Source: Desulfarculaceae bacterium (lineage in GTDB: Bacteria > Desulfobacterota > Desulfarculia > Desulfarculales > Desulfarculaceae). Taken from it: 64,000 nucleotides of DNA. Where the stretch lies: positions 434,001-498,000 of the forward strand of contig JAIPEN010000001.1 of assembly GCA_021737145.1 (NCBI GenBank), read 5' to 3'. Positions 1-64,000 of this stretch are shown one piece after another; the first letter of the stretch is position 1, and the number at the start of each line of letters is the position of its first letter. The notes beneath the pieces were generated by a model, which saw only the letters and a list, made by a program, of their open reading frames with translations, did no database searches and was not told the origin of the DNA. The translations under genes were made by a program, and so were the position numbers.

Positions 1-1091
1 GGGACCAGCCCGTGGGCAAGGCCGAGCGCCTGAAGTTGCAGAGCCAGGTGCGGGCCCAGGGCCAGCAGATGGTTTCGGCTGCATTGGCCGTGCTGAGCAA
101 GGAGAAGGCGGCCCTGAGCGAGGTGATCGCCCGCTCGCGCCAGCTGTTGTTCTATTCCATGGGCCTGCTGCTGGTGTTCATGGTTTTCAACGCCTATTGG
201 CTGGGCAGCCGCATGCTCTCCTCCATCGGCCGCTTCGGGCAATACGCGGGCCGCATCGCCTCGGGCGACTTCACCCCGGTGACCCCCACCCGCCGCTACC
301 GCGACGAGTTCACCGAGCTGGCCCTGGCCATCAACTCCATGATCGAGGAGCTGGAAAAACGCGAGGCCGTGCTGGTGCAGTCACACAAGATGCGCGCGGT
401 GGGCACCCTCACCGCCGGGGTGGCCCACGAGCTCAACAACCCCATGAACAACATCACCCTCACCGCCCACATGCTCCAGGAGGACTACGCCGACCTGGAC
501 GACCCGGAGCGGCGGGAGATGATAGACGACGTGGTGGCCGAGGCCTCGCGGGCCAAGAAGATCATCAGCAACCTGCTGGATTTCGCCCGGGAGAGCGGCA
601 GCCAACTGGAGCCCCTGGACCTGCCCCACCTGTTGCAGGAGACCATCGCCCTGGCCGGCAACCAGATAAAGCTCTCGGGCATCAAGATAGACTTCCAGAG
701 CTCGGGCAACCTCCCCCGGGTGCACGGCGACAGCCAGCAGCTTCAGCAGGTGTTCTTGAACCTCATCCTCAACGCCATCGACGCCTCGCACAAGCGCGGC
801 AGCATCCATGTGCTGGTGTTGCCGGCCGACGAGCCCAACTACCTCGCGGTCAAGGTAATGGACGAGGGCACCGGCATCCCGGCCCACATCCTGGGCTCCA
901 TCTTCGACCCCTTCTTCACCACCAAGGAAAAAGGCAAGGGCACCGGCCTGGGGCTGAGCGTGTCCCAGGGGATCGTGGCCAAGCACGGCGGCCGCATCAT
1001 GGTCAGCAGCCAGGAGGACAAGGGCACCACCTTCACCGTGGTGCTGCCGGTCACCACCATCCCCGCCCAGTTGGGGTCTGAAAAAGCCTAA
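1..1091 (+). CDS. Sensor histidine kinase (5'-partial)
   Basis: C-terminal part of a membrane sensor histidine kinase. The frame is open at the left edge, so the N-terminal sensor region lies outside; the GTG at position 12 is probably internal. Numbering from that GTG, a transmembrane helix spans about 45-66 and a HAMP linker about 67-118. The HisKA dimerisation domain holds the phospho-accepting His139 in VAHELNNPMNN. The HATPase domain has an N box (NLILNAIDA), G1 (DEGTGIP), F box (DPFFTTK) and G2 (GTGLGLS). It would autophosphorylate and pass phosphate to a response regulator, but none is present downstream. A strong intrinsic terminator follows directly, so this is the last gene of its unit. 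Family assignment is secure; the stimulus is unknown. Confidence 0.93.
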   Translation, partial: DQPVGKAERLKLQSQVRAQGQQMVSAALAVLSKEKAALSEVIARSRQLLFYSMGLLLVFMVFNAYWLGSRMLSSIGRFGQYAGRIASGDFTPVTPTRRYRDEFTELALAINSMIEELEKREAVLVQSHKMRAVGTLTAGVAHELNNPMNNITLTAHMLQEDYADLDDPERREMIDDVVAEASRAKKIISNLLDFARESGSQLEPLDLPHLLQETIALAGNQIKLSGIKIDFQSSGNLPRVHGDSQQLQQVFLNLILNAIDASHKRGSIHVLVLPADEPNYLAVKVMDEGTGIPAHILGSIFDPFFTTKEKGKGTGLGLSVSQGIVAKHGGRIMVSSQEDKGTTFTVVLPVTTIPAQLGSEKA

Positions 1092-1100
1092 CTCTTGCAG

Positions 1101-1149
1101 CGGCTTCCATGCCCGGCCCGCCGCCTGGCCGGGATGGGGGCCGTTTTTT
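1101..1149 (+). terminator. Rho-independent terminator after the histidine kinase
   Basis: A long stem pairs CGGC..CCAT and CCCGGCC with GGCCGGG, ATGG and GCCG, and is followed at once by six T residues (1144-1149). It begins ten bases after the kinase stop codon. Confidence 0.85.
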
Positions 1150-1161
1150 GCGCTCCCACCC

Positions 1162-1190
1162 TTGATCAGCCGGCCGCAATCAGCTACCAT
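1162..1190 (+). promoter_or_regulatory. Candidate sigma70-type promoter for the DUF3089 gene
   Basis: TTGATC (1162-1167) and TACCAT (1185-1190) are separated by 17 bases, just past the preceding terminator. The leader to the next start codon would be about 150 bases. Assigned by consensus match only. Confidence 0.4.
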
Positions 1191-1348
1191 GCCGCCATTT
1201 ACGTCGGGAATATCGGCACAATGGCAACTATTTTCATATAAATGGCTTCGTCAAAACCAGCCGGGCCCCGGCACGCTCCGGCCTGGCGGAGGCTGGAAAA
1301 CCAGGCAAGCCTGCCGCGCACACCCCAGACCAGAAAGACGACATAGCG

Positions 1349-2335
1349 ATGCAAAACACCATCCGCACTATCGGCAGAACCCTGATGATGACGCTCCTAT
1401 GCCTGGCCATGGCATCCCCGGCCCTGGCCAAAAACCAGCCCCCCGCCCCGCCGGATTACAGCTCCATGCACTCATGGACCGTGCGCACCGAAAATCCGGA
1501 CAAGCCCTACGACGTCTTCTACGTGCACCCCACCACCTACTTCAACACCGTGGACGGGCCCAACGCCTCCCTGGACAACAAGGTGGTCAGGGCCACCACC
1601 GAGGCCACCACCACCCAGCAGACCGGCGTTTTCAAGGACACCTGCAACATCTACGCGCCCCGCTACCGCCAGGTTAACCGGGGGGTGCTGCCCAAGAAGT
1701 TCTCCGAGCGCGATCCCTACCTCAGCATCGCGGCCCAGGATGTGGTGGCCGCCTTCAAGTACTATCTGAAGCACTACAACCAGGGCAGGCCCTATGTGAT
1801 CGCCTCGCACAGCCAGGGCTCGGTGGTCACTGCCCGGGTGCTCAAGAAGCACCGCGAGCTGTTCCAGGACGACAAGATCATTGCCGCCTATCTGGTGGGC
1901 TGGACCATCACCGACAAGGACTGCAAGGAGATGAAGCTGCCCTTTGCCCAGCGGCCCAACCAGACCCGCTGCCTGATCACCTGGAACACCATCAGCAAGG
2001 GCGGCAAGCCCCCCATGTTCTTCCCGCCGGCCAAGTGCATCAATCCCCTGGTCTGGACCCCGACCCAAAAAAACCAGCCCAAGGAGCTGAACCTGGGCGC
2101 GGTGATCGACATGGGAAACGGCAAGACCAAGAAGGTGCCCCACTTCACCTCGGCCCAGATCAATGCGCAAGGCGCCCTGGTCATCCCGGTGCCGGCCATG
2201 CTCCCGGAGCTGAACATGCCCATGGGCAAGGGCGTCTATCACCGCTATGACTACGACTTCTTCTACAACAACTTCGCCAAGAACGTGAAAGACCGCTGCA
2301 AGGCCTGGTCGGCCATGCACCGGAACGCCAAGTAG
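1349..2335 (+). CDS. Secreted DUF3089-family alpha/beta-hydrolase-like protein
   Basis: A 328-residue protein with an N-terminal signal peptide (hydrophobic core about 11-27, cleavage likely after SPALA). The body matches the DUF3089 family, which has an alpha/beta-hydrolase fold. The family hallmark VFYVHPTTYF sits at about 56-65, and a nucleophile elbow SHSQGS puts the probable catalytic Ser at 155. It is probably a periplasmic or outer-membrane-associated esterase or lipase; the substrate is unknown. It stands between a terminator and a GC-rich hairpin, so it may be monocistronic. A porin gene follows, but no functional link can be shown. The ATG was chosen because it gives a clean signal peptide. 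Confidence 0.8.
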   Translation: MQNTIRTIGRTLMMTLLCLAMASPALAKNQPPAPPDYSSMHSWTVRTENPDKPYDVFYVHPTTYFNTVDGPNASLDNKVVRATTEATTTQQTGVFKDTCNIYAPRYRQVNRGVLPKKFSERDPYLSIAAQDVVAAFKYYLKHYNQGRPYVIASHSQGSVVTARVLKKHRELFQDDKIIAAYLVGWTITDKDCKEMKLPFAQRPNQTRCLITWNTISKGGKPPMFFPPAKCINPLVWTPTQKNQPKELNLGAVIDMGNGKTKKVPHFTSAQINAQGALVIPVPAMLPELNMPMGKGVYHRYDYDFFYNNFAKNVKDRCKAWSAMHRNAK

Positions 2336-2341
2336 CCGCCA

Positions 2342-2378
2342 ACCCCGGGCGGGCGAGCCTCGCCTCCCCGCCCGGGGT
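2342..2378 (+). terminator. GC-rich terminator-like hairpin
   Basis: A perfect 11-bp stem, CCCCGGGCGGG pairing with CCCGCCCGGGG, begins seven bases after the hydrolase stop codon. No clear T run follows, so it may act as a pause site or mRNA stabiliser rather than a strict intrinsic terminator. Confidence 0.45.
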
Positions 2379-2451
2379 CCGCGCTTTGGCCACGGCCCCG
2401 GACCGCACCGGGGCCCCGGACATCCCCCACCTGTCCCAGGCAAAGCTGTCC

Positions 2452-3669
2452 ATGTCGCGCAAGATCATCTGCTGCCTGCTAGTCATGGCCGTCGTCTTGC
2501 TGGCCCCCGCGGCCGGGGACGCGTCCCAAGACGGGCTGTGGTCCAGCCTCGGCCAGGGCGATTTGCGCATCAAGCTGCGCAACTTTTTCATGTACCGGGA
2601 CTACAATGACAAGCCGGACGAGGCGGCCTGGGCCATGGGCGGGGAGTTCTTTTATGCGACCAAGCCCTGGCACGGCCTGTCCATCGGCGGCAGCCTCTAT
2701 ACCTCCCAGCCCTTTTTTTACGCCCCGGCCAGCCGCGCGGGCACCGACCTGCTGAGCAACGACCAGACCGGCTACACCGTGCTGGGCCAGGCCTATCTCA
2801 AGGCCAGCGCCAAGGGCTTCAGCCTGACCGCGGGCCGCCAACTCATCGACAACCCCCTGTTGAACCCCTTTGACTTCCGCATGACCCCGGTCACCTTCGA
2901 GGCCCTGAGCCTCGAATACGCCCAAGGGGGTCTCAGCCTGAACCTGGCCCAGGTGGTGGGCTACAAGAGCTGGAACGACACCACCTTCCAGCCCATGAGC
3001 CAAGCGCCGGGCCTGGGGGGCGGCGACGAGGCGGTGACCATGGGCGGGGTGAGCTACCAGTGGGGCTCCTACCGGGTGCAGCTCTGGGACTACTTTTGCC
3101 ATCAATTCATGAACTCGCTCTACGTGCAGGCCGACGGGGCCTGGGAGCTGGCCAAGCAGTGGCGTCTGGAGGCCGGGCTACAGGTCATGGGCCAGCAGGA
3201 CGTGGGCCAGGCCAAGGCCGGCACCTTCCGGGCCCTGCAGTCCGGTCTCAAAGGGGCCCTCACCTGGCGACGGACCACCCTGACCCTGGCCTACACCGAC
3301 ACCGCCGACGGTCACGACATGGTCAACCCCTGGTCCGCCTGGCCGGGTTACACCGCCATCATGGAACTGAGCAACGACCAGGCCGGACAGCGCACCTGGC
3401 TGTTCCGCCTGGGGGCCGAATTGGCCCAATACGGGGCGCCGGGTTTGGAAGCCACCCTGACCCACACCCGGGCCACGGTGCCCGCGGGCAGGAACTTCGC
3501 CAAGCCTGACCAGTTGGAGACCGACCTGGACCTGAAATACTTTTTCCAGGGGCCGCTCAAGCCGCTGTGGATCAGACTTAAGGCCGCATACGTGGACCAG
3601 GACGTGACCATGGGCGGGGACACCTTCACCGATATCCGGTTCATCGTGAACTATGATTTTTCGCTTTAG
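2452..3669 (+). CDS. OprD-like outer-membrane porin
   Basis: About 405 residues from the ATG at 2452. This start was preferred over an in-frame one 22 codons upstream because MSRKIICCLL begins a normal signal peptide (cleavage near AAGDA). The mature protein opens like OprD-family porins (LRIKLRNFFMYRDYND, then GGEFFYATKPW and GGSLYTSQPFFY). It continues with alternating amphipathic strands and ends in an aromatic residue after VNYDFSL, as beta-barrel substrates of the BAM machinery often do. OprD channels take up small solutes such as amino acids or organic acids; the substrate here cannot be told. It follows the DUF3089 hydrolase in the same direction. Confidence 0.75.
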   Translation: MSRKIICCLLVMAVVLLAPAAGDASQDGLWSSLGQGDLRIKLRNFFMYRDYNDKPDEAAWAMGGEFFYATKPWHGLSIGGSLYTSQPFFYAPASRAGTDLLSNDQTGYTVLGQAYLKASAKGFSLTAGRQLIDNPLLNPFDFRMTPVTFEALSLEYAQGGLSLNLAQVVGYKSWNDTTFQPMSQAPGLGGGDEAVTMGGVSYQWGSYRVQLWDYFCHQFMNSLYVQADGAWELAKQWRLEAGLQVMGQQDVGQAKAGTFRALQSGLKGALTWRRTTLTLAYTDTADGHDMVNPWSAWPGYTAIMELSNDQAGQRTWLFRLGAELAQYGAPGLEATLTHTRATVPAGRNFAKPDQLETDLDLKYFFQGPLKPLWIRLKAAYVDQDVTMGGDTFTDIRFIVNYDFSL

Positions 3670-3791
3670 AACCAGGGCGCCCACTGTGAATTTTTGGGGA
3701 CGCCATCCCCATAACGCAATTTTATTGGCCCCTTGGCCCGTTTTTGGGTTATGTTAGCGAACAACCTATGTCCTGTCTCCACGGGGTTTTC

Positions 3792-5507
3792 ATGTCCAAA
3801 CGGGGCCTGCTATTGCTTCTGGTGCTGATTGCGGCGGCGCTGACCGCTTGCGGTCCGGGGCCGTCCCCGCGCCAGAGCCATCTCCCCAGGGAGGTGGACC
3901 TCTTGGTGGACCGGGGCGGCAAGATGGACATCAGCCAGGCCGCCTCTCCCCAGGAGGCCGGCGGCTACACCCGTCAGGCTGGCAACCGCATGTCCCTGGG
4001 CTTCTGCCGCTCGGCCCTGTGGGTGCGCCTGCCCCTGGACCAGACCCCGGCCCAGGGCTGCTGGGTGCTGTCCGTGGCCGCCCCCTGGATGGACCAGGTG
4101 GACCTGTACCTTCCCCGGCCCAACGGCGGATGGGAGCATCTCTTTTCCGGCTTGCAACAGCCCAATGGGCACCACGGAGCGGGCGGCTTCGCCCTCATCG
4201 CTCCGGAGGACACCCCGCGCGCCGGATACGGCTACTTGCGTTTGCAGTCGGTGCTCTCGCTAAACGCGGGCCTGCGCATCTGGCCTGATAGCGAGTTCAT
4301 GCGCGACGCGGTGAACCACGGCTATCTTTACGGAGTGCTCTACGGGGTGTTGGGGGCCATGTTCCTGGTCAACCTGATGGTGCTGGTCTCCACCCGCGAC
4401 CGGGCCTACTTGCTCTACGTGCTCTATCTGGCGGCCATAATGTCCCACCAGATGTGCCTGCAGGGCCAGGTGCTGTATTTGCCCTTCGCGGTCTGGCCCA
4501 TGGTGCCGGAGATAAGCCTGCTGGTGTCCTCGGGGTTGTTCTTTTTCGGCGCTGCCTTTTGCCGCGTCTTCCTAAACACCAAACTCCACACCCCCCTGGT
4601 GGACTGGCTGCTCAAGGGAGCCCAGGCGGCGGCGGTGCTGTTGCTCCTGCTGGGTTTGATTCACCAGATATGGCTGGGCACCTGGCTGGTGCATATCTTG
4701 GCCATCTTGGGCCCGGTGCTGGGCATCGTGGCCGGAATCAAGGTCCTGTCCCAGGGTTTCCGGCCCGCCCGCTTCTATTTGGTGGCCTGGGTGGTGCTGT
4801 TGTTGGGAAGCATGGCCTGGGGGGCCTGGTCCATGGGCTGGCAGTTCCTGGTGCCCCTGCCCCGCTCCCTGCTGACCATGGCCGCCGCCCTGGAGAGCGT
4901 GCTGTTGTCCTTGGCCCTGGCCGACCGGGTGCGGGTGATGCAGCTGGAGCGCAAGGTGCTGGCCCTGCGCGAGCGCCGCTATCACCACCTGAGCATCACC
5001 GACGACCTCACCGGCCTGTTCAACGCGCGCTATTTCTGGAGCAAGCTCGACAGCGAGATCGCCCACGCCCACGACCTGGACCAGCCCCTGGGCCTGGTCA
5101 TTTTGGACGTGGACGACTTCAAGCTATTCAATGACAGCTACGGCCATCCCGAGGGCGACAAGGTGCTCACCGAGCTGGGGCGCCTGATGCGCCTTACCGT
5201 GCGCCCGGCCGACTCGGCCTGCCGCTATGGCGGTGAGGAGTTCGCCCTGCTGCTGCCCGGAGCCACGGGCAAGGCCGCCTGGGAGGTGGCCGAGCGCATC
5301 AGGGCCGCCTTGTCCCGGGTGGTGTTCCAGCCTGGCAGCGGCGCCCGGGTGATGGTCACGGTCAGCCTGGGCACCGCCCAGCTCCGCTCCGAAGATTCGG
5401 CTCGCTCCCTGGTCAGCCGGGCCGACCAGGCCCTTTACCGGGCCAAGGCCCTGGGCAAGAACCAGACCATATCCTCCGACGACAACGGCGAGAGCAGCTC
5501 CTCCTGA
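3792..5507 (+). CDS. 7TMR-DISM diguanylate cyclase (GGDEF)
   Basis: A 571-residue inner-membrane signalling protein that should make cyclic di-GMP. The ATG at 3792 is preferred because MSKRGLLLLL starts a signal or lipoprotein-like leader ending LTAC. A periplasmic 7TMR-DISMED2-type beta domain covers roughly 35-165. A block of seven transmembrane helices follows (about 180-395), then a short coiled linker and a C-terminal GGDEF domain. The active-site loop reads CRYGGEEFALL. An RxxD inhibitory I-site (RPAD) lies five residues upstream of it, so both catalysis and product inhibition look intact. No EAL or HD-GYP phosphodiesterase domain is attached. Confidence 0.92.
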   Translation: MSKRGLLLLLVLIAAALTACGPGPSPRQSHLPREVDLLVDRGGKMDISQAASPQEAGGYTRQAGNRMSLGFCRSALWVRLPLDQTPAQGCWVLSVAAPWMDQVDLYLPRPNGGWEHLFSGLQQPNGHHGAGGFALIAPEDTPRAGYGYLRLQSVLSLNAGLRIWPDSEFMRDAVNHGYLYGVLYGVLGAMFLVNLMVLVSTRDRAYLLYVLYLAAIMSHQMCLQGQVLYLPFAVWPMVPEISLLVSSGLFFFGAAFCRVFLNTKLHTPLVDWLLKGAQAAAVLLLLLGLIHQIWLGTWLVHILAILGPVLGIVAGIKVLSQGFRPARFYLVAWVVLLLGSMAWGAWSMGWQFLVPLPRSLLTMAAALESVLLSLALADRVRVMQLERKVLALRERRYHHLSITDDLTGLFNARYFWSKLDSEIAHAHDLDQPLGLVILDVDDFKLFNDSYGHPEGDKVLTELGRLMRLTVRPADSACRYGGEEFALLLPGATGKAAWEVAERIRAALSRVVFQPGSGARVMVTVSLGTAQLRSEDSARSLVSRADQALYRAKALGKNQTISSDDNGESSSS

Positions 5508-5524
5508 GCAGCCCGCCGCTCCCC

Positions 5525-5635
5525 TGCGGGAGCCATGCCACAAGGCGTTCTCACCACCGTTCGCGTTTTGAGATCATCCTCTCTGTGGCCGGAGTAGCCC
5601 CCTACCGCTGCCTGGATTGCCGCCAGCGCTTCTAG
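5525..5635 (+). pseudogene. Remnant of a small zinc-ribbon protein gene
   Basis: The frame starting at 5525 reads CGSHATRRSHHRSRFEIILS and then ends ...GVAPYRCLDCRQRF before TAG. This has the layout of small bacterial zinc-ribbon proteins: CPxCGS, an Arg-rich stretch, a short hydrophobic helix, PYRCxxC and RF. The first CPxC pair is damaged (LPCGS), and the frame runs back into the diguanylate cyclase gene with no start codon or ribosome site. It is best read as the 3' end of a decayed gene; a very short expressed peptide is the alternative. Confidence 0.45.
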
Positions 5636-5671
5636 CGCTTCCAAGCGGGCGCCCAAGCTGGCCGATCGTTC

Positions 5672-7123
5672 TTAGCGGGCTGATTCGATGCGAAAGGTCT
5701 GGTTGTTGGAGCCCAGGTAGAACACCTCGTCGTGGAACAGCACCCGGGGCACTCCCTGGTGGAGTTTCTCTCCACTCCCCAGGAAGGTGCCGGCAGAGGA
5801 ACCCAGGTCTTCCAAAGAATACCTCTCTCGCCTGGGGTTGAATCTAATCATTGCGTGGCGGCGGCTGATGAGCGGCTGATCGCGGGGAAAGACGATGGTG
5901 GCGAAATCAGGGTCCCGGCCCAGAGTCACATCCTGCTTGTCCAGAGGAAATTTCTCTCCGGCGAAAACCCCGGAAAGGCATACCAAATGCGCTCTGATGG
6001 GAGAAGGAGTTTTTAAGGGGTCCCCAAATGAATACGGCTTCTCCGGCCGGCGGGCATCATCCGCACCCAACAAAAAGGGCAACTGGGTGGGCTTCCATTT
6101 GAGGACTGCAAAGTAATAAAGGCTGGGGAACAAGACTAAAGTATATATCCATTTAAGGGTAATCACCCAAGCGGGCCCCACAAAGTAGCTCTTCCAATAA
6201 ACGACCGAAGCAACGCGTTGGACTAGGACCAAGGTGACCACCCAGTTGCACACCGGGATCAAAACCGCGGCGATAAAAAGAGCAAAGGCCGCGCCATGCC
6301 AAGGCAGCCATTGCTTCTCATGCCTGGCTTGGGTCCGGTACATATAGGCCAACAGAAAGGTCACCACAAAGCCGATCAGCGGCCAGCTCACCAGGTTGGG
6401 GCCTAGAATGACATACCACAAGCGCCCCCCGGACGGAGCCAGCGTTTTCGCGGCGAACCCCAACAGGGCCAGGGAGGCAAACAAGTAGCAGGAGCGCCGA
6501 TAAACCGCCTTGAGCCTGCGCTCCCTCAGGGTGTCGTTTTTTGCGTACTCAATTATCCTCTGGAAATACAGACCAAAGCCGACAAACACCAATATCAGCA
6601 GCAAGAAAGTTAAAAAATACTGCGCGTAAAACCTATAAACTATGTCGATTATGTGTCCGAAATTACGGCTGTTCACCAGCATGGCGTCCAGGGGAGAGAT
6701 GAGTTGAAAGATGCTCTCGCCGGCGCCGAAGGACAACATGATTATGATAAAGGGCTCATAGAATGCCAGCGCCACGGCACCGCCGGCCACGAACAAAATC
6801 AAACCTATCACCCATAAACCGTCCGGCGGCATCCCTTGGCTGATGGCCAGGATGACCCCCAGCCAGGCAGCCGACAATCCCGCCGCGATGAAGACAAAAA
6901 TCTTTTGCAAGGGCCAGGCAGCCAAGCCTCCCACGATGGCCAGAATGACTCCGGCGGTGATGGCCGCGGCCAGGCTGTGCCCAGCCAAGCTGCCCAAGAA
7001 AAACCCCAGCCCCCCGCCGAAGGCGATGCCGATCAAGATTATGTAGATTTTAAAAAGCCGAAGCCCCCAGAAAACCAGGGCCATGGCCAGCGCGCAATAA
7101 ACTATGTCAAGGGAGTGGTGCAC
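5672..7123 (-). CDS. Polytopic membrane protein with C-terminal FHA domain
   Basis: A 483-residue protein starting at a GTG with AGGA five bases upstream. Residues 1-350 form many hydrophobic segments, arranged as a five- to six-helix block, a short loop and a further helical set. The C-terminal 100 residues are a forkhead-associated (FHA) domain: the TLGRDPDF loop, SRRHA and DLGSSAGT supply the phosphothreonine-binding Gly-Arg, Ser-Arg-x-His and Asn-Gly-like turns. In the last turn, SAGT replaces the usual SxNGT. It is the last gene of the leftward phosphosignalling island. It probably docks a phosphorylated partner at the membrane; whether the membrane part transports anything is unknown. 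Confidence 0.8.
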   Translation of the reverse strand: MHHSLDIVYCALAMALVFWGLRLFKIYIILIGIAFGGGLGFFLGSLAGHSLAAAITAGVILAIVGGLAAWPLQKIFVFIAAGLSAAWLGVILAISQGMPPDGLWVIGLILFVAGGAVALAFYEPFIIIMLSFGAGESIFQLISPLDAMLVNSRNFGHIIDIVYRFYAQYFLTFLLLILVFVGFGLYFQRIIEYAKNDTLRERRLKAVYRRSCYLFASLALLGFAAKTLAPSGGRLWYVILGPNLVSWPLIGFVVTFLLAYMYRTQARHEKQWLPWHGAAFALFIAAVLIPVCNWVVTLVLVQRVASVVYWKSYFVGPAWVITLKWIYTLVLFPSLYYFAVLKWKPTQLPFLLGADDARRPEKPYSFGDPLKTPSPIRAHLVCLSGVFAGEKFPLDKQDVTLGRDPDFATIVFPRDQPLISRRHAMIRFNPRRERYSLEDLGSSAGTFLGSGEKLHQGVPRVLFHDEVFYLGSNNQTFRIESAR

Positions 7124-7225
7124 CTCTATCCTAAGTGCTTAGTTAAAACATGCTTCTGAGGTCATGCTTTTGCGGATGCATATTCCCCCTACAAAAAACG
7201 ACCGGCTGCTTTTTTACCGGCTGCC

Positions 7226-8509
7226 CTACTTCTGAGAATCGTCATCCGGCGGGTTGTAATATAAGTCCACAATGTCTTCCACTTCCTTGGGGTACTGCAG
7301 CATCACGTCTTCGTAGTTGACATTGGCGGAGCCGGTCAGAAGAGGCTTTTTCTTGTTTTTTTCAAAAAGGCAGACCAGCACCTTGCCGTATTGATCCGGA
7401 GAGGCGAAATAAAAACCCCAGATCAAGGCATAGCGTGCACCAAGCTTGTCCAATATCTTGGCCAACACCCCAGTTTGGGCCTTGGTCAAGGGAGGACGCC
7501 ACAAGGCACCGAGACCTCCGCCCATAATGGCCGAACCGATTGACTGGTTGGAGCCGGTCTCTTTAAGAAAGTCGGTTATGGTGAACGGCGCGTAACTGAG
7601 CTTTAGCTCATCCATTTTTTCCTGCGAAACGCCGACTATCTCGCCGGGAACATCCGGCACCGTCTTCACCGCCTGGGCCACCTTTTCCGGGGTATACCCG
7701 TTGGGCCAATCCAAGGGGCCATAGTTGACATCAGGGTCTTTTATGCCCGGAGGGAGCACCACCATCCTGTTGGTGCTGGCGGCTGCGGGGGCGGGGGTTC
7801 CTTTCGGAGGGGCCTCGGTTTTGGTTTTGGATTCCTTCAACCTTTGCACGGGCAAAAACTGTTTGTCTTGCGGCCTGGCCTGCAGCTCATTAATCAGTTG
7901 TTGCTTATCACCCCGCACCAATTTGGCCATGGACCCGCCGTCCAGGACCTCAGTCACCTGTAGCACGGCAATGCGCCGCTCACGCACGATTTCGCCGCCG
8001 CCCGGGCGTGGGATCCGAGTTGTCTTGATCACGCCGAATTGCGAGCCGACCTTGACCCCCTGGCGCTTGTCCTGATCAACCATGAAATCATTTTCATGCC
8101 GCCACATCATCCCACCGGGCCGGGCTGTTTTGGCGGAGACGCTTGGCTTGGGGGCCTTTTCCCACAGCTCCATGACCACCGGCGAGAGATTCGGCGGCGG
8201 TTGATAGTTGGGGAGCGCCCCTTTGGCTGCGCTGAAATATTGGGTGGCCTTGGCCTTGTTCTCATAGATTACGTAGACCTGCCCCAAATAGAAATTTGCA
8301 TTCGCCTTGCCTCGATCCGACAAATCACCCGCGGCCAAGGCCTGTTCCAATGCCTTCAGGGCCTCTGGAAACTGGGCCCCCTCGAATAAAATTATGCCTT
8401 GGGTCAGCTGATCCTGGCTTGAAACAGTCTGTGATCCGGCGCTAGCGGGAAGGAGCCCCAAGAGCACACAAAAACAAAGCACCACCGCCAGACGATGCTG
8501 GAATTTCAT
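7226..8509 (-). CDS. Secreted TPR-containing protein of unknown function
   Basis: A 427-residue protein with a clear signal peptide (hydrophobic 7-22, cleavage near ASAGS). A TPR-like region follows (about 30-100, with the pattern QFPEALKALEQALAAG). A middle segment around VKVGSQFGVIKTTRIP resembles the small beta domains of flagellar or lipoprotein assembly factors. A Pro/Lys-rich linker leads to a C-terminal globular part. It begins five bases after the stop codon of the transmembrane kinase, with a GGGG ribosome site overlapping that stop, so the two are tightly coupled. It is a plausible periplasmic partner of the kinase's own TPR and PEGA domains. The function is not recognised. Confidence 0.6.
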   Translation of the reverse strand: MKFQHRLAVVLCFCVLLGLLPASAGSQTVSSQDQLTQGIILFEGAQFPEALKALEQALAAGDLSDRGKANANFYLGQVYVIYENKAKATQYFSAAKGALPNYQPPPNLSPVVMELWEKAPKPSVSAKTARPGGMMWRHENDFMVDQDKRQGVKVGSQFGVIKTTRIPRPGGGEIVRERRIAVLQVTEVLDGGSMAKLVRGDKQQLINELQARPQDKQFLPVQRLKESKTKTEAPPKGTPAPAAASTNRMVVLPPGIKDPDVNYGPLDWPNGYTPEKVAQAVKTVPDVPGEIVGVSQEKMDELKLSYAPFTITDFLKETGSNQSIGSAIMGGGLGALWRPPLTKAQTGVLAKILDKLGARYALIWGFYFASPDQYGKVLVCLFEKNKKKPLLTGSANVNYEDVMLQYPKEVEDIVDLYYNPPDDDSQK

Positions 8510-8514
8510 TTGAT

Positions 8515-10926
8515 TTATTCCCCCTGCACAGGTTGGAGCCTAAATCTTATGTTTACCGGCCTTCCTTTGACAAGTTTTATATTCCTTTTTTCAGTTCGAT
8601 AGCCTTCCTTTTTGGCCTCAAGAACATGCGGCCCCAAAAGCAGGTTGTTTTTCAATAAAGGCGTAGGGCCCAACTGGATACCATCCAGGTAGACCATCGC
8701 CCAGGGAGCGGAGTTAACCGACAATGTACCGCCTTTAAGAATGAAAAGAACTTGCCTTGTCTTTCTGTCCTTCAAGGTGACCCGCTTACTATCGCTGCTT
8801 CCAAATCCTCTGACCTCAATGGTGTACTCCCGGGCCCGGATCTTTGGCGACTTGTATGGTGTGGCGCCCACCTCCTTCCCATCTAAAAACACCTTGGCGG
8901 TGGGTTGGCAATCGACCCTAACCATGGCCAGCTTTGGGACGACCGGCGCCATGGTGGTGGTGGTCGTGGCCATGGTGCTGGTTGTGGTAGTGGCCATGGT
9001 GGTGGTGGTGGCCGCAGCCAACAATTCACTGGCCCGCGCCAAGCCGGAACGCGCTTCCGGTGTGTTCGGCTTCACCGCCTCGGCTTCCTCGAAATACTCC
9101 TTTGCCTCTTGGGGGTTCCCCGCTTCCAGTGCCTGACGGCCCTTGTGGACTAATGCGGCGAATTTCTCTTCGCGCCGCAGCAAGCCATTGGATTCCCGCT
9201 GGCCCTTCTGGGCCGGTTCAGAGCCTGGGTTGATGGACAGGACCTGTGAATATAGCTCGCTTGCCTGCTGATACTCACCCTTGGCCAGAGTCCGCTTGGC
9301 CTGCTCAAGGAGTTTGGCTTCTTTTTGGCGCAACTCGCTTTCGGCCTTGGCCGCCCGGGTCTCTTGCAGGCCCTTCTGGGCCGTAGCGGATTGCGGGTCG
9401 GCGGCCAGGATTTTTTTGAATGCCTCCTCGGCTTTGCCGAATTGGCTGGCGCTCAAAAACTGGCGTGCCTCGGCCAAGGCATCGCGTTGCCTGGCTTCCT
9501 TGTCTTTTTTGCGGCTATCGGCCACCAGCCCGGCCAGGACCTTCTTGTCCGGCTTTCCAGTGACCGGCCAACCTTTTTGCCGTTGATATTTTTCCAGCGC
9601 CTGGCGGGTTTCCCGGTCCAACCGGCCGCTGACCGGGCCCGAGTACAGGCCCAGGGAGACAAGGGACCGCTGCGCCTTCTTGATATCTTGTCTCTCTGCC
9701 CGTCCCTCGGAGACCACCGGCGGCGCTTGGTCTGCGTGGCCTCCGTTCCCCAGGAAGAGCCAAGCGCCCAAGCCCAGACCGGCCAACAGAACCATCACCC
9801 CCACGGCCAGGATGGTCTTTTTACTCCCGCCGCCTCCCTTGGCCACCTTTTCATCGCCAGGCCCGATGGGGCCTGTCCCCTCGCCGGTATCCCTTGGCGG
9901 CTGTTGTTCAGGGGGGCCGCCCGAGCCAGAGGCCCCGGCGGCTTGTTGCGAATACAACTCCTTTTCAAGATCTTCTATGGTCTGGTAGCGGTCGTCCTGC
10001 TTTACCGACAAGCAATGCAACACCGCCTGGCTTACATACTCCGGGACCTCGAGACCTTCGATCTCCCCGAGGGGGATCAACTCGTCGCTATAGAGACGGT
10101 CGGGCGATTCAGGCGGCAGGGTTCCCGCCATGAGCAGATAAAGGGTGGCGCCCACCGCATAGACATCAGTCCATGGGCCGATGCGCCCCTGGGTGGCGTA
10201 CTGCTCCAAGGGAGAGTAGCCGGGCTTCACCACCCGAACGGTGTCGCTTCTTTCCCGGACCGTGTACTTGGCCGCGCCGAAATCAATCAGCTTTAGCTGT
10301 TTTTGGTCGGTGATGATTATGTTTTGGGCGGATATGTCCCGATGATAGACCTTGGCGGCGTGAACCTGCTTGAGGGCCGCGAGAATCGGCTTGAACAAAG
10401 CCAGCGCATCTTGATGACTCAGGCGCTCCCCATGACTATGCAGGTAATTGTGCAGATCCGACCCGGTCAGATACTCCATCACCATGTAGGCGGTGTTGTT
10501 TTCCTCGAAAAAGTCGTGGACCGTCACCACCCCAGGGACTTCATGGAACTGGGCCACCCGGCGGGCCTCGTCCAGAAACATACGAAGTCCCTGCTCCAGG
10601 TAGTCCTTGTCCTCATCCGAGTTGGCCAAAACAGTGGATTGATCAAAATGACGCGACGCCAAGGCCGAAGGGAAAAACTCCTTAATGGCCAGCTTTCTAT
10701 GCAGCTGGATGTCCCACCCGATGTAAGTGATGCCAAAACCGCCCTTGCCGATCATCAGGCCGCACAGGTACCGGCCGTTCAGGATGGTCCGCGGCCTCAG
10801 AAAAAGGGCTTCCTGTTTAAACTTGGCCTCGTCGTAGCCGCAATGGGGGCATTTGCGGCTTCCCCCCTTTTCGGCCATGCACTTGATGCATCGGTTGGCT
10901 GCGTCATTTTGAGCTGTGGATACCAT
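8515..10926 (-). CDS. Transmembrane Ser/Thr protein kinase with peptidoglycan-binding, TPR and PEGA domains
   Basis: About 803 residues. The ATG at 10926 has GGAG ten bases upstream; a GTG three codons earlier is too close to that site. In order: a zinc ribbon (CIKC...CPHC), then a Hanks-type kinase domain (about 55-328). This has the glycine loop GKGGFGITY, Lys in AIKEFFP, a catalytic loop YHRDISAQN with Ser where Lys is usual, and a DFG motif. Next come one transmembrane helix (about 374-395), a periplasmic PGB_1-type peptidoglycan-binding domain (about 415-470), TPR-like repeats, a Thr-rich tract and two PEGA-like beta domains. It probably senses the cell wall and phosphorylates FHA-bound partners encoded beside it. 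Confidence 0.9.
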   Translation of the reverse strand: MVSTAQNDAANRCIKCMAEKGGSRKCPHCGYDEAKFKQEALFLRPRTILNGRYLCGLMIGKGGFGITYIGWDIQLHRKLAIKEFFPSALASRHFDQSTVLANSDEDKDYLEQGLRMFLDEARRVAQFHEVPGVVTVHDFFEENNTAYMVMEYLTGSDLHNYLHSHGERLSHQDALALFKPILAALKQVHAAKVYHRDISAQNIIITDQKQLKLIDFGAAKYTVRERSDTVRVVKPGYSPLEQYATQGRIGPWTDVYAVGATLYLLMAGTLPPESPDRLYSDELIPLGEIEGLEVPEYVSQAVLHCLSVKQDDRYQTIEDLEKELYSQQAAGASGSGGPPEQQPPRDTGEGTGPIGPGDEKVAKGGGGSKKTILAVGVMVLLAGLGLGAWLFLGNGGHADQAPPVVSEGRAERQDIKKAQRSLVSLGLYSGPVSGRLDRETRQALEKYQRQKGWPVTGKPDKKVLAGLVADSRKKDKEARQRDALAEARQFLSASQFGKAEEAFKKILAADPQSATAQKGLQETRAAKAESELRQKEAKLLEQAKRTLAKGEYQQASELYSQVLSINPGSEPAQKGQRESNGLLRREEKFAALVHKGRQALEAGNPQEAKEYFEEAEAVKPNTPEARSGLARASELLAAATTTTMATTTTSTMATTTTTMAPVVPKLAMVRVDCQPTAKVFLDGKEVGATPYKSPKIRAREYTIEVRGFGSSDSKRVTLKDRKTRQVLFILKGGTLSVNSAPWAMVYLDGIQLGPTPLLKNNLLLGPHVLEAKKEGYRTEKRNIKLVKGRPVNIRFRLQPVQGE
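8950..9015 (-). repeat. Thr-codon repeat tract inside the kinase gene
   Basis: Near-tandem ACC/ACT codons broken by ATGGCC encode a run of Thr with MA interruptions, forming a periplasmic linker between the TPR and PEGA regions. Slippage here would usually add or remove whole codons and so change linker length rather than frame. Confidence 0.7.
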
Positions 10927-11013
10927 GTGATGCACTCTCCAGACGTGTTACATCCTCGTGAGCTCGAACCGACCGGACGGCCTCAGGGAGACCTTTGGTT
11001 TCCAGAGGCCGCC

Positions 11014-12477
11014 TTATTGAAATAAAACTTTCTTGAATAGCCTGCGTACAGCCCCGGTCTTTTTTAAGTCGGTTGCAATGGTGTGCTTGTTGTCGCTTGA
11101 CTTTCTTCCGCCGGGGTATGGCTGCCTCGGTTTTTTCCCGCCAGCAACATCGTCTTGTCCCGCCACCACCTCGAATACAATATTGCCGGCCAAGGAAAAA
11201 CAATCGCCCTTGGCCAATTCGGACGTGCCGCCTCCGGCGATTTTGGCTGTTTCATTGACCACGGTGCCGTGGGTGGAATCCAGGTCGCGAAGCATGACCT
11301 TTCCCCCCATGGTCCACACCTGGCAATGCTTGCGGGAGATGTTGCGGTTCAGGGCGATGTCCGAAAGGACCAGGTTGCAAGCCTTTCCGCTGCGCCCAAT
11401 CATCATGGGGCTGTCGAACAGGGGAAAGCTTTCTCCCTCGAACTCGCCGGCCAGACAAAGCAATTCATAACTTTTGGGCGTTTCCACCACTGTCTGGCCG
11501 CTGAACAGGAGCCGCCTGAAATCGGCAACGCTCCTGGGTCGCCTATTCGTGTTCAGTTCCAGGCCGAGCATGATGGCCCGGGCGGTTTGCCTGGAAATGG
11601 ACCGACTGGAAACTCTGTGTATGTCGGCCACCGAGGCCCCTCCCGCCCGGTCGGGCGCGGAGGGGGGAGGCACCAGGCCGCCGCTTTCCGAGCGCTTTTT
11701 TTGCAGGCAGGCATACATGGTGGCGGCGCATGCGTATATGTCGGTCCAGGGGCCCTGCTTGCCCCTCTTGAAGTTCTCCGAGTACTGTTCCTGCGGCGCG
11801 TATCCGTGGGTCAACAACACGGTCATCCGGGAGCTGATCTCGAAGTCGCGCGCATTGCCAAAATCAATTAAAAAGGGCGACTCCGCCTTGGGCAGGAATA
11901 TGTTGCTGGGCTTAATGTCGCGGTGCACGATATTGGCGTCGTGTACTTTCTCCAGCCCGTTTAATATTTCCTGGATTATCTCCAGCAGGGTTTCTTCGGA
12001 CATGCCCCCCGGCTGACGCCTGGCAAACTCTTCCAGGGTGACCCCATCCTTGAAGGGAGCCACGAAATAGGCGGTTTTATTCTCCCTGAAGTGATCGTAT
12101 ATTTTTCCGATATTGGGATCATCGAACTTGGCCAGCGTTATCATTTCATTGAGGAAGGTGGCGATGCCTCTCTCATAGTTATCCGTCAAGTCGTTCCGTT
12201 CGGGGGTAATGACAGTTTCCCCAGGCGATCTCTTGGCGATCTTCTTGGGAAAGAACTCCTTGATCACCACCTTGCGTTTTAGTTGGTCCTGTCCCAAATA
12301 GGTGATCCCGAAACCGCCCCGGCCCAGGCAACGCCCCACCAGATATTTTCCGCCCAGTATGGTGCCCACCCTCAGGGCGGGTGGCTGGTTGCTATAGTTA
12401 GCCCGGGTTTTGCACACAGGGCACGGATCTCGCCCCTGGGTGGGGTTCATGCAGTAATAGCAAAGGTTTTTCGGCAT
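11014..12477 (-). CDS. Soluble Ser/Thr protein kinase with C-terminal FHA domain
   Basis: A 487-residue cytoplasmic kinase. The N-terminal zinc ribbon (CYYC...CPVC) is followed by a Hanks-type kinase domain (about 38-320). It has GRGGFGITYLG, Lys in VIKEFFP, a fully canonical VHRDIKPSN catalytic loop, DFG and an APQEQY substrate segment. The C terminus is an FHA domain with GRSGKACNL, SRKHC and STHGT. No transmembrane helix is seen. The ATG shares its A with the TGA of the phosphatase upstream (TGATG), so kinase and PP2C are translationally coupled. The zinc ribbon and the GGFGITY and IKEFFP motifs mark it as a paralogue of the transmembrane kinase downstream. An FHA domain on a kinase usually recruits phosphorylated substrates or itself. 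Confidence 0.92.
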   Translation of the reverse strand: MPKNLCYYCMNPTQGRDPCPVCKTRANYSNQPPALRVGTILGGKYLVGRCLGRGGFGITYLGQDQLKRKVVIKEFFPKKIAKRSPGETVITPERNDLTDNYERGIATFLNEMITLAKFDDPNIGKIYDHFRENKTAYFVAPFKDGVTLEEFARRQPGGMSEETLLEIIQEILNGLEKVHDANIVHRDIKPSNIFLPKAESPFLIDFGNARDFEISSRMTVLLTHGYAPQEQYSENFKRGKQGPWTDIYACAATMYACLQKKRSESGGLVPPPSAPDRAGGASVADIHRVSSRSISRQTARAIMLGLELNTNRRPRSVADFRRLLFSGQTVVETPKSYELLCLAGEFEGESFPLFDSPMMIGRSGKACNLVLSDIALNRNISRKHCQVWTMGGKVMLRDLDSTHGTVVNETAKIAGGGTSELAKGDCFSLAGNIVFEVVAGQDDVAGGKKPRQPYPGGRKSSDNKHTIATDLKKTGAVRRLFKKVLFQ

Positions 12478-13271
12478 CAGCGCACCAATACCAGTTGGGC
12501 CGTGATGTTGTCGCTGGGCTTGCCTGAATCCTGGGCTCTTTTGGCCGCCACCTCAAAAAGCATGTCCAACATCTTGCCGGGAGGAATCAGCTTGGCGCGG
12601 GGTCCCAGTATCTTGGTCAACTCGGAGTCGATGAAGTTTTCCCAAAACCCGTCGCTGCACAGCAGGATGTAATCTCCGCTACGCACCTCCAGGCACTTGG
12701 GCGGGGTGGCCATGCGAAACTCCCCCTCCATCCCTAGCGCCTTTAGAATCCGGTTGCGGTCGGGGTGACCGGCCGCTTCCTCCGGGTTGATCTCCCCCAT
12801 GTCCAAGAGCATCTGCACCACGGAGTCGTCCCTGGTTTTATGGATAATCTCACCCTCTCTGATGAGATATCCCCTGGAGTCGCCCACCGAGGCAAAGCAG
12901 GCGGCTCCCGATTTCACCACCGCCAGCACACCAGTGCTATGCATGTCATCCATGTCAGGGTCGCTGGCCGACGCTTGCTTGATCCGGTCGTTGGCCTCCT
13001 GGAACGCCTCGCTGATTGCCGAGGCGATATCTTCTCCGCCCAACTGACTCAGGTGCCGCAGGATTGTTTCGACCGCCAGCTTGGCGGCTTCGCCCCCGGC
13101 CCTATGACCGCCCAGGCCGTCCGCGAGCGCGAAACAAAACAGATCTTCTTTCGGGTTAAGATGACAGTCCGCCACGTCTTGGTTTTCAGGGCGATCCCCT
13201 TGATCGCTTCTGACGGCGTGCTCCACCACCAAGCCCCGGTTCTTTAAACTAAGCCAATCACTCAAAGGCAT
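12477..13271 (-). CDS. PP2C-type Ser/Thr protein phosphatase
   Basis: A 264-residue soluble PPM/PP2C phosphatase. Metal-binding and catalytic motifs are all visible: RSDQGDRPENQD near the N terminus, ADGLGGH, ASVGDSRGYL, LLCSDGFWE and SDNITAQLV at the end. It should remove phosphate from Ser/Thr targets of the kinase whose start codon overlaps its stop. It begins three bases after the protease-FHA gene, with AAGGG seven bases upstream of the ATG. The length is that of stand-alone bacterial Stp/PrpC enzymes. It is one of two PP2C genes in the island; this one lacks any membrane anchor. Confidence 0.93.
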   Translation of the reverse strand: MPLSDWLSLKNRGLVVEHAVRSDQGDRPENQDVADCHLNPKEDLFCFALADGLGGHRAGGEAAKLAVETILRHLSQLGGEDIASAISEAFQEANDRIKQASASDPDMDDMHSTGVLAVVKSGAACFASVGDSRGYLIREGEIIHKTRDDSVVQMLLDMGEINPEEAAGHPDRNRILKALGMEGEFRMATPPKCLEVRSGDYILLCSDGFWENFIDSELTKILGPRAKLIPPGKMLDMLFEVAAKRAQDSGKPSDNITAQLVLVR

Positions 13272-13274
13272 GGA

Positions 13275-14954
13275 TCAGCCCTTTTTAATCCGGAACGACT
13301 GTGATCTATTGGCGACAAAAAAGACCTGACCGTCTCTCAGATAGTAGGGCCTGCCGGGCTTGATCTTGGTGTCGGGGGCGACATAGGTCCCGTGTGCCGA
13401 GCCCAGGTCCTCGATCTTTATCCTCGAACGCGCTTTGTCGTAACTGAGCCTGGCATGAACCCGGCTGATCATCTTTCCCCCACTCTCGTCAGGAAAAACT
13501 ATGGTGGCATGCTGGGGGTTTCTACCCAAGACTATTGGCCTTGAGCCTATGGGGAACTTCTCGCCGGCAAAGGCCCCCTTCAGTCCCTCCAGGATGAAAT
13601 CGGAGTTAGCAACGGCATCCTCCGAGCGCATCTCCTTTTCGCCCAGGACCTGAAACATTTCCTCCGGATCGCTGAGGTAAAAGCGGGCGCCCTTTTTCAG
13701 AGATACCGGCTTATTGGGCTTGACCCTTTTTCCGCTGTCCAGGAAAGTGCCGTTCTTGGAGTCTAAATCAGCCAACCGGTACTTTTTTTCCACGCGGTCA
13801 TAGCGAATTTCGGCATGTACTTGGCTTATCTGAATTTTGTCCCGAGGGAAATTTATCTGGCACCTGGCTCTGTCCCTGCCCAAACGCACCGGCCTGGATC
13901 CCACGGCAAATTTCCGTCCCGCGTTCGTCCCCTTCAGGCCCACCATCCCCCCCCGCTTGGGATGCCTGGAGCTTATCTTGTGGCTGTACAGGCCAACCGA
14001 CTCGCTGGCCTTGGCCAAGGTCTGCATGACCGCCTGCCGTTTCGAGACGTTGAACACCAGCAAAAGGGATGCGAGAGCCACGGCCACCGCCAGGCCGATC
14101 CCGCCATAAAGGAAAAAACCGCTGAAGGCGGCGTTGTCACAGGTGCTGGTGGCGGTGCTGAAATCAATGTCTTCCGTTCGCAGCAAGGCGATTACCTCGC
14201 TGGCCGATACGGCCCAACTTATGCCCTGAGGAGGAGAAATGGCATCAGGACGTCTGCCCTCCACAATGGCCTTGAAGTACCTGGCTAACTGCCGATTGAA
14301 ACTGGCGCCAAAGGTGTTGACTCCTATGACTTGGCCACAATCGTTTAGCAACGGCCCCCCGCTATTGCCCGGATTGATGGCGGTATTGGTTTGGATTACG
14401 GCGCGCCCCGTGGTTTCCCGCGAGATGTTGCTTACAATTCCGTCGGTCACCTTGGGCTGGAAGGGATTCTCCCGGCTCTGGCCGGGCAATTGATCCGCGG
14501 CGCCAGGGTAGCCAATGGCCCAGGTCCTCTCTCCCTTACTCACCAACTCGGTGGGAACCAACTGCAGGGGGGCCCCGGCGCAGCGCTCCAGCTTGAGCAG
14601 AGCCAAATCTTTTTCACGCCAGACCTTCAGCACCCGGGCTCCCACCCACTCATCGCGGTTGGGGCTGAAGGCCACGATTATTTCGACAGCCCCCCCGGCC
14701 ACCACATGATTGTTGGTTATGAAATGGCCTTGTTCGCTGACTATGAAACCAGACCCGGAACCAATCCTGCGGTCATCGTGGGCACAGAACACGCGCCCCA
14801 CGCTCTTTTCGATCTGGGCCAAATCGATTCTTGCGGCAAAGGCGACACTCATGGTCCCGAGGCCGGACAAGCCCAGGGGCCCCAGACTGCACACGAGCAA
14901 CAGCAGGATTACCGCTGCAGCCCGGACGATTTTTCCACCCCACAATTTATTCAT
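13275..14954 (-). CDS. Membrane-anchored trypsin-like protease with two cytoplasmic FHA domains
   Basis: About 559 residues from the ATG at 14954 (AAGGA close upstream); a GTG at 14975, just after the preceding stop, is the alternative start. An N-terminal signal anchor is followed by an S1C/DegP-like protease domain. Its catalytic triad is His in FITNNHVV (about 83), Asp in EKDLALL (about 116) and Ser in NPGNSGGPL (about 198). A single transmembrane helix (about 279-302) leads to two FHA domains: about 340-435 (GRDRARC, SQVHA, SKNGT) and about 455-558 (GRNPQHA, SRVHA, SAHGT). The protease would lie in the periplasm and the FHA pair in the cytoplasm. No PDZ domain is seen. This layout suggests proteolysis gated by phosphorylation across the membrane. 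Confidence 0.88.
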   Translation of the reverse strand: MNKLWGGKIVRAAAVILLLLVCSLGPLGLSGLGTMSVAFAARIDLAQIEKSVGRVFCAHDDRRIGSGSGFIVSEQGHFITNNHVVAGGAVEIIVAFSPNRDEWVGARVLKVWREKDLALLKLERCAGAPLQLVPTELVSKGERTWAIGYPGAADQLPGQSRENPFQPKVTDGIVSNISRETTGRAVIQTNTAINPGNSGGPLLNDCGQVIGVNTFGASFNRQLARYFKAIVEGRRPDAISPPQGISWAVSASEVIALLRTEDIDFSTATSTCDNAAFSGFFLYGGIGLAVAVALASLLLVFNVSKRQAVMQTLAKASESVGLYSHKISSRHPKRGGMVGLKGTNAGRKFAVGSRPVRLGRDRARCQINFPRDKIQISQVHAEIRYDRVEKKYRLADLDSKNGTFLDSGKRVKPNKPVSLKKGARFYLSDPEEMFQVLGEKEMRSEDAVANSDFILEGLKGAFAGEKFPIGSRPIVLGRNPQHATIVFPDESGGKMISRVHARLSYDKARSRIKIEDLGSAHGTYVAPDTKIKPGRPYYLRDGQVFFVANRSQSFRIKKG

Positions 14955-14979
14955 GGTTCCTTGCCACCAGCTCACCGCG

Positions 14980-16896
14980 TCATTCCGTGCCGTCGCTGAA
15001 CACCGTCCCTTGCCCCTGTCCGCTGGCGGCCTTGGCCGTCTTTTTAGAGGCGGCTTTCTTGGGGTCGCTTGTGGCGGGCGCGGCGGTTATTTGCGGCTGG
15101 TTGGCTTCCGCCGTTTGAGGCGTCGCATGGGTCTCGGGCGCCGGGCCTCCTCCAGTCAGGGACGCTGCCTGGTTGCTGGAATCGGCGGCGCCGGACGGGA
15201 CCGCGGCGTTGGTGCCGCTGGCGCCGTCCGCCTCTGGGCCGTCTGGTTTGACCTTGGTTTGCGTGGCAGCCTCGCCCGTGGCCGGGGTTGGTTCGGCTGG
15301 CAGCTTCTGCGTATTGGGCTCCGTGGCGGAGGTGGTCGGTCTGATGGTGGTTAATGCGTTCGACGCCTGGCCGCTCTCCGCGGCCGGCGCGGGGGGCGCC
15401 CTGGAAACCGGCGGTGTGGGAGCCTCCGCGCGGACCGGGCTGCCAATATTGCGAGCCTGGGAATGCTTTTGCCCGCCAACCTTGCGCAAGGCCTTGACGG
15501 TCTGCGGATCGAGGACGCCACTGACTGGTTTTATGTTGTGCTTACGCTGGAATTTTTTTATGGCCGCCCTGGTATTGGGGCCCAAAAGCCCGTCAATCGA
15601 ATCGCCATAGAGACCCTGGCCCTTGAGAATCTTTTGAGCGGTCTTCAGATCCATTGCTTCGGCGGTGGGTGCGGGAGGAATCAGGCTGGCCTTGGTCTTG
15701 GCCCCCATGCCGGTTGCCTGCAGTTTTTCGCCGCTGGTGGCGGGGGCTGCAGCCGGAGGAGAGGCCGCCGATTTTGCAGGCGTGGCTTTGCCCAGGCCCT
15801 CCGAATCCGAGCCGGCAGCGGGCCCGGCCGGAGCGGGCGTCACGGCGCCCCCGGCCTGGGCCGGGCTGGAGGAGCTCTCACCCTTTGGCTGTTTCGCCGC
15901 CTGGGCTGCTTGTTTGCGCTCGGGTTCAGCCGATGCCTTGGGCAAGGTGGATGATTTCGCCGTCTGGGGCGCAGGAACCGGCACCTCATCGGAAGACTTG
16001 CGCCACCAAATCACGGCTCCAGCGGCAAAGGTCACGGCAAGCACCGCGGCAAAAATCATGGCGCCCATTTTAATGCGGTGATCCCGCTGCTTGAAGTCGG
16101 GCTTGATCCCTGCCTGGTCCACGGCCTTCATGTCCACCAAGACCATGGTCAGGTTGTCTTGACGCGGCCGGTTTTTATCCCCGACCAGGGCCCCCATCTC
16201 CTCGCACTTTTCCTGAGCCGTGGAGGAAGCGGCAAGGCATCGGGCTATTTCGTGCTCCTGCAAGGTGTTGGTGAGGCCGTCCGTGCACAAAAGGATCTGA
16301 TCGCCCGCCTGAAGGTCCAGGGCTACGTGGGACAAATTGATTTTGGGTATTGGGTCGATGCCAATATAGCTGGTGAGCATGTGCCGCTTGGAGGACTCGG
16401 CTCCCAGGCGGGAGGCCGATATCTGGCCAGCGGCGTATTTGGCGTCCAGCTCAGCTCCATAGGAGTGATCTTGGTTGATGGCTTCCAGAACACCCTGGCG
16501 CAAACGGAACAACCGGCTGTCGCCCACGGATACCCAGTAAAGTCGCCCCCCCTGGCAGACACAAGCCACCAGGGTGGTGCCCATGTCGCTGCCATTACCC
16601 TTTTTCTTGATCTTTGACAGCAGAGCCCGGTTGGCCTTGAGCAAGGCCCTTTGCAGTGCATCGGGAACACTTTCTTCCGGAGCCTTGGTCGCATACTCCG
16701 CCACGAAGCGGTTCACGGCGGTCAAGCTGGCCAGGGCGCCGTCGCTATGCCCTCCCATGCCATCGGCCACCACGGCCAGGAAGCCGTGGTGCGAATCGAC
16801 TACAGCGGTCCCAGTATCGCTGGTAGCGAAGTAGTCCTCCTGTTCCTTGCGAGCCCCCCTGCCTTGATAACAACCCAAATCCAACTTACTAGCCAA
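14980..16896 (-). CDS. Transmembrane PP2C phosphatase with periplasmic peptidoglycan-binding domain
   Basis: A 638-residue protein starting at TTG with AGGTG upstream; no ATG or GTG fits the frame there. Residues 1-258 form a PP2C phosphatase (RKEQEDY, VADGMGGHSDG, VSVGDSR, LLCTDGLTN, RQDNLTMVLVD). One transmembrane helix (about 277-298) and a Pro/Ala/Ser-rich spacer follow. A PGB_1-type peptidoglycan-binding domain covers about 415-472 (LKTAQKILKGQGLYGDSIDG), and a long Pro/Ala/Thr-rich tail ends the protein. The topology mirrors the transmembrane kinase: catalytic domain inside, cell-wall domain outside. The pair could read the same wall signal and act in opposite senses. The protease gene begins a few bases after its stop. 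Confidence 0.9.
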   Translation of the reverse strand: MASKLDLGCYQGRGARKEQEDYFATSDTGTAVVDSHHGFLAVVADGMGGHSDGALASLTAVNRFVAEYATKAPEESVPDALQRALLKANRALLSKIKKKGNGSDMGTTLVACVCQGGRLYWVSVGDSRLFRLRQGVLEAINQDHSYGAELDAKYAAGQISASRLGAESSKRHMLTSYIGIDPIPKINLSHVALDLQAGDQILLCTDGLTNTLQEHEIARCLAASSTAQEKCEEMGALVGDKNRPRQDNLTMVLVDMKAVDQAGIKPDFKQRDHRIKMGAMIFAAVLAVTFAAGAVIWWRKSSDEVPVPAPQTAKSSTLPKASAEPERKQAAQAAKQPKGESSSSPAQAGGAVTPAPAGPAAGSDSEGLGKATPAKSAASPPAAAPATSGEKLQATGMGAKTKASLIPPAPTAEAMDLKTAQKILKGQGLYGDSIDGLLGPNTRAAIKKFQRKHNIKPVSGVLDPQTVKALRKVGGQKHSQARNIGSPVRAEAPTPPVSRAPPAPAAESGQASNALTTIRPTTSATEPNTQKLPAEPTPATGEAATQTKVKPDGPEADGASGTNAAVPSGAADSSNQAASLTGGGPAPETHATPQTAEANQPQITAAPATSDPKKAASKKTAKAASGQGQGTVFSDGTE

Positions 16897-17066
16897 AGCA
16901 CACCTCGCGAGATCAGAGCCCTGCGGCCTTTGGTCATAAGAAAGCCGACATCCCCCAACAACCCATTAGTGATGTCCTACTATTCGCAATTGAGCCCAAA
17001 TTTATGGAACCGACCCGCGCATGCTGGAGCGGTTCGATAGATACATCGCAGCCCCGGCCGCCCGGA

Positions 17067-18638
17067 TCACGGCATGGCCACCAGATTCACCCGGTACTTG
17101 GATTTGCCAATTTCGATTGTGCTGCCGTTATCCAGGGCCTCCGGGGTACGCACCGGAACTCCATTGAGAATGGTCCCGTTGCTGGAGTCTGTATCCGTGA
17201 TCAAAAACCGGTGTCCGGTCCAAGAAATTTGGCAGTGTCTTTTGGACACTTCGTCGTCCGGAATATCCCACTGGGTGCCGCGCCTGCCGATGGTCAGGCC
17301 GCCTGGTGGGATCCGGTGCTTGAAGCTGCTCCCTTTTTGGGGCCCGGTCAGCGCCACGAACTCCAGCACCGGCTGCTCTTCCGGCTCCGGCTCAACCGTG
17401 GGAGTGGACAAATTGCCCCCCTGCCCGCTCGGTATGGTCTCTCCGGAGCGCGTATCCTGCTTGGTGATAGCGTCCGTTGTCGAATGGCCGTGTGCGTCCT
17501 GCCCTTGGTCGCCTTCGGCGGGCAGTTCCTTGCCCTTCCTGCCAAGCAACAGCCAAAGGCACAGGACCAAAACTATTGCCAGGAACAGACAGGCTGCCGC
17601 GAACAGGCCCCACTGCCAATATTTGCCGGTGGGCAAGTGTAGAAAAACCAGGACCTGGCGGGAGTAGTGCTTTATCTTTGCGGCCAGGCCTGCTGGTGGT
17701 TCCGGAAGGGGCTCCGCCCGGTCGAAATAGATGTGCTTCTCGGCAGCAACGTTGATCTGCCCTTGGCTGTAAACCAGTTGGAGCACATGATCCGAGCCGT
17801 CGGCCCTGCCCTGGGCATCCTGGCAGGAGACCACCAGCTGCTGGTCTATGGCCTGTTTGATTTTCCGGAACAGGCCCCCGTTTTCCCGGGCGGCCGGGTC
17901 CTTCATGAAAAAGCCGCCGTTCAGGTCGGACAGGCGCTTGAGCCCGTCGAGGTATTGGGGCTCGATCCTCGTGTAACCGAGGCAGTAAATGGGTATGCCC
18001 GCGCGCCGGTTGAGATCGAGCAGGTCTTCGAGAGTGATCCCGCTGCCCTCGTCCTTTCCGTCGGAGACCACGATAATGGCCCGGTAGGAAGGGAGGTCGT
18101 CGTCGTAGCGCTGGTTTAGCTCCAGCGCGGACTTTACGCCTGAAAAATAGAGTGTTTTAAGGCTGGTGGGCTTGATTTGCTCCACCTTGGCGAGCAACTC
18201 GTTCTTGTTGCCGCTGAAATCTGACACCACCGATACCAGGTCGCCAAAAGCGATCACGGCCAGCCTATCCTTGGGGCCGAGACCATTTATTAATTTCTTT
18301 ATATCTTCCATTGCCCGCGAGAAAGGCGCGCCGGCCATGGTCTTGGAAACATCCAAGGCAAGGGTATAGGCGACCCCTCTCCCGGATTTTTCGAAGGGAG
18401 CAACGCTGGATATTTTCAAAGGATCGCCGTCCAGCTTGGCGGACAGCTGGGCTTGCGAGACCGTGGTTATCGGCTTGCCGGCCTCATTGATGAGCGAAGC
18501 GAAAATGGTGATCCGGGGCAAATAAACCGATACTTGGGGCAGGGAAAATTTGACTGGAGCTGCCCAGGAAGTAAGCGCCAGGCAGAGCAGTAGCGCGAAC
18601 GCCGCGCCTAACTTGAGGATTCCTCGTCCAGTGCCCAC
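17067..18638 (-). CDS. Periplasmic VWA-domain protein with cytoplasmic FHA domain
   Basis: A 523-residue protein starting at GTG with GGAGAAG five bases upstream. It overlaps the end of the preceding FHA gene by 31 bases. A signal peptide (about 8-27, ending SWAAP) is followed by a von Willebrand A domain (about 88-265). The MIDAS loop is LDVSKT, that is DxSxT instead of DxSxS, and VVSDGKDEG follows. A transmembrane helix lies at about 345-367, then an acidic linker and a C-terminal FHA domain (IGRRGTQW, SKRHC, SSNGT). The VWA domain would bind a periplasmic partner through a metal ion while the FHA domain reads cytoplasmic phosphorylation. Confidence 0.88.
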   Translation of the reverse strand: MGTGRGILKLGAAFALLLCLALTSWAAPVKFSLPQVSVYLPRITIFASLINEAGKPITTVSQAQLSAKLDGDPLKISSVAPFEKSGRGVAYTLALDVSKTMAGAPFSRAMEDIKKLINGLGPKDRLAVIAFGDLVSVVSDFSGNKNELLAKVEQIKPTSLKTLYFSGVKSALELNQRYDDDLPSYRAIIVVSDGKDEGSGITLEDLLDLNRRAGIPIYCLGYTRIEPQYLDGLKRLSDLNGGFFMKDPAARENGGLFRKIKQAIDQQLVVSCQDAQGRADGSDHVLQLVYSQGQINVAAEKHIYFDRAEPLPEPPAGLAAKIKHYSRQVLVFLHLPTGKYWQWGLFAAACLFLAIVLVLCLWLLLGRKGKELPAEGDQGQDAHGHSTTDAITKQDTRSGETIPSGQGGNLSTPTVEPEPEEQPVLEFVALTGPQKGSSFKHRIPPGGLTIGRRGTQWDIPDDEVSKRHCQISWTGHRFLITDTDSSNGTILNGVPVRTPEALDNGSTIEIGKSKYRVNLVAMP

Positions 18639-19264
18639 TTAAACTTCTCCGAGCAAAGGGGGATAAAGATATACGGCGTGGTACCGAACAGTAGTCTGTC
18701 GAAAGGATCGAGCTTGGTGAGGGTCAATACGCGCGAATCATTTCTCCACACTTCGGGATTATCTTTTCGGTTTATATAGAACTCATTCTCTTCGTTGAAA
18801 TATTCGATGACCGCGTGCCAGCGCCGGGATATTGCCATGTCGGCCCCGCCCAAGGCGATGCTGACCGCGCTTTCCGGGTCCCTACCAATTTCGTTGACGC
18901 CTGGTTTGATGCGGTAGTCCCTTCCCTTTTGGTCGCCGCTGGTGCACACCAACCAGCCCACAACCGGCTCATATCCGGCCGTCTTCTTGAAGATACCCAC
19001 CGTGTCGCCACCTGGGTCGGGCCGGTGGATGCGAGTCTCCGTGGAATCGCCTAGGCGCACAGTGCCCCCGGCGCTATCCCTGGCCACGGTGGTCGCGGTC
19101 TGATCATCGTAGTCCAAGCTGTCACTCTCGCTGTCGACCCGAGAACCGTAAGGCTCCATCCCGCTTGTGCTGTCGACGTCCTCGTTGTTTCGGCAGTAAG
19201 GGCAGGAATCATGCTTGTCAGGGTCGTAAAAATGCTGATTCGCATTGCACCTGATCATGGCCAT
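18608..19264 (-). CDS. FHA-domain protein with N-terminal Cys/His ribbon
   Basis: About 218 residues. The ATG at 19264 was chosen because GGAGG lies seven bases upstream; an upstream in-frame start has no such site. The N terminus (IRCNANQHFYDP...SCPYC) resembles the short zinc-binding ribbons found ahead of FHA domains in other bacteria. An acidic, Thr/Ser-rich segment (about 25-90) could carry phosphorylation sites. The FHA-like domain follows at about 105-205, with IGRDPESAV and SRRWHAVIEY. No membrane segment or signal peptide is seen, so it is cytoplasmic. It overlaps and is probably co-translated with the VWA-FHA gene. Confidence 0.8.
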   Translation of the reverse strand: MAMIRCNANQHFYDPDKHDSCPYCRNNEDVDSTSGMEPYGSRVDSESDSLDYDDQTATTVARDSAGGTVRLGDSTETRIHRPDPGGDTVGIFKKTAGYEPVVGWLVCTSGDQKGRDYRIKPGVNEIGRDPESAVSIALGGADMAISRRWHAVIEYFNEENEFYINRKDNPEVWRNDSRVLTLTKLDPFDRLLFGTTPYIFIPLCSEKFKWALDEESSS

Positions 19265-19520
19265 AGTTTTTCCTCCAACGAGCGGACCCATGGGTCCAAT
19301 TCGCCGATATAATCAGCGGATAATTGCCGTCACGGCAATCAGGTCTGATGCTCAACGCTTAGGACGGATAGGCGGGCCGTAGAGGGTACGGAGGTTGGAG
19401 CAGAAGGTTAAATCCTCCGCTGGCATCCAGCTGCCTATGGGCATCCTATGTGCGGTACGAACAAGCAGTCAAGCCGTAAATATTCTCTAAGCGCGCTTTA
19501 AAAAATCACTCGGCTCCATA
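19265..19520. promoter_or_regulatory. Intergenic region with two perfect inverted repeats
   Basis: This 256-base gap holds no recognisable gene. GGACCCATGGGTCC (19284-19297) is a perfect 14-bp palindrome just upstream of the FHA gene's ribosome site. ATTGCCGTCACGGCAAT (19323-19339) is a 7-bp inverted repeat with a 3-base loop. Together they suggest regulation of an internal promoter or a structured leader for the six-gene unit downstream. No convincing -35/-10 pair could be assigned. Confidence 0.35.
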
Positions 19521-20213
19521 TCAATGTATGGTCACGCTGCCGTCGCCATGCACGGTAATGGTCCCCACCAACACCTTGTGCTTTTCCCGGTTCAATACAG
19601 TTTTGGGCAGAGGATTAAAGCCGTCGCGGTGGTAAACCATGCCCGTCACCACGGCCGCGCGCCGATTGCCCCTGAAATCATAGAGATTGTAATAAACCTT
19701 GTAATTACCAGGAGGTGCTTGGGTGATCACCCATACTTCGCGACCGGGACCGAGCTTGTCGTCCTCGCTCAACATACCGGGCGCCCCGGGATAGGATTCC
19801 TTGTTGTAATAAAACTCGCGGCCAGCGGGATCGACCACGTGCAGGTCCACATCATGGCGGCCCGTCTTCCAGGACACCATTACGATGAGAAAGGTTCTTT
19901 TTAATTTGTCCCGCAGCGACTGGACTTCCCGCTGCATGGCCGCCACCTGCTTGCGTTGCCGCGCTGCTCGCGCCTGCAACCTATTAACCTCTTGTCGCTG
20001 GTTGTGAATCTTTCTTTGCTGCGCCTCGATTCGCGCCTGCTGTTGTTGAATTTGTTTGTTTAAGACTCGATTCTCTTCCATTAACTTTTGTGAATCTTTA
20101 TTGAAATACGGAATAATCACCACCATGATAATTAAAAAAGCGCCCATTGCCGAAGCAATGACATCGAGCATGGAAAGGTTAAATACCGTGATATCTCGGT
20201 ATCGGCGCCGCAT
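19521..20213 (-). CDS. TolR/ExbD-like inner-membrane protein with coiled coil and C-terminal beta domain
   Basis: A 230-residue protein. After a basic N terminus, a single transmembrane helix (about 15-36) begins with Asp17 in NLSMLDVIASAMGAF. This is the place of the protonatable Asp in TolR, ExbD and MotB. A long coiled coil (about 40-98, rich in Gln/Arg) follows. The C-terminal domain reads WKTGRHDVDLHVVDPAGREF and on to GDGSVTIH, resembling the YfaP/DUF2135 type of beta-sandwich rather than an OmpA-like peptidoglycan-binding domain. Next to the TolQ/ExbB-like gene, it probably forms the stator partner of an ion-driven motor. Assignment as the TolR-like half rests on the TM motif and gene order. 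Confidence 0.7.
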   Translation of the reverse strand: MRRRYRDITVFNLSMLDVIASAMGAFLIIMVVIIPYFNKDSQKLMEENRVLNKQIQQQQARIEAQQRKIHNQRQEVNRLQARAARQRKQVAAMQREVQSLRDKLKRTFLIVMVSWKTGRHDVDLHVVDPAGREFYYNKESYPGAPGMLSEDDKLGPGREVWVITQAPPGNYKVYYNLYDFRGNRRAAVVTGMVYHRDGFNPLPKTVLNREKHKVLVGTITVHGDGSVTIH

Positions 20214-20322
20214 TATTTTTTATTTGCATTCCAAGACAAGACAGTTCCCCCACGGTTGGTTCGATCCTTAGGCGATTATTTCATCCAAAATATTTCGGAT
20301 CCGCAACCCTGAATAGCTGCCT

Positions 20323-21075
20323 TTAATCCGATACGTATAGCCGGTTAATCAAATTATTTAGACAATAACTGTGGGACGAATTGAGGGCGCCCTCCTCCCG
20401 TTCCTGGGCCAGGTGAATCAAAAACACCAAGGCCGCGCTGAGCATCAAGGCCAGCAAGGTGGTGTTGAAGGCTATGGCAAGGGTCTTGGTTATATTCTCA
20501 AGGTTGGGCTGATCGGGATTAATGGCGCTCAGAGCATAGGCGATACCCACCACCGTGCCTATGAAGCCTATGGTGGGTATTACCCAGGACAGGTAACGCA
20601 ACATGTTGTACTTTAACTCCATCTGGTTGAAATAAATCTCATTGACCGAGTTAAGGATCATGTTGGTCTGTTCAACCGAGTGGCTGGCCTGAAACTGAAG
20701 GATCGAGCGATCAATCATGGCGGGCAAATATGCGCCGTCCTCGTGGAGGTCGTTGCGTACGTTGCGCCTGATGCCTCCCAGGTCGTGGCTCTGCAGGATG
20801 GTGCGCTCATCCTCAGGCAGGTAATGCTTGGCCATAAACTTTTTCTCGAAAAGAATGGCCCGCCATCTCATTACGATATCGCCTATGCCTAGGCAAAAAA
20901 GAATGATCATGAGATTTTGGATTGTGAAGGGGTAGGTGAATACGGTCGAGTATCTATCCAGGAAAATGATCGCGGCCTTTCTGCTTATCTCTGGCAGGAC
21001 AAACGACAATATGGCCACCAGTACAATACCCGCCAGGATCGAAATGCCGCCCATTACCCCCCGTGTTAGCTTCAT
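20323..21075 (-). CDS. MotA/TolQ/ExbB proton-channel family protein
   Basis: A 250-residue inner-membrane protein. Two hydrophobic segments lie in the first 70 residues. A long cytoplasmic part follows (about 70-155), then the two signature helices: IPTIGFIGTVVGIAYAL and TLAIAFNTTLLALMLSAALV, with the conserved Thr and Gly residues of the TolQ/ExbB/MotA family. The length matches TolQ and ExbB, not the long-tailed ZorA. The ATG overlaps the upstream FHA gene's stop codon (ATGA), so the two are coupled. With the TolR-like gene downstream it should form a proton- or sodium-driven complex. It lies far from any tonB, tol-pal or flagellar gene in view. Confidence 0.88.
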   Translation of the reverse strand: MKLTRGVMGGISILAGIVLVAILSFVLPEISRKAAIIFLDRYSTVFTYPFTIQNLMIILFCLGIGDIVMRWRAILFEKKFMAKHYLPEDERTILQSHDLGGIRRNVRNDLHEDGAYLPAMIDRSILQFQASHSVEQTNMILNSVNEIYFNQMELKYNMLRYLSWVIPTIGFIGTVVGIAYALSAINPDQPNLENITKTLAIAFNTTLLALMLSAALVFLIHLAQEREEGALNSSHSYCLNNLINRLYVSD

Positions 21076-21497
21076 TTATACGTCCCCGTGGTTACCGACC
21101 CGCAAACATTACAAGGCTTGCCGGGCGATTTGACATTGCCGCATACGCAACGGACCAAACGCTTGCCCTGCAATGGATTTTTCTTCAGGCGCTGGCCGCC
21201 GCCCCCGGGTGGTCTGGGCGGCTTCAACAAATGCAGGGCCTCTACAATCTCCTTCACTTTTAGCTCGGTGGAGCCAAAACGCACCGTGTCGGAGGGGGAC
21301 ACATAGGCCTTTGTAATGTTGATTAATTTGTCGCCATCACGGCGAAAAGTGCCGTTCAGGCTGCCCAGGTCGGTCAGCTTAATCCTGCCGTCCTCGGTGA
21401 ACGCTATTTCCGCGTGCAAGGACGACACCGATTTGTCATTCAAAATAAAATGACAACTCCGGCCTCTGCCGATGGTGAATTTATCGCGATTGTGCAT
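21072..21497 (-). CDS. Small FHA-domain protein with C-terminal zinc ribbon
   Basis: About 141 residues. The ATG at 21497 has GGGGGGA six bases upstream; ATGs at 21503 and 21512 are alternatives. An FHA domain begins almost at the N terminus (FTIGRGRSCHF, SSLHAEI with Ser-Leu in place of Ser-Arg, and SLNGT). The C terminus is a four-Cys ribbon, CVCGNVKSPGKPCNVCGS. It is the first gene of the island, ATGA-coupled to the TolQ-like gene. This points to the phosphoprotein reader being made in fixed ratio with the motor subunit, perhaps as its cytoplasmic switch. Confidence 0.85.
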   Translation of the reverse strand: MHNRDKFTIGRGRSCHFILNDKSVSSLHAEIAFTEDGRIKLTDLGSLNGTFRRDGDKLINITKAYVSPSDTVRFGSTELKVKEIVEALHLLKPPRPPGGGGQRLKKNPLQGKRLVRCVCGNVKSPGKPCNVCGSVTTGTYK

Positions 21498-21512
21498 GAC
21501 CATTCCCCCCAT

Positions 21513-21727
21513 GGGACTGGAAGCTCAGCGGGCTATGTAGGAAATATTCTAACAAAATATTATAAATAAACTACGATATCTAGCTCGATAAAAAAACACT
21601 ATATGAGCATCAATGTCAACCCAATTCGATTTGAATGGGCCTAATTGACCTGGATTGTAATAATCACCCGCCTCATGAGGCGAGTTGTTTATCGACCCGA
21701 GGGATATTTACCTTCTTCGCAGGCGGC
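21513..21727 (-). promoter_or_regulatory. AT-rich upstream region of the phosphosignalling island
   Basis: This is the only strongly AT-rich non-coding stretch nearby (about 21530-21640), lying ahead of the leftward island. On the minus strand it has a TTGACA and several TATAAT-like hexamers, but no pair at ideal spacing that I would name. A perfect 14-bp palindrome, CGCCTCATGAGGCG, sits at 21669-21682. An imperfect hairpin near 21618-21637 pairs CCCA.TTC with GAATGGG. No gene is seen here. Confidence 0.5.
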
Positions 21728-22651
21728 CTACTGGGTGCGGCTCTGCGAACCCAGGTAGATGGCCGCCACGGCCAGCAGGGCGCCTCCGGCCTCCAGCCAG
21801 GTGGTGGGCCGTCCGAAGAAAAGCACATCCCAGACAAAGGCCAGGGTGGGCTGCAACAGAAGCACCAGGCCCGCGCGGGAGGCGGGCAGGCGCATAAGGC
21901 CCAGGGAGATGAAGGCCCAACCCAGGGCGTGGCAGGCCAGGCCGTAGATGAGCAGCCAGACCCAGTCGGCCAGGGAGGGCACCGCCAGTCCCGTGTTGCT
22001 TTGCAGGGCGTCGGGCAGCAGTATCAGGGCGCAGGCCAGGGAGACCAGGGCCATGTTGGCCTCTGGCTTCAGCCCACCGGCGCGGCGCACCGACCAGCGC
22101 AGGGTGAGCAGGTAGCCGCTGTAGGCGCAGGCGGCGGCCAGGCCCAGGCCCACCCCTAGGCGGGCCGACGGCCCCAGGCCGGGCCAGGAGCTGCCCACCA
22201 GGCCCCACAGCCCGGCCATGGCCAGGGGAATGGCCACGGCCAGCCGCCAGCCGGGGCGCTCCCGGAAGTAGAGCACCCCCACCAAGCCCACCACGAACAC
22301 CTGGAAGTTAGCCAGGATGGTGGCCAGGCCCGGCCCCACATAGAGAATCGAGCGGTGCCACAAGAACAGGTCCAGGGCGATAAAGAATCCGGCCAACAGC
22401 GCCCCGCCCAGAACCGGCCATCCGGCCCAAAAGCGTTGGCCGCGCCACAGGGCCCACAGGCTCAGGCCCAGACCGCCGATGAGCATGCGGTAAAAGGCGC
22501 TGGTCCCGGGTCCCACCGAGGTCAGCTTGACCATGACCCCTGAAAAGCTGATGAGCGCGGCCCCGGCCAGCAGAAAGGCCAGGGGCGCAAGCAGTGGGGG
22601 CGGCGGGTTGACCGCCGCCCCCGCTGGGGTCCTTTGGTTGGGCTCAGGCAC
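21728..22651 (-). CDS. EamA/DMT-superfamily transporter
   Basis: A 307-residue inner-membrane protein with about ten hydrophobic helices in two EamA repeats (ALISFSGVMVKLTSVGPGTS in the first; ACHALGWAFISLGL in the second). Family members export amino acids or other small metabolites; the substrate is not evident. It starts at GTG with AGGAG about eight bases upstream and lies eleven bases after the RND pump gene. It is therefore probably the last gene of the efflux operon. Confidence 0.88.
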   Translation of the reverse strand: MPEPNQRTPAGAAVNPPPPLLAPLAFLLAGAALISFSGVMVKLTSVGPGTSAFYRMLIGGLGLSLWALWRGQRFWAGWPVLGGALLAGFFIALDLFLWHRSILYVGPGLATILANFQVFVVGLVGVLYFRERPGWRLAVAIPLAMAGLWGLVGSSWPGLGPSARLGVGLGLAAACAYSGYLLTLRWSVRRAGGLKPEANMALVSLACALILLPDALQSNTGLAVPSLADWVWLLIYGLACHALGWAFISLGLMRLPASRAGLVLLLQPTLAFVWDVLFFGRPTTWLEAGGALLAVAAIYLGSQSRTQ

Positions 22652-22662
22652 GAGCCCCGCTC

Positions 22663-25600
22663 CTAAATTCCTTCATGCGCCGCCTTGCCCGGCGTTTCGG
22701 CCTCGGGCTTATCGGGCGTTTGCCCCTCGGGCGGCTGGTCGGGGGCCTTTTTCTTGCCCCGTATCTTTTGGAACACCACGAACAGACCGGGCACGAAACA
22801 CACGCCCAGGAAGGTGGCGGCCAGCATGCCGCCGAAGACCGCGGTCCCCAGCGCCTTGCGGGCCCCGGCTCCGGCCCCGGTGGCGATGAGCAGGGGGATG
22901 ACTCCCAGGATGAAGCTGAAGGCGGTCATGAGAATGGGCCGGAAGCGCAATCTCGATGCCTCGATGGCCGCTTCTATGATGCCCTTGCCCTCCTGGTTAA
23001 GATCGCGGGCAAACTCCACGATCAGAATTGCGTTCTTCGTGGCAAGGCCTACTAAAAGCACCAACCCGATCTGGGTGTAGACGTTGTTGTCCAACCCCCT
23101 CACCTGCAGGGCGATGAAGGCGCCCAGCAGGGCCAGGGGCACCGAGAGCACCACCGGCACCGGCAGCTTCCAGCTCTCATACTGGGCGGCCAGCACCAGG
23201 AACACGAAGACCACCGCCACCACGAACACCACCGCGCCGGTGCCGCCGGCCACCACCTGCTGATAGGAGATGCCGCTCCAGGCGTAGCCCATGGTGTTGG
23301 GCAGTTTTTCCTTGGCCATGTCCTCCAGCAGGCTGATGGCCTGGCCGGAGCTGTAGCCCGGGGCCGCGTTGCCCCGGATGGTGGCCGCGGGATACAGGTT
23401 GAAGCGCGGCACCACCTGGGGCCCCAGGGTGGGGTTCACCCTGGCCAGGGTGCCCAGGGGCAGCATCTGCCCTTGGTCGTTGCGCACCTGCAGGGAGCTG
23501 ATCTCCGACGCCTGGTCCCTGAATTTGGCCTCGGCCTGGATGTTCACCTGATAGGTGCGGCCGAACTTGTTGAAGTCGTTCACGTAGGACGAGCCCAGAT
23601 AGGCCTGCAAGGTGTCGAACACCGAAGACAGGGGCACGCCCAGGGTCTTGACCTTGATGCGGTCCACGTCCACGAACAACTGGGGCACGTTGGCGCGGAA
23701 GGTGGTGTACATGCCGGTGAGCCCGCCCTGGGCGTTGCCGTCCTGGATGAACTCATTGGCTATGTTCTGCAAGGTGGTCAGGCTCAGGGCCCCCCGGTCC
23801 TGCAGCTGGAACTCGAAGCCGCCGGCCAGGCCCAATCCCGGCAGGGCCGGGGTGGGGAAGGCCAGAAGCTGGGCCTCCTGAATGCCGTAGAAGGCTATGT
23901 TCAGGCGCTCCAGCATGGCGTTCTGGCTCTGGCCCGGCTTGCCGGCCCGCTCGCCCCAGGGCTTGTACACGATGACCAGGCCGGCCATGTTGGACGACAC
24001 GGTGCTGTCGAGCAGGGAGTAGCCGGTGATGGCGATGTTGTAGGCGATGCCCGGGGTAGCGGCCACGATCTGGTTGGCCTGGTCCACCACCGCCTGGGTG
24101 CGCTCCAGGCTGGAACCGTCGGGAAGCTGAATGCTGGCGATGGCGTAGCCCTGGTCCTCCTCGGGCACGAAGCCGGTGGCGGTGTGACTCATGGTCCAGA
24201 AGGCGGCCGCGCCCAGGGCGCAATAGATGATCATGGCGAAGAAGAGCTTGCGCACCACCTGCTTGACGATGCCCTCGTATCCTCTAGTGGACCACCCCAA
24301 AAACTTGTTGAAGCCGCGCCAGAACCAGTTGCGATGCTCTGGCGTGGGCCTGAGCAGCAGGGCGCAGAGGGCCGGGCTCATGGTCAGGGCGTTGATGGAG
24401 GAGAAGATGGTGGCCACGGCGATGGTGAGGGCGAACTGCTTGTAGAGGATGCCGGTCATGCCGCCCATGAAGGCGGTGGGCACGAAAACGGCCAGCAGCA
24501 CCAGGGTGGTGGCGATGACCGCGCCGGAGATCTCCTCCATGGAGCGCAGGGCCGCCTCCTTGGAGCTGAGCTTGTGCTCGTCTATATTTCGGGCGCAGTT
24601 CTCCACCACCACGATGGCATCGTCCACCACAATGCCGATGGCTAGCACAAGTCCAAACAAGGTCAGGGTGTTGATGGAAAATCCCAGAACGCCCATTACC
24701 GCGAAGGTGCCGATGAGCGACACCGGGATGGTGATGGCCGGGATCAGGGTGGAGCGGATGTCCTGCAAGAACACGAACACGGTCAGGATGACCAGGACGA
24801 TGGCGATGAGCAGGGTCTCCACGATCTCTTCGATGGAGGCGCGCACCACGTCCGAGGCGTCGTAGGCCACCACCGCTTCCAGGCCCTCGGGGAAGCGCAC
24901 CGAAAGATCCTTGAGGGTCTTGCGGCAGGCCTCGGAGAGTTGCAGCAGGTTGGCGCCGGGAAGCTGGTAGACCATGATGGTGGTGGTGGGCTGCTGGTTG
25001 AGCTGGCAGTTGACGCTGTAGGTCTTGGCCCCCAGGTCCACCTTGGCCAGGTCCTTGACCCTGACCAGGCGCCCGTCCGCCCCGGTCTTGACGATGATCT
25101 CCTTGAACTGGTCCACGTCCTTGAGCCGGCCCAGCACGCTAACCGTGAGCTGGAAGCTCTGGCCCTTGGGGGCCGGCGGCTGGCCGATGACTCCGGCCGC
25201 CACCTGGACGTTCTGCTCCTGAATGGCCTTGGCCACGTCGTCGGTGGTCAGGCTGTAGCTCTTGAGCTTTTGGGGGTCCAGCCACACCCGCATGGAATAA
25301 TCGCCCGCGCCCAACACCTGCACGTCGCCCACTCCGTAGATGCGGCTGAGTTCGTCGCGGATGTTGATGGTGGCGTAGTTGCTCAGAAAGACGTCGTCGT
25401 AGAGCCCGCTTTTATCCACCAAGTTGATGCACATGGCGAAGTTGGGCGACTTCTTCTTCGTGGTCACGCCCAGGCGCTTGACCTCGTCGGGCAGCGAGGG
25501 GGTGGCCACGGCCACCCGGTTTTGCACCAGCACCGTGGCCATGTCCTGGTCGGTGCCGGTCTCAAAGGTGACGGTGAGGCTGTAGGAGCCGTCCGCGGCG

Positions 25601-25848
25601 CTGTTGGAGGACATGTAGAGCATGCCTTCCACGCCGTTGACCTGCTGCTCGATGGGCTGGGCCACCGTCTCGGCCACCACCTCGGCGCTGGCCCCGGGGT
25701 AGCTGGCGGTCACGTTGACCGTGGGCGGCTCGATGGTGGGGTACTGGGAGATGGGCAGGCCCACCAGGGTGAGCACGCCGGCCAGCACGATGACGATGGA
25801 CACCACCGCCGCGAAGATTGGGCGGTTGATGAAAAAGCGGGAAAACAT
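22663..25848 (-). CDS. RND multidrug efflux pump, inner-membrane subunit (HAE1/AcrB type)
   Basis: A 1061-residue proton-driven transporter, the usual length for AcrB/MexB. It opens with MFSRFFINRPIFAAVVSIVI and has the GLPISQYPTIEPPTV porter start. The proton-relay Asp pair is in GIVVDDAIVVVEN (TM4), and a second transmembrane bundle follows near QIGLVLLVGLATKNAILIVE. The C terminus is a Pro/Lys-rich cytoplasmic tail. It lies between the membrane-fusion gene upstream and the EamA gene downstream, forming a complete tripartite pump with the outer-membrane channel. Likely substrates are hydrophobic drugs or bile-salt-like compounds, from family knowledge. Confidence 0.96.
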   Translation of the reverse strand: MFSRFFINRPIFAAVVSIVIVLAGVLTLVGLPISQYPTIEPPTVNVTASYPGASAEVVAETVAQPIEQQVNGVEGMLYMSSNSAADGSYSLTVTFETGTDQDMATVLVQNRVAVATPSLPDEVKRLGVTTKKKSPNFAMCINLVDKSGLYDDVFLSNYATINIRDELSRIYGVGDVQVLGAGDYSMRVWLDPQKLKSYSLTTDDVAKAIQEQNVQVAAGVIGQPPAPKGQSFQLTVSVLGRLKDVDQFKEIIVKTGADGRLVRVKDLAKVDLGAKTYSVNCQLNQQPTTTIMVYQLPGANLLQLSEACRKTLKDLSVRFPEGLEAVVAYDASDVVRASIEEIVETLLIAIVLVILTVFVFLQDIRSTLIPAITIPVSLIGTFAVMGVLGFSINTLTLFGLVLAIGIVVDDAIVVVENCARNIDEHKLSSKEAALRSMEEISGAVIATTLVLLAVFVPTAFMGGMTGILYKQFALTIAVATIFSSINALTMSPALCALLLRPTPEHRNWFWRGFNKFLGWSTRGYEGIVKQVVRKLFFAMIIYCALGAAAFWTMSHTATGFVPEEDQGYAIASIQLPDGSSLERTQAVVDQANQIVAATPGIAYNIAITGYSLLDSTVSSNMAGLVIVYKPWGERAGKPGQSQNAMLERLNIAFYGIQEAQLLAFPTPALPGLGLAGGFEFQLQDRGALSLTTLQNIANEFIQDGNAQGGLTGMYTTFRANVPQLFVDVDRIKVKTLGVPLSSVFDTLQAYLGSSYVNDFNKFGRTYQVNIQAEAKFRDQASEISSLQVRNDQGQMLPLGTLARVNPTLGPQVVPRFNLYPAATIRGNAAPGYSSGQAISLLEDMAKEKLPNTMGYAWSGISYQQVVAGGTGAVVFVVAVVFVFLVLAAQYESWKLPVPVVLSVPLALLGAFIALQVRGLDNNVYTQIGLVLLVGLATKNAILIVEFARDLNQEGKGIIEAAIEASRLRFRPILMTAFSFILGVIPLLIATGAGAGARKALGTAVFGGMLAATFLGVCFVPGLFVVFQKIRGKKKAPDQPPEGQTPDKPEAETPGKAAHEGI

Positions 25849-25860
25849 CTATGCTCCGCC

Positions 25861-27138
25861 CTACTTGGCCTTGGAGGCCTCGGAGTCCTTGGCCTTGTCC
25901 TTGGCCTTGGCCTCCTCTTTTTTGTCACCCGCGGCCTCGCCCTGCATCTTGGCCTTCATGGCCGCTTCCTGCTGGGCGGCCATTTGCTTGGCCTCTTGTT
26001 CGGTCAGGGGGGTGCATTTGCTGCCGGCCCGCACCCGCTGCAGGCCCTTGATGACCACCCGGTCCCCGGCCTTGACGCCCTTGAGAATGACCTGCATGCC
26101 CTTTTGCAGGGGCCCCAGGTCCACCGGGGAGTAGTGCACGATGTTGTTCTTGTCCACGGTGTAGATGAAATATCCGCGCTGGTCCCGGCTCAGGGCCGCC
26201 TCGGGCACCAGCAAGGCGTCCTTGATGGTTCCGGTGGGCACCTGGATGCGCACGAACAGGCCGGGCATCAGGCTCTGGTCCGGGTTGGGGAACACGCCGC
26301 GCACCTGGATGGTGCCGGTGTTGGGATCCACCTTGTTGTCGATCCAGTCCAGATAGCCCTTGTGGGGGAAGTCCTCCTCGTTGGCCAGGCTCAGGGCGGC
26401 CATGGGGCGGCCCTTGTCGTCCAGGGGCACTTCTTTTTGCCGCTGGCTGTCGCGGAACTCCAGCATGATCCGCTCGCTGACCGTGAAGTAGGCGTAGATG
26501 GGATCGTCCATGACGACGCTGGTCAGCTTGGTGGTCTGGCCCGCGCCCACCAGGTTGCCCACGTCCACCAGGTTGCGCGAGATGCGCCCGGCGATGGGGG
26601 CATGCACGTGGGTGTAGCCGTAGTCGATCTTGTCCCGTTCCACCTGGGCCTTGGCCGCCTCGATCTGGGCCGCCGCCTCGGCCGACTCGGCCTTGGCCTG
26701 GATCACCTCCACCTCGCTCACCGCGCGGTCCTTGTAGGCGTTTTCCTTGCGCACCAGAGTGGCCTGGGCCAGCTTGTACTTGGCCACGGCCACGGCCAGA
26801 TCGGCCAGGGCGATGTCCACCTTGGCCTTGTAGGGCTCGGGCTCGATGATGAACAGGAGCTGGTCCTTGTCCACCCGGCTGCCGACCTCGAAGTCCACGC
26901 TTCTGAGCTGGCCCTCCACGCGGGCCATGATGTCCACCGAGTAGACGGCCTGGGTGTTGCCGGTGAACACGTCGTGGTCGGTCACCGTCTTGACCACCGG
27001 CTCGGCCACCGTGACTATGGCCGGCGGCGGCTCCTTGAATTTTTCCTTGTCCCCGTTGCAGGCCGCGGCCGCCAGCAGGCACACGACCGCTGCGGCCAAG
27101 ACTATTACGCGGGTTGGCAGCGAAAGCATCTGTGGCAT
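25861..27138 (-). CDS. RND efflux periplasmic adaptor (membrane fusion lipoprotein)
   Basis: A 425-residue HlyD/AcrA-type adaptor. A lipobox, LLAAAACNG, places the lipidated Cys at about 27. The lipoyl-like half motif VDIMARVEGQLRSVDFEVGS comes next, then a coiled-coil hairpin (about 100-180, Ala/Glu/Lys-rich), the second lipoyl half (HAPIAGRISRNLVDVGNLVG) and the beta-barrel region. The last 50 residues form a Lys/Glu/Ala-rich tail longer than in AcrA. It links the pump to the outer-membrane factor. It is the second gene of the leftward efflux operon. Confidence 0.94.
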   Translation of the reverse strand: MPQMLSLPTRVIVLAAAVVCLLAAAACNGDKEKFKEPPPAIVTVAEPVVKTVTDHDVFTGNTQAVYSVDIMARVEGQLRSVDFEVGSRVDKDQLLFIIEPEPYKAKVDIALADLAVAVAKYKLAQATLVRKENAYKDRAVSEVEVIQAKAESAEAAAQIEAAKAQVERDKIDYGYTHVHAPIAGRISRNLVDVGNLVGAGQTTKLTSVVMDDPIYAYFTVSERIMLEFRDSQRQKEVPLDDKGRPMAALSLANEEDFPHKGYLDWIDNKVDPNTGTIQVRGVFPNPDQSLMPGLFVRIQVPTGTIKDALLVPEAALSRDQRGYFIYTVDKNNIVHYSPVDLGPLQKGMQVILKGVKAGDRVVIKGLQRVRAGSKCTPLTEQEAKQMAAQQEAAMKAKMQGEAAGDKKEEAKAKDKAKDSEASKAK

Positions 27139-27171
27139 CTTCCTGGGCCCCTCCCCGGGCCTTGCTTGGCC

Positions 27172-28671
27172 TTATTGCTTGGCCGAGGCCGTTTGCGCCG
27201 AGCCTTGGCCCGTGGCGTCGTTGTCCTGGGGATCCCATCCCCCGCCCAGGGCCTGGTAGATGACCACCAAGTCGATGGCCACCTGTCCCCGGGAGGAGGC
27301 AAGCTGATTGTCGTAATTGAACAGGTTGCGCTGAGCGTCCAGCACCGGCTGGAAGTCCTGCAGGCCTTCCTTGTATAGCCTGACCGCCAGTTCCAGGGCC
27401 CGCCGCGACGAGGCCACGGTCTGGGCCAGGGCCACCTGGCGCCGTTTCTCCTGCTTGAAGGCCTCCAGCGCGTCCTCCACCTCCTTGAGGGCGGCGAGCA
27501 AGGTGCTCTCATAGGTCAACAGCGCCTGCTCGGTCAGGGCGTCCTGCACCTTTATCTGGCTGCGGATGCTGCCGCCGGCAAAGATGTTCCAGGAGATGCT
27601 GGGCCCGATGCTGTAGGCCAGGCTTCCGGCGCCGAACAGGTCGGAGGCGTTGGTCGCCACGGTGCCCAGGCTGCCCAGCAGGGTGAAGCGGGGATAGAGG
27701 TCCGCGGTGGCCACCCCGATGCGGGCGGTGGCCGCGGCCAGCTGGCGCTCGGCCCGCCGGATGTCCGGCCGCTGCCTGAGCAGGTCGGCCGGCACGCCCA
27801 CGGCCACCTTTTCCGGGGGCACCGGAATGGGCATGGGCTTGTCCAGCTCCTTTTTCAGGGAGCTTGGCGGCAGGCCCAGCAGCAGGGCCAGGGTGTTGAA
27901 AGCCTCCACCAGGCTGGTCCTGAGGGGCGGCAACTCGGCCTGGGAGGAGCCCAGAACCGTCTCGGCCTGGGACACATCCAAGTCAGTGGCCAGGCCCCAC
28001 TTGAAGCGGGCCTGGGTAAGCTTGAGCACGCCCTTTTGCGACTCGATATTCTCCTGGGTGGCGGAGATGCGCGCCTGCAGGGTGCGCGCGGTCAGATAGG
28101 TCTGGGCCACCTGGGAGTAAAGGCTGACCATCACGTCGGTGCGGTCTTCCTTGCTGGCCTGCAAATCGGCTTGGGCCGCCTCCACCGAGCGCCGGATGCG
28201 CCCGAAGAGGTCGATTTCCCAGGAGGCGCTGGCCCCCAACTGGAACTCTTCGCCGGTGATGCCCAAGCCGGTGGGATTGCTCAGGGAGTTCTTGCTGGCC
28301 TGCTGCCGGGTGCCATCGGCGTTGGCATCCAACTGCGGGTAGAGCTCGCCAGTGACCACCCCGAGCTGGGCCCGGGCCTGTTTGACCCGCGACACCGCTG
28401 CCTTGAGGTCCAAGTTGCCCAGGTCGGCCCGTTTGATCAGACCGCTGAGCTGGGGATCGTCAAAGACCTCCCACCAGTTGACCAGATTGGCTTGGATGCG
28501 AGGCAGGGAAGGATCGCCGGCCTGTTGCCAAGTGGGGGGGACCTGCTTTTTCGGAGGCTTGTAGTCCGGCCCTACCTTCATGCAGCCTGACAGCAGCAGT
28601 AAACCCGCCACGGCAAGCCCAAAAAAGCGCAACCAAGATGTCCGTGGCGGTTTAAATCCGCGGTGCTGCAT
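27172..28671 (-). CDS. RND efflux outer-membrane factor (NodT/OprM-type lipoprotein)
   Basis: A 499-residue TolC-family channel of the NodT/OprM class. The lipobox LLLSGCMKVGPDYKPP puts the lipidated Cys at about 30. Two repeats of the outer-membrane efflux domain follow, with the typical NLVNWWEVFDDPQLSGLI and RQRPDIRRAERQLAAATARI segments. It is first in the operon, with an excellent ribosome site (GGAGGGAG) seven bases before the ATG and a promoter-like pair close upstream. The adaptor and pump genes follow in the same direction, so this is a channel-first RND operon. Confidence 0.94.
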   Translation of the reverse strand: MQHRGFKPPRTSWLRFFGLAVAGLLLLSGCMKVGPDYKPPKKQVPPTWQQAGDPSLPRIQANLVNWWEVFDDPQLSGLIKRADLGNLDLKAAVSRVKQARAQLGVVTGELYPQLDANADGTRQQASKNSLSNPTGLGITGEEFQLGASASWEIDLFGRIRRSVEAAQADLQASKEDRTDVMVSLYSQVAQTYLTARTLQARISATQENIESQKGVLKLTQARFKWGLATDLDVSQAETVLGSSQAELPPLRTSLVEAFNTLALLLGLPPSSLKKELDKPMPIPVPPEKVAVGVPADLLRQRPDIRRAERQLAAATARIGVATADLYPRFTLLGSLGTVATNASDLFGAGSLAYSIGPSISWNIFAGGSIRSQIKVQDALTEQALLTYESTLLAALKEVEDALEAFKQEKRRQVALAQTVASSRRALELAVRLYKEGLQDFQPVLDAQRNLFNYDNQLASSRGQVAIDLVVIYQALGGGWDPQDNDATGQGSAQTASAKQ

Positions 28672-28698
28672 TTATTCTCCCTCCGAACTACCTGCGCT

Positions 28699-28727
28699 AT
28701 ATTCAATCAACGGGAGAGTGTTGTCAA
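28699..28727 (-). promoter_or_regulatory. Candidate promoter of the RND efflux operon
   Basis: On the minus strand, TTGACA (28727-28722) is followed 17 bases later by GAATAT (28704-28699). The -35 overlaps a TGTTG-A-CAACA inverted repeat that could be an operator. The leader would be only about 20 bases. Confidence 0.5.
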
Positions 28728-28771
28728 CAAAAGCCGGTAACTGCTAACGAATTTTATTTATTCGCCGCGGC

Positions 28772-29500
28772 TCAATCCTTTTTGCGGGAATACACGGCCA
28801 CCAGGCGAGCCACCAAAACCACCATGTAAAATTGTCCCACCACCGCCTCGGTGATTGCCAGCTGCCCGGCCACGTTGCTCAGCGGGGTTATGTCCCCGTA
28901 ACCGGTGGTGGTCAGGGTGACGAAGCTGAAATAAAACAGGACCACCCAGTTGTGCCCCGCATAGTCGCTGCTTGTCATGCTGTTGTACACCGTGCCGCTG
29001 AACTCGAAGGAACCCGGCCAGAGCATCTCGATGGCCTGAAAGGCGAAACCCCAGAGAATTCCCAGGAGCAGATAGCCGCACAGGGCCCCGCTGATGGTGT
29101 CGAAGGTCACCTTCTCGGTGCTCATCACGTCGCGCATGATGCCCACCAGCACCATGATCAAAAAAACGACCAGGAACCCGCAGCCCACGGCCTCCAATAT
29201 CCGGTTGCGCAGACCGAACTCCCCCAGGGTTAGCACCAGCCCGGCCAGAAGCAGGATTACCGACAAGATGAACACCCGGCGCTTGTGCATGACCGAATAG
29301 GCCCCGGCCATGAGCACCGCCACGATGAACAAATCCAGCAGGGTCTTGGTGCGCGGGAAGGCCTGCTCCACCACGGGCACGGCCAGCAGGTAGAGCATCA
29401 GGGTTATGAACAGCCATAGGTACTGGGACTTGAACCAGGGGAGGCGGTAGGGACGGCGCTGGGACGCGCTGGGGCCTTCCTGGTTGATGGGACGGCTCAT
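28772..29500 (-). CDS. Two-TM-pore potassium channel family protein
   Basis: A 242-residue inner-membrane protein with about five hydrophobic helices ahead of a pore loop and final helix. The selectivity filter is intact: LTTTGYGDITPLS. There is no RCK/TrkA-N nucleotide-binding domain, so gating is not evident. The basic cytoplasmic N terminus is short. Its ATG overlaps the stop codon of the NrpR-like regulator (ATGA), so the two are co-translated. The link between a potassium channel and a nitrogen regulator is unexplained. Confidence 0.9.
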   Translation of the reverse strand: MSRPINQEGPSASQRRPYRLPWFKSQYLWLFITLMLYLLAVPVVEQAFPRTKTLLDLFIVAVLMAGAYSVMHKRRVFILSVILLLAGLVLTLGEFGLRNRILEAVGCGFLVVFLIMVLVGIMRDVMSTEKVTFDTISGALCGYLLLGILWGFAFQAIEMLWPGSFEFSGTVYNSMTSSDYAGHNWVVLFYFSFVTLTTTGYGDITPLSNVAGQLAITEAVVGQFYMVVLVARLVAVYSRKKD

Positions 29501-30486
29501 TTGAGCACCTCGCGGTAGGAGCGGAGCTGTTCAAAGGGGAAGAGCTGGCCAAAGGCCCGGTTGCTGGTGGCGATGCCCGCCTCCTCCACCGCGGCCAGGG
29601 GATTGAGCCCGCCCCGGACCACCATGCCCACCCGTCCCGGCGGCAGGGGCACCTCCAGCAGGGGCTGGCCCGGCCGGCCCACCAGCAGGATGCCCCCCAG
29701 GCCGGAGCGCTCCAGACGGGCGGCCAAACGGCGGGCCTTTTCCGCCGCCGGGGCCGGGATCTCCCGGAAGGAGGCCCCGATGACCCCCTCGCCGGTCTCG
29801 GCCGCGCGCTGCACCGAGGTCATCTGGCCCTTGATGAATATCTCCAGGGGGTCCAGGGTGGTGCCGTCGTAGTTGATGATCTGGGTGAAGCGCACCGGCC
29901 TGTGCTCCGAAACCAGCAAGAGCCCGCCAAAGCGGTTGGTCATGGGCATGCCCTCGGCCAGGGCCACCCCGTTGACGCTCACCGAGCACACCGTGGCCAC
30001 CACCACCTCGTTGGGCTGGGGGGTGAAGTTGCCCATGCGCTGGCCCGGCTCGCCGATGAGCAGACGCTCGCCCAGGGAGTAGCCGGCCTGGAACACCCGG
30101 CGCATGACCTCCTTGGCCCGGGGCAGGTCGGCCCGGTCCAGGGTGGACATGTTCACAACCACCCTGCCCCGGCCCTGGCGCAGCTTGTAGTCCATGCCGA
30201 AGATCAGGGCCTCGGCCCGGGCGGCCACAAAGCCCACCTTGTCGGCCACGTAGGCGGTCTCCAGCTCCCGGCTGCCCATCTCGGTGAGGCGGCGCCCCCG
30301 GCGGCCCACCTGCTCGGTGAGGCCCTCGGTGTCGGTGAGGCTGAGATAATAGCGGATGGTGCGCTGGCTCATGTCCTTGCCGGCCAGGGCCAGGGCATGG
30401 GCGATGCGGGTGCCTCCCAGGGGCTTTTCCGACTCGGACAACACCCTGAGAACGTCCAGGATTTTTCTGCGGCTGCGCTCGTCCAT
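29497..30486 (-). CDS. NrpR-like transcriptional regulator (winged helix + DUF128)
   Basis: A 329-residue DNA-binding regulator. Residues 1-75 form a winged-helix domain of the ribonuclease-R type (RRKILDVLRVLSESEKPLGG, with GRRGRRLTEMG at its end). The rest is one NrpR regulatory (DUF128) domain with SVSVNGVALAEGMPMTNRFG and RFTQIINYDGTTLDPLEIFI. In methanogens NrpR represses nitrogen-assimilation genes and is released by 2-oxoglutarate. Here it is divergent from a glutamate-synthase operon, and GGCAA/TTGCC repeats lie between them, which fits a local regulator of that operon. GGGAGAG lies five bases ahead of the ATG. Confidence 0.88.
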   Translation of the reverse strand: MDERSRRKILDVLRVLSESEKPLGGTRIAHALALAGKDMSQRTIRYYLSLTDTEGLTEQVGRRGRRLTEMGSRELETAYVADKVGFVAARAEALIFGMDYKLRQGRGRVVVNMSTLDRADLPRAKEVMRRVFQAGYSLGERLLIGEPGQRMGNFTPQPNEVVVATVCSVSVNGVALAEGMPMTNRFGGLLLVSEHRPVRFTQIINYDGTTLDPLEIFIKGQMTSVQRAAETGEGVIGASFREIPAPAAEKARRLAARLERSGLGGILLVGRPGQPLLEVPLPPGRVGMVVRGGLNPLAAVEEAGIATSNRAFGQLFPFEQLRSYREVLK

Positions 30487-30546
30487 GATGGCTCTCCCGG
30501 ATTGGGCTTGAGACCGCGCCGCGCCCCCAGGGGACCGGCTGTTTTC

Positions 30547-30574
30547 AACTTAGCCGGACCCTACCGTCTTGTCA
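30547..30574 (-). promoter_or_regulatory. Candidate promoter of the NrpR-like gene
   Basis: On the minus strand, TTGACA (30574-30569) and TAAGTT (30552-30547) are 17 bases apart, about 60 bases before the start codon. A perfect palindrome lies ten bases upstream of the -35. Confidence 0.5.
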
Positions 30575-30584
30575 AGGCTGGATG

Positions 30585-30598
30585 CGGCAATATTGCCG
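30585..30598. promoter_or_regulatory. Candidate NrpR-family operator, site 1
   Basis: CGGCAATATTGCCG is a perfect 14-bp palindrome made of GGCAA and TTGCC arms, located just upstream of the regulator's own -35 element. The arms match site 2 at 30744-30756. Binding by the neighbouring regulator is inferred. Confidence 0.5.
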
Positions 30599-30714
30599 TG
30601 TTCATTCAGCACCATCCCAGTGGGCGAATCCGCGTCCCCTTGGCGTAATCGACACTTAGACTCATAACAATTCCGAGCGGGGCCTGTGTCTTTTCCAAAG
30701 CATTCCCGTGGGTA

Positions 30715-30743
30715 TTGACAATAAGGTAATCCTCTGTCATAAA
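30715..30743 (+). promoter_or_regulatory. Promoter of the MvhD-MetV-MetF-glutamate synthase operon
   Basis: A consensus TTGACA (30715-30720), a 17-base spacer and CATAAA (30738-30743) form the best promoter match in the window. It faces the metabolic operon, whose first start codon is about 245 bases away. Confidence 0.65.
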
Positions 30744-30756
30744 GGCAACGGTTGCC
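30744..30756. promoter_or_regulatory. Candidate NrpR-family operator, site 2
   Basis: GGCAA-CGG-TTGCC abuts the -10 and covers the predicted transcription start of the operon, where a bound repressor would block initiation. The arms equal those of site 1; the spacer is three bases here and two there. Confidence 0.5.
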
Positions 30757-30987
30757 GTTTTGGACATGGGCCTTCCAGCCCCGGCCCGCTTCCTGGCGAG
30801 GTGGGCGGCCGCAAAAATCCGCGTTTTTAGGCCCTTGGCCGCTTCCCTTCGGGGTGGGCGGACAGGGTTTCTGTCGCGGTCGGTACCATCACCGGCCAAC
30901 CACACCGTCCACTGGGGACCGGCCCACCCGGGCGCCAGCCCGGAACCGGTCAAGCAGATTCGATTTTAAGACAAGGTGAACCAAGCC
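30757..30987 (+). other. Long leader of the metabolic operon
   Basis: About 230 bases with no convincing gene. GCGGCC near 30789 and GGCCGC near 30837 are complementary and enclose an A5/T5 pair, so an extended hairpin is possible. Nothing here matches a riboswitch class I know. Confidence 0.3.
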
Positions 30988-31401
30988 ATGGAAAGCTTTC
31001 AACCCGAGGTAACCCTGCTCTACTGCCGGCAGTGTTTGGCTTCCGGGGCCAAGCCGGTGGAGGGCCGCCGCGCCGGCGAGGGCTTCAGCGCCCGCCTGGT
31101 GGTGTTGCCCTGCAGCAGCAAGGTGCAGCTGCCCCATCTGATGCGCCTGTTGCAGGCGGGCAGCGACGCCGTGCAGATAGCCGCCTGTCCGGAAAAGGCC
31201 TGCCAGCATCTGGTGGGCAGCAACCGGGCCGAAAACCGCGTTAAATACGGCCAGGACCTGCTGGAGACCGTGGGCATGGGCGCCGGGCGCCTGGGCCTGG
31301 AGCGGGGAGCCGGCCTGAGCTTGGACGATCTACTGGAACTGGCCGGCCGCCGGGCCGAAGCCGTGCGGGCCCTGGGGCCCAACCCCATGAAAGGAGTTTG
31401 A
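30988..31401 (+). CDS. MvhD-like hydrogenase iron-sulfur subunit family protein
   Basis: About 137 residues from the ATG at 30988, with AGGTGA eight bases upstream; an in-frame GTG at 30976 has no such site. The fold and Cys layout are those of MvhD/HdrA-associated [2Fe-2S] proteins: YCRQC near the N terminus, LPCSSK in the middle, then the hallmark AACPEKACQHLVGSNRAENR and VKYGQDLLETVGM. MvhD passes electrons between hydrogenase or dehydrogenase modules and heterodisulfide-reductase-like partners. Here it leads an operon with MetV and MetF, so it probably hands electrons to or from methylene-tetrahydrofolate reductase. No HdrA is present in the window. Confidence 0.82.
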   Translation: MESFQPEVTLLYCRQCLASGAKPVEGRRAGEGFSARLVVLPCSSKVQLPHLMRLLQAGSDAVQIAACPEKACQHLVGSNRAENRVKYGQDLLETVGMGAGRLGLERGAGLSLDDLLELAGRRAEAVRALGPNPMKGV

Positions 31402-31407
31402 GCGCCG

Positions 31408-32079
31408 ATGATCACCGCAGAATGGAAGCCCATTGAGGAGATGGTGGGTTATCTGCGCGGCCACCGGAAGGTGCTGCTTATCGGCTGCGCCACCTGCGTG
31501 GCCGAGTGTGCCGCCGGCGGAGAGCGCGAGGTGGAGACCCTGGCTCCCTTGCTGGCCATGGCCATGCAGAATGACGGCAACCCCATCGAGATAGTCAGCG
31601 CCACCCTGGAGCGGCAGTGCGAGCCCGAGTTCGTGGCATCGATCGCCGAGCAGGCGGCCGAGGCCGAGGCCATTGTCAGCGTTTCCTGTGGCATCGGGAT
31701 GCAGCTGGTGGCCGACACCTACGCCGACACCCCGCTCTACCCCGGGGTGAACACCACCAGCCTGTCCATCCGCGAGGAGCCGGGCCTGTGGACCAGCCGT
31801 TGCGCCGCTTGCGGCGACTGCGTGCTGGGCCTCACCTTCGGCCTGTGCCCCGTGGCCCGCTGCGCCAAGAGCCTGATGAACGGGCCCTGCGGCGGCACCC
31901 GGGAAAACGGCATGTGCGAGATCAACGAGGACACCCCCTGCATCTGGCGTCTCATCGTGGAGCGGGCCACCGCCCGCGGCCAGCTGGAGAGCCTGGTGGA
32001 GGTCAAGCCGCCCAAGAACTGGTCCAACTCCCCCGCGGGCGGCCCCAAGAGAATGCTTAGGGAGGATCTGCGGTCATGA
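31408..32079 (+). CDS. metV: MetV-like methylenetetrahydrofolate reductase partner (zinc/Fe-S)
   Basis: A 223-residue protein of the methylene-THF reductase C-terminal (MetV) family. The N terminus has LLIGCATCVAEC and a Rossmann-like half with SCGIGMQL. The C terminus has a dense Cys block: RCAACGDC, CPVARCAKSLMNGPCGG and CEINEDTPCIW. In acetogens and Wood-Ljungdahl organisms MetV binds MetF and extends its electron-transfer chain. It starts six bases after the MvhD-like stop, and its own stop overlaps the MetF ATG (ATGA), as expected for subunits of one complex. Confidence 0.87.
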   Translation: MITAEWKPIEEMVGYLRGHRKVLLIGCATCVAECAAGGEREVETLAPLLAMAMQNDGNPIEIVSATLERQCEPEFVASIAEQAAEAEAIVSVSCGIGMQLVADTYADTPLYPGVNTTSLSIREEPGLWTSRCAACGDCVLGLTFGLCPVARCAKSLMNGPCGGTRENGMCEINEDTPCIWRLIVERATARGQLESLVEVKPPKNWSNSPAGGPKRMLREDLRS

Positions 32080-33017
32080 GCCTTAAAGCGGGAACCAAGT
32101 TAGAGAAGGTGCTGGCCGCCGGCCAGTTCGCCCTCACCGCCGAGATCGGCCCGCCCCGCGGCCCGGACACCGAAGAGGTGCTCAAGAAGGCCGAAATCCT
32201 CAAGGGCATGGCCGACGCCTACAACGTCACCGACAACCAGACCGCGGTGGTGCGCATGTCCTCCATCGCCGGGTCCAAGCTCCTGTTGGACGCGGGCCTG
32301 GAGCCGGTGGCCCAGATGACCTGCCGCGACCGCAACCGCATCGCCATGCAGAGCGACCTGTTGGGCGCGGCCGCGTTGGGCCTGAAGAACATCCTGGCCA
32401 TCAGCGGAGACCATCAGCAGGCCGGCGCCTCGGGCAAGCTCAAGGGCCATCCCGGCGCCAAGGGAGTCTACGACGTGGACTCCATCCAGCTGATCAACAT
32501 CATCAAGAACATGCGCGATGACGGGGTGCAGGCCGGGGGCGACACCCTGAGCGCCAAGCCCGCCTTTTTCATCGGCGCGGCCTGGACCCCCCTGGGACCG
32601 CCGGTGGAGTTTCGCGTGTTGCGCCTGGCCAAGAAGGTGGCCGCCGGGGCGGACTTCATCCAGACCCAGGCGGTGTATGACATAAAGGCCTTCGGCGAGC
32701 AGCTCAAAAAGGCCGTGGACATGGGCCTGACCGAAAAGACCGCCATCCTGCCCGGCATCATCGTGCCCCGCAGCGCGGGCATGCTGCGCTACATGCACAA
32801 CAACGTGCCCGGCGTGGTGGTGCCCGACGAGCTTATCGCCCGCATGAAGGACGCGGCCGATCCCGCGGCCGAGGGCCTCAAGGTAACCGTGGAGCTCATC
32901 GAACAGGTCAAGGAGCTGGACGGCGTGAAGGGCGTGCATCTGCAGGCCATCGAGGCCGAGGAGCTTCTGCCCGATATCATCAAGCAGGCCGGGCTGAGCC
33001 CCCGCCCGGAGGTCTAG
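32076..33017 (+). CDS. metF: Methylenetetrahydrofolate reductase
   Basis: A 313-residue FAD-dependent TIM barrel that interconverts 5,10-methylene- and 5-methyl-tetrahydrofolate. Family features include the start FALTAEIGPPRG with the catalytic Glu, NVTDNQTAVVRMS, MTCRDRNRIAMQSDLLGAAA and FIQTQAVYD. The length is that of bacterial MetF without a C-terminal extension; MetV supplies that part as a separate protein. Placement with MvhD-like and MetV genes argues for the Wood-Ljungdahl methyl branch rather than only methionine synthesis. A glutamate-synthase gene follows 38 bases later. Confidence 0.93.
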   Translation: MSLKAGTKLEKVLAAGQFALTAEIGPPRGPDTEEVLKKAEILKGMADAYNVTDNQTAVVRMSSIAGSKLLLDAGLEPVAQMTCRDRNRIAMQSDLLGAAALGLKNILAISGDHQQAGASGKLKGHPGAKGVYDVDSIQLINIIKNMRDDGVQAGGDTLSAKPAFFIGAAWTPLGPPVEFRVLRLAKKVAAGADFIQTQAVYDIKAFGEQLKKAVDMGLTEKTAILPGIIVPRSAGMLRYMHNNVPGVVVPDELIARMKDAADPAAEGLKVTVELIEQVKELDGVKGVHLQAIEAEELLPDIIKQAGLSPRPEV

Positions 33018-33055
33018 GCCGCCGGCGGGCCTCCGCGCCTGAGCAGGGATATATC

Positions 33056-35980
33056 ATGAGTGACAAGTATCACGTCGAGGTAGCGCCCCGCGCCCCCCGC
33101 TTCACTCCGGTGGCCAAGATATCGGCCATGGAGACCGAGGGGTGCCTGGGCTGCTTGCAGTGCGTCAAGCGCGACGCCTGCATCTACGAGGTCTACCGGA
33201 AGAAGACCTTCGACGCCGAGCAGGTGGTGGAGACCACCGACGCCATGTGCCTGAGCTGCATGCGCTGCGTGCAGGAGTGCAAGAAGGGCATCCTCTCCCG
33301 CGCCATCAACCCTCAGTACGAGGCCATGGGCGACGAGTACTGGCGGCCGGACATCATCACCACTCTGTGGAAGCAGGCCAGCACCGGCATGATCCCGGTA
33401 TCCGGGGCCGGCTATCGCGGCCGCTTCTGCGGGCCGGGCTTTGACCAGATGTGGACCGACATGAGCGAGATCGTGCGGCCCACCCGCGACGGCATCCACG
33501 GCCGCGAGTACATCTCCACGGTCATCGAGCTGGGCCGCCGCCCCGAACGCCTGGTGTTCGACGACGAGGGCAAGCTGGCCACCGAGGTTCCGCCTTTTGT
33601 GGAGCTGCCGGTGCCCATGATCCTGGACATGGCCCCCTGGGGCAAGATCGGGCCCAGCACCCGCCGGGCCGTGGCCCTGGGCGCCAAGGCCTCCCACACC
33701 CTGGCCGTGGCCACCTATGACGAGGCGGCCGAACTGCTGGCCGACCTGCGGGAGCACCTGATCGTGCGCCTGGACGGGGTGCCCGAGGATCTCTCGCCCC
33801 TCACCGGCGCGGCCCTGGCCGAGTTCATCGACTCGCCGGCCGTGCTGGAGGAGATAAAGGCCCTCAAACAGCGCCTGCCCGAGCTGGTGATCTCGGTGCG
33901 CCTGGCCCTGGATCAGGACGCGGCCGACCGCGCCGCCGAGCTGACCAAGGCCGGGGCCGAGGTGCTGCATCTGCAGGCCGGCTACAAGGGCCAGGGCCTG
34001 GGCGCCGCGGCCGATCGCTTCGTCACCAAGCTGGTGCGCGAGGTGCACCTGAGGCTGGTGGACGAGGCCTGCCGCGACCAGGTGACCCTGCTGGCCAGCG
34101 GCGGCATCGCCCTGGCCGAGCACGTGGCCAAGATCATCCTTTGCGGCGTGGACGGCGTGGGCCTGGACCTGGTGCTCAACGTGGCCATGGAGTGCCGCAT
34201 GTGCGGCTCCTGCTCCGAGGGCTTCGACTGCCCGGTGGGCCTGGACACCATCGACGAGGAGTTGGGGGCCAACCGGGTGATCAACCTCATGGGCGCCTTC
34301 CACTCCCAGATCATCGAGCTGATGGGCGCCATGGGCATCCGCGAAGCCCGCCGCCTGCGCGGCGAGGTGGGCCGGGCCATGCTCTTCGAGGACCTGGAGA
34401 AGATGAGCTTCGCGCCCATCTTCGGCGAGCGCATCACCGAATACGAGCCCGCGCCCTCGCCTCCCGAGACTCAGCTGGCTCCCGGCGAATACTCCGCCCT
34501 GGGCGACGACATCACCCAGGCCCCCAGCCGCTACCGCAACGCCTTGACCAAGTACAAGGTGGAGCGCCTGAGCACCTGCGTGGCCTGCGGCAAGTGCGCC
34601 GAGACCTGCCAGTTCGGGGTGCACCTGATGAGCGGCGACAAGATGCTGGCTCCCAAGAGCGACAAGTGCCGCGGCGCGGAGCACTGCCGCTCCATCGGCT
34701 CCTTCTGCGGCGACGCCTGTCCGGTGGAAGCCATCCGGGTGGGACAAAACCCGATATGGCGCACCTTCGGCGACCCCCGCTGGCCGGCCGACCTGTTGGC
34801 CAGCACCTGGATTCAGGCCGAGACCGGCAAGCCGCCCGAGGGCGGCCTGGAATACCGCAAGGGCGCCAGCGGCGGCGGCTTCGACCGCATGGACATCGTG
34901 TTCCCGGCCGAGCCCCCGGACCAGAGCTTCGGCCCCGAGGACGTGGACCTGTCCATAGACCTGAACCACCGCGACGACGACGGCCGCCCCAAGGTGACCA
35001 TCGACTTCCCGGTGTACGGCGGCGGCATGAGCTTCGGCTCGGTGAGCCAGGCGACCATGGAGAGCCGGGCCCGGGCCTTCACCGCGCTCAACAGCTTCAC
35101 CTGCACCGGCGAGGGCGGCTTCCCGCCCGTATTGGAAAAGTACGACGACCACGTGATCACCCAGGTGGCCACCGGCCTGTTCGGGGTGCGCGAGGAAACC
35201 ATCCAGCGGGTGCGCATCGTGGAGTTCAAGTACGCCCAGGGGGCCAAGCCCGGACTGGGCGGCCACCTGCTGGGCGACAAGGTGACCCCGGCCGTGGCCA
35301 AGATGCGCGAGGCGGTGGAAGGCAGCTCCCTGTTCAGCCCCTTCCCCTTCCACTCGGTCTACTCGGTGGAGGACCACAAGAAGCACGTCGACTGGATCAA
35401 GCAGATCAACCCCACCACCCTGGTGTCGGTGAAGGTCTCCACCCCCATCGACGTGGACATGGTGGCCGTGGGCTCCTATTACGCCGGGGCCCACATCGTG
35501 CACCTGGACGGCAGCTACGGCGGCACCGGGGCGGCACCGGACATCGCCAAGAAGAACATCGCCATGCCCATCGAGTACGCCATTCCCATGGTGCACCGCT
35601 TCCTTGTGGAAGAAGGCATCCGCGACAAGATAACCCTGATCGTATCCGGCGGCCTGCGCACCGCCTGGGACGTGGCCAAGGCCATCGCCCTGGGAGCCAA
35701 CGGGGTGGTCACCGGCACCGCCGACATGATCGCCCTGGAGTGCATCCGCTGCGCCAACTGCGAGTCCGGCCGGGGCTGCCCCCGGGGCATCGCCACCACC
35801 GACCCCGAGCTGTCGGTGGTCTACGACTCGGACTGGGGCGCCCAGCGCGTGATCAACATGTACCACTCCTGGGGCTTGCAGCTGCGGGATATCCTGTGGC
35901 GCCTGGGCCTGAAGAGCATCAGGGACCTGGTGGGACGCAGCGACGTGCTGACCCACCTGGACTATCAGAAGAAGGCGTGA
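33056..35980 (+). CDS. Duplicated Fe-S/FMN glutamate synthase-like subunit
   Basis: A 974-residue protein made of two tandem modules, each a ferredoxin-type Cys cluster plus an FMN-binding glutamate-synthase (GltB2) TIM barrel. Module 1 has CxxCxxCx5C and CxxCxxCx3C clusters (Cys 30-42 and 65-75) and a shortened barrel (about 90-450) ending in SGGIALAEHVAK and CRMCGSC. Module 2 has Cys 508-555 and a complete barrel (about 570-960) with YGGGMSFGSVS, KPGLGGHLLG, DGSYGGTGAAP and SGGLRTAWDVAK. The flanks align between modules (LWKQASTGMIP with TWIQAETGKPP). It should make glutamate from 2-oxoglutarate, using ammonia delivered by the amidotransferase subunit next door. Only module 2 looks catalytically whole. 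Confidence 0.88.
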   Translation: MSDKYHVEVAPRAPRFTPVAKISAMETEGCLGCLQCVKRDACIYEVYRKKTFDAEQVVETTDAMCLSCMRCVQECKKGILSRAINPQYEAMGDEYWRPDIITTLWKQASTGMIPVSGAGYRGRFCGPGFDQMWTDMSEIVRPTRDGIHGREYISTVIELGRRPERLVFDDEGKLATEVPPFVELPVPMILDMAPWGKIGPSTRRAVALGAKASHTLAVATYDEAAELLADLREHLIVRLDGVPEDLSPLTGAALAEFIDSPAVLEEIKALKQRLPELVISVRLALDQDAADRAAELTKAGAEVLHLQAGYKGQGLGAAADRFVTKLVREVHLRLVDEACRDQVTLLASGGIALAEHVAKIILCGVDGVGLDLVLNVAMECRMCGSCSEGFDCPVGLDTIDEELGANRVINLMGAFHSQIIELMGAMGIREARRLRGEVGRAMLFEDLEKMSFAPIFGERITEYEPAPSPPETQLAPGEYSALGDDITQAPSRYRNALTKYKVERLSTCVACGKCAETCQFGVHLMSGDKMLAPKSDKCRGAEHCRSIGSFCGDACPVEAIRVGQNPIWRTFGDPRWPADLLASTWIQAETGKPPEGGLEYRKGASGGGFDRMDIVFPAEPPDQSFGPEDVDLSIDLNHRDDDGRPKVTIDFPVYGGGMSFGSVSQATMESRARAFTALNSFTCTGEGGFPPVLEKYDDHVITQVATGLFGVREETIQRVRIVEFKYAQGAKPGLGGHLLGDKVTPAVAKMREAVEGSSLFSPFPFHSVYSVEDHKKHVDWIKQINPTTLVSVKVSTPIDVDMVAVGSYYAGAHIVHLDGSYGGTGAAPDIAKKNIAMPIEYAIPMVHRFLVEEGIRDKITLIVSGGLRTAWDVAKAIALGANGVVTGTADMIALECIRCANCESGRGCPRGIATTDPELSVVYDSDWGAQRVINMYHSWGLQLRDILWRLGLKSIRDLVGRSDVLTHLDYQKKA

Positions 35981-36001
35981 TTTAAAGGAAGGACCGGCAT
36001 C

Positions 36002-38653
36002 GTGGCCAGCCTTACTCGATCCAATATAAGCCAAGGCCGCCTCCCCAGCCGGGAGGAGCTGACCCGCTTCACCGAGGCCATTCTGGCCTCCCGCCGGCGC
36101 TCCATCAAGGGCGCGGCTCCCATCAACCCCATGAAGGCCGCCGAAGAAGGCGGCTGCGGGGTGGTGGGTTTCGCCGCCTCGGTGCCGGTGCGCGGGCGGC
36201 ACATTTTCGAGCCCTCCATCCAGATGCACAACCGGGGCAACGGCAAGGGCGGCGGCATCGCTGCGGCCTGCCTGGACGCCGGGCAGCTGGGGGTGGACGC
36301 GGCGACCCTGAAAAACGACTACATCCTGCAGGTGGCCCTGCTGGACCCCGAGGCCGAAAAGGAAGTGGAAGAGCAGTGCATCACTCCTTATCTGGAGGTG
36401 CACCACAAGGCCTGGGTGGAAACCCAGGGCGACTTCCAAGACTTCGGCCTGGAGGTGAAGCCTCCGGACGTGGTGCGCTATTTCGTGCGGGCCAAGGAAG
36501 GCGCCTTGCAGCGCTTTGCCCAAGAAGAGGGCCTGGTGGGCCTGGAGGGCCGCGCCCTGGAAGATGAGTTCATCTACCGCAACAGCGCTCGCCTCAACGG
36601 CACCTTCTACACCAGCCTGGGCGAGAAGCGGGCCTTCGTGCTCAGCCACGCCCGCAACCTGGTCGTGCTGAAGATCGTGGGCTTCGCCGAGACGGTGGTG
36701 CAATACTACGGCATGGACGACTTCAAGGCCCAGGTGTGGATCGCCCACCAGCGCTACCCCACCAAGGGCCGGGTCTGGCACCCGGGCGGCAGCCACCCCT
36801 TCATCGGCATGAACGAGGCCCTGGTGCACAACGGCGACTTCGCCAACTACTTCAGCGTGAGCGAGTACCTGAGGCAGCACGGCATCGCCACCCAGTTCCT
36901 CACCGACACCGAGGTGGCGGTGCTCTTGTTCGACCTGTGGACCCGGGTTTATCACTACCCCCTGGAGTACGTGATCGAGGCCATGGCTCCCACCACCGAG
37001 CTGGACTTCGCCCAGCTGGGCGCGGAGCGCCAGAGCACCTACCGGGCCATCCAGGCCCTGCACATGCACGGCAGCCCGGACGGTCCCTGGTTCTTCATCA
37101 TCGCCCGTTCCAACCCGGAGCTGGACCAGTACCAGCTGCTGGGCATCACCGACACCTCCATGCTCCGGCCCCAGGTCTTCGCCCTGCAAGAGGGCGACGT
37201 GTCCATCGGCCTGGTGGGTTCGGAAAAGCAGGCCATCGACGCCACCCTGCTCTCGCTCAACGAGGAGGACCCGCGCTTCCGCCTGGTGGCCGACCGCTAC
37301 TGGAACGCCCGGGGCGGCAGCCACACCGACGGCGGAGCCTTCCTGTTCAACGTAAAGGGCAACGGCGGCGGCTTTGAGCTGACCTGCGTCGACAAGTTCG
37401 GCACCGCCATCACCGGCGAGCAGGGCCAGTGGCGTTTCGACGCCAGCGAGGCGCCCAGCGCCCCGGCCGAGCCCGCCGGCCTGGAGTCCCTGCTGGACAG
37501 CGCCGGCCCCCTGGAGGTTTTCGACGCGGCGGCCCCGGCCATCAAGAGCTGGAGCTTCGCCCAGATGCGCTGGCTCATCGCCAAGATCGAGGCCAAGGCG
37601 GCCACCGGCGACGACGGCGTGGAATGGGCCCTGGAGCTGCTGAGCCTGCTCAACAACCGGCGCTACGCCACCGGCGAGATGAAGCGCTCGGTGGTGCTGG
37701 AACTCTTGCGCACGGCCATCAACCGCATCCTGGACTCCACCCCGGCCATGGCCGACAATGCCGGCACCCGCTACGCCCGCATCGACTGGGAGACCCGCGG
37801 CGACCTTAGGGCCCCGGCCGGCGACGAGAAGGTCATGGTGGTCTACGCCCACCACTTCCCGCCCGAGGGCGACGACTGCGACGCCCGCCTGGAGGTGCAG
37901 GCCTACGAGCTGGGCTGGAAGCGTTTCATCGTCTACGGCCTCAAGGGCCAGCGTTTCCAGGGTTGCGGCCTGGGCCCGGCCACCGAGGATGTGCGTTTCG
38001 ACATCTTCGGCTCCTCGGGCGACTACCTGGCCTCGGGCATCGACGGCATGGAGATTCAGATCCACGACAACGGGCAGGACCAGCTGGGCCAGATCATGAA
38101 GGCCGGCAAGCTGGTGGTGCACGGCGACGTGGGCCAGGCCTTCATGTACGGCGCCAAGGGAGGCGAGGTCTACATCATGGGCAACGGCGCGGGCCGGCCC
38201 CTGATCAACGCGGTGGGCCGCCCCCGGGTGGTGATCAACGGCACCTGCCTGGACTTCCTGGCCGAGTCCTTCATGGCCGGCGACCCCTACAACGGCGGCG
38301 GCTTCGTGGTGCTCAACGGCATCACCTTTGACGACGACGGCAAGGTGATCGAGCAGCCCACCCCCTACCCCGGCTCCAACCTGTTCTCCCTGGCCAGCGG
38401 CGGGGCCATCTTCGTGCGCGACCCCCACAAGAAGCTGGTGGACGAGCAGCTCAACGGCGGCCACTACTTCGACCTGACCCAGGAGGACTGGGACCTTATC
38501 CTGCCCTACCTGGAGGAGAACCAGCGCCTGTTCGGCATCAGCATCGACGACCTGCTCACCGTGGACGGCGAAAAGCGCTCTCCCCTGGAGGTCTACCGCA
38601 AGGTGGGCCCGGTGAAGCTGGCCGTGCTGGCCAAGGAGGCGGTGCCCGAGTAG
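36002..38653 (+). CDS. Glutamate synthase amidotransferase + GXGXG domain subunit
   Basis: An 883-residue protein starting at GTG with AAGGAAGGA upstream. The N-terminal half is a class-II glutamine amidotransferase: GGCGVVGFAAS places the nucleophile Cys at 52, with HNRGNGKGGG, WIAHQRYPTKG and HNGDFANY following. The C-terminal region (about 610-830) is the GltB3/GXGXG beta-helix, with GQDQLGQIMKAGKLVVHGDV and MGNGAGRPLINAVG. Together with the upstream Fe-S/FMN subunit it forms a split, archaeal-like glutamate synthase. Because the Cys must become N-terminal, about 51 residues should be removed as a propeptide. A terminator follows the stop codon. Confidence 0.9.
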   Translation: MASLTRSNISQGRLPSREELTRFTEAILASRRRSIKGAAPINPMKAAEEGGCGVVGFAASVPVRGRHIFEPSIQMHNRGNGKGGGIAAACLDAGQLGVDAATLKNDYILQVALLDPEAEKEVEEQCITPYLEVHHKAWVETQGDFQDFGLEVKPPDVVRYFVRAKEGALQRFAQEEGLVGLEGRALEDEFIYRNSARLNGTFYTSLGEKRAFVLSHARNLVVLKIVGFAETVVQYYGMDDFKAQVWIAHQRYPTKGRVWHPGGSHPFIGMNEALVHNGDFANYFSVSEYLRQHGIATQFLTDTEVAVLLFDLWTRVYHYPLEYVIEAMAPTTELDFAQLGAERQSTYRAIQALHMHGSPDGPWFFIIARSNPELDQYQLLGITDTSMLRPQVFALQEGDVSIGLVGSEKQAIDATLLSLNEEDPRFRLVADRYWNARGGSHTDGGAFLFNVKGNGGGFELTCVDKFGTAITGEQGQWRFDASEAPSAPAEPAGLESLLDSAGPLEVFDAAAPAIKSWSFAQMRWLIAKIEAKAATGDDGVEWALELLSLLNNRRYATGEMKRSVVLELLRTAINRILDSTPAMADNAGTRYARIDWETRGDLRAPAGDEKVMVVYAHHFPPEGDDCDARLEVQAYELGWKRFIVYGLKGQRFQGCGLGPATEDVRFDIFGSSGDYLASGIDGMEIQIHDNGQDQLGQIMKAGKLVVHGDVGQAFMYGAKGGEVYIMGNGAGRPLINAVGRPRVVINGTCLDFLAESFMAGDPYNGGGFVVLNGITFDDDGKVIEQPTPYPGSNLFSLASGGAIFVRDPHKKLVDEQLNGGHYFDLTQEDWDLILPYLEENQRLFGISIDDLLTVDGEKRSPLEVYRKVGPVKLAVLAKEAVPE

Positions 38654-38679
38654 GGCTCTCCCATATCCGAGATAACGGA

Positions 38680-38711
38680 CCCCCGCGTGTTATGCGCGGC
38701 GGGCCTTTTTT
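38680..38711 (+). terminator. Rho-independent terminator after the glutamate synthase operon
   Basis: The arm CCCCCGCG pairs, with a one-base bulge, to CGCGGCGGG and is followed by CC and six T residues (38706-38711). It ends the five-gene operon. Confidence 0.75.
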
Positions 38712-38810
38712 GGCCATGCCTCCGGGAAGCGGCGCGGTTGCCGCCCCCTCGGCGCGGCTGGTATGTTATCCCCGTCGCGTAATCAAGGGCCTTGCAAGGG
38801 GCGTTGGGCA

Positions 38811-41087
38811 ATGAGTTTCAGGGCGCCACCATCCAGCATCAACTCCCGCGGCCTGGCCGGCTGGCTGGCCAAGGCCGGGGTGGTGCTGCTGTGGGCCCTG
38901 GCCGTGCGCCTGCTGGCCACCCGCCTGGGGCTGCCCGCCTCGCCGGCGGGCGACCTGGCCCCGCTCATCGGCCTGGACCGGCCGGTGGGCTGGGTGAGCT
39001 TCCTTTCGGTGCTGGCTCCATTGGGCCTGCTCATGCTCAGCGCGGCGGGGCACGGCCTGGCTGCTTGGGCGGGCTCGGACGCCACCCGGCGGGGCCCACG
39101 CCTGGGGCTGCGCGACTGGGCCGCCTATCTCTGCCTGCCTCTCATGCTGGCCCTGAGCCTGGCCCACGGACCCAGCGGGCTCTGGGCCCTGGGCTGCGGG
39201 GCGGTGTTTTTGCTGGCCCTGGCCTGGCAAACCGGCCTGGCCGCCGGGGTGCTGTGGGAGGCTGCCGCCGCGCCCGAGGCAAACCGCCGTCTGCTGGCCT
39301 GGGGAAGCGCGCTTTTGGGCCTGGCCCTGTTCTGGGCCCTGGGCCTGTGGGTGATGCAGGCGGTGACCACCTGCGGCGACGAGCCTATCTATTTAATAGA
39401 CGTGGACCGGCTCTTGGCCTCCTGCGGCCTCTCGGCCGGGGACGCGGCCCTAAAGCCCATGCGCTTTGAGTTTTACTGGGGCGGTTGGAGCAAGTTCCTG
39501 GCCCAGCCGCCGGGCGAGGCCTGGCTGTTGCGCCTGCTCCTGGCCCCTGGCTGGCTGATTGCCGGGCGCATGGGGGCCATGGGGGTTCTGGGCCTGGCCG
39601 GGGCCCTGACCTTGGGGCTCACCTGCTCCCTGGCCCTCAAGCTGGGCTACCGGGGGCGGGTGGCCCTGGGGGCCACCTGGCTGCTGGGCTTCACCCTGCC
39701 GCTCAGCCAGCTCACCCAGCACATCTATCCCGGCGTGTTCGGGGTGCTGGGGGTGATCGCCGGTTTGGCGCTGCTGGCCGGCCTACCCCGCCACGCCTGG
39801 TGGCGGCTGCTGGGCCTGGCGGCCATCGGCCTGGGCCTGCTGCTGATCAAGTTCCGTTTGGCCCCCATCGCCCTGGGCCTGGCCCTGGCCACCGGCGCGG
39901 CCCTGTACATGGAGCTGCCCCGCTGGCGGGCCTGGATAGCGGCCGGCTGCGCCCTGGCCGTGGCCCTGGCCCTGGGCCTGTTCATGGCCGCCTGGTGGGA
40001 GTGGACTCCCTGGCTGACCCCCCTGAGCCGCGAGCTGCGCGGCCTGCCGCCCATCGACTTCGCCCTGATGTGGCTCTCCCTGCCGGCCATGCTCCTGGAC
40101 CAGCAGTTCGGGCTCATGGCTTACGCCCCCTGGCTGCTGCTGGGCCTGGCCGGAGCGGCCCGCTTTGGCCGCAAGCACCCGCGCATGTTCCTCTACAGTC
40201 TGCTGGCCGGGGGCACCTCCGCCCTGGTGGTCATGGCCTGGCGCTGGTTGCAGTGGTTCGGCGGCTTCGCCCCGCCGGGGCGCTTTCTGGCCCCCCTGTT
40301 GCCGGTGCTGGCCCTGTGGGCCCTGCCAGCCCTGGCCCGGGGCGGCCGCTTGTGGCGGGCGGTTGTGGCCTGGCTGGGCCTGGTGAGCCTGGGCATGGCC
40401 TATGTCTTCACCCTGATCCCCCAGTGGCGCTTCCACCGCCGCACGGGCATCAACAACCTGCTGGCCTGGTGGGGCGACCGGAGCGAGGGCGTGGTGCACC
40501 GCTTCCTGCCCTCGTTCAACGACCACGCCTGGCAGCTAATGGTCCCGGTGCTGCCCTGGCTGGCCTTGGTGCTGGTGGGGGCGGTGTATCTGTGGCGCGA
40601 CCCACGCCCGGACGCGGCGCGTCAGTGGAGCCTGGCCCGGTTGGCCCTGGCCGCCGGCGGCTGCCTGCTGGCCGGGCTGCTGTTGCTGAGCCTGGCCGGA
40701 CGCAACCTGGGCACGGAGCACGTGGAGGCGGAAAGCCTGCGCACCTCCCAGAGCCGCCTGTACGGCGACTATTACGACAACCGGGTGCAACTGGTTCTGC
40801 GCAGCCCCAAGGACGTGGGACGGGCCCGGGTGGTGGTGCCGCCCGGGGTACGGGGGCTGGACTTCATGACCGTGCGTCACGCCAAGGCCCCGCGCGAGGA
40901 TCCGCCGCCAACGGTGGCCTTTTACCTGGACGGCCGGGAGCTGGGCCGCATGACCATTACCGCCGAGGACTGGACCCTGCACCGCCTGGACGCGCCGCTT
41001 CCGCCCGGGGTGCACACCCTGGAGGTGCGCCTGCTCAGCCACAACGGCCGCGATGTATTGGGCCTGGACTTCCTGGAGCTGCGCTGA
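38811..41087 (+). CDS. Polytopic GT-C-like glycosyltransferase with C-terminal beta domain
   Basis: About 758 residues from the ATG at 38811 (AGGGG about ten bases upstream). Roughly twelve hydrophobic helices fill residues 20-640. After the early helices the loop TCGDEPIYLIDVDRLL carries the Asp-Glu pair typical of PMT/ArnT-type (GT39/GT83-like) lipid-linked-sugar transferases. The last 120 residues form a soluble, probably periplasmic beta-rich domain (VAFYLDGRELGRM and on to LEVRLLSHNGRDVLGLDFLE), which resembles carbohydrate-binding modules. It lies three bases before a similar gene. Sugar donor and acceptor are unknown. Confidence 0.72.
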   Translation: MSFRAPPSSINSRGLAGWLAKAGVVLLWALAVRLLATRLGLPASPAGDLAPLIGLDRPVGWVSFLSVLAPLGLLMLSAAGHGLAAWAGSDATRRGPRLGLRDWAAYLCLPLMLALSLAHGPSGLWALGCGAVFLLALAWQTGLAAGVLWEAAAAPEANRRLLAWGSALLGLALFWALGLWVMQAVTTCGDEPIYLIDVDRLLASCGLSAGDAALKPMRFEFYWGGWSKFLAQPPGEAWLLRLLLAPGWLIAGRMGAMGVLGLAGALTLGLTCSLALKLGYRGRVALGATWLLGFTLPLSQLTQHIYPGVFGVLGVIAGLALLAGLPRHAWWRLLGLAAIGLGLLLIKFRLAPIALGLALATGAALYMELPRWRAWIAAGCALAVALALGLFMAAWWEWTPWLTPLSRELRGLPPIDFALMWLSLPAMLLDQQFGLMAYAPWLLLGLAGAARFGRKHPRMFLYSLLAGGTSALVVMAWRWLQWFGGFAPPGRFLAPLLPVLALWALPALARGGRLWRAVVAWLGLVSLGMAYVFTLIPQWRFHRRTGINNLLAWWGDRSEGVVHRFLPSFNDHAWQLMVPVLPWLALVLVGAVYLWRDPRPDAARQWSLARLALAAGGCLLAGLLLLSLAGRNLGTEHVEAESLRTSQSRLYGDYYDNRVQLVLRSPKDVGRARVVVPPGVRGLDFMTVRHAKAPREDPPPTVAFYLDGRELGRMTITAEDWTLHRLDAPLPPGVHTLEVRLLSHNGRDVLGLDFLELR

Positions 41088-41090
41088 GTC

Positions 41091-43754
41091 ATGGCGCAAC
41101 GGCTTTCGCCCAAAACCACGGCCTGGCTCATCGCCGGGCTGGTGCTGCTGGCCGCGGCGGTGCGGGCCCTGTTCTTCGTCTACCCCACCCTGGACGCGGA
41201 TCAGGCGGTGGTGGGGCTCATGGGCATGGAGATCATGCAGGGCCATCTGCCCCTGATGTTCTGGGGCCAGGATTACGGCGGCAGCCTGGAGTCCATGGTG
41301 GCGGCCGGTTTCTTCGCCCTGTTCGGGGTGAGCCGCCAGAGCCTGTACCTCTCGCCCACCTTCATGTCCTTCTTTTACCTGTGGGCCGTTTATCTGCTGG
41401 GGCGCGATCTGTGGAGCCGCCGGGCCGGGCTCTGCGCCCTGTTCATCGCGGCCCTGGGCCCCTATTACCTGATCTGGCACTCGGTGCTGCCCCGGGCCAT
41501 TTACATCGACACCCTGGCCCTGGGGGCCTGGATGATGTGGCTCACCCTCAAGGCCCTGCGCCGGGGACCGGACTCCCCGCGCTACGCCTGGCTATGCGCG
41601 GGCTTCGGGCTCATGGCCGGCTTTGCCATCTGGTGCCACATGCTGGCCGTGTATTTCATCTTGCCCTGCGCCCTGCTGTGGTGGCGGCGGGACCCGCGCC
41701 TGGTCATCCGCCCGGCCTTCGGCCTGATGGTGGCCGGGTTTTTCCTGGGCAGCCTGCCCTTGTGGGTGCACAACCTGCTCACCGACTGGTCCACCTTTCA
41801 TTTCATGTTTCACCCCAAGCCCAAGGAGCCCTTTGGCCAGAGCGTGGGCTTCATCTGGCGCTACAGCCTGGAGGTGCTCATAGGGGCGCGCCAGTTCGCG
41901 GGCCGGAGCGACGGCCCATTGGTGCTGCCTTGGCTGGCCCAGGCGGTCAGCCTGCTGGTGGGCCTGGCCGGCATGGCCGCGCTGTGGGTTTGGGGCAAAA
42001 GCCTGCTGGCCCGCCTGGTTCGCCGCGACGGCGGCGACGGCTCGGAAATGCTGCTCCTGTTCACCCTCACCGTGGCCCTGGTCTTCGGGGCCATGGGCCT
42101 GTCTTCCTCGGGCACCCACCGCTATCTGGTGCCCCTGTACGCGGTATACCCCCTGCTCCTGGCCTGGGCCTTTGACCGGCTGCTGGCCCGGGGCGCTTGG
42201 GCGAAGGGGTTGGCCTGGGCCGGGCTGGGCGCGGTGGCCCTGCTGCTGGCGGCCGGAGTGTATCAGGTCTCGCCCCTGGGCGACCCCAAGCTAGCCCACC
42301 GCTATGAAAGCGACATGGAGAGAGCGCAGCGGCTCACCGACTTTTTGGCCTCGCACCATGTGACCCACGCCTATGTGCCCGAGTATTGGGTGGCCCCGGT
42401 GCTCACCTTTGACAGCGAGCAGCGGGTGGTCTACGTGGTCAGCCGCAAGGACCGCAACCCGGCCTTTGTGCGGGCCATGCTTCGGGCCAGACGCTTCGCG
42501 GTGATCATCCGGGGGGCGGGCGAGAGCAACCGCATGGCCGACACCCTGGCCGCCCTGGGGGCGCGGCCCCGGCGCAAGCAGGTGGGCGACTGGTCCGTGT
42601 TTTGGGACATCACCCCGCCGCCGGACGTGCCCCGCGCCCTGAGCCCCGTGGGCTGGCGCGTCACCGCCTCGCCCACGCCCCGGGCGGCCTGGCGGGCGTC
42701 GGATTACAACGCCTCTTTGGCCTGGTCCACTCCCAAGGGCCAGCATCCGGGCCAGTGGCTCCAGGTGGACCTGGGCCGGGTGGAGCCTCATGTCTGCTCT
42801 TTGCTGCTGTTCAACGGCATGGCCGAGAACGCCCCCCACCGCCTGGTGCTGAGGGGCAGCCGCGACGGCGAGGCCTGGGAAAAGTTGGCCGACGTGGATG
42901 GCCTGCCGGTGCCCTTTGCCTGGAGCGGCGAAAATCTGGTAGCCCTGCGCTGGAACAACTGGCAGGAGTTGCGTTTCGCGCCCCGGCCGCTGCGCTATCT
43001 TCGCCTGGAGCAGGCGGGCGAGCGGCCCAACTGGCACTGGTCGATGCGAGAGATGATGGTCGGCCAGGCAGGAGCCCCCCGGCCCCAGACCGAACAGGCC
43101 GGCGCCTGGCTGCGGGCCCGCCTGGGCCACGACACTCGGGTGTGGTGCGGACCGGCCCTGGCCGCCTGGCTGCCCGAGGGCATGCGCCCCCAGCCCAGCC
43201 GCCACCAGCATCCGGGCTGGCTGCCCCGCGCCTTGAAGGCCGCCTGGCTGCTGCCTTCAAACAAGCCGCTGTATGTCGCGGCCGAAGCGGGCCGGGCTCC
43301 CTACGCCGAGGCGGCCCTGTTGGCAGCGGGTTGGCGCCTAAGCCGCGAGGAGAGGCACGGCTACGTGCTGTTCCGGGCCACTCCGCCCCAGGCCCTTGCC
43401 CAGGGGGATGCGGAGGAGGTGGCCCTGCGAGCGGATGGCCAAAGCCTGCACACCGGGCTGCCCCAAGCGGTGGTCATCAGCGGAGTGGAGTTGTTGCCTC
43501 CGCCCGGCGCGGTCCTGAGCTGGGCCGGCCTGCGCCTGGAGCTGGCCAATACCAACGGCGAGTTCGCGCCCGCGCCCACCCAGGGCCTCTGGCCGCCGCG
43601 CCTGTTCTGGAGCGGGCTGTTGCCCATGGCCGCGCGTCCCGCCCCGGCCCGGCTGGACCTGGCACGGCCCGTGGAGGCCGCGCGCCTGGGCCTGTCCCGG
43701 CAGGGCGCTCCCTTGCCCCCGGACCTGCGTCTCAAGCTTTATCTGAAAAAGTAG
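41091..43754 (+). CDS. Polytopic GT-C-like glycosyltransferase with F5/8-type C domain
   Basis: An 887-residue membrane protein. About ten helices precede a large soluble C-terminal part. The first periplasmic loop holds acidic residues (YPTLDADQAVVGLMGMEIMQ and GQDYGGSLES), as in dolichyl- or undecaprenyl-phosphate-sugar-dependent GT-C enzymes. Residues about 525-660 resemble a discoidin/F5/8-type carbohydrate-binding domain (QWLQVDLGRVEPHVCSLLL, LRYLRLEQAG). A further 220 residues end in a beta-rich segment. It is co-oriented and nearly contiguous with the preceding paralogue-like gene, so the pair may decorate a lipid or cell-surface glycan. Its stop faces that of the carboxypeptidase gene. 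Confidence 0.72.
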   Translation: MAQRLSPKTTAWLIAGLVLLAAAVRALFFVYPTLDADQAVVGLMGMEIMQGHLPLMFWGQDYGGSLESMVAAGFFALFGVSRQSLYLSPTFMSFFYLWAVYLLGRDLWSRRAGLCALFIAALGPYYLIWHSVLPRAIYIDTLALGAWMMWLTLKALRRGPDSPRYAWLCAGFGLMAGFAIWCHMLAVYFILPCALLWWRRDPRLVIRPAFGLMVAGFFLGSLPLWVHNLLTDWSTFHFMFHPKPKEPFGQSVGFIWRYSLEVLIGARQFAGRSDGPLVLPWLAQAVSLLVGLAGMAALWVWGKSLLARLVRRDGGDGSEMLLLFTLTVALVFGAMGLSSSGTHRYLVPLYAVYPLLLAWAFDRLLARGAWAKGLAWAGLGAVALLLAAGVYQVSPLGDPKLAHRYESDMERAQRLTDFLASHHVTHAYVPEYWVAPVLTFDSEQRVVYVVSRKDRNPAFVRAMLRARRFAVIIRGAGESNRMADTLAALGARPRRKQVGDWSVFWDITPPPDVPRALSPVGWRVTASPTPRAAWRASDYNASLAWSTPKGQHPGQWLQVDLGRVEPHVCSLLLFNGMAENAPHRLVLRGSRDGEAWEKLADVDGLPVPFAWSGENLVALRWNNWQELRFAPRPLRYLRLEQAGERPNWHWSMREMMVGQAGAPRPQTEQAGAWLRARLGHDTRVWCGPALAAWLPEGMRPQPSRHQHPGWLPRALKAAWLLPSNKPLYVAAEAGRAPYAEAALLAAGWRLSREERHGYVLFRATPPQALAQGDAEEVALRADGQSLHTGLPQAVVISGVELLPPPGAVLSWAGLRLELANTNGEFAPAPTQGLWPPRLFWSGLLPMAARPAPARLDLARPVEAARLGLSRQGAPLPPDLRLKLYLKK

Positions 43755-43759
43755 GCGGC

Positions 43760-45010
43760 TCAGCGGCCCAGCAGTGGCCGCAGGAAGCCCTTGACCGGGC
43801 CCTCCCACAGGGCCTCGGACACGGCGCGCAGCTTGCGCAGCGGGTCGCGGGGCTGAGCGCCCCAGGGCCGGGCCAAAACCTGGTCGCGGCGAATGAGGTC
43901 CGCGTCCAGCATGGCCTGCACGCAACGGCTCACCACCTGGCACCCGTGCTCCCGGCAGGCGGGCACGCCCTGAGCCAGGTGCAGGTGGTACTTGGCAAAG
44001 GTGACCGTGTTGTAGCGGGTGGTGAGGCGGGCCTGCAGGGTGCTGCGGGCCAGGGGCGAGGCCCCGCGCATGCACCCGCCGCCGGTGAGCTCCAGCAGGC
44101 GCGTCTCCATGTCCTGGGCCAGGCCGCGCACCGTATCGCCCCGATAGAACCACAGGGGTTTGAGATATGGGCCCGCCTGCTTGGCCGCGCCCTGGAAGGT
44201 GTAGGCGTGGAAGTCGAAGTACAGGGACGGTTGCAGTCGCTTGGCTAGGGCCCACAGGGCGGCGGCCTCGGGAATGCGTTCCTCTTGTTTGGGCTGGAAC
44301 TCCCAATAAAAATTCACCCCAGCCGCGTTGTGCCCCTGGGCGCCCAGGAAGAAGCCGTCCGGGTTGGCCACCGGCGCCAGGCAGAAAGAGAGCTTTTGGC
44401 GCGCCTCGGCCGCCTGGTCCGAGGCCAGCCAGGCCATGACCGCCTCGCTGGCCAGGGTGTCGGGCTCGGGCGGATGGAAGCCCGAGGTGATGAAAACGCA
44501 GGCCTGGCGCGGGCCTTGGGCCGCGGGATAGTAATAGGCGGTCAGGTCGCGGCCTTGCAGGCTTTGGCCGTACACCCCGCGCCGGGCCCCTCCTTGCGCG
44601 GCCAAATCATCCAGCCCGGCCAGGAGCGCCTCCGGCCTCCGGGGGAAGGTGTTGGCCAGATACAGCTCTCCGTGCGGAGGCAGGGTGGGTTGCAGCCAGG
44701 TGCGCCGCGCCCCGTCGCCCCGGGCCGGAAAGACGGCGGGAGCGAAGTCTTGGTCCAACGCGGGCGTGGCATAGACCAGGGGCGTCTGCTCCAGGCCGTC
44801 CGGGCCCTCGCATTCCAGGCAGACCTCCACGCTCAGCGGCGCGTCGCCAAGGTTCCGCAGTCCGAAGATGAAGTGGTAGTTGTAATCGTGGGTGGACCCG
44901 TCGGCCCGGGTGATGGGATCGCGGCGCACCTTGGCCAAAACGCGGTTGCCCCGCACCGATCCACCGCCCAGGTTGGCCCCGTCGAAATCTGTGATGAGCT
45001 CCAGCACCAT
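43760..45010 (-). CDS. M14-like zinc carboxypeptidase protein, possibly inactive
   Basis: A 416-residue protein without a signal peptide. An N-terminal beta domain (about 1-120) precedes an M14 peptidase fold, as in the cytosolic carboxypeptidase group. Zinc ligands are in place: His179 and Glu182 (GFHPPEPD) and His268 (FDFHAY). ANPDG is conserved as well. In the strand where the general-base Glu is expected (FTFE-type), the protein reads NTVTFAKYHLH, with Ala. So catalytic activity is doubtful unless another Glu takes over. It is the last gene of the nonulosonate operon, five bases after NeuC, so it may act on a glycan-peptide or amide-linked sugar. Confidence 0.7.
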   Translation of the reverse strand: MVLELITDFDGANLGGGSVRGNRVLAKVRRDPITRADGSTHDYNYHFIFGLRNLGDAPLSVEVCLECEGPDGLEQTPLVYATPALDQDFAPAVFPARGDGARRTWLQPTLPPHGELYLANTFPRRPEALLAGLDDLAAQGGARRGVYGQSLQGRDLTAYYYPAAQGPRQACVFITSGFHPPEPDTLASEAVMAWLASDQAAEARQKLSFCLAPVANPDGFFLGAQGHNAAGVNFYWEFQPKQEERIPEAAALWALAKRLQPSLYFDFHAYTFQGAAKQAGPYLKPLWFYRGDTVRGLAQDMETRLLELTGGGCMRGASPLARSTLQARLTTRYNTVTFAKYHLHLAQGVPACREHGCQVVSRCVQAMLDADLIRRDQVLARPWGAQPRDPLRKLRAVSEALWEGPVKGFLRPLLGR

Positions 45011-45015
45011 GAACC

Positions 45016-46203
45016 TCAGTAGGTCATCTTCTTTTGAATGAGCTTGGGGTTCAGATCAACCGTGGCCAGCACCCGGGCGATCTTGGCCCCGGCATCGCCT
45101 TTGCCATAAGGGTTGTCCACTTGCTTGCACAGGGCGCGGAAGCTCTCGTCGAACAGGGCCTTGCGGCAGGCGGCCTCGATGGCCTCGGCGTCATAGGGCG
45201 CATCGATCACGTTGGCCGCGCGCAAGCGCCCCTGCTGGCGGGAGCCGATGTTCACCGCCGGGCAGCCCAAGGCCGGGGTCTCCTTGATGCCGCTGGAGGA
45301 GTTGCCCACGCAGGCACCCACCCCCTCGCGGCCGCACAGGGCCAGCATGCCGTGGTAGTTGTAGCGCCCCAGGCTGTTGTGCAACTGCACGTTGGGCACG
45401 CCGGTGGCGGCCCACTGTTTCAGCGCGGCTATGATGCGCTGGCCGCCCGCGTCGTTGTTGGGGAAGGTGGCCACCACCTGCACCCCGTCGCGGGCCAGGG
45501 CCTCCAGGGCCTTGAGGGACGGGGCCAGCTGGGCCTCGGCCTGGTCGAACTCGGTGGTCACCGAGTGCTGGGTGAACACGATCACCGGCCGGTCCAGGTC
45601 CAGGCCGTAGCGCTGGGCCAGCTCGGCCGGAGTGGCCAGGTCGCCCCGGGCGATGAGGTCGATGGCCGGGAAGCCCACGTCGTGCACCCGCCAGGGCTCC
45701 TCGCCCAGCTTCATGACCCGCTCGGCCGCCGCCGCGTTGGTGGTGAAGTGCAGATGGGCCAGCTTGGTCATGGCGTGGCGCACCATGTCGTCCAGGGCCC
45801 CGCCCTCGGTGATGTCGCCGCCCTCTATGTGGGCCACCGGCAGGCCCATCTGGCTGCCGGTGATCACTGCGGCGAATCCCTCGAAGCGGTCGGCGTAGAC
45901 CACCAGCACGTCTGGCTGGAGCTCGGCCAGTATCTTGCTCAGGTTGATCACCCCGGTGCCGATGGCCTGGGCCGTTCCGACCAGGTCGTCCTGGGGCAGG
46001 TCGATCTTCACCTCCGCGTGCACCGAGAAGCCATCGGCCGCGATCTCGCCCTTGGTCTTGCCGAAGTCCTCGTTGAGGTGGGCCCCGCCCACCAGCAGAT
46101 AAGGCTCCAGGCCGGGATGCTCGCTCACCGCCTGAATGATGGGCTTTTGCAGGCCATACTCGGCCCGGTTGCCGGTGAAGATGGCGATCTTGCGCTTAGT
46201 CAC
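45016..46203 (-). CDS. legG: Hydrolysing UDP/GDP-sugar 2-epimerase (NeuC/LegG family)
   Basis: A 395-residue GT-B-fold enzyme of the NeuC family. Motifs include FTGNRAEYGLQKPII, VYADRFEGFAAV, AHIEGGDITEGGALDDMVRHA and NSSSGIKETPALGCPAVNIG. NeuC makes ManNAc from UDP-GlcNAc. LegG performs the same hydrolysing 2-epimerisation on a diacetamido-sugar nucleotide on the way to legionaminic acid. The company of LegB-, LegI- and PtmE-like genes favours LegG. It overlaps the SDR gene upstream by eight bases. Confidence 0.88.
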   Translation of the reverse strand: MTKRKIAIFTGNRAEYGLQKPIIQAVSEHPGLEPYLLVGGAHLNEDFGKTKGEIAADGFSVHAEVKIDLPQDDLVGTAQAIGTGVINLSKILAELQPDVLVVYADRFEGFAAVITGSQMGLPVAHIEGGDITEGGALDDMVRHAMTKLAHLHFTTNAAAAERVMKLGEEPWRVHDVGFPAIDLIARGDLATPAELAQRYGLDLDRPVIVFTQHSVTTEFDQAEAQLAPSLKALEALARDGVQVVATFPNNDAGGQRIIAALKQWAATGVPNVQLHNSLGRYNYHGMLALCGREGVGACVGNSSSGIKETPALGCPAVNIGSRQQGRLRAANVIDAPYDAEAIEAACRKALFDESFRALCKQVDNPYGKGDAGAKIARVLATVDLNPKLIQKKMTY

Positions 46204-47152
46204 TTAGGCCGGTCCTTTCCCGCCAAACCCGCTCCAGGCCGGTGGGCAGATCAATCTCCGGGGTCCAGCCGGTTAGCTGATGCAAACGGCGGTTGGCCAG
46301 CACCAGGCGGTAGCCGAAACCGGCCTGCTTTTCGTCGTCCGGCGGCAGCTCCAGCCCGGCCAGCCGGGCGATGATGCGCGCCGCCTGGGCCACCCGCCAG
46401 CCTTTGCCGGTGGAGAGGTTGGTGCGGCGGCAGCCGCCGGGATGCTCCAGCGCGGCCAGGCGCATGAGCCCCGCGACCACGTCGTCCACATGGATGAAGT
46501 CCAGCTCCTCGCCGGGCCGCCGCATGGTCGGGCTTTGCCCGGAGCGCGCCTTGTCCATTATCTCCACGATCACGCTTTGCGGATGGGCGTCCGGGCCGTA
46601 CACCTGGCTCAGGCGAGCTATGTCCACCTCGACGCCTGTCTTATCGGACAGGGAGGCCAGACCCTCTTCGGCCGCAAGCTTGGCCGTGGTGTAGGGGCTG
46701 CATTCCGTGGCCACCGGGTCGTCCTCGCCCAGGTCCCGGCCGTCCTCAAAGGGCTGATAGACCAGGATGCTGGAAGTGAAGACCAGACGGCCTCCTCCAC
46801 GCGCCGCCCAGGCGTCGCCCACCACCAGGGCCATGTTCCCGTTGACCGCCCTGGCCTGCTCCGGGTTCTGGGAGCATTCCACGGGCATGCTCATGGCCGC
46901 CAGATGGAACAGAACCGCCGAGGCCGGATCGCCGGGCAGATCGGCCAGGGCCGCCTCCGCGCCGGCGGGGGTCAGCAGGTCGGCCTGTTGCCAAACCACC
47001 CCGGCGGGCAGCCCCTCCCAGGCCGGGGCCAGGTCCAGGGCCAGCACCCGCGCCCCGGCCTGGGCCAGGGCGGGGATGAGGTGGCGTCCCAAAAAGCCCG
47101 CCGCGCCGGTGATCACCACCGGCCTATCCCGCCAGCTAGAAGTCAACGACAT
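46196..47152 (-). CDS. NAD-dependent epimerase/dehydratase (extended SDR)
   Basis: A 318-residue extended SDR. The Rossmann start is VVITGAAGFLGRHLIPAL; catalytic motifs are TSSILVY and YTTAK, and a typical substrate-half segment DFIHVDDVVAGL follows. It would oxidise or epimerise a sugar nucleotide. It is lodged between NeuB/LegI and NeuC/LegG, overlapping both (17 and 8 bases), so it belongs to the nonulosonate route. It is not a step in the textbook CMP-legionaminic pathway, so it may modify a side sugar or replace a missing enzyme. Confidence 0.85.
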   Translation of the reverse strand: MSLTSSWRDRPVVITGAAGFLGRHLIPALAQAGARVLALDLAPAWEGLPAGVVWQQADLLTPAGAEAALADLPGDPASAVLFHLAAMSMPVECSQNPEQARAVNGNMALVVGDAWAARGGGRLVFTSSILVYQPFEDGRDLGEDDPVATECSPYTTAKLAAEEGLASLSDKTGVEVDIARLSQVYGPDAHPQSVIVEIMDKARSGQSPTMRRPGEELDFIHVDDVVAGLMRLAALEHPGGCRRTNLSTGKGWRVAQAARIIARLAGLELPPDDEKQAGFGYRLVLANRRLHQLTGWTPEIDLPTGLERVWRERTGLSD

Positions 47153-48173
47153 CCTCGGGCGCGATCTGCTGGTCTTCGGCGATTTCGCGGGTGGCCCGCT
47201 TGCCCAGCACCCGCTCCAGCTCCGGGGCCAGGATGGGCCCGGTGCCCGGCCGCTTGACCCAGGTGTTGGCGTGGCTGAAGGTCTCGCCCGCCTTGATGGG
47301 CGCGATGCTCACCACCGAGGCGTAGGCAAAGTCGATCACCGGCTTTTCTTCAACCAGGATGCCCTTGCCGCCGCCGGCCGCCTGCCACACCGCCCGGGAG
47401 CCGGCGACCAGGTCGGCCAGCTCCTGGGGCTCGATGGAAATGCCGGTGTCCGGGCCGGGCCAGTTTCGGCTGATGGTGAAGTGCTTCTCCAGCACGCAGG
47501 CCCCCAGGGCCACCGCGCCCAAACAGGCCCAGATGCCCAGGCTGTGGTCGCTGAAGCCCACGGGCAGGCCGAAGGCGTCGATCATCTGGGCAATGGCCCC
47601 CAGGCGCACCTTCTCGTACGGCGTGGGGTACAGGGAGGTGCAGTGCATGAGCATCAGGGGCGCGCCGGCCGCCTGGATCACGTCCACCGAGCGGCGCACC
47701 GACTCCAGGTCGTTCATGCCGGTGGAGAGAATCATGGGCTTGCCAAAGGAGGCGATGTGTTTCAGCAGAGGCAGGTTGTTGCACTCGCCCGAGCCGATCT
47801 TGAAGGCGGGCACTCCCATGTCCTCCAGGCGGTCGGCCGCCTCGCGGGAAAAGGGGGTGCTCAGGTAGAGGATGCCCTGCTCGCCGCAGTGGGCCTGCAC
47901 CCGGCGTTCTTCGTCCTCGCTCAGCTCGCAGCGCTTGATGATGTCCCACAGCTTCTCGGAGCTGATCTCGCCGGGGGTCATGTCCGTGGGGATCATCTCG
48001 GCCTCGGTGATGTGGCACTGGAACTTGATCACCTCGGCCCCGGCTTGCTTGGCCGCGTCCACCAGGGCGATGGCCTTGTCAAAGTCGCCCTCATGGTTGA
48101 TGCCCGCCTCGGCCATGACCAGGGGCGGGTGCTGTGGCCCTATCTTGCGCCCGGCCAGCTCGAACTCACTCAT
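47136..48173 (-). CDS. legI: Nonulosonic acid synthase (NeuB/LegI family)
   Basis: A 345-residue enzyme that condenses an N-acyl hexosamine with phosphoenolpyruvate to give a sialic-acid-like nonulosonate. The NeuB TIM barrel has MAEAGINHEGDFDKAI, KFQCHITEAEMIP, KIGSGECNNLPLL and GFSDHSLG. The C-terminal SAF (antifreeze-like) domain follows (about 285-345, SVVSIAPIKAGE). AGGAGA lies six bases before the ATG. The neighbours (LegB-, PtmE- and LegG-like) favour legionaminic over neuraminic acid, but the sequence alone cannot settle it. Confidence 0.93.
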   Translation of the reverse strand: MSEFELAGRKIGPQHPPLVMAEAGINHEGDFDKAIALVDAAKQAGAEVIKFQCHITEAEMIPTDMTPGEISSEKLWDIIKRCELSEDEERRVQAHCGEQGILYLSTPFSREAADRLEDMGVPAFKIGSGECNNLPLLKHIASFGKPMILSTGMNDLESVRRSVDVIQAAGAPLMLMHCTSLYPTPYEKVRLGAIAQMIDAFGLPVGFSDHSLGIWACLGAVALGACVLEKHFTISRNWPGPDTGISIEPQELADLVAGSRAVWQAAGGGKGILVEEKPVIDFAYASVVSIAPIKAGETFSHANTWVKRPGTGPILAPELERVLGKRATREIAEDQQIAPEDVVDF

Positions 48174-48215
48174 GGCACATCTCCTATGGCCCGCTATCCA
48201 GCAGGCGGAAAGCTC

Positions 48216-49778
48216 CTACTCAGCCGGGCCCAGCTCATTAGCCCGGCGCGGCAGATAGGCCCCCAGGGCGCTGAGTTGCTCCCGGCGCCGCGCCTGGCGG
48301 TCGTCGCCCTGCGCGCCCACCACGTGCACCCCCTGGCGCCCCAGCATGAGCGAGTACCAGTCCAGGGGCAAGGAGGCGTCCATCATGGCCCCCAGATAGG
48401 CCAGCAGGGCTGCCTCGTCGTGGCGGTGCCCGGCCAGAAGCCCGGCCACCTGCGCGCTCAACTCCAATGGCCGGTCCGCCTGGCGCAGCATGGAATCGGG
48501 AAGGCAGTTGAAGGGCGCGTTGCCCAGGGTGATCACCGGCTTTTGCAAAAGCAGGGCCTCGAAACCCACGCTGCCCGCGATCACCGCGCACAGGGCCGCC
48601 CGCTCCAGGTAGCGCCGCGCGTCCACGTCCGGCGGGGCCAGCACCAGGTTGGGTATGGCCCGAAGCTTGGCGTAATAGCCCGGCTTGCGCGTGCCCACCC
48701 CACCCGGATGCTCCTTGACCACCAGGGGCATGCCCAGGGGCAGGCTGGCCGCGATGAGGCGGCAGGCCTCGATCTGGTTCAGGTAGGGCCGGGAGTAGAC
48801 CAGCAGGGTGACCTCGGGCTCCTTGTGCAGAGGGAAGAAGGCGAAGCCGTTTTCCGGCAAATCCTCGGGCCGGGCATAGGCCCCGCGCAGCTTGCAATCC
48901 AGCATGCGGGCCCGCAGGGGTTTGACCACCCGGCGGTACCAGGTCTGGCTGGCCAGGGGGGGCACCGAAGGATCGGCTTGGTACTTGGCCTGGTAGTCGC
49001 GCCACTGCCCCCAGGCCCGTCCCAGGCGCTCTTTGATACCCGGCTGCGCCCCAGCGCCCAGGGCCTGCTCCATGGGCTTGGCCGAAGGCGGGATCACCCC
49101 TTCGTAGCGGGCGCTGCCGCCCCGGGCCTGGTCCAGATAGGCCGCGGCCTCGGGCTCGTGGCCTCCGGCGGCCAAGCGGCGCTCATACTCGGCCCACAGC
49201 CACCCGCTAGGCTCCAGGGGGCTTTCGCCGGCGTAAAAGTAGTTCTGGATGCGGGTGGGCCGGAGGTTCAGGTAAGGGATGCCGCGCGCGGCGGCCACCC
49301 GCCAGCCCAGGTAATCGGCCGCGGTCACGCAGATAAAGCTCACCACCATGTCGGGCCGCAGCTCGTCGCACAGCCTCTCCAGGCCCGTGGCGGTCTGTTG
49401 CAAGATGGAGAGCATCTGCTCGTGAGACCAGCGGGGCGCGTAGTCCTGGGTGAAAACCGCCTTGGGGCCCAGGTAGATGCGCCGGTCGGCCACCATGGCG
49501 TCCCACAGATGGGGCGCGCCCAGGCGCTGTTCCAGCCCGGCCAGCACGGTGGGGTCGGCCGCCTGGCTCAGGGCGGCCTGGTAGAGCTCCCATTCCTTGA
49601 GCACCGGCCAATCAAGCCCCGCGAACTCGGGGTGCGCGGGCAGGAAGCTCTCCTGAAAGTGGCGCGAGTCGGTGACGAAAAAGCCCGCCCGCTCCAAACC
49701 CTGCTCAGCGGCCATGGTCTGGGCCAGGCGGTAAAAGGTGTCCAGGGAGCTGCCCTGGGTGAGGAAGAGCACCCGCAT
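48216..49778 (-). CDS. Capsule-type GT-B glycosyltransferase
   Basis: A 520-residue cytoplasmic protein of the capsule polysaccharide biosynthesis/glycosyltransferase type. The N-terminal half holds MRVLFLTQGSSLDTFYRLAQ. The C-terminal half has the family-like FFPLHKEPEVTLLVYSRPYL, VVKEHPGGVGTRKPGYY and a GSVGFEALLLQKPVITLG acceptor-site segment resembling KpsS/LipB and CDP-glycerol transferases. It starts one base after the LegB-like stop (TAGAATG). It may transfer the nonulosonate or another residue onto a surface glycan; donor specificity is unknown. Confidence 0.75.
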   Translation of the reverse strand: MRVLFLTQGSSLDTFYRLAQTMAAEQGLERAGFFVTDSRHFQESFLPAHPEFAGLDWPVLKEWELYQAALSQAADPTVLAGLEQRLGAPHLWDAMVADRRIYLGPKAVFTQDYAPRWSHEQMLSILQQTATGLERLCDELRPDMVVSFICVTAADYLGWRVAAARGIPYLNLRPTRIQNYFYAGESPLEPSGWLWAEYERRLAAGGHEPEAAAYLDQARGGSARYEGVIPPSAKPMEQALGAGAQPGIKERLGRAWGQWRDYQAKYQADPSVPPLASQTWYRRVVKPLRARMLDCKLRGAYARPEDLPENGFAFFPLHKEPEVTLLVYSRPYLNQIEACRLIAASLPLGMPLVVKEHPGGVGTRKPGYYAKLRAIPNLVLAPPDVDARRYLERAALCAVIAGSVGFEALLLQKPVITLGNAPFNCLPDSMLRQADRPLELSAQVAGLLAGHRHDEAALLAYLGAMMDASLPLDWYSLMLGRQGVHVVGAQGDDRQARRREQLSALGAYLPRRANELGPAE

Positions 49779-49779
49779 T

Positions 49780-50775
49780 CTAGATGGAGTATTCCTGGGG
49801 CCGGAAGTGATGCATGTTGCCCTTGATCCACTCCACGGTGGCGGCCAGGCCCTGCTCCAGGCTGTGGCTCGGTTGCCAGCCGGTTAGCTCCCCAGCCCGG
49901 CTGTTGTCGCACAACAGGCGGTCCACTTCGCTGCCCTGGGGGCGCAAGCGGGCCTGCTCGGTGATGATGGGCACCTCGCGGCCCACCGCGGCCATGATGG
50001 CCGAGGCCAGGTCGCCTATGGCGATTTCGCGGCCCGAGCCCACGTTGATCACCTGGCCCACGGCCTGGTCGGCCCGGGCCACGGCCAAGAAGCCCTCCAC
50101 CGTGTCGGCCACGTAGTTGAAGTCCCGGGTGGGAGTGAGCGAGCCCAGCTTGAGCTCATCGGCCCCGGCCAAGAGCTGGCTGATGATGGTGGGGATCACC
50201 GCCCGGGCGCTCTGGCGGGGGCCAAAGGTGTTGAAGGGACGGATGGTGGCCACGGGCAGCTCGAAGGAGCGCCAATAGCTCTCGGCCAGCATGTCCGCCC
50301 CGATCTTGGAGGCGCTGTAGGGGCTCTGCCCCTGCAAGGGGTGCTTCTCGTCGATGGGCACGTACTGGGCGCTGCCGTAGACCTCGCTGGTGGAGGTGTG
50401 CACCAGGCGTCCGGCGCCGTGGGCCCGGCAGGCGTTTAGCACGTTGAGCGCGCCGCCCACGTTGGTCTGCACGTAGGAGTCCGGGGCGTGATAGCTGTAG
50501 GGTATGGCGATGAGGCTGGCCAGGTGGAAAACCATCTCCTGCCCGGCCACCGCCTCGCTGACCCGGTTGGGGTCGCGGATGTCGCCCGGGAATATCTCCA
50601 CCCGCTGCATGACCGCCTCGGGCAGCTCGTCCAGCCAGCCCCAGGCCCCAAAGGAGTTGTAGAGCGCAAAGGCCCGCACCCTGGCCCCTTGTCCGGCCAG
50701 GCGCTCCACCAGGTGGCTGCCGATGAAACCGTCCCCGCCGGTGACCAGCACCGGCCTGTCCTGCCAGAAGCCCAC
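49780..50775 (-). CDS. legB: NAD-dependent 4,6-dehydratase (LegB-like)
   Basis: A 331-residue extended SDR. It has VLVTGGDGFIGSHLVERL for NAD binding, HLASLIAIPYSYHAPDSYVQ and the catalytic STSEVYG and YSASKIGADML. The body matches the LegB/GDP-mannose-dehydratase-like branch, which makes a 4-keto-6-deoxy hexosamine nucleotide as the first step to legionaminic acid. The GTG start overlaps the stop of the PtmE-like gene (TAGTG), so the two are coupled. PtmE makes a GDP-amino-sugar, the proposed LegB substrate in Campylobacter, so the order fits. Confidence 0.85.
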   Translation of the reverse strand: MGFWQDRPVLVTGGDGFIGSHLVERLAGQGARVRAFALYNSFGAWGWLDELPEAVMQRVEIFPGDIRDPNRVSEAVAGQEMVFHLASLIAIPYSYHAPDSYVQTNVGGALNVLNACRAHGAGRLVHTSTSEVYGSAQYVPIDEKHPLQGQSPYSASKIGADMLAESYWRSFELPVATIRPFNTFGPRQSARAVIPTIISQLLAGADELKLGSLTPTRDFNYVADTVEGFLAVARADQAVGQVINVGSGREIAIGDLASAIMAAVGREVPIITEQARLRPQGSEVDRLLCDNSRAGELTGWQPSHSLEQGLAATVEWIKGNMHHFRPQEYSI

Positions 50776-51827
50776 TACTCGCCCTCCCCTTCGCCGTCGG
50801 CCTGGCGGCAGGCCCGCTCCAGGTCGGTCATCTGGCCCACGTCCACCCAGGATTCGTGGATGGGGAAGGCGGCCACGGGCAGGCCCGCGCTGAGCACCCG
50901 CTCCAACAGGTCGTTCATGCCAAACGGCTGCCCCCGGGGGATCAGGCGCAAAATCTCGGGGTTGATCACGTAGATGCCGCCGTTGCAGTAAAAGGTCTGC
51001 TCCGGCTTTTCCTCCATGCCCAGCATGAGATGCCCGGCCAGCTTCAGCACCCCGTAGGGCACCTTGACCCTATACTCGGTGGCGGCCACGGTCATCACGC
51101 AGCGCTGGGCCAAGTGAAACTCGTAGAGCCTTTCCAGATCTGCCGCGGTGTACACGTCGCCGTTGATCACCAGCAAGGGGGCGGCCGGCGGGGGCAGCAG
51201 GGCCAGAGGCCCGGCGGTGTCCAGCTTGGTCTCCTCGCGCAGATAGCTGATCTGGGCCCCAAAGGCCGCGCCGTCGCCAAAGTGCTTTTCGATCAGCTCG
51301 CGCTTGTAGTTCACCGATATGTGGATGCGCTTGAACCCGGCGGACACCAGGTTTTCCACGATGCGCTGCAACAAGGGGGTGTCGCCCACCTGCAGCATGG
51401 GCTTGGGCACGTCGTTGGTCAGGGGGCGCAGGCGCTTGCCCTCGCCCCCGGCCAGGATGGCCGCGACCGGAGCCCCGTCGCCGCCCTCCAGGGCGTCGCG
51501 CAGGCTGAACACCCCGGTGGGGCGTCCCGCCTGGTCCAGCAGGGGGATGTTCCGGAGCTTGTGCTCGGCCAACAGCTCCAACAGCTCGGCGTGGGTGGCG
51601 TCCTGGGGCGCGGTGACCGGGTTGCGCCACACCAGGGGATCGGCCGGCTCGTCCAGGCCCCCGGAGGTGAGCAGGAAGCGGCGCACGTCGCCGTCGGTGA
51701 TGGTGCCCACCAGGCAGCCCTGGCCGTCCACAACCAGGACGATGCCCTGCTTGTTGTGGTCAATGGCCTTCATCGCCTGGCGCACCGTGGCGCCTTGGGG
51801 GATGCAAAGGGGATTTTCCTGCGTCAT
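50775..51827 (-). CDS. ptmE: CBS-domain nucleotidyltransferase (PtmE-like)
   Basis: A 350-residue fusion of two CBS domains (about 1-115, IVLVVDGQGCLVGTITDGDV) with a nucleotidyltransferase domain (VAAILAGGEGKRLRPLTNDV, then LVINGDVYT and ESWVDVGQMTDL). This architecture matches PtmE, the glucosamine-1-phosphate guanylyltransferase of the Campylobacter legionaminate route. It would supply the GDP-activated amino sugar to LegB. It is the first gene of the leftward operon, about 100 bases downstream of a good promoter match. The CBS pair suggests control by an adenine nucleotide. Confidence 0.87.
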   Translation of the reverse strand: MTQENPLCIPQGATVRQAMKAIDHNKQGIVLVVDGQGCLVGTITDGDVRRFLLTSGGLDEPADPLVWRNPVTAPQDATHAELLELLAEHKLRNIPLLDQAGRPTGVFSLRDALEGGDGAPVAAILAGGEGKRLRPLTNDVPKPMLQVGDTPLLQRIVENLVSAGFKRIHISVNYKRELIEKHFGDGAAFGAQISYLREETKLDTAGPLALLPPPAAPLLVINGDVYTAADLERLYEFHLAQRCVMTVAATEYRVKVPYGVLKLAGHLMLGMEEKPEQTFYCNGGIYVINPEILRLIPRGQPFGMNDLLERVLSAGLPVAAFPIHESWVDVGQMTDLERACRQADGEGEGE

Positions 51828-51928
51828 GCTTTTTCAGCCGTCCCGGATGACCGTTGGAAGCGCGGCGGGGAGGCGCGGGGATATGGCCGGCCGACCATGG
51901 CCCGCCCGGATTCGCCGGTCACTCGGTC

Positions 51929-51957
51929 AATTTATCCGAGCACATGGGTCAGTTCAA
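51929..51957 (-). promoter_or_regulatory. Candidate promoter of the nonulosonate operon
   Basis: On the minus strand, TTGAAC (51957-51952) and TAAATT (51934-51929) are 17 bases apart, in a locally AT-rich patch of the divergent intergenic region. Confidence 0.5.
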
Positions 51958-51980
51958 GGCATAATTGGCGCGCCTTTTCC

Positions 51981-52009
51981 TTGGCCCCTGGCCGGGCTTG
52001 GCCTACAAT
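51981..52009 (+). promoter_or_regulatory. Candidate promoter of the rightward glycosyltransferase unit
   Basis: TTGGCC (51981-51986) and TACAAT (52004-52009) are 17 bases apart. A short CCCC-TTCA-GGGG hairpin (52022-52033) lies in the predicted leader. Confidence 0.5.
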
Positions 52010-52071
52010 GCCCAAAACAAACCCCTTCAGGGGGCAAACCCCTCACGGATTATGGTGCTGACAAACCCCGC

Positions 52072-53529
52072 ATGACCCGCCCGCCAACCATATTGCTCTC
52101 CGCCTGGCGCAACCCCTCGGTGCGCTATTTGCTCTATTCCGGGGTGCTGGCCCGCCTGTTGGAGGCCGGGGCCCGGGTGGTGGTGCTCTTGCGCGACCAG
52201 GACCTGAAGTTCTACCGGGAGCGCCTGGAGGGCAGCGGGGTGGTCTGCGAGCCGGTGCTGCTGGACCAGGCCCTGGGGCAGCTCAAGGGCACCCGCTTGG
52301 GCCGCTGGCTGCTGTTGGCGCACACCACCCTGGCCGCCCGCGACCGCGGCCAGGTGAACCGCACCATCGAGGCGCGGGCCTATCTGCACGGCCAGGGCGC
52401 GGGTCATGGCTGGCGCTACAAGCTGATCGACGGCTCGGCCATGTCCCTGGCCCGCATGGCCGGGGGATCCCTGGCCTTGCGCCGGTGGCTGCTCAAGCTG
52501 GAAAAGCGCCTGTTCCCAGGGCATTATTACGACCCCTACTTTGCCAAACACCACCCGGACCTGTTGGTGACTTCCTCGGTGGGCTACAGCATCGACCCCT
52601 TTTTGATGCGCGCCGCCCACCGCCACCGGGTGCCCATCGCGGCGGTGGTGCACTCCTGGGACAACCCCACCACCAAGGGCTACCGGGCGGCCGAGCCGGA
52701 CTGGGTAATCGCCTGGAACCAGGTGAACGCCCAGGAGTTGGCCGCCTTTCAGGACATATCGCCCCAGCGCATCTTCGTGGAGGGGGTGGCCCACTGGGAC
52801 TACTACTTCGACGGCAGCCTCTCGCCCCGGCCGTGGGAGGATTTCTGCGCCGCCCTGGGCCTGGACCCGGCCCGCAAGCTGATCCTCTACGGCTCCTCGG
52901 CCCCCAAGAACTTCCCCCGCACCTTCGACGCCCTGGAGTGGCTGGCCTCGGGCCTGGCCCAGGAGCGCTTCGGGGCCCCGGCCCAGATGCTGGTGCGCCT
53001 GCATCCGGCCTATTTCGAAACCAAGCAAAGCGGCCGGGTGCTGGACGCCTACCAGACGCGCATGGAGGCCATCGAGCGGGAGAGCGGCGGGCTGGTGCGC
53101 TTTGCCCACCCTTCCATCCGGGGGCTGGCCGCGGGGGTGGACCTGCCCAAGGACGACCTGCTGGAGCTGGCCGAGACCCTGGGGCACAGCGACGTGCTGC
53201 TCACCGAGTACTCCACCCTGATGATCGAGGCGGCCCTGCTGGACCTGCCGGTGATCAACGTGAGCCTGTTCAACTTCCGCGACACCGAACGGCCGGCATC
53301 GTTTTTTGAAACCTATGCCCATCTGCGCCCGGTCCTGGAGACCGGAGCATGCAAAAATGCATATACTTTTGAGGAATTAAACAATTACTTAACAAACTAC
53401 ATTAATCACCCCGAAAGCGATGCCGCCCAGCGGGAGGCCCTGGCCGAGCTCATGGTGCCGGTCAACCGGGGCAGCGCGGGCCAGGCCGTGGCCAGCCGCA
53501 TCCTGTCCCTGGCCCAGGGCAAAGGCTAA
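52072..53529 (+). CDS. CDP-glycerol-transferase/capsule-like glycosyltransferase
   Basis: About 485 residues. The ATG at 52072 is chosen because the frame upstream runs antisense through the PtmE-like gene; no good ribosome site is seen. The start (TILLSAWRNPSVRYLLYSGV) and the C-terminal segment (HSDVLLTEYSTLMIEAALLD, GSSAPKNFPRT) fit GT-B proteins related to CDP-glycerol:glycerophosphotransferases and CDP-choline-type glycan synthases. The stretch coding for KNAYTFEELNNYLTNYINHP is unusually AT-rich. It heads a three-gene rightward unit and probably adds a residue to the surface polysaccharide. Confidence 0.7.
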   Translation: MTRPPTILLSAWRNPSVRYLLYSGVLARLLEAGARVVVLLRDQDLKFYRERLEGSGVVCEPVLLDQALGQLKGTRLGRWLLLAHTTLAARDRGQVNRTIEARAYLHGQGAGHGWRYKLIDGSAMSLARMAGGSLALRRWLLKLEKRLFPGHYYDPYFAKHHPDLLVTSSVGYSIDPFLMRAAHRHRVPIAAVVHSWDNPTTKGYRAAEPDWVIAWNQVNAQELAAFQDISPQRIFVEGVAHWDYYFDGSLSPRPWEDFCAALGLDPARKLILYGSSAPKNFPRTFDALEWLASGLAQERFGAPAQMLVRLHPAYFETKQSGRVLDAYQTRMEAIERESGGLVRFAHPSIRGLAAGVDLPKDDLLELAETLGHSDVLLTEYSTLMIEAALLDLPVINVSLFNFRDTERPASFFETYAHLRPVLETGACKNAYTFEELNNYLTNYINHPESDAAQREALAELMVPVNRGSAGQAVASRILSLAQGKG

Positions 53530-53556
53530 GCCCATGATTTGCATGCAGGAGCGATC

Positions 53557-54321
53557 ATGCCCCTAACCGTGAGCCACGCCATTAAAAACCGCCTGCTCAG
53601 CCTCAACGGCAGACCCATCCTGCGCCGCCTGTTCCAGGTAATCGACTCCAGCCCCACCCCTGACCCCCAGTTCTGGAGAGACACCGCCTATCACGGCCAG
53701 CAAGGGAGCCTGCGCCTGCGCCTGCTGGGCGTGCCCCTGCTGTCCCTGAGCTACTCCATGTCCCTGGAGGATGTCTACGCCAAGCGGGGCAACCCCCACC
53801 TGGAAAAGGGCCTGGAGGACCTGGTGGCCGCCGAAGCGGTGGAGCCGGTGACCCAGGACAGCCTGGTGCTGGACTCGGGCTGCAACGTGGGGGCCTGGCT
53901 GCGCTATCTGGCCGGGCGCTACGGTTGCCGGGTGTGCGGGGTGGACATCTCCCAGGAGGCCATCGAGTTCGCCCGGGAGATCACCTTCCCCGGCGACGAG
54001 CGGGCCGAGTTCCATTGCCAGGACGTGTTGGCCCCGGGCTTTTTCGAGCGCTTCCCGGACGGGCATTTCAGCCACGTGTTCTGCATGTCCCACCTGGTGC
54101 ACCTGCCCTCGGGCCCGGCCAAAGAGGAATACATCGCACAGCTCAAGCGGGTGGGCCGCAATGTGGTCTTCTACGAGCGGATGCCCATGCTCAACCGCCC
54201 GGAACCGGCCAACCGCCACGCCGAGGACTTCACCGGCTACGGCTTCCGCGTCTTCCGGAAAGTGCCCAAGGCCAACCCCGAAAAATTCATGGGAATCTAC
54301 TATTGGCGGCCCGGTTGGTGA
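53557..54321 (+). CDS. Class I SAM-dependent methyltransferase
   Basis: A 254-residue protein. The ATG at 53557 has AGGAG six bases upstream; an in-frame TTG at 53539 lacks one. The SAM-binding motif is VLDSGCNVGAWLRYL, with CGVDISQEAIEFAREI as motif II. The Gly-rich loop departs from GxGxG (SGCNVGAW) but is within family range. It likely methylates a sugar or lipid-linked glycan, given the glycosyltransferase upstream and the APS-kinase-like gene downstream. Confidence 0.82.
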   Translation: MPLTVSHAIKNRLLSLNGRPILRRLFQVIDSSPTPDPQFWRDTAYHGQQGSLRLRLLGVPLLSLSYSMSLEDVYAKRGNPHLEKGLEDLVAAEAVEPVTQDSLVLDSGCNVGAWLRYLAGRYGCRVCGVDISQEAIEFAREITFPGDERAEFHCQDVLAPGFFERFPDGHFSHVFCMSHLVHLPSGPAKEEYIAQLKRVGRNVVFYERMPMLNRPEPANRHAEDFTGYGFRVFRKVPKANPEKFMGIYYWRPGW

Positions 54322-54398
54322 GCCGGTCGGCTTGTCAAAGAAAGCCGGTTGAGCCATAATTGTGAACCGCGATTCCCCAATCCCCCTGGAGCCGCTAC

Positions 54399-54935
54399 AT
54401 GCAACCAGCCTTTACCGTTTGGCTTACCGGCCCGCCCAACTCAGGCAAGACCACTCTGGCCGAGATACTCCGCGACGAGCTCACCTCCCTGGACTGCCCG
54501 GTGGAGCTGTTTGACGGCAATATCCTGCGTGACAAGCTTAGCCCCAACCTGGGCTTCTCCCGCTCGGACCGGGAGATGCACTGCCGCCGGGTGGCCTATT
54601 TCTGCTCGGTGCTCAACCGCCACGGAGTGGCCTGCATCGTGGCCCTCATCGCGCCCTACGAGGAGCTGCGCCAAGAGCTGCGCCAAGAGATCCCCGAATA
54701 TTACGAGGTTTTTCTGGATTGCCCTTTGGACACCCTGGCCGCGCGGGACACCAAGGGCCTCTATGCCAAGGCCCTGGCCGGCGAGCTGCCCAACTTCACC
54801 GGTGTCACCGATCCCTACGAGATTCCGGCCGCCGCCGAGCTGACTCTCGACACCCAGGACGAAAAGCCCGAGCAGTGCGTGGCCGCCATTCTCCGGGGGC
54901 TGCGCGAACAGGGCCTCCTGCCCGGTTTGGGCTAG
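54399..54935 (+). CDS. Adenylylsulfate kinase-like P-loop kinase (CysC family)
   Basis: A 178-residue P-loop kinase of the APS kinase family. The Walker A motif is GPPNSGKTT, and LFDGNILRDKLSPNLGFSRS follows. Typical CysC proteins read DGDxxR at this point; Asn replaces the second Asp here. The remainder (DCPLDTLAARDTKGLYAKAL, FTGVTDPYE) matches CysC. It could supply PAPS for glycan sulfation or phosphorylate another nucleotide-linked metabolite; no sulfotransferase is in view. Its stop shares the CTAG palindrome with the convergent gene's stop. Confidence 0.8.
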   Translation: MQPAFTVWLTGPPNSGKTTLAEILRDELTSLDCPVELFDGNILRDKLSPNLGFSRSDREMHCRRVAYFCSVLNRHGVACIVALIAPYEELRQELRQEIPEYYEVFLDCPLDTLAARDTKGLYAKALAGELPNFTGVTDPYEIPAAAELTLDTQDEKPEQCVAAILRGLREQGLLPGLG

Positions 54936-56185
54936 GCCCGCTCCAGGATAAAGCGCGCATAATCGCCCAGCACGTCGCGGCCGGGCGCTCCCCCGAAAAC
55001 CGCCTCGGTCAGGAAGGAATCCACCTGCCGCTGGCCGTACGGCCGCGTGGCGGGCCGCTTTTCCATCTGGTCCAGGGCCGCCAACAGCTCCTTTTCGCTG
55101 TCCAGGCCCCAGCAGGCCCCGAAATCCTCGAAGAGCATGTGGTTTTCGTGGAAGTAGCGGGGGTAGACCAGGGTCTTGCCCTCCAGGAGCACCTCCAGGC
55201 AGATGCTGGAAGAGGCGCAGAGCACCGCGTCGGCCCAGCGGATCAGGTTCAGGGAGTGGGTGTCCGAGGCCAGCTCGGCCAGTCCCTTGATCTCGGCCGA
55301 AGACACCCCCCACTCAGGATCGGCCAGGGTCTGGCCCACCCCCCGGGTGGCCGGCTTGATCATCAGCTCCACCCCGGGACGCCGGGCCAGGGCCTTCATG
55401 GCGCTGGCGATGCGCCGGGGCCGCAGGCGCATGCGGTGATGCTGGTCCATGTACACCAGCTTTAGCCTGTCCCGGCCCCGCCCGGCCAGGCGCGCCTCGG
55501 GCGGCAGGATGCGCCCCAGAACCTCGCGCCATTCAGGGCAGAAGCGGGCGCTGCCCATAACCGTCACCTTGGCCGGGTCCAACCCTCCATCGATCACCCG
55601 CTTACGGTAAAGCTCGAACTGCACCAGGCTGTGATCGAACAGGTCCCAGTCCACGCCGAAGTCCTGGTCCTGGCCCTCTTCCACCGCCTTGTTGGTGCAC
55701 AGGGTGTTGGTGACCAGGTTCATGCCGTGGGGCACGGCCAAAACCGGAATGCCCAGGTCTTGAGCCGCGGCCAGCATGGCCGGCAGGTTGAAGAACTTGG
55801 GCCTCTGCCAATCCACCACCAGCACTTGGGGAGCCAGGCGCTTTAGCATCTGGCGGGCCCAGCCCTCTCCGAACAGACGGTAACGGGCCTTGTCATGCAG
55901 CCGGGCTTGGAGCTTCGGGCCCAGGGGCGAGCGGCCGCAGACCAGGCTGGCGGCCAGGCGATGGGCCGGGCCGGGCGCGTGGGCCTGGTACAGATAACCG
56001 GCGCGCACCCCGTGCTCGGCGGCCAGGAAGTTCAACCGGAAGTCATGGGTCAGGTCATAGGTGGGGTTGGCGCAGAGCAGGCTGATCTCCGCCCCCCCGT
56101 CCCTGGCCATGCGCCAGACGATGGGCGCCATGTGGTCGATGTCGTTGTAGGCCCGGACCAAAAAGAGTATGCGGGGGGATGCCAT
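54932..56185 (-). CDS. GT-B-like glycosyl/glycerophosphotransferase
   Basis: A 417-residue cytoplasmic protein. The N-terminal Rossmann half starts RILFLVRAYNDIDHMAPIVW, with LVVDWQRPKFFNL and VLAVPHGMNLVTN in the middle. The C-terminal half has LKLVYMDQHHRMRLRP and SLNLIRWADAVLCASSSICL, EVLLEGKTLVYPRYF, resembling the acceptor-binding segments of the CDP-glycerol/capsule transferase group. The precise donor is unknown. It starts three bases after the ABC transporter stop and is the last gene of a four-gene leftward unit. Confidence 0.65.
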   Translation of the reverse strand: MASPRILFLVRAYNDIDHMAPIVWRMARDGGAEISLLCANPTYDLTHDFRLNFLAAEHGVRAGYLYQAHAPGPAHRLAASLVCGRSPLGPKLQARLHDKARYRLFGEGWARQMLKRLAPQVLVVDWQRPKFFNLPAMLAAAQDLGIPVLAVPHGMNLVTNTLCTNKAVEEGQDQDFGVDWDLFDHSLVQFELYRKRVIDGGLDPAKVTVMGSARFCPEWREVLGRILPPEARLAGRGRDRLKLVYMDQHHRMRLRPRRIASAMKALARRPGVELMIKPATRGVGQTLADPEWGVSSAEIKGLAELASDTHSLNLIRWADAVLCASSSICLEVLLEGKTLVYPRYFHENHMLFEDFGACWGLDSEKELLAALDQMEKRPATRPYGQRQVDSFLTEAVFGGAPGRDVLGDYARFILERA

Positions 56186-56188
56186 GCC

Positions 56189-57880
56189 TCAGGCCGCCGA
56201 GTTGGTGTCCAGGCGGCCGTCTCGCATGTCCCAGACCTTGGTGAAATCCACCGGCATGCCCTGGCGGTGGGTGGCCACCACCAGAATGGTGTCCGGGCCG
56301 ATGTGGTCCAGCAGATTTTGCACCGCCAGCCGCTCCTTGTCCACATCCAGGTTGGCCGTGGCCTCGTCCAGGATGATCATGGAGGGCTGCCTGAGGAACA
56401 GGCGGGCCAGGAGCAGGCGCTGCCGCTGTCCCTGGGACAGGGCCGACCCGTTCTCTCCCACCTGGCTGGCCACTCCCTGGGGCATCAGCTCGATGTCCGA
56501 GGCCAGGCCCGCGTTGCTCAGGGCCAGGAAGATTTCCTCCTGGGTGGCCTGGCCGATGGGGTCCAGGCTCTCGGTCAGGCTGCCGGGAAAAAGGAACAGG
56601 TCAGAGTCGCAGAAGAATATCCGGTCGCGCAGAGCGCCCAGGCGAAGCTCGTGCCAGCCGTCTTGGTCGCGGAAGCGGGCCGAGCCGTTTTTCGGGGGCA
56701 GCAGCCCGGCCAGCATCTTGAGCAGGGTGGACTTGCCCTGGCCCGAGGGGCCGCGCAGCAGCACCCGGTCGCCCAGCTCCAGATCGAAGCTCACCCCGGA
56801 GAGCACCTCCTGCCGGTCGTAGGAGAAATCCACTTCCTGGAAACGGATCTCCCGCAGCCCCTGGGCGGGCCGGGCCGGCTCCCTCTTGCCGGCGGCCAGG
56901 CGGTCCAGGGTCTCCTGGACCAACGCCGCGCCGGGAGAAAGCTCCCGCATGGTCATGATCTGCTCCTGGATGAGCACCACGTTGGTGCGCAGGCGGTTGA
57001 CCAGCAGCAGCAGCACCACGAACACGCCCGGATCGATCTGGAAAAACACCGTGCCCACCAACACCAAAAAGGCGATGGACCCCAGGTTGAAGGCGTCGGC
57101 CAGGTTGGCCACGTTGGCCCGGGTCACGCTCTTGGCCACCCGCCAGGAGCGGCTGCGGTGCACCACCGACTGCAAGCGGTTCAGGACAAAGTCTTCCAGC
57201 GCGTCCAGCTTTATGCGGTGCAGGCCCTCCATGAGCTGGCGCACCTCGCGCAGCAGGTCCTTTTGGGAGGTGACCTTGTCGCTGCCGATGGACCGGAGGT
57301 TGCGCAGGTTGGTGCGGTTGATCAGGGTGGACAGGGCCCCGATGCCCAGGGCGATGACCATGAGCAGCAGGTGGGTGTAGAGCATGGTGGAGACCGAGAG
57401 GATGATGATGGCCAGGGAGGCGAAGGCGATCTGAATCCAGGCGAAAAACAACACCGCCAACGTGCCGCCCTCATTGACCACCAGGTTGGCGAAGTTGTCC
57501 TTGTCCTCCCGCGAGCTGTGATGCACCGACTGGTCCAGCAGGCGGCGCACCAGCTGCCCCACCATGTCCTCGAAAATGCTGTAGCGCACCCGGGCTCCCA
57601 GCTTGGCGTAGAACCAGCGGCCCAGGCCCAGGCCCAGCACCACCGCCACCACCACCGCGAAGAACATCCAGCGCACCGCGGTGGTGTCCTCCGGCGGGGC
57701 GCCGCCCCAGAGGGCGAACCCCTTTTGCAATATCTTGGCGGCCTTTTCCGGAGAGATGAGCAGATAGATGATGCTCAGGGCGGCCGCTTCCAGAATGGGG
57801 ATGATCAGGGCCAGGCCCAGGATGGAGCCCACCGCGGCCTTGTGGCGCTTGAGCAGGGCGAAGAAGATGGCTGACTTCAA
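56189..57880 (-). CDS. ABC exporter (fused membrane and ATPase domains)
   Basis: About 563 residues from a TTG at 57880 that overlaps the upstream stop codon (TTGA); the longer frame above it is antisense noise. Six transmembrane helices (about 10-310) are followed by an ATPase with Walker A LRGPSGQGKSTLL, a signature read as LSQGQRQRLLLARL and Walker B MIILDEATANLD. It is a half-size exporter that should dimerise. Together with glycosyltransferase and acyltransferase genes around it, it probably flips a lipid-linked oligosaccharide or exports a modified glycan across the inner membrane, like MsbA/PglK-type proteins. Confidence 0.88.
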   Translation of the reverse strand: MKSAIFFALLKRHKAAVGSILGLALIIPILEAAALSIIYLLISPEKAAKILQKGFALWGGAPPEDTTAVRWMFFAVVVAVVLGLGLGRWFYAKLGARVRYSIFEDMVGQLVRRLLDQSVHHSSREDKDNFANLVVNEGGTLAVLFFAWIQIAFASLAIIILSVSTMLYTHLLLMVIALGIGALSTLINRTNLRNLRSIGSDKVTSQKDLLREVRQLMEGLHRIKLDALEDFVLNRLQSVVHRSRSWRVAKSVTRANVANLADAFNLGSIAFLVLVGTVFFQIDPGVFVVLLLLVNRLRTNVVLIQEQIMTMRELSPGAALVQETLDRLAAGKREPARPAQGLREIRFQEVDFSYDRQEVLSGVSFDLELGDRVLLRGPSGQGKSTLLKMLAGLLPPKNGSARFRDQDGWHELRLGALRDRIFFCDSDLFLFPGSLTESLDPIGQATQEEIFLALSNAGLASDIELMPQGVASQVGENGSALSQGQRQRLLLARLFLRQPSMIILDEATANLDVDKERLAVQNLLDHIGPDTILVVATHRQGMPVDFTKVWDMRDGRLDTNSAA

Positions 57881-58443
57881 GATTCCCGCCCCCGCACCTT
57901 GACCACCTTGGCCGGCGCTCCCATGGCCACCGACAGGGGCGGCAGGCTCCGGTTGACCACGCTGTTGGCCCCCACCACCGAGCCCTGGCCGATGACCACG
58001 CCTTGCAGCACGGTAACCGCCGCGCCCAGCCAGCAATCCCGCTCAATGCTTATGGGCGCCCGCGCATGCCCCTGCAAACGGATGGGCACCCCGGGGTCCT
58101 GGTAGACGTGATCCGCCGAGCGCAACACGCAGTTGGGTCCGATGAGGGTGTGGTCCCCGACGCTGATGGGGGCATGCTTGGAAGGCACCACCACCACCCC
58201 GGAGTTGATGGCCACCCAGTCTCCCAAATGCACCAGGTGAGGCTTGTCCACCCGCACCCACGGCCCCACGGTCAGCTTGCCGCAGGAACCTCCGGCATAG
58301 CGGGCCAGGAACAGGCCGCGCACACGGTTCATGCGGCGGGTGGAGGGCAAAAGGGCCAGCAGGCTCCAGACATACTTGTACACGCCCCCTGCCCCACGCC
58401 CGGGGACTGCCGCGCGTTGTCGAGCTTTTTCCTGGGTGGGCAT
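57877..58443 (-). CDS. Hexapeptide-repeat acyltransferase
   Basis: A 188-residue left-handed beta-helix acyltransferase. Imperfect hexapeptide repeats run from about 60 to 170 (PISVGDHTLIGPNCVLRSAD, WLGAAVTVLQGVVIGQGSVV, ending SVAMGAPAKVV), as in maltose/serine O-acetyltransferase relatives. It would move an acetyl or other acyl group to a sugar amino or hydroxyl group. AGGAA precedes the ATG. The stop codon overlaps the ABC transporter start. It might serve as the missing N-acetyltransferase of the legionaminate route, but this is a guess. Confidence 0.85.
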   Translation of the reverse strand: MPTQEKARQRAAVPGRGAGGVYKYVWSLLALLPSTRRMNRVRGLFLARYAGGSCGKLTVGPWVRVDKPHLVHLGDWVAINSGVVVVPSKHAPISVGDHTLIGPNCVLRSADHVYQDPGVPIRLQGHARAPISIERDCWLGAAVTVLQGVVIGQGSVVGANSVVNRSLPPLSVAMGAPAKVVKVRGRES

Positions 58444-58500
58444 GATCAGTTCCTAATTCGCGGTTTGCTCTGAAAGGCCCGGCAAAGCGCCCGGCCTCGT

Positions 58501-59499
58501 TCAGGCGGCTTCCTTGGCGACCAGCAACATCAGATGGGAGCTCAGGCGGTTCTGGGCCAAAAACTCCTGCAACCCGGCCCTCAGCTTCTCGTCCTCGCTG
58601 CCCACCAGATCGGCCCACAGGGGGTCCAGCTCGATTGCCGGGTTCTCGGCCAGGGTGTTGCGCACGATGTCCACGTCCAGCCGCCCGGGGGTGGTCAGCT
58701 CCAAAAGCTTGAAGCCGGAGCGGGCCAGCAGGCGCTCCAGGCCCGCGCGAGACGGGAAATTGATGTGATAGGGAGGCTGCACCGCCTTGGCGTGAGGGCC
58801 CAGCAGGCGGAGGTCAAAGCCGTCGCTGGTCAGGGTGGTCAAAAGCAGCAGCCCGCCCGGCCTGAGCACCTGGCCCGCTCCCCGCAGAAACACCGCCGGG
58901 TCGAACAGATGCTCCAGCACCTCGAAGGATACGGCCAGATCCACCGGCCCGTCGGCCGGGGTCAGGTCTTCCACGTTCTTGCCGATCACCTCGAAGCCCT
59001 TGTCCCGGCACACCGCGGCCAGGTCGGGCGAGCAGTCCACCCCGCGCACCTGGGCGAAGGCACCGGTCTTGGCCACCTCTTCCAACAGGATGCCAAAGCC
59101 CGAGCCCAGGTCCAAGAGAGAGCCGCCCTCCATGCCGTAGTCCCGGGCCAGACCGGCCAGATGGGCCGCGCGGGGCGCGAACATGCTCTCCCGGCGCGCG
59201 GCCTCGGTGGCCTTGTAGAAATCAGTGGCCCAATACTTCACCGAAGGGGCCTGCTCGTAGTAGCGGCCGATCATGTCCAGGGGGGGCCGGGGGGTGTTGT
59301 ACAGGCTGCCGCAGGCCTGGCAAACCACGTAGCTGAAGCCGTCCTTGACAAAGGCGTCCCGGGGCCGGTCTTCCGCGCAAACCGGGCAGGCCACGGCCAC
59401 GAAACGGCCTTGCTCCTGGAAAAAGTCGTGAGCATCCTGCTTGGCCAATTCCAGGTAGCGCGCGAAGATATCGGCCGGCCTGATGTCCTGTTCCTTCAT
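58501..59499 (-). CDS. SAM methyltransferase with N-terminal zinc-binding motif
   Basis: A 332-residue class I methyltransferase. It begins with a four-Cys module (VACPVCAEDRPRDAF, CQACGSLYNTPRPP), as in sugar C-methyltransferase relatives. The SAM motif is LLDLGSGFGILLEE, then VDCSPDLAA and SFEVLEHLFDPAVFL. A C-terminal part about 100 residues long ends SHLMLLVAKEAA. It is likely to methylate a polysaccharide sugar or its lipid carrier. It is the first gene of its leftward unit, in a divergent promoter region with the SDR gene. Confidence 0.85.
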   Translation of the reverse strand: MKEQDIRPADIFARYLELAKQDAHDFFQEQGRFVAVACPVCAEDRPRDAFVKDGFSYVVCQACGSLYNTPRPPLDMIGRYYEQAPSVKYWATDFYKATEAARRESMFAPRAAHLAGLARDYGMEGGSLLDLGSGFGILLEEVAKTGAFAQVRGVDCSPDLAAVCRDKGFEVIGKNVEDLTPADGPVDLAVSFEVLEHLFDPAVFLRGAGQVLRPGGLLLLTTLTSDGFDLRLLGPHAKAVQPPYHINFPSRAGLERLLARSGFKLLELTTPGRLDVDIVRNTLAENPAIELDPLWADLVGSEDEKLRAGLQEFLAQNRLSSHLMLLVAKEAA

Positions 59500-59561
59500 T
59501 GATCGCTTTCGGTTCCATCATTTCCAGGGGATAAGCACGCATCCCCCTAAACGGCTAACAC

Positions 59562-59610
59562 TATAACAGGTTGACGGCCTTGACACATCCACCCAAATGC
59601 GGCTGTTATA
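59562..59610. promoter_or_regulatory. Inverted repeat in a divergent promoter region
   Basis: TATAACAG (59562-59569) and CTGTTATA (59603-59610) are perfect inverted copies 33 bases apart, midway between the methyltransferase and the SDR genes. Each half doubles as a TTATA-like -10 element facing outward. A shared regulator site is one reading. Confidence 0.35.
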
Positions 59611-59689
59611 AGGCCAGAATCCGGGCGCTTTGCATGGCCCGAATAAAGTTATATCATTTCCCCGGCGTTTTTTTAGGCAAGAGGAGCGC

Positions 59690-60439
59690 ATGAGCCTTCA
59701 GGTGAATATGGACGGACAGACCGCACTGGTCACCGGCGGGACCAGGGGCATCGGCGCGGCCATGGCCCAGGCCCTGGCCGGTTGTGGCTGCGCGGTCATC
59801 GCCATTGGCCGCGACCCGGAAGGCGTTGAACGCCTGAACCAGGAAAATGCAGGCGGACCCATAAGTTACTGGCAGGCCGATTTTGGCGACCCCGCTTCGC
59901 TGAACGGCTTCCTGGCGCGGGTGGAGTCCCTGCCCCGCCTGGAGGTGTGCGTCAACAACGCGGGCATCAACATTATCAAGCCCACCTCGGAGCTGAGCGA
60001 TGAAGAGTTCGCCCGGGTGGATCAGGTGAACCTGCGGGCCCCCTTTGCCGTGGCCCGGGCCGCGGCCAAGGTCATGGCCCGGACGGGCTACGGCCGCATA
60101 GTGAACATCGCCTCCATCTGGGGGGTGATGACCAAGCCGGGCCGGGCGGCCTACACCGCCAGCAAGCACGGCCTGGTGGGCCTGACCAAGACCCTGGCGG
60201 CTGATTTGGCCGGGAGCGGCATCCTGGTCAACGCCCTGTCCCCGGGCTTCACCCTCACCGAGCTGACCAAGGCCTCCCTGAGTCCGGCGGAGATGGACAC
60301 GCTCAGCGCCCAGGTGCCCATGGGCCGCTTTGCCGAACCGGCGGAGATGGCCCAGGCGGCTCTTTATCTGGCCAGCCCGGCCAACACCTACATCACCGGC
60401 CAAAACCTTATCGTGGACGGAGGCTTCACCCTTGTCTGA
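59690..60439 (+). CDS. Short-chain dehydrogenase/reductase (FabG-like; possible PtmA)
   Basis: A 249-residue classical SDR from the ATG at 59690, with AGAGGAG just upstream. The NAD(P) motif is VTGGTRGIGAAM; NNAGINI, the Ser in NIASIWGV and the YTASKHG catalytic pair follow. The protein ends with the family GQNLIVDGG motif. It heads a rightward operon and overlaps the next gene by eight bases. PtmA of legionaminate clusters is an SDR of this type, but polyol, cyclitol or fatty-acid roles also fit. Confidence 0.85.
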   Translation: MSLQVNMDGQTALVTGGTRGIGAAMAQALAGCGCAVIAIGRDPEGVERLNQENAGGPISYWQADFGDPASLNGFLARVESLPRLEVCVNNAGINIIKPTSELSDEEFARVDQVNLRAPFAVARAAAKVMARTGYGRIVNIASIWGVMTKPGRAAYTASKHGLVGLTKTLAADLAGSGILVNALSPGFTLTELTKASLSPAEMDTLSAQVPMGRFAEPAEMAQAALYLASPANTYITGQNLIVDGGFTLV

Positions 60440-61514
60440 GCAAGACGGCTTCAGCGTCAAATCCCTGCGCCGCGAGTATCAAGTGAGCTTTGTGGACGAC
60501 TTTGCCGGGGCCCTGGCCTCGGAGCTGGCTCCGGGCGACTTCCTGCTGGTGGACCGCAACCTCGGCCAGCTCTACGCTTCCCGCCTGGAGCCCCTGCTGA
60601 GCGCCCAGCCCCACCTGCTCATCACCGCCAATGAGGAGCAAAAGGAGTTCAGCGCCCTGGGCAAGATCATCGAGCAACTGATCGCCCAGGGGGTGCGCAA
60701 AAACCACCGCCTGGTGGCCATTGGCGGCGGGGTGACCCAGGACATCACCGGCTTCATCTCCTCGGTGCTCTACCGGGGCGTGGAGTGGCTGTTCGCGCCG
60801 TCCACCCTGCTGGCCCAGGCCGACTCCTGCATCGGCTCCAAGACCTCGGTGAACTTCGGGCCTTACAAGAACCAGTTGGGCTCTTTTTATCCGCCAGCCC
60901 ACATCTTCATCGATCCCGGCCTGCTCAACACCTTGTCCCCCTTGGACATGCGTTCGGGCATGGGCGAGATGATCCACTACTTCCTGGTCTCCGGGCGGAA
61001 GGATTTCGAGTTCATCCGCGACACCTACCCCGACTGCCTGCAAGACCGGCAAGCCCTCAAGGCGGCCATCGCCCGCAGCCTGGCCATCAAGCGGGAGATG
61101 ATCCAGCGCGACGAGTTTGACCAGGGCCCCCGCCAGGTGTTCAACTACGGCCACTCCTTTGGCCATGCCATCGAAACCCTGACCGACTACGCGGTGCCCC
61201 ACGGCGTGGCGGTGAGCTTCGGCATGGACCTGGCCAACTTTCTCTCCACCCGCCTGGGCTACATAGACCAGGACCTGCGCCAGGAGATACGCTCCCTGCT
61301 GGCCATGAACTGGGGCGACGCCAGCTTTTCCCAGGTAGGGGTGGAGGGCCTGATCGCGGCCCTGGGCAAGGACAAGAAAAACGAGGGCAGCCAGATCAAG
61401 GTGATCCTCACCAAGGGCCTGGGCCGGATGTTCAAGACCACCCTGGAGGTGGACGCCCGCTGCCGCGGCTGGCTGGAGGAGTACTTCGCCGACGCGGCCG
61501 CCCAGGGCAATTAA
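60432..61514 (+). CDS. AroB-like sugar-phosphate cyclase
   Basis: About 360 residues from a TTG at 60432 inside the SDR gene; the longer frame upstream is a shadow of that gene. It belongs to the 3-dehydroquinate synthase superfamily. The NAD site reads AIGGGVTQDITGF, and metal ligands are present as Glu in GMGEMIHYF and the two His in GHSFGHAIE and PHGVAVSFGM. But DHQ synthase's GGKTGVN is GSKTSVN here, and its catalytic Lys after the metal Glu is replaced (EMIHYF). It therefore probably cyclises another sugar phosphate. Its neighbours suggest a carbocyclic sugar for the surface glycan. Confidence 0.75.
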   Translation: MSEQDGFSVKSLRREYQVSFVDDFAGALASELAPGDFLLVDRNLGQLYASRLEPLLSAQPHLLITANEEQKEFSALGKIIEQLIAQGVRKNHRLVAIGGGVTQDITGFISSVLYRGVEWLFAPSTLLAQADSCIGSKTSVNFGPYKNQLGSFYPPAHIFIDPGLLNTLSPLDMRSGMGEMIHYFLVSGRKDFEFIRDTYPDCLQDRQALKAAIARSLAIKREMIQRDEFDQGPRQVFNYGHSFGHAIETLTDYAVPHGVAVSFGMDLANFLSTRLGYIDQDLRQEIRSLLAMNWGDASFSQVGVEGLIAALGKDKKNEGSQIKVILTKGLGRMFKTTLEVDARCRGWLEEYFADAAAQGN

Positions 61515-61592
61515 CCCCGATTCCCGTGGCTTGCAAAGCCCGGCCACTTTGCTATGCTCCTAAGTCGCCGGGCCGCCAGGCCGGCGCAACCC

Positions 61593-62540
61593 ATGCCGGA
61601 GAACGACTTGAGCGCCGCCCCTATTAAAATCCTGCTGGGCCCCTCCTCCTTCGGGTCCGCCGACCCCGCCCCCCTGGAGCGCCTCAAGGCCGCCGGCCTG
61701 GAGGTGGTGGACAACCCCTTCAAGCGCAAGCTCACCCAACAAGAGCTTTTGGACCTGCTGCCCGGCATCACCGGCATCATCGCCGGGCTGGAGCCCCTGA
61801 ACCGCGCGGTCATGGCCGCCTCGCAGCTCAAGGTCATCTCCCGGGTGGGAGTGGGTCTGAACAACGTGGACCTGGAGGCCGCGGCCGAGCTGGGCATCGC
61901 GGTGCGCTACACCCCGGACGCCCCCACCATCGCGGTGGCCGAGCTGACCTTGGGCTGCCTGCTAAACCTGCTGCGCCGGGTGGGCGAGATGGACCGCTCC
62001 CTGCACGCCTGCCGGTGGAACAAGTGCGTGGGTTATCAGCTCACCGGCCGCACCGTCTTGCTGGTGGGCCTGGGCCGCATCGGCCTGGCCGTGGCCCGGC
62101 TGCTGGAGCCCTTCCGGGTGCGCCTGCTGGGCTGCGACCCGGCCGTGGACCAGGCCCCGGCGGGCATCGAGCTGGTCAGCCTGCAAGAGGGCCTTGCCCA
62201 GGCGGACGTTATCAGCCTGCACGCCTCGGGAACCGAGCCCATTTTGGGGCCCGGGGAGCTGGCCGATATCAAGCCGGGCGCCTTTTTGCTCAACCCCTCG
62301 CGGGGCGAGCTGGTTGACGAGCAGGGGCTTGTCGCCGCCCTGGACCAGGGCCGCCTGGCCGGGGCCTGGCTGGACGCCTTTTGGCGCGAGCCCTATGACG
62401 GCCCCCTCACCGGATATGAAAACGTGCTGCTGACCCCCCACGTGGGCTCCTACTCGGCCGAGTGCCGCTTGGACATGGAGATGCAGGCGGTGGACAACCT
62501 CTTGGAGGCCCTGGGCCTGGCAAAGGATTCCGAAGCATGA
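61593..62540 (+). CDS. D-2-hydroxyacid dehydrogenase (phosphoglycerate dehydrogenase-like)
   Basis: About 315 residues from the ATG at 61593; a TTG at 61608 with GGAG upstream is a credible alternative. The NAD-binding Rossmann motif is VLLVGLGRIGLAVARLL, and the catalytic Arg and His lie in LNPSRGELVD and LTPHVGSYSA. It has no ACT domain. It would oxidise or reduce a 2-hydroxy acid, which might be a precursor of the KdsB-type substrate. It is 78 bases after the AroB-like gene and overlaps the KdsB gene by ATGA. Confidence 0.85.
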   Translation: MPENDLSAAPIKILLGPSSFGSADPAPLERLKAAGLEVVDNPFKRKLTQQELLDLLPGITGIIAGLEPLNRAVMAASQLKVISRVGVGLNNVDLEAAAELGIAVRYTPDAPTIAVAELTLGCLLNLLRRVGEMDRSLHACRWNKCVGYQLTGRTVLLVGLGRIGLAVARLLEPFRVRLLGCDPAVDQAPAGIELVSLQEGLAQADVISLHASGTEPILGPGELADIKPGAFLLNPSRGELVDEQGLVAALDQGRLAGAWLDAFWREPYDGPLTGYENVLLTPHVGSYSAECRLDMEMQAVDNLLEALGLAKDSEA

Positions 62541-63289
62541 GAATCGTGGCCTTCATCCCGGCCCGCATGGCCGCCACCCGCTTTCCGGGCAAGCCCCTGG
62601 CCATGATCGCGGGCCTCCCCATGATCGAACATGTGCGCCGCCGGGCGATGATGAGCGAGCTCATGGACGAGGTGGTGGTGGCCACCTGCGACCAGGAGAT
62701 CCACGACACGGTGACCAAGCACGGCGGCAAGGCGGTGATGACCGCGGACACCCACGTGCGCTGCACCGACCGCATCGCCGAGGCCGGCCTGAACGTGGAG
62801 GCCGACGTGGTGGTCAATCTGCAGGGCGACGAGCCCCTGGTCATGCCCGAGATGCTCACCAAGGTGGCCCAGCCCCTTATCGACGACCCGGAGCTGCCCG
62901 CGGCCAACCTGGTCAGCCCCATTCTGGACGACCAGGAGTTCAACGACCCCAACGCGCCCAAGGTGGTTCTCAACCTGGCCGGCGACATCCTCTACATCTC
63001 CCGCGAGCCCATCCCCTCGCTAAAGAAGGCCGACAGCACCGATTTCCGCAAGCTCAAGCAGTTGGGCATCATCGCTTTTAGGAGCGATTTCTTGCAGACC
63101 TTCACCAAGCTGGCGCCCACTCCCCTGGAGATCGTGGAGTCGGTGGACATGAACCGGGCCCTGGAGCACGGCTTCCGGGTAAAGGCGGTGGAGGTGGCCG
63201 GCCGCATGATCGGGGTGGACATGCCCGGCGACGTGGCCCGGGTGGAAGCCCAGCTGGCAAACGACCCCCTGTTCGACCAATACCGCTGA
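62537..63289 (+). CDS. KdsB-like CMP-sugar-acid cytidylyltransferase
   Basis: A 250-residue protein of the KdsB (3-deoxy-manno-octulosonate cytidylyltransferase) family. FIPARMAATRFPGKPL is the nucleotide-binding start, and NLQGDEPLV is the metal/CTP motif. The substrate loop reads HVRCTDR where KdsB has H.SGTDR. It would activate a keto-deoxy sugar acid with CTP. Its place after a cyclase, an SDR and a 2-hydroxyacid dehydrogenase, and before a Gfo/Idh protein, points to a special substrate rather than housekeeping Kdo. It could even stand in for LegF. Confidence 0.85.
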   Translation: MRIVAFIPARMAATRFPGKPLAMIAGLPMIEHVRRRAMMSELMDEVVVATCDQEIHDTVTKHGGKAVMTADTHVRCTDRIAEAGLNVEADVVVNLQGDEPLVMPEMLTKVAQPLIDDPELPAANLVSPILDDQEFNDPNAPKVVLNLAGDILYISREPIPSLKKADSTDFRKLKQLGIIAFRSDFLQTFTKLAPTPLEIVESVDMNRALEHGFRVKAVEVAGRMIGVDMPGDVARVEAQLANDPLFDQYR

Positions 63290-63299
63290 GAGAGGGCCC

Positions 63300-64000
63300 A
63301 TGGCTGCCAAAAAATACCAGGTGGGCATAGCCGGCTACGGAGTGGTGGGCCAGCGCCGCAGGGAGCAGATAGACCAGCACCCCGGCCTGACCACCGTGGC
63401 CCTGTGCGACGTGACCTTCCCCGAGGCCGGGACCATGAGCGACGGGGTGCGCTACTTCCCCACCTACCGGGAGCTTTTGGACCAGGAGCTGGACATGCTC
63501 TTCGTGAGCCTGCCCAATTACCTGGCCGCCGAGGTTACCATCGCCGGGCTGGAGCGGGGCCTGCACGTGTTCTGCGAAAAGCCTCCCGGCCGCGCGGTGG
63601 AGGACATAGAGCGGGTGATCGAGGCGGAAAAGGCCAACCCCGGCCTGGCCTTGAAGTACGGCTTCAACCACCGCTACCACGACTCGGTGCGCCGGGCCCT
63701 GGACCTGGTGGCCTCCGGCGAGCTGGGCCCCATCGTCAATCTCAGGGGCATCTACGGCAAGAGCAGCATCATCCCCTTTTCCGGCGGCTGGCGGGCCGAG
63801 CGCGCCCAGGCCGGCGGCGGCATCCTGTTGGACCAGGGCATCCACATGGTGGATCTGATGCGCCTGTTCTGCGGCGAGTTCCGCGAGGTCAAGAGCTTCG
63901 TGAGCAACAGCTACTGGAACCACGACGTGGAGGACAACGCCTTTGCCCTGATGAAGGACGCCCAGGGCCGGGTGGCCATGCTGCAATCAACCGCCACCCA
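63300..64000 (+). CDS. Gfo/Idh/MocA-family oxidoreductase (3'-partial)
   Basis: The first 233 residues of a sugar/cyclitol oxidoreductase, cut by the window end. The N-terminal Rossmann part has VGIAGYGVVGQRRREQID and the conserved HVFCEKPPGRAVEDIE, whose EKP lysine is catalytic. The substrate domain starts with KYGFNHRYHDSV and GGGILLDQGIHMVDLMR. It begins ten bases after the KdsB-like stop with a GAGAGAGG site. Family members oxidise sugars or inositols at a ring carbon, so it fits a carbasugar or deoxysugar route. Confidence 0.88.
   Translation, partial: MAAKKYQVGIAGYGVVGQRRREQIDQHPGLTTVALCDVTFPEAGTMSDGVRYFPTYRELLDQELDMLFVSLPNYLAAEVTIAGLERGLHVFCEKPPGRAVEDIERVIEAEKANPGLALKYGFNHRYHDSVRRALDLVASGELGPIVNLRGIYGKSSIIPFSGGWRAERAQAGGGILLDQGIHMVDLMRLFCGEFREVKSFVSNSYWNHDVEDNAFALMKDAQGRVAMLQSTAT

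Follow-up and report, generated by a model that had tools for sequence, protein, structure and literature searches.

A possible pathway to a CMP-activated carbocyclic acid, built around an AroB-like cyclase, in a Desulfarculaceae bacterium and in phages

What does a bacterium make with an AroB-like cyclase whose gene lies beside sugar-coat genes? We analyzed a window of 64,000 nucleotides (the whole stretch of DNA studied) from a Desulfarculaceae bacterium. Near its end, genes for an SDR, the cyclase, a 2-hydroxyacid dehydrogenase, a KdsB-like protein and a Gfo/Idh protein follow one another in a single direction and adjoin surface-glycan genes. We consider it possible, with a probability of a little over 0.4, that this operon is a dedicated surface-glycan pathway to a CMP-activated carbocyclic (quinate-like) acid. 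The features used here are as follows.

58501..59499, − strand: SAM methyltransferase, divergent from the operon
59690..60439, + strand: SDR oxidoreductase, 249 aa
60432..61514, + strand: AroB-related cyclizing sugar-phosphate phospholyase, 360 aa, TTG start (TIGR04425)
60975..60977, + strand: codon of His182, equivalent to Lys197 of DHQS
61131..61133, + strand: codon of Arg234, equivalent to Arg264 of DHQS
61593..62540, + strand: D-isomer-specific 2-hydroxyacid dehydrogenase, 315 aa
62537..63289, + strand: KdsB-like CTP:sugar-acid cytidylyltransferase, 250 aa
63300..64000, + strand: Gfo/Idh/MocA oxidoreductase, 346 aa, running past the window end
C11:498361-498987: GmhA-like SIS isomerase, directly after the Gfo/Idh gene

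The families of all five genes were confirmed by Pfam/NCBIfam. The sequence-only reading had described them as consecutive and overlapping. They are indeed consecutive and co-directional, but overlap occurs at just two of the four junctions: by 8 nt between SDR and cyclase, where the TTG start of the cyclase lies over the SDR stop, and by 4 nt between the 2-hydroxyacid dehydrogenase and the KdsB-like gene. Gaps of 78 nt (cyclase to dehydrogenase) and 10 nt (KdsB-like to Gfo/Idh) separate the others. The Gfo/Idh gene ends at C11 498340, the equivalent of window position 64340, and is complete as L003 5301-6341. Beyond the window the gene run continues with the isomerase and then rmlB, rmlD, rmlA and rmlC, to near the contig end.

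The cyclase scores 429.8 bits over its whole length against TIGR04425 (curated cut-off 400) and 271 bits against the aroB equivalog, under the cut-off of 305. TIGR04425 is an NCBIfam hypothetical equivalog named "AroB-related putative sugar phosphate phospholyase (cyclizing)". Its cut-off is also passed by the cyclases of L040, L041 and the phage member L113, while those of L107 and L154 fall slightly under it. In two trees (support 100/98 and 100/99) the protein stands outside the housekeeping DHQS enzymes in a clade of its own; its predicted fold is nearest to DHQS. The comparisons thus support a putative cyclizing phospholyase distinct from the shikimate AroB. A separate AroB is encoded on contig C6 among aromatic-pathway genes, and the genome gives no sign that the cyclase makes 3-dehydroquinate, one outcome that would have told against the sequence-only reading; the cyclase may nonetheless make that compound for the glycan pathway.

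The pocket of the cyclase is more conservative than that reading had suggested. It had spoken of altered key residues; in fact 10 of the 11 residues that contact DAHP in DHQS (listed in PMC6262012) are unchanged, and Lys197 alone is replaced, by His182. The equivalents of Arg264 and Lys356 are kept in 76/76 members of the clade. DOIS has Gly at the Arg264 position and Glu at that of Asn268; two other cyclases have Ala for Arg264 and have likewise lost Lys356. A DHQS-like pocket with both Arg264 and Lys356 makes a DAHP-type 2-keto acid a likely substrate. On these residues, a carboxylate-bearing, DAHP-like compound is likely to be preferred over sedoheptulose-7-phosphate or glucose-6-phosphate, which the earlier reading had listed for assay together with DAHP. 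Lys197 has become His in 28 of the 38 CMP-type loci, and the 35 ThDP-type loci never show this change. Ser148 is replaced by Cys throughout the clade (76/76), a count that is partly built in, as DSCIG was one of two seed patterns in the viral scan; the counts for Arg264, Lys356 and Lys197 are free of this bias.

The KdsB-like protein scores 166.7 bits against TIGR00466 (cut-off 155.2) and retains the catalytic residues Lys19, Asp98 and Asp228 (KdsB catalytic residues: PMC3149649). In the tree it belongs to a paralogue clade (100/99) apart from KdsB, and its Kdo-side motifs are replaced, with KQLGII for KHIGxY and ESVDMNR for ExLEQLR. A housekeeping KdsB was rejected as its identity, since a separate, better-scoring KdsB is encoded elsewhere in the genome, of which the protein in the operon is a paralogue. 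The earlier interpretation could also have failed had this been the sole KdsB of the genome and used Kdo; it is not the sole one.

The expectation that these genes belong together was borne out by the neighborhood search. Gene order is kept in the sister genome Desulfarculus SURF_10 (L040, 68–81% identity), the same five genes are adjacent in the distant genome L087 (33–57% identity), and the phage loci L157, L159 and L174 carry an equivalent set with a PseF/NeuA-like synthetase in place of the KdsB-like protein. The set is therefore more than a chance arrangement. In 66 of the 76 clade loci the gene immediately before the cyclase is an SDR orthologue. A CMP-sugar synthetase is found near the cyclase in half of them (38/76), being PseF/NeuA-like in 35 loci, mostly from phages, and KdsB-like in three, all bacterial; the idea of the KdsB-like enzyme as a CMP partner gains from this recurrence. 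Another 35 loci with cyclase and SDR have ThDP-type partners, and none of these has a CMP synthetase. Genes for the 2-hydroxyacid dehydrogenase and Gfo/Idh protein are paired in all seven clade loci that have them, were by the tree brought together with the cyclase on at least five occasions, and are accompanied by a CMP synthetase, of one of two families, in six of the seven. GT29 (sialyltransferase-family) genes occur in 18 of the 35 PseF/NeuA-like loci, although their score (24.9 bits against 23) makes this a weak assignment. The linkage of the genes in one pathway is well supported, and their recurrence, often beside a CMP-sugar enzyme, suggests an undescribed surface sugar.

Unexpectedly, the core of the operon is also present in dozens of phage genomes. 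The clade is common in IMG/VR, where one scan gave 103 confirmed relatives, and a scan of genome contigs with one protein and over-specific patterns gave three. The clade is rare in the sampled cellular genomes, with 1 of 198 genomes of the phylum over the cut-off. Searches with tblastn returned mostly ordinary aroB-annotated genes from plasmids and apparently ordinary bacterial aroB genes from phage records. A Foldseek comparison with viral models gave no relative, and the phage cyclase L157 matched no family in PHROGs.

We infer the substrate, order of steps and product of the pathway as follows. The cyclase would close the carbon ring of a 2-keto sugar-acid phosphate, either DAHP itself or a hept-2-ulosonate 7-phosphate resembling it, through the steps known from DHQS: NAD+ would oxidize the substrate transiently, phosphate would leave, re-reduction would follow, and the sugar ring would open before an aldol reaction forms the carbocycle. 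The product would be a 3-dehydroquinate-like keto acid, which the closely linked SDR would reduce to a quinate-like acid. With CTP as donor, the KdsB-like enzyme would then place CMP on the tertiary alcohol next to the carboxylate, so that the carbocycle itself would carry CMP. Quinate has at C1 the groups (OH, COOH and CH2) that Kdo and sialic acid have at C2, except that CH2 takes the place of the ring oxygen. A route that employs every gene can be drawn from the enzyme classes, as speculation: sedoheptulose-7-phosphate would be converted to heptose-7-phosphate by the SIS isomerase, to heptonate-7-phosphate by the Gfo/Idh protein and to the 2-keto acid by the 2-hydroxyacid dehydrogenase, ahead of the cyclase, the SDR and CMP transfer. 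Against this reading, the ring oxygen by which normal glycosyl transfer is stabilized is missing from a carbocyclic CMP ester, and an unusual transferase would thus be needed.

The strongest competing account divides the operon into two building blocks for the same glycan: the dehydrogenase and KdsB-like protein, with others, would make a CMP-ulosonic acid, and the SDR and cyclase a cyclitol acid that receives no CMP. Each module does occur alone. The dehydrogenase and KdsB-like pair is found without the cyclase in L077, L078, L080 and L082, together with an HpcH/HpaI aldolase, an epimerase and an HAD phosphatase, and the ThDP-type loci have the SDR/cyclase module without a CMP synthetase. The substrate of the pair may accordingly be an ordinary ulosonic acid, judging from these gene sets, which is a point against the carbocyclic reading. 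Against the division, six of the seven loci with dehydrogenase and Gfo/Idh have both a CMP synthetase and the cyclase. One pathway is favored because this combination was assembled independently at least five times and with two synthetase families, and we regard two building blocks as somewhat less likely.

The remaining alternatives concern the cyclase itself. It might be a second 3-dehydroquinate synthase that converts DAHP to dehydroquinate, quinate or a related acid, used as an acyl substituent of the glycan or as a precursor to it, with no CMP on the ring. The retained pocket and the fold agree with this, and no new chemistry is required. It is nonetheless unlikely, given the separate clade, the score below the aroB cut-off, the change of Lys197 in most CMP-type members, and an operon in which no acyl-transferring or acyl-activating gene was identified. 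From sedoheptulose-7-phosphate or glucose-6-phosphate the cyclase would give a neutral, valiolone- or inosose-like carbasugar. This would suit the SDR and Gfo/Idh partners, which are typical of cyclitol routes, and the GmhA-like isomerase, which suggests sedoheptulose-7-phosphate nearby. The retention of Arg264 and Lys356, set against Gly264 and Glu268 of DOIS and the two other cyclases that lack both residues, disfavors these substrates and leaves this product very improbable. That a redundant shikimate AroB lies by chance beside polysaccharide genes has homology to AroB in its favor and is largely refuted by the AroB on contig C6 with its aromatic neighbors, the separate clade, the near-constant SDR partner and the glycan neighborhoods.

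The preferred reading, a CMP-activated carbocyclic acid, can be set beside known systems. The cyclase resembles AroB in fold, metal ligands and all but one of the 11 DAHP-pocket residues, and differs in clade, in Cys for Ser148 and His for Lys197, and in its glycan setting with an SDR. From DOIS it differs in keeping Arg264. The KdsB-like protein shares with KdsB its family score and catalytic residues and departs from it in clade and Kdo-side motifs. Acarbose-type routes follow the same logic of cyclase, dehydrogenase and nucleotide activation of a cyclitol; activation there is GDP-linked (PMC9200736), whereas the synthetase here is of the CMP-ulosonate type. EboD (PMC5133447) is likewise an uncharacterized sugar phosphate cyclase lineage misannotated as AroB, but belongs to the ebo operon and is placed near sedoheptulose-7-phosphate enzymes. 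Caryose and bradyrhizose, carbocyclic sugars of LPS, provide a precedent for carbocycles in surface polysaccharides (PMC9671505, PMC4743980); in 2016 the second of these papers described the genes that make bradyrhizose as unknown.

The sequence-only reading knew of no described pathway with this set, and our literature search, limited to open-licence papers, found none; searches on carbocyclic O-antigens and on phage CMP-sugar or aroB genes yielded nothing on the set. Among the same papers, a search for TIGR04425 returned none naming the family. The SDR partner, the three gene settings and the presence in phages are added here to what the family entry holds, and did not appear in the papers searched. 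An "aroB" on a viral contig can be this putative glycan cyclase and not a shikimate gene. To our knowledge, CMP-activated sugars so far are of the Kdo and sialic acid types. If the preferred reading is true, a carbocyclic acid joins them and TIGR04425 gains a clear target for its function. More tentatively, we propose a new class of activated sugar, in which CMP is joined to a carbocyclic counterpart of Kdo or sialic acid to give a CMP-quinate-like donor. An SDR/cyclase module common to bacteria and T4-like phages would make it, and the phages would use it in surface glycans of their own or of the host.

Membership of the divergent SAM methyltransferase in the pathway is uncertain. Its family also occurs in the KdsB-paralogue clusters of L080, L082 and L083.

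Five same-strand genes starting at position 59690 of the window (C11:434001-498000 of the 4.03 Mb source genome, whose nearest named relative among the genomes compared here is a Desulfarculus MAG) encode an SDR, an AroB-like cyclase, a D-2-hydroxyacid dehydrogenase, a KdsB-like cytidylyltransferase, and a Gfo/Idh protein. The sequence-only reading had described them as consecutive and overlapping. They are consecutive and co-directional, but only two of the four junctions overlap (8 and 4 nt); at the other two, 78 and 10 nt separate the genes. Past these genes, C11 carries a GmhA-like SIS isomerase and then rmlB, rmlD, rmlA, and rmlC (rml genes named by eye). This run therefore makes up one end of a nucleotide-sugar operon within a polysaccharide locus. 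A methyltransferase gene at 58501-59499 is divergent from the operon, and relatives 39-40% identical are found in the KdsB-paralogue clusters L080, L082, and L083. A small P-loop kinase resembling adenylylsulfate kinase (54399-54935) lies within the window's polysaccharide region.

The cyclase scores 429.8 bits against TIGR04425 (over the cut-off of 400) and 271 bits against the aroB profile (under the cut-off of 305). NCBI had already established TIGR04425 as a hypothetical equivalog. In our trees, TIGR04425-like proteins form a single clade outside DHQS, with support of 100/98 for six members and 100/99 for 76. The AlphaFold model of the window cyclase (mean pLDDT 90.8) matches DHQS best, followed by DOIS and the valiolone synthase ValA. 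The genome encodes another AroB, apparently of the shikimate type, on contig C6; its neighbours, named by eye, include DAHP synthase, type II dehydroquinase, and EPSP synthase.

Eleven residues of DHQS are listed as contacting DAHP (PMC6262012). Ten are identical in the window cyclase; the exception is the Lys197 equivalent, His182. Of the 38 CMP-type members, 28 have histidine in place of Lys197; none of the 35 ThDP-type members does. The equivalents of Arg264, which we take from known DHQS complexes to bind the DAHP carboxylate, and of Lys356 are conserved in all 76 clade members. The one DOIS compared has Gly at the Arg264 position and Glu at the Asn268 position, and two plasmid-borne cyclases without an assigned substrate have Ala for Arg264 and Leu for Lys356. 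As both residues are kept here and lost in other cyclases, we infer a 2-keto sugar-acid phosphate as the substrate. Among the candidates proposed earlier, the DAHP type fits these residues, whereas the same residues speak against sedoheptulose-7-phosphate and glucose-6-phosphate.

The possibility had been raised that the KdsB-like enzyme is the only one in the genome; another KdsB, scoring better than the window copy, is present on C9. In the tree, the window protein falls with 23 others in a paralogue clade (100/99), which retains the catalytic Lys19 and the two Mg-binding Asp of CMP-Kdo synthetase (PMC3149649). Compared with that enzyme, the clade has ES[VIC]DxxR in place of E.LEQLR and mostly KQxxII in place of KHIGxY. 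With the catalytic residues kept but the Kdo-enzyme motifs replaced, the protein is expected to transfer CMP, probably to an acceptor other than Kdo. The C9 KdsB is of the housekeeping type (L101, 7098-10413) and has as neighbours a DegT aminotransferase and an iron-containing alcohol dehydrogenase. This group resembles the KdnA/KdnB cassette for 8-amino-Kdo; the aminotransferase and dehydrogenase have no specific KdnA/KdnB match in NCBIfam.

The entire gene order, SIS included, recurs in the sister genome Desulfarculus SURF_10 (L040) at 68-81% identity, and a distant genome of the same phylum (L087) has all five window genes adjacent at 33-57% identity. On a contig of 4125 bases (L099, G342:C8), a KdsB paralogue, Gfo/Idh (55%), SIS (44%), and an inositol-monophosphatase-family protein follow one another; the series is cut at the contig ends, and a cyclase could lie beyond. 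Loci L077, L078, L080, and L082 combine the KdsB paralogue with a related 2-hydroxyacid dehydrogenase, HpcH/HpaI aldolase, epimerase, and HAD phosphatase, without the cyclase. Seven KdsB-paralogue clusters without a cyclase (these four, L083, L084, and L088) have an HpcH/HpaI-type aldolase, and most also a 2-hydroxyacid dehydrogenase, NAD-dependent epimerase, HAD phosphatase, or methyltransferase. By gene content, such clusters look like another unassigned CMP-sugar-acid pathway in the phylum.

Six cyclases were used to scan IMG/VR, with seeding in part on the DSCIG motif; of the 103 relatives found, 80 were kept and 70 remained once repeats were removed. Six loci from cellular collections, including the probably viral L041, complete a set of 76, in which gene calls are mechanical. 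The gene directly upstream of the cyclase encodes an SDR in 66 and a DegT aminotransferase in seven. Three gene settings scarcely mix.

Gene settings around the cyclase in the 76 loci
Type I (n = 32): PseF/NeuA-like CMP synthetase, in several fused to a cupin; SIS protein nearly always; class III aminotransferase and GT29-like protein frequent
Type II (n = 35): ThDP enzyme with HpcH-like aldolase (22) or NeuB-like synthase (11); CMP synthetase in 0/35
Type III (n = 7, including the window): 2-hydroxyacid dehydrogenase and Gfo/Idh; CMP synthetase in 6/7

Type III has at least five separate origins on the cyclase tree; the dehydrogenase and Gfo/Idh pair has therefore joined this cyclase repeatedly. 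In L174, the dehydrogenase, Gfo/Idh, SIS, SDR, cyclase, and CMP synthetase are consecutive.

The NeuB- and HpcH-type enzymes of Type II loci are makers of 2-keto-3-deoxy acids, in line with the 2-keto acid substrate suggested by the pocket. A dehydroquinate-like acid would be the product of the cyclase, to be reduced by the SDR. The CMP synthetase would then act on a carbon bearing OH, COOH, and CH2, the groups found on the anomeric carbon of Kdo, making the carbocycle the putative CMP acceptor. Judging from enzyme classes alone, the upstream route might run from sedoheptulose-7-phosphate via SIS, Gfo/Idh, and the 2-hydroxyacid dehydrogenase. Almost as likely, the CMP-activated acid and the SDR/cyclase product are separate building blocks. 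Two cytidylyltransferase families occupy the same place, which argues that the reaction, and not mere descent, is conserved. Proof of a CMP-carbocycle would add a new class to the activated sugars.

Caryose and bradyrhizose are carbocyclic sugars of LPS (PMC9671505, PMC4743980), and the genes for bradyrhizose synthesis were stated as unknown in 2016 (PMC4743980). As far as our searches of the open-licence literature reach, the SDR partner, the three settings, the phage presence, the DHQS-like pocket, and the CMP-synthetase link are new for this family.

Phage genes, among them those for clamp loader, primase, baseplate hub, endolysin, late sigma factor, and DNA helicase, flank the cyclase loci of L157, L113, L117, L128, and L159; judged by these flanks, at least these five are phage contigs, some of them T4-like. 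L041 (JACAFS010000027.1), listed as a contig of a thaumarchaeal MAG, is sister in the cyclase tree to L128, an IMG/VR contig that carries late sigma factor and baseplate genes. Most glycan genes are common to the two, at 42-92% by best reference hit and several at 86-92%. On both grounds, L041 probably comes from a phage and was placed in the bin of a 'Thaumarchaeota' MAG. No relative turned up in PHROGs (single cyclase queried) or among BFVD models. Such viral cyclases would easily be mis-annotated as aroB (shikimate) genes. In the IMG/VR contigs L107-L186, a TIGR04425-type cyclase with an adjoining SDR is common, the cyclase mostly lying near position 8001. L157 also encodes a 410-aa protein (10774-12006) whose N-terminal part looks GT29-like by eye and whose C-terminal domain is of the SIS type, possibly a fusion of an SIS isomerase with a CMP-sugar transferase.
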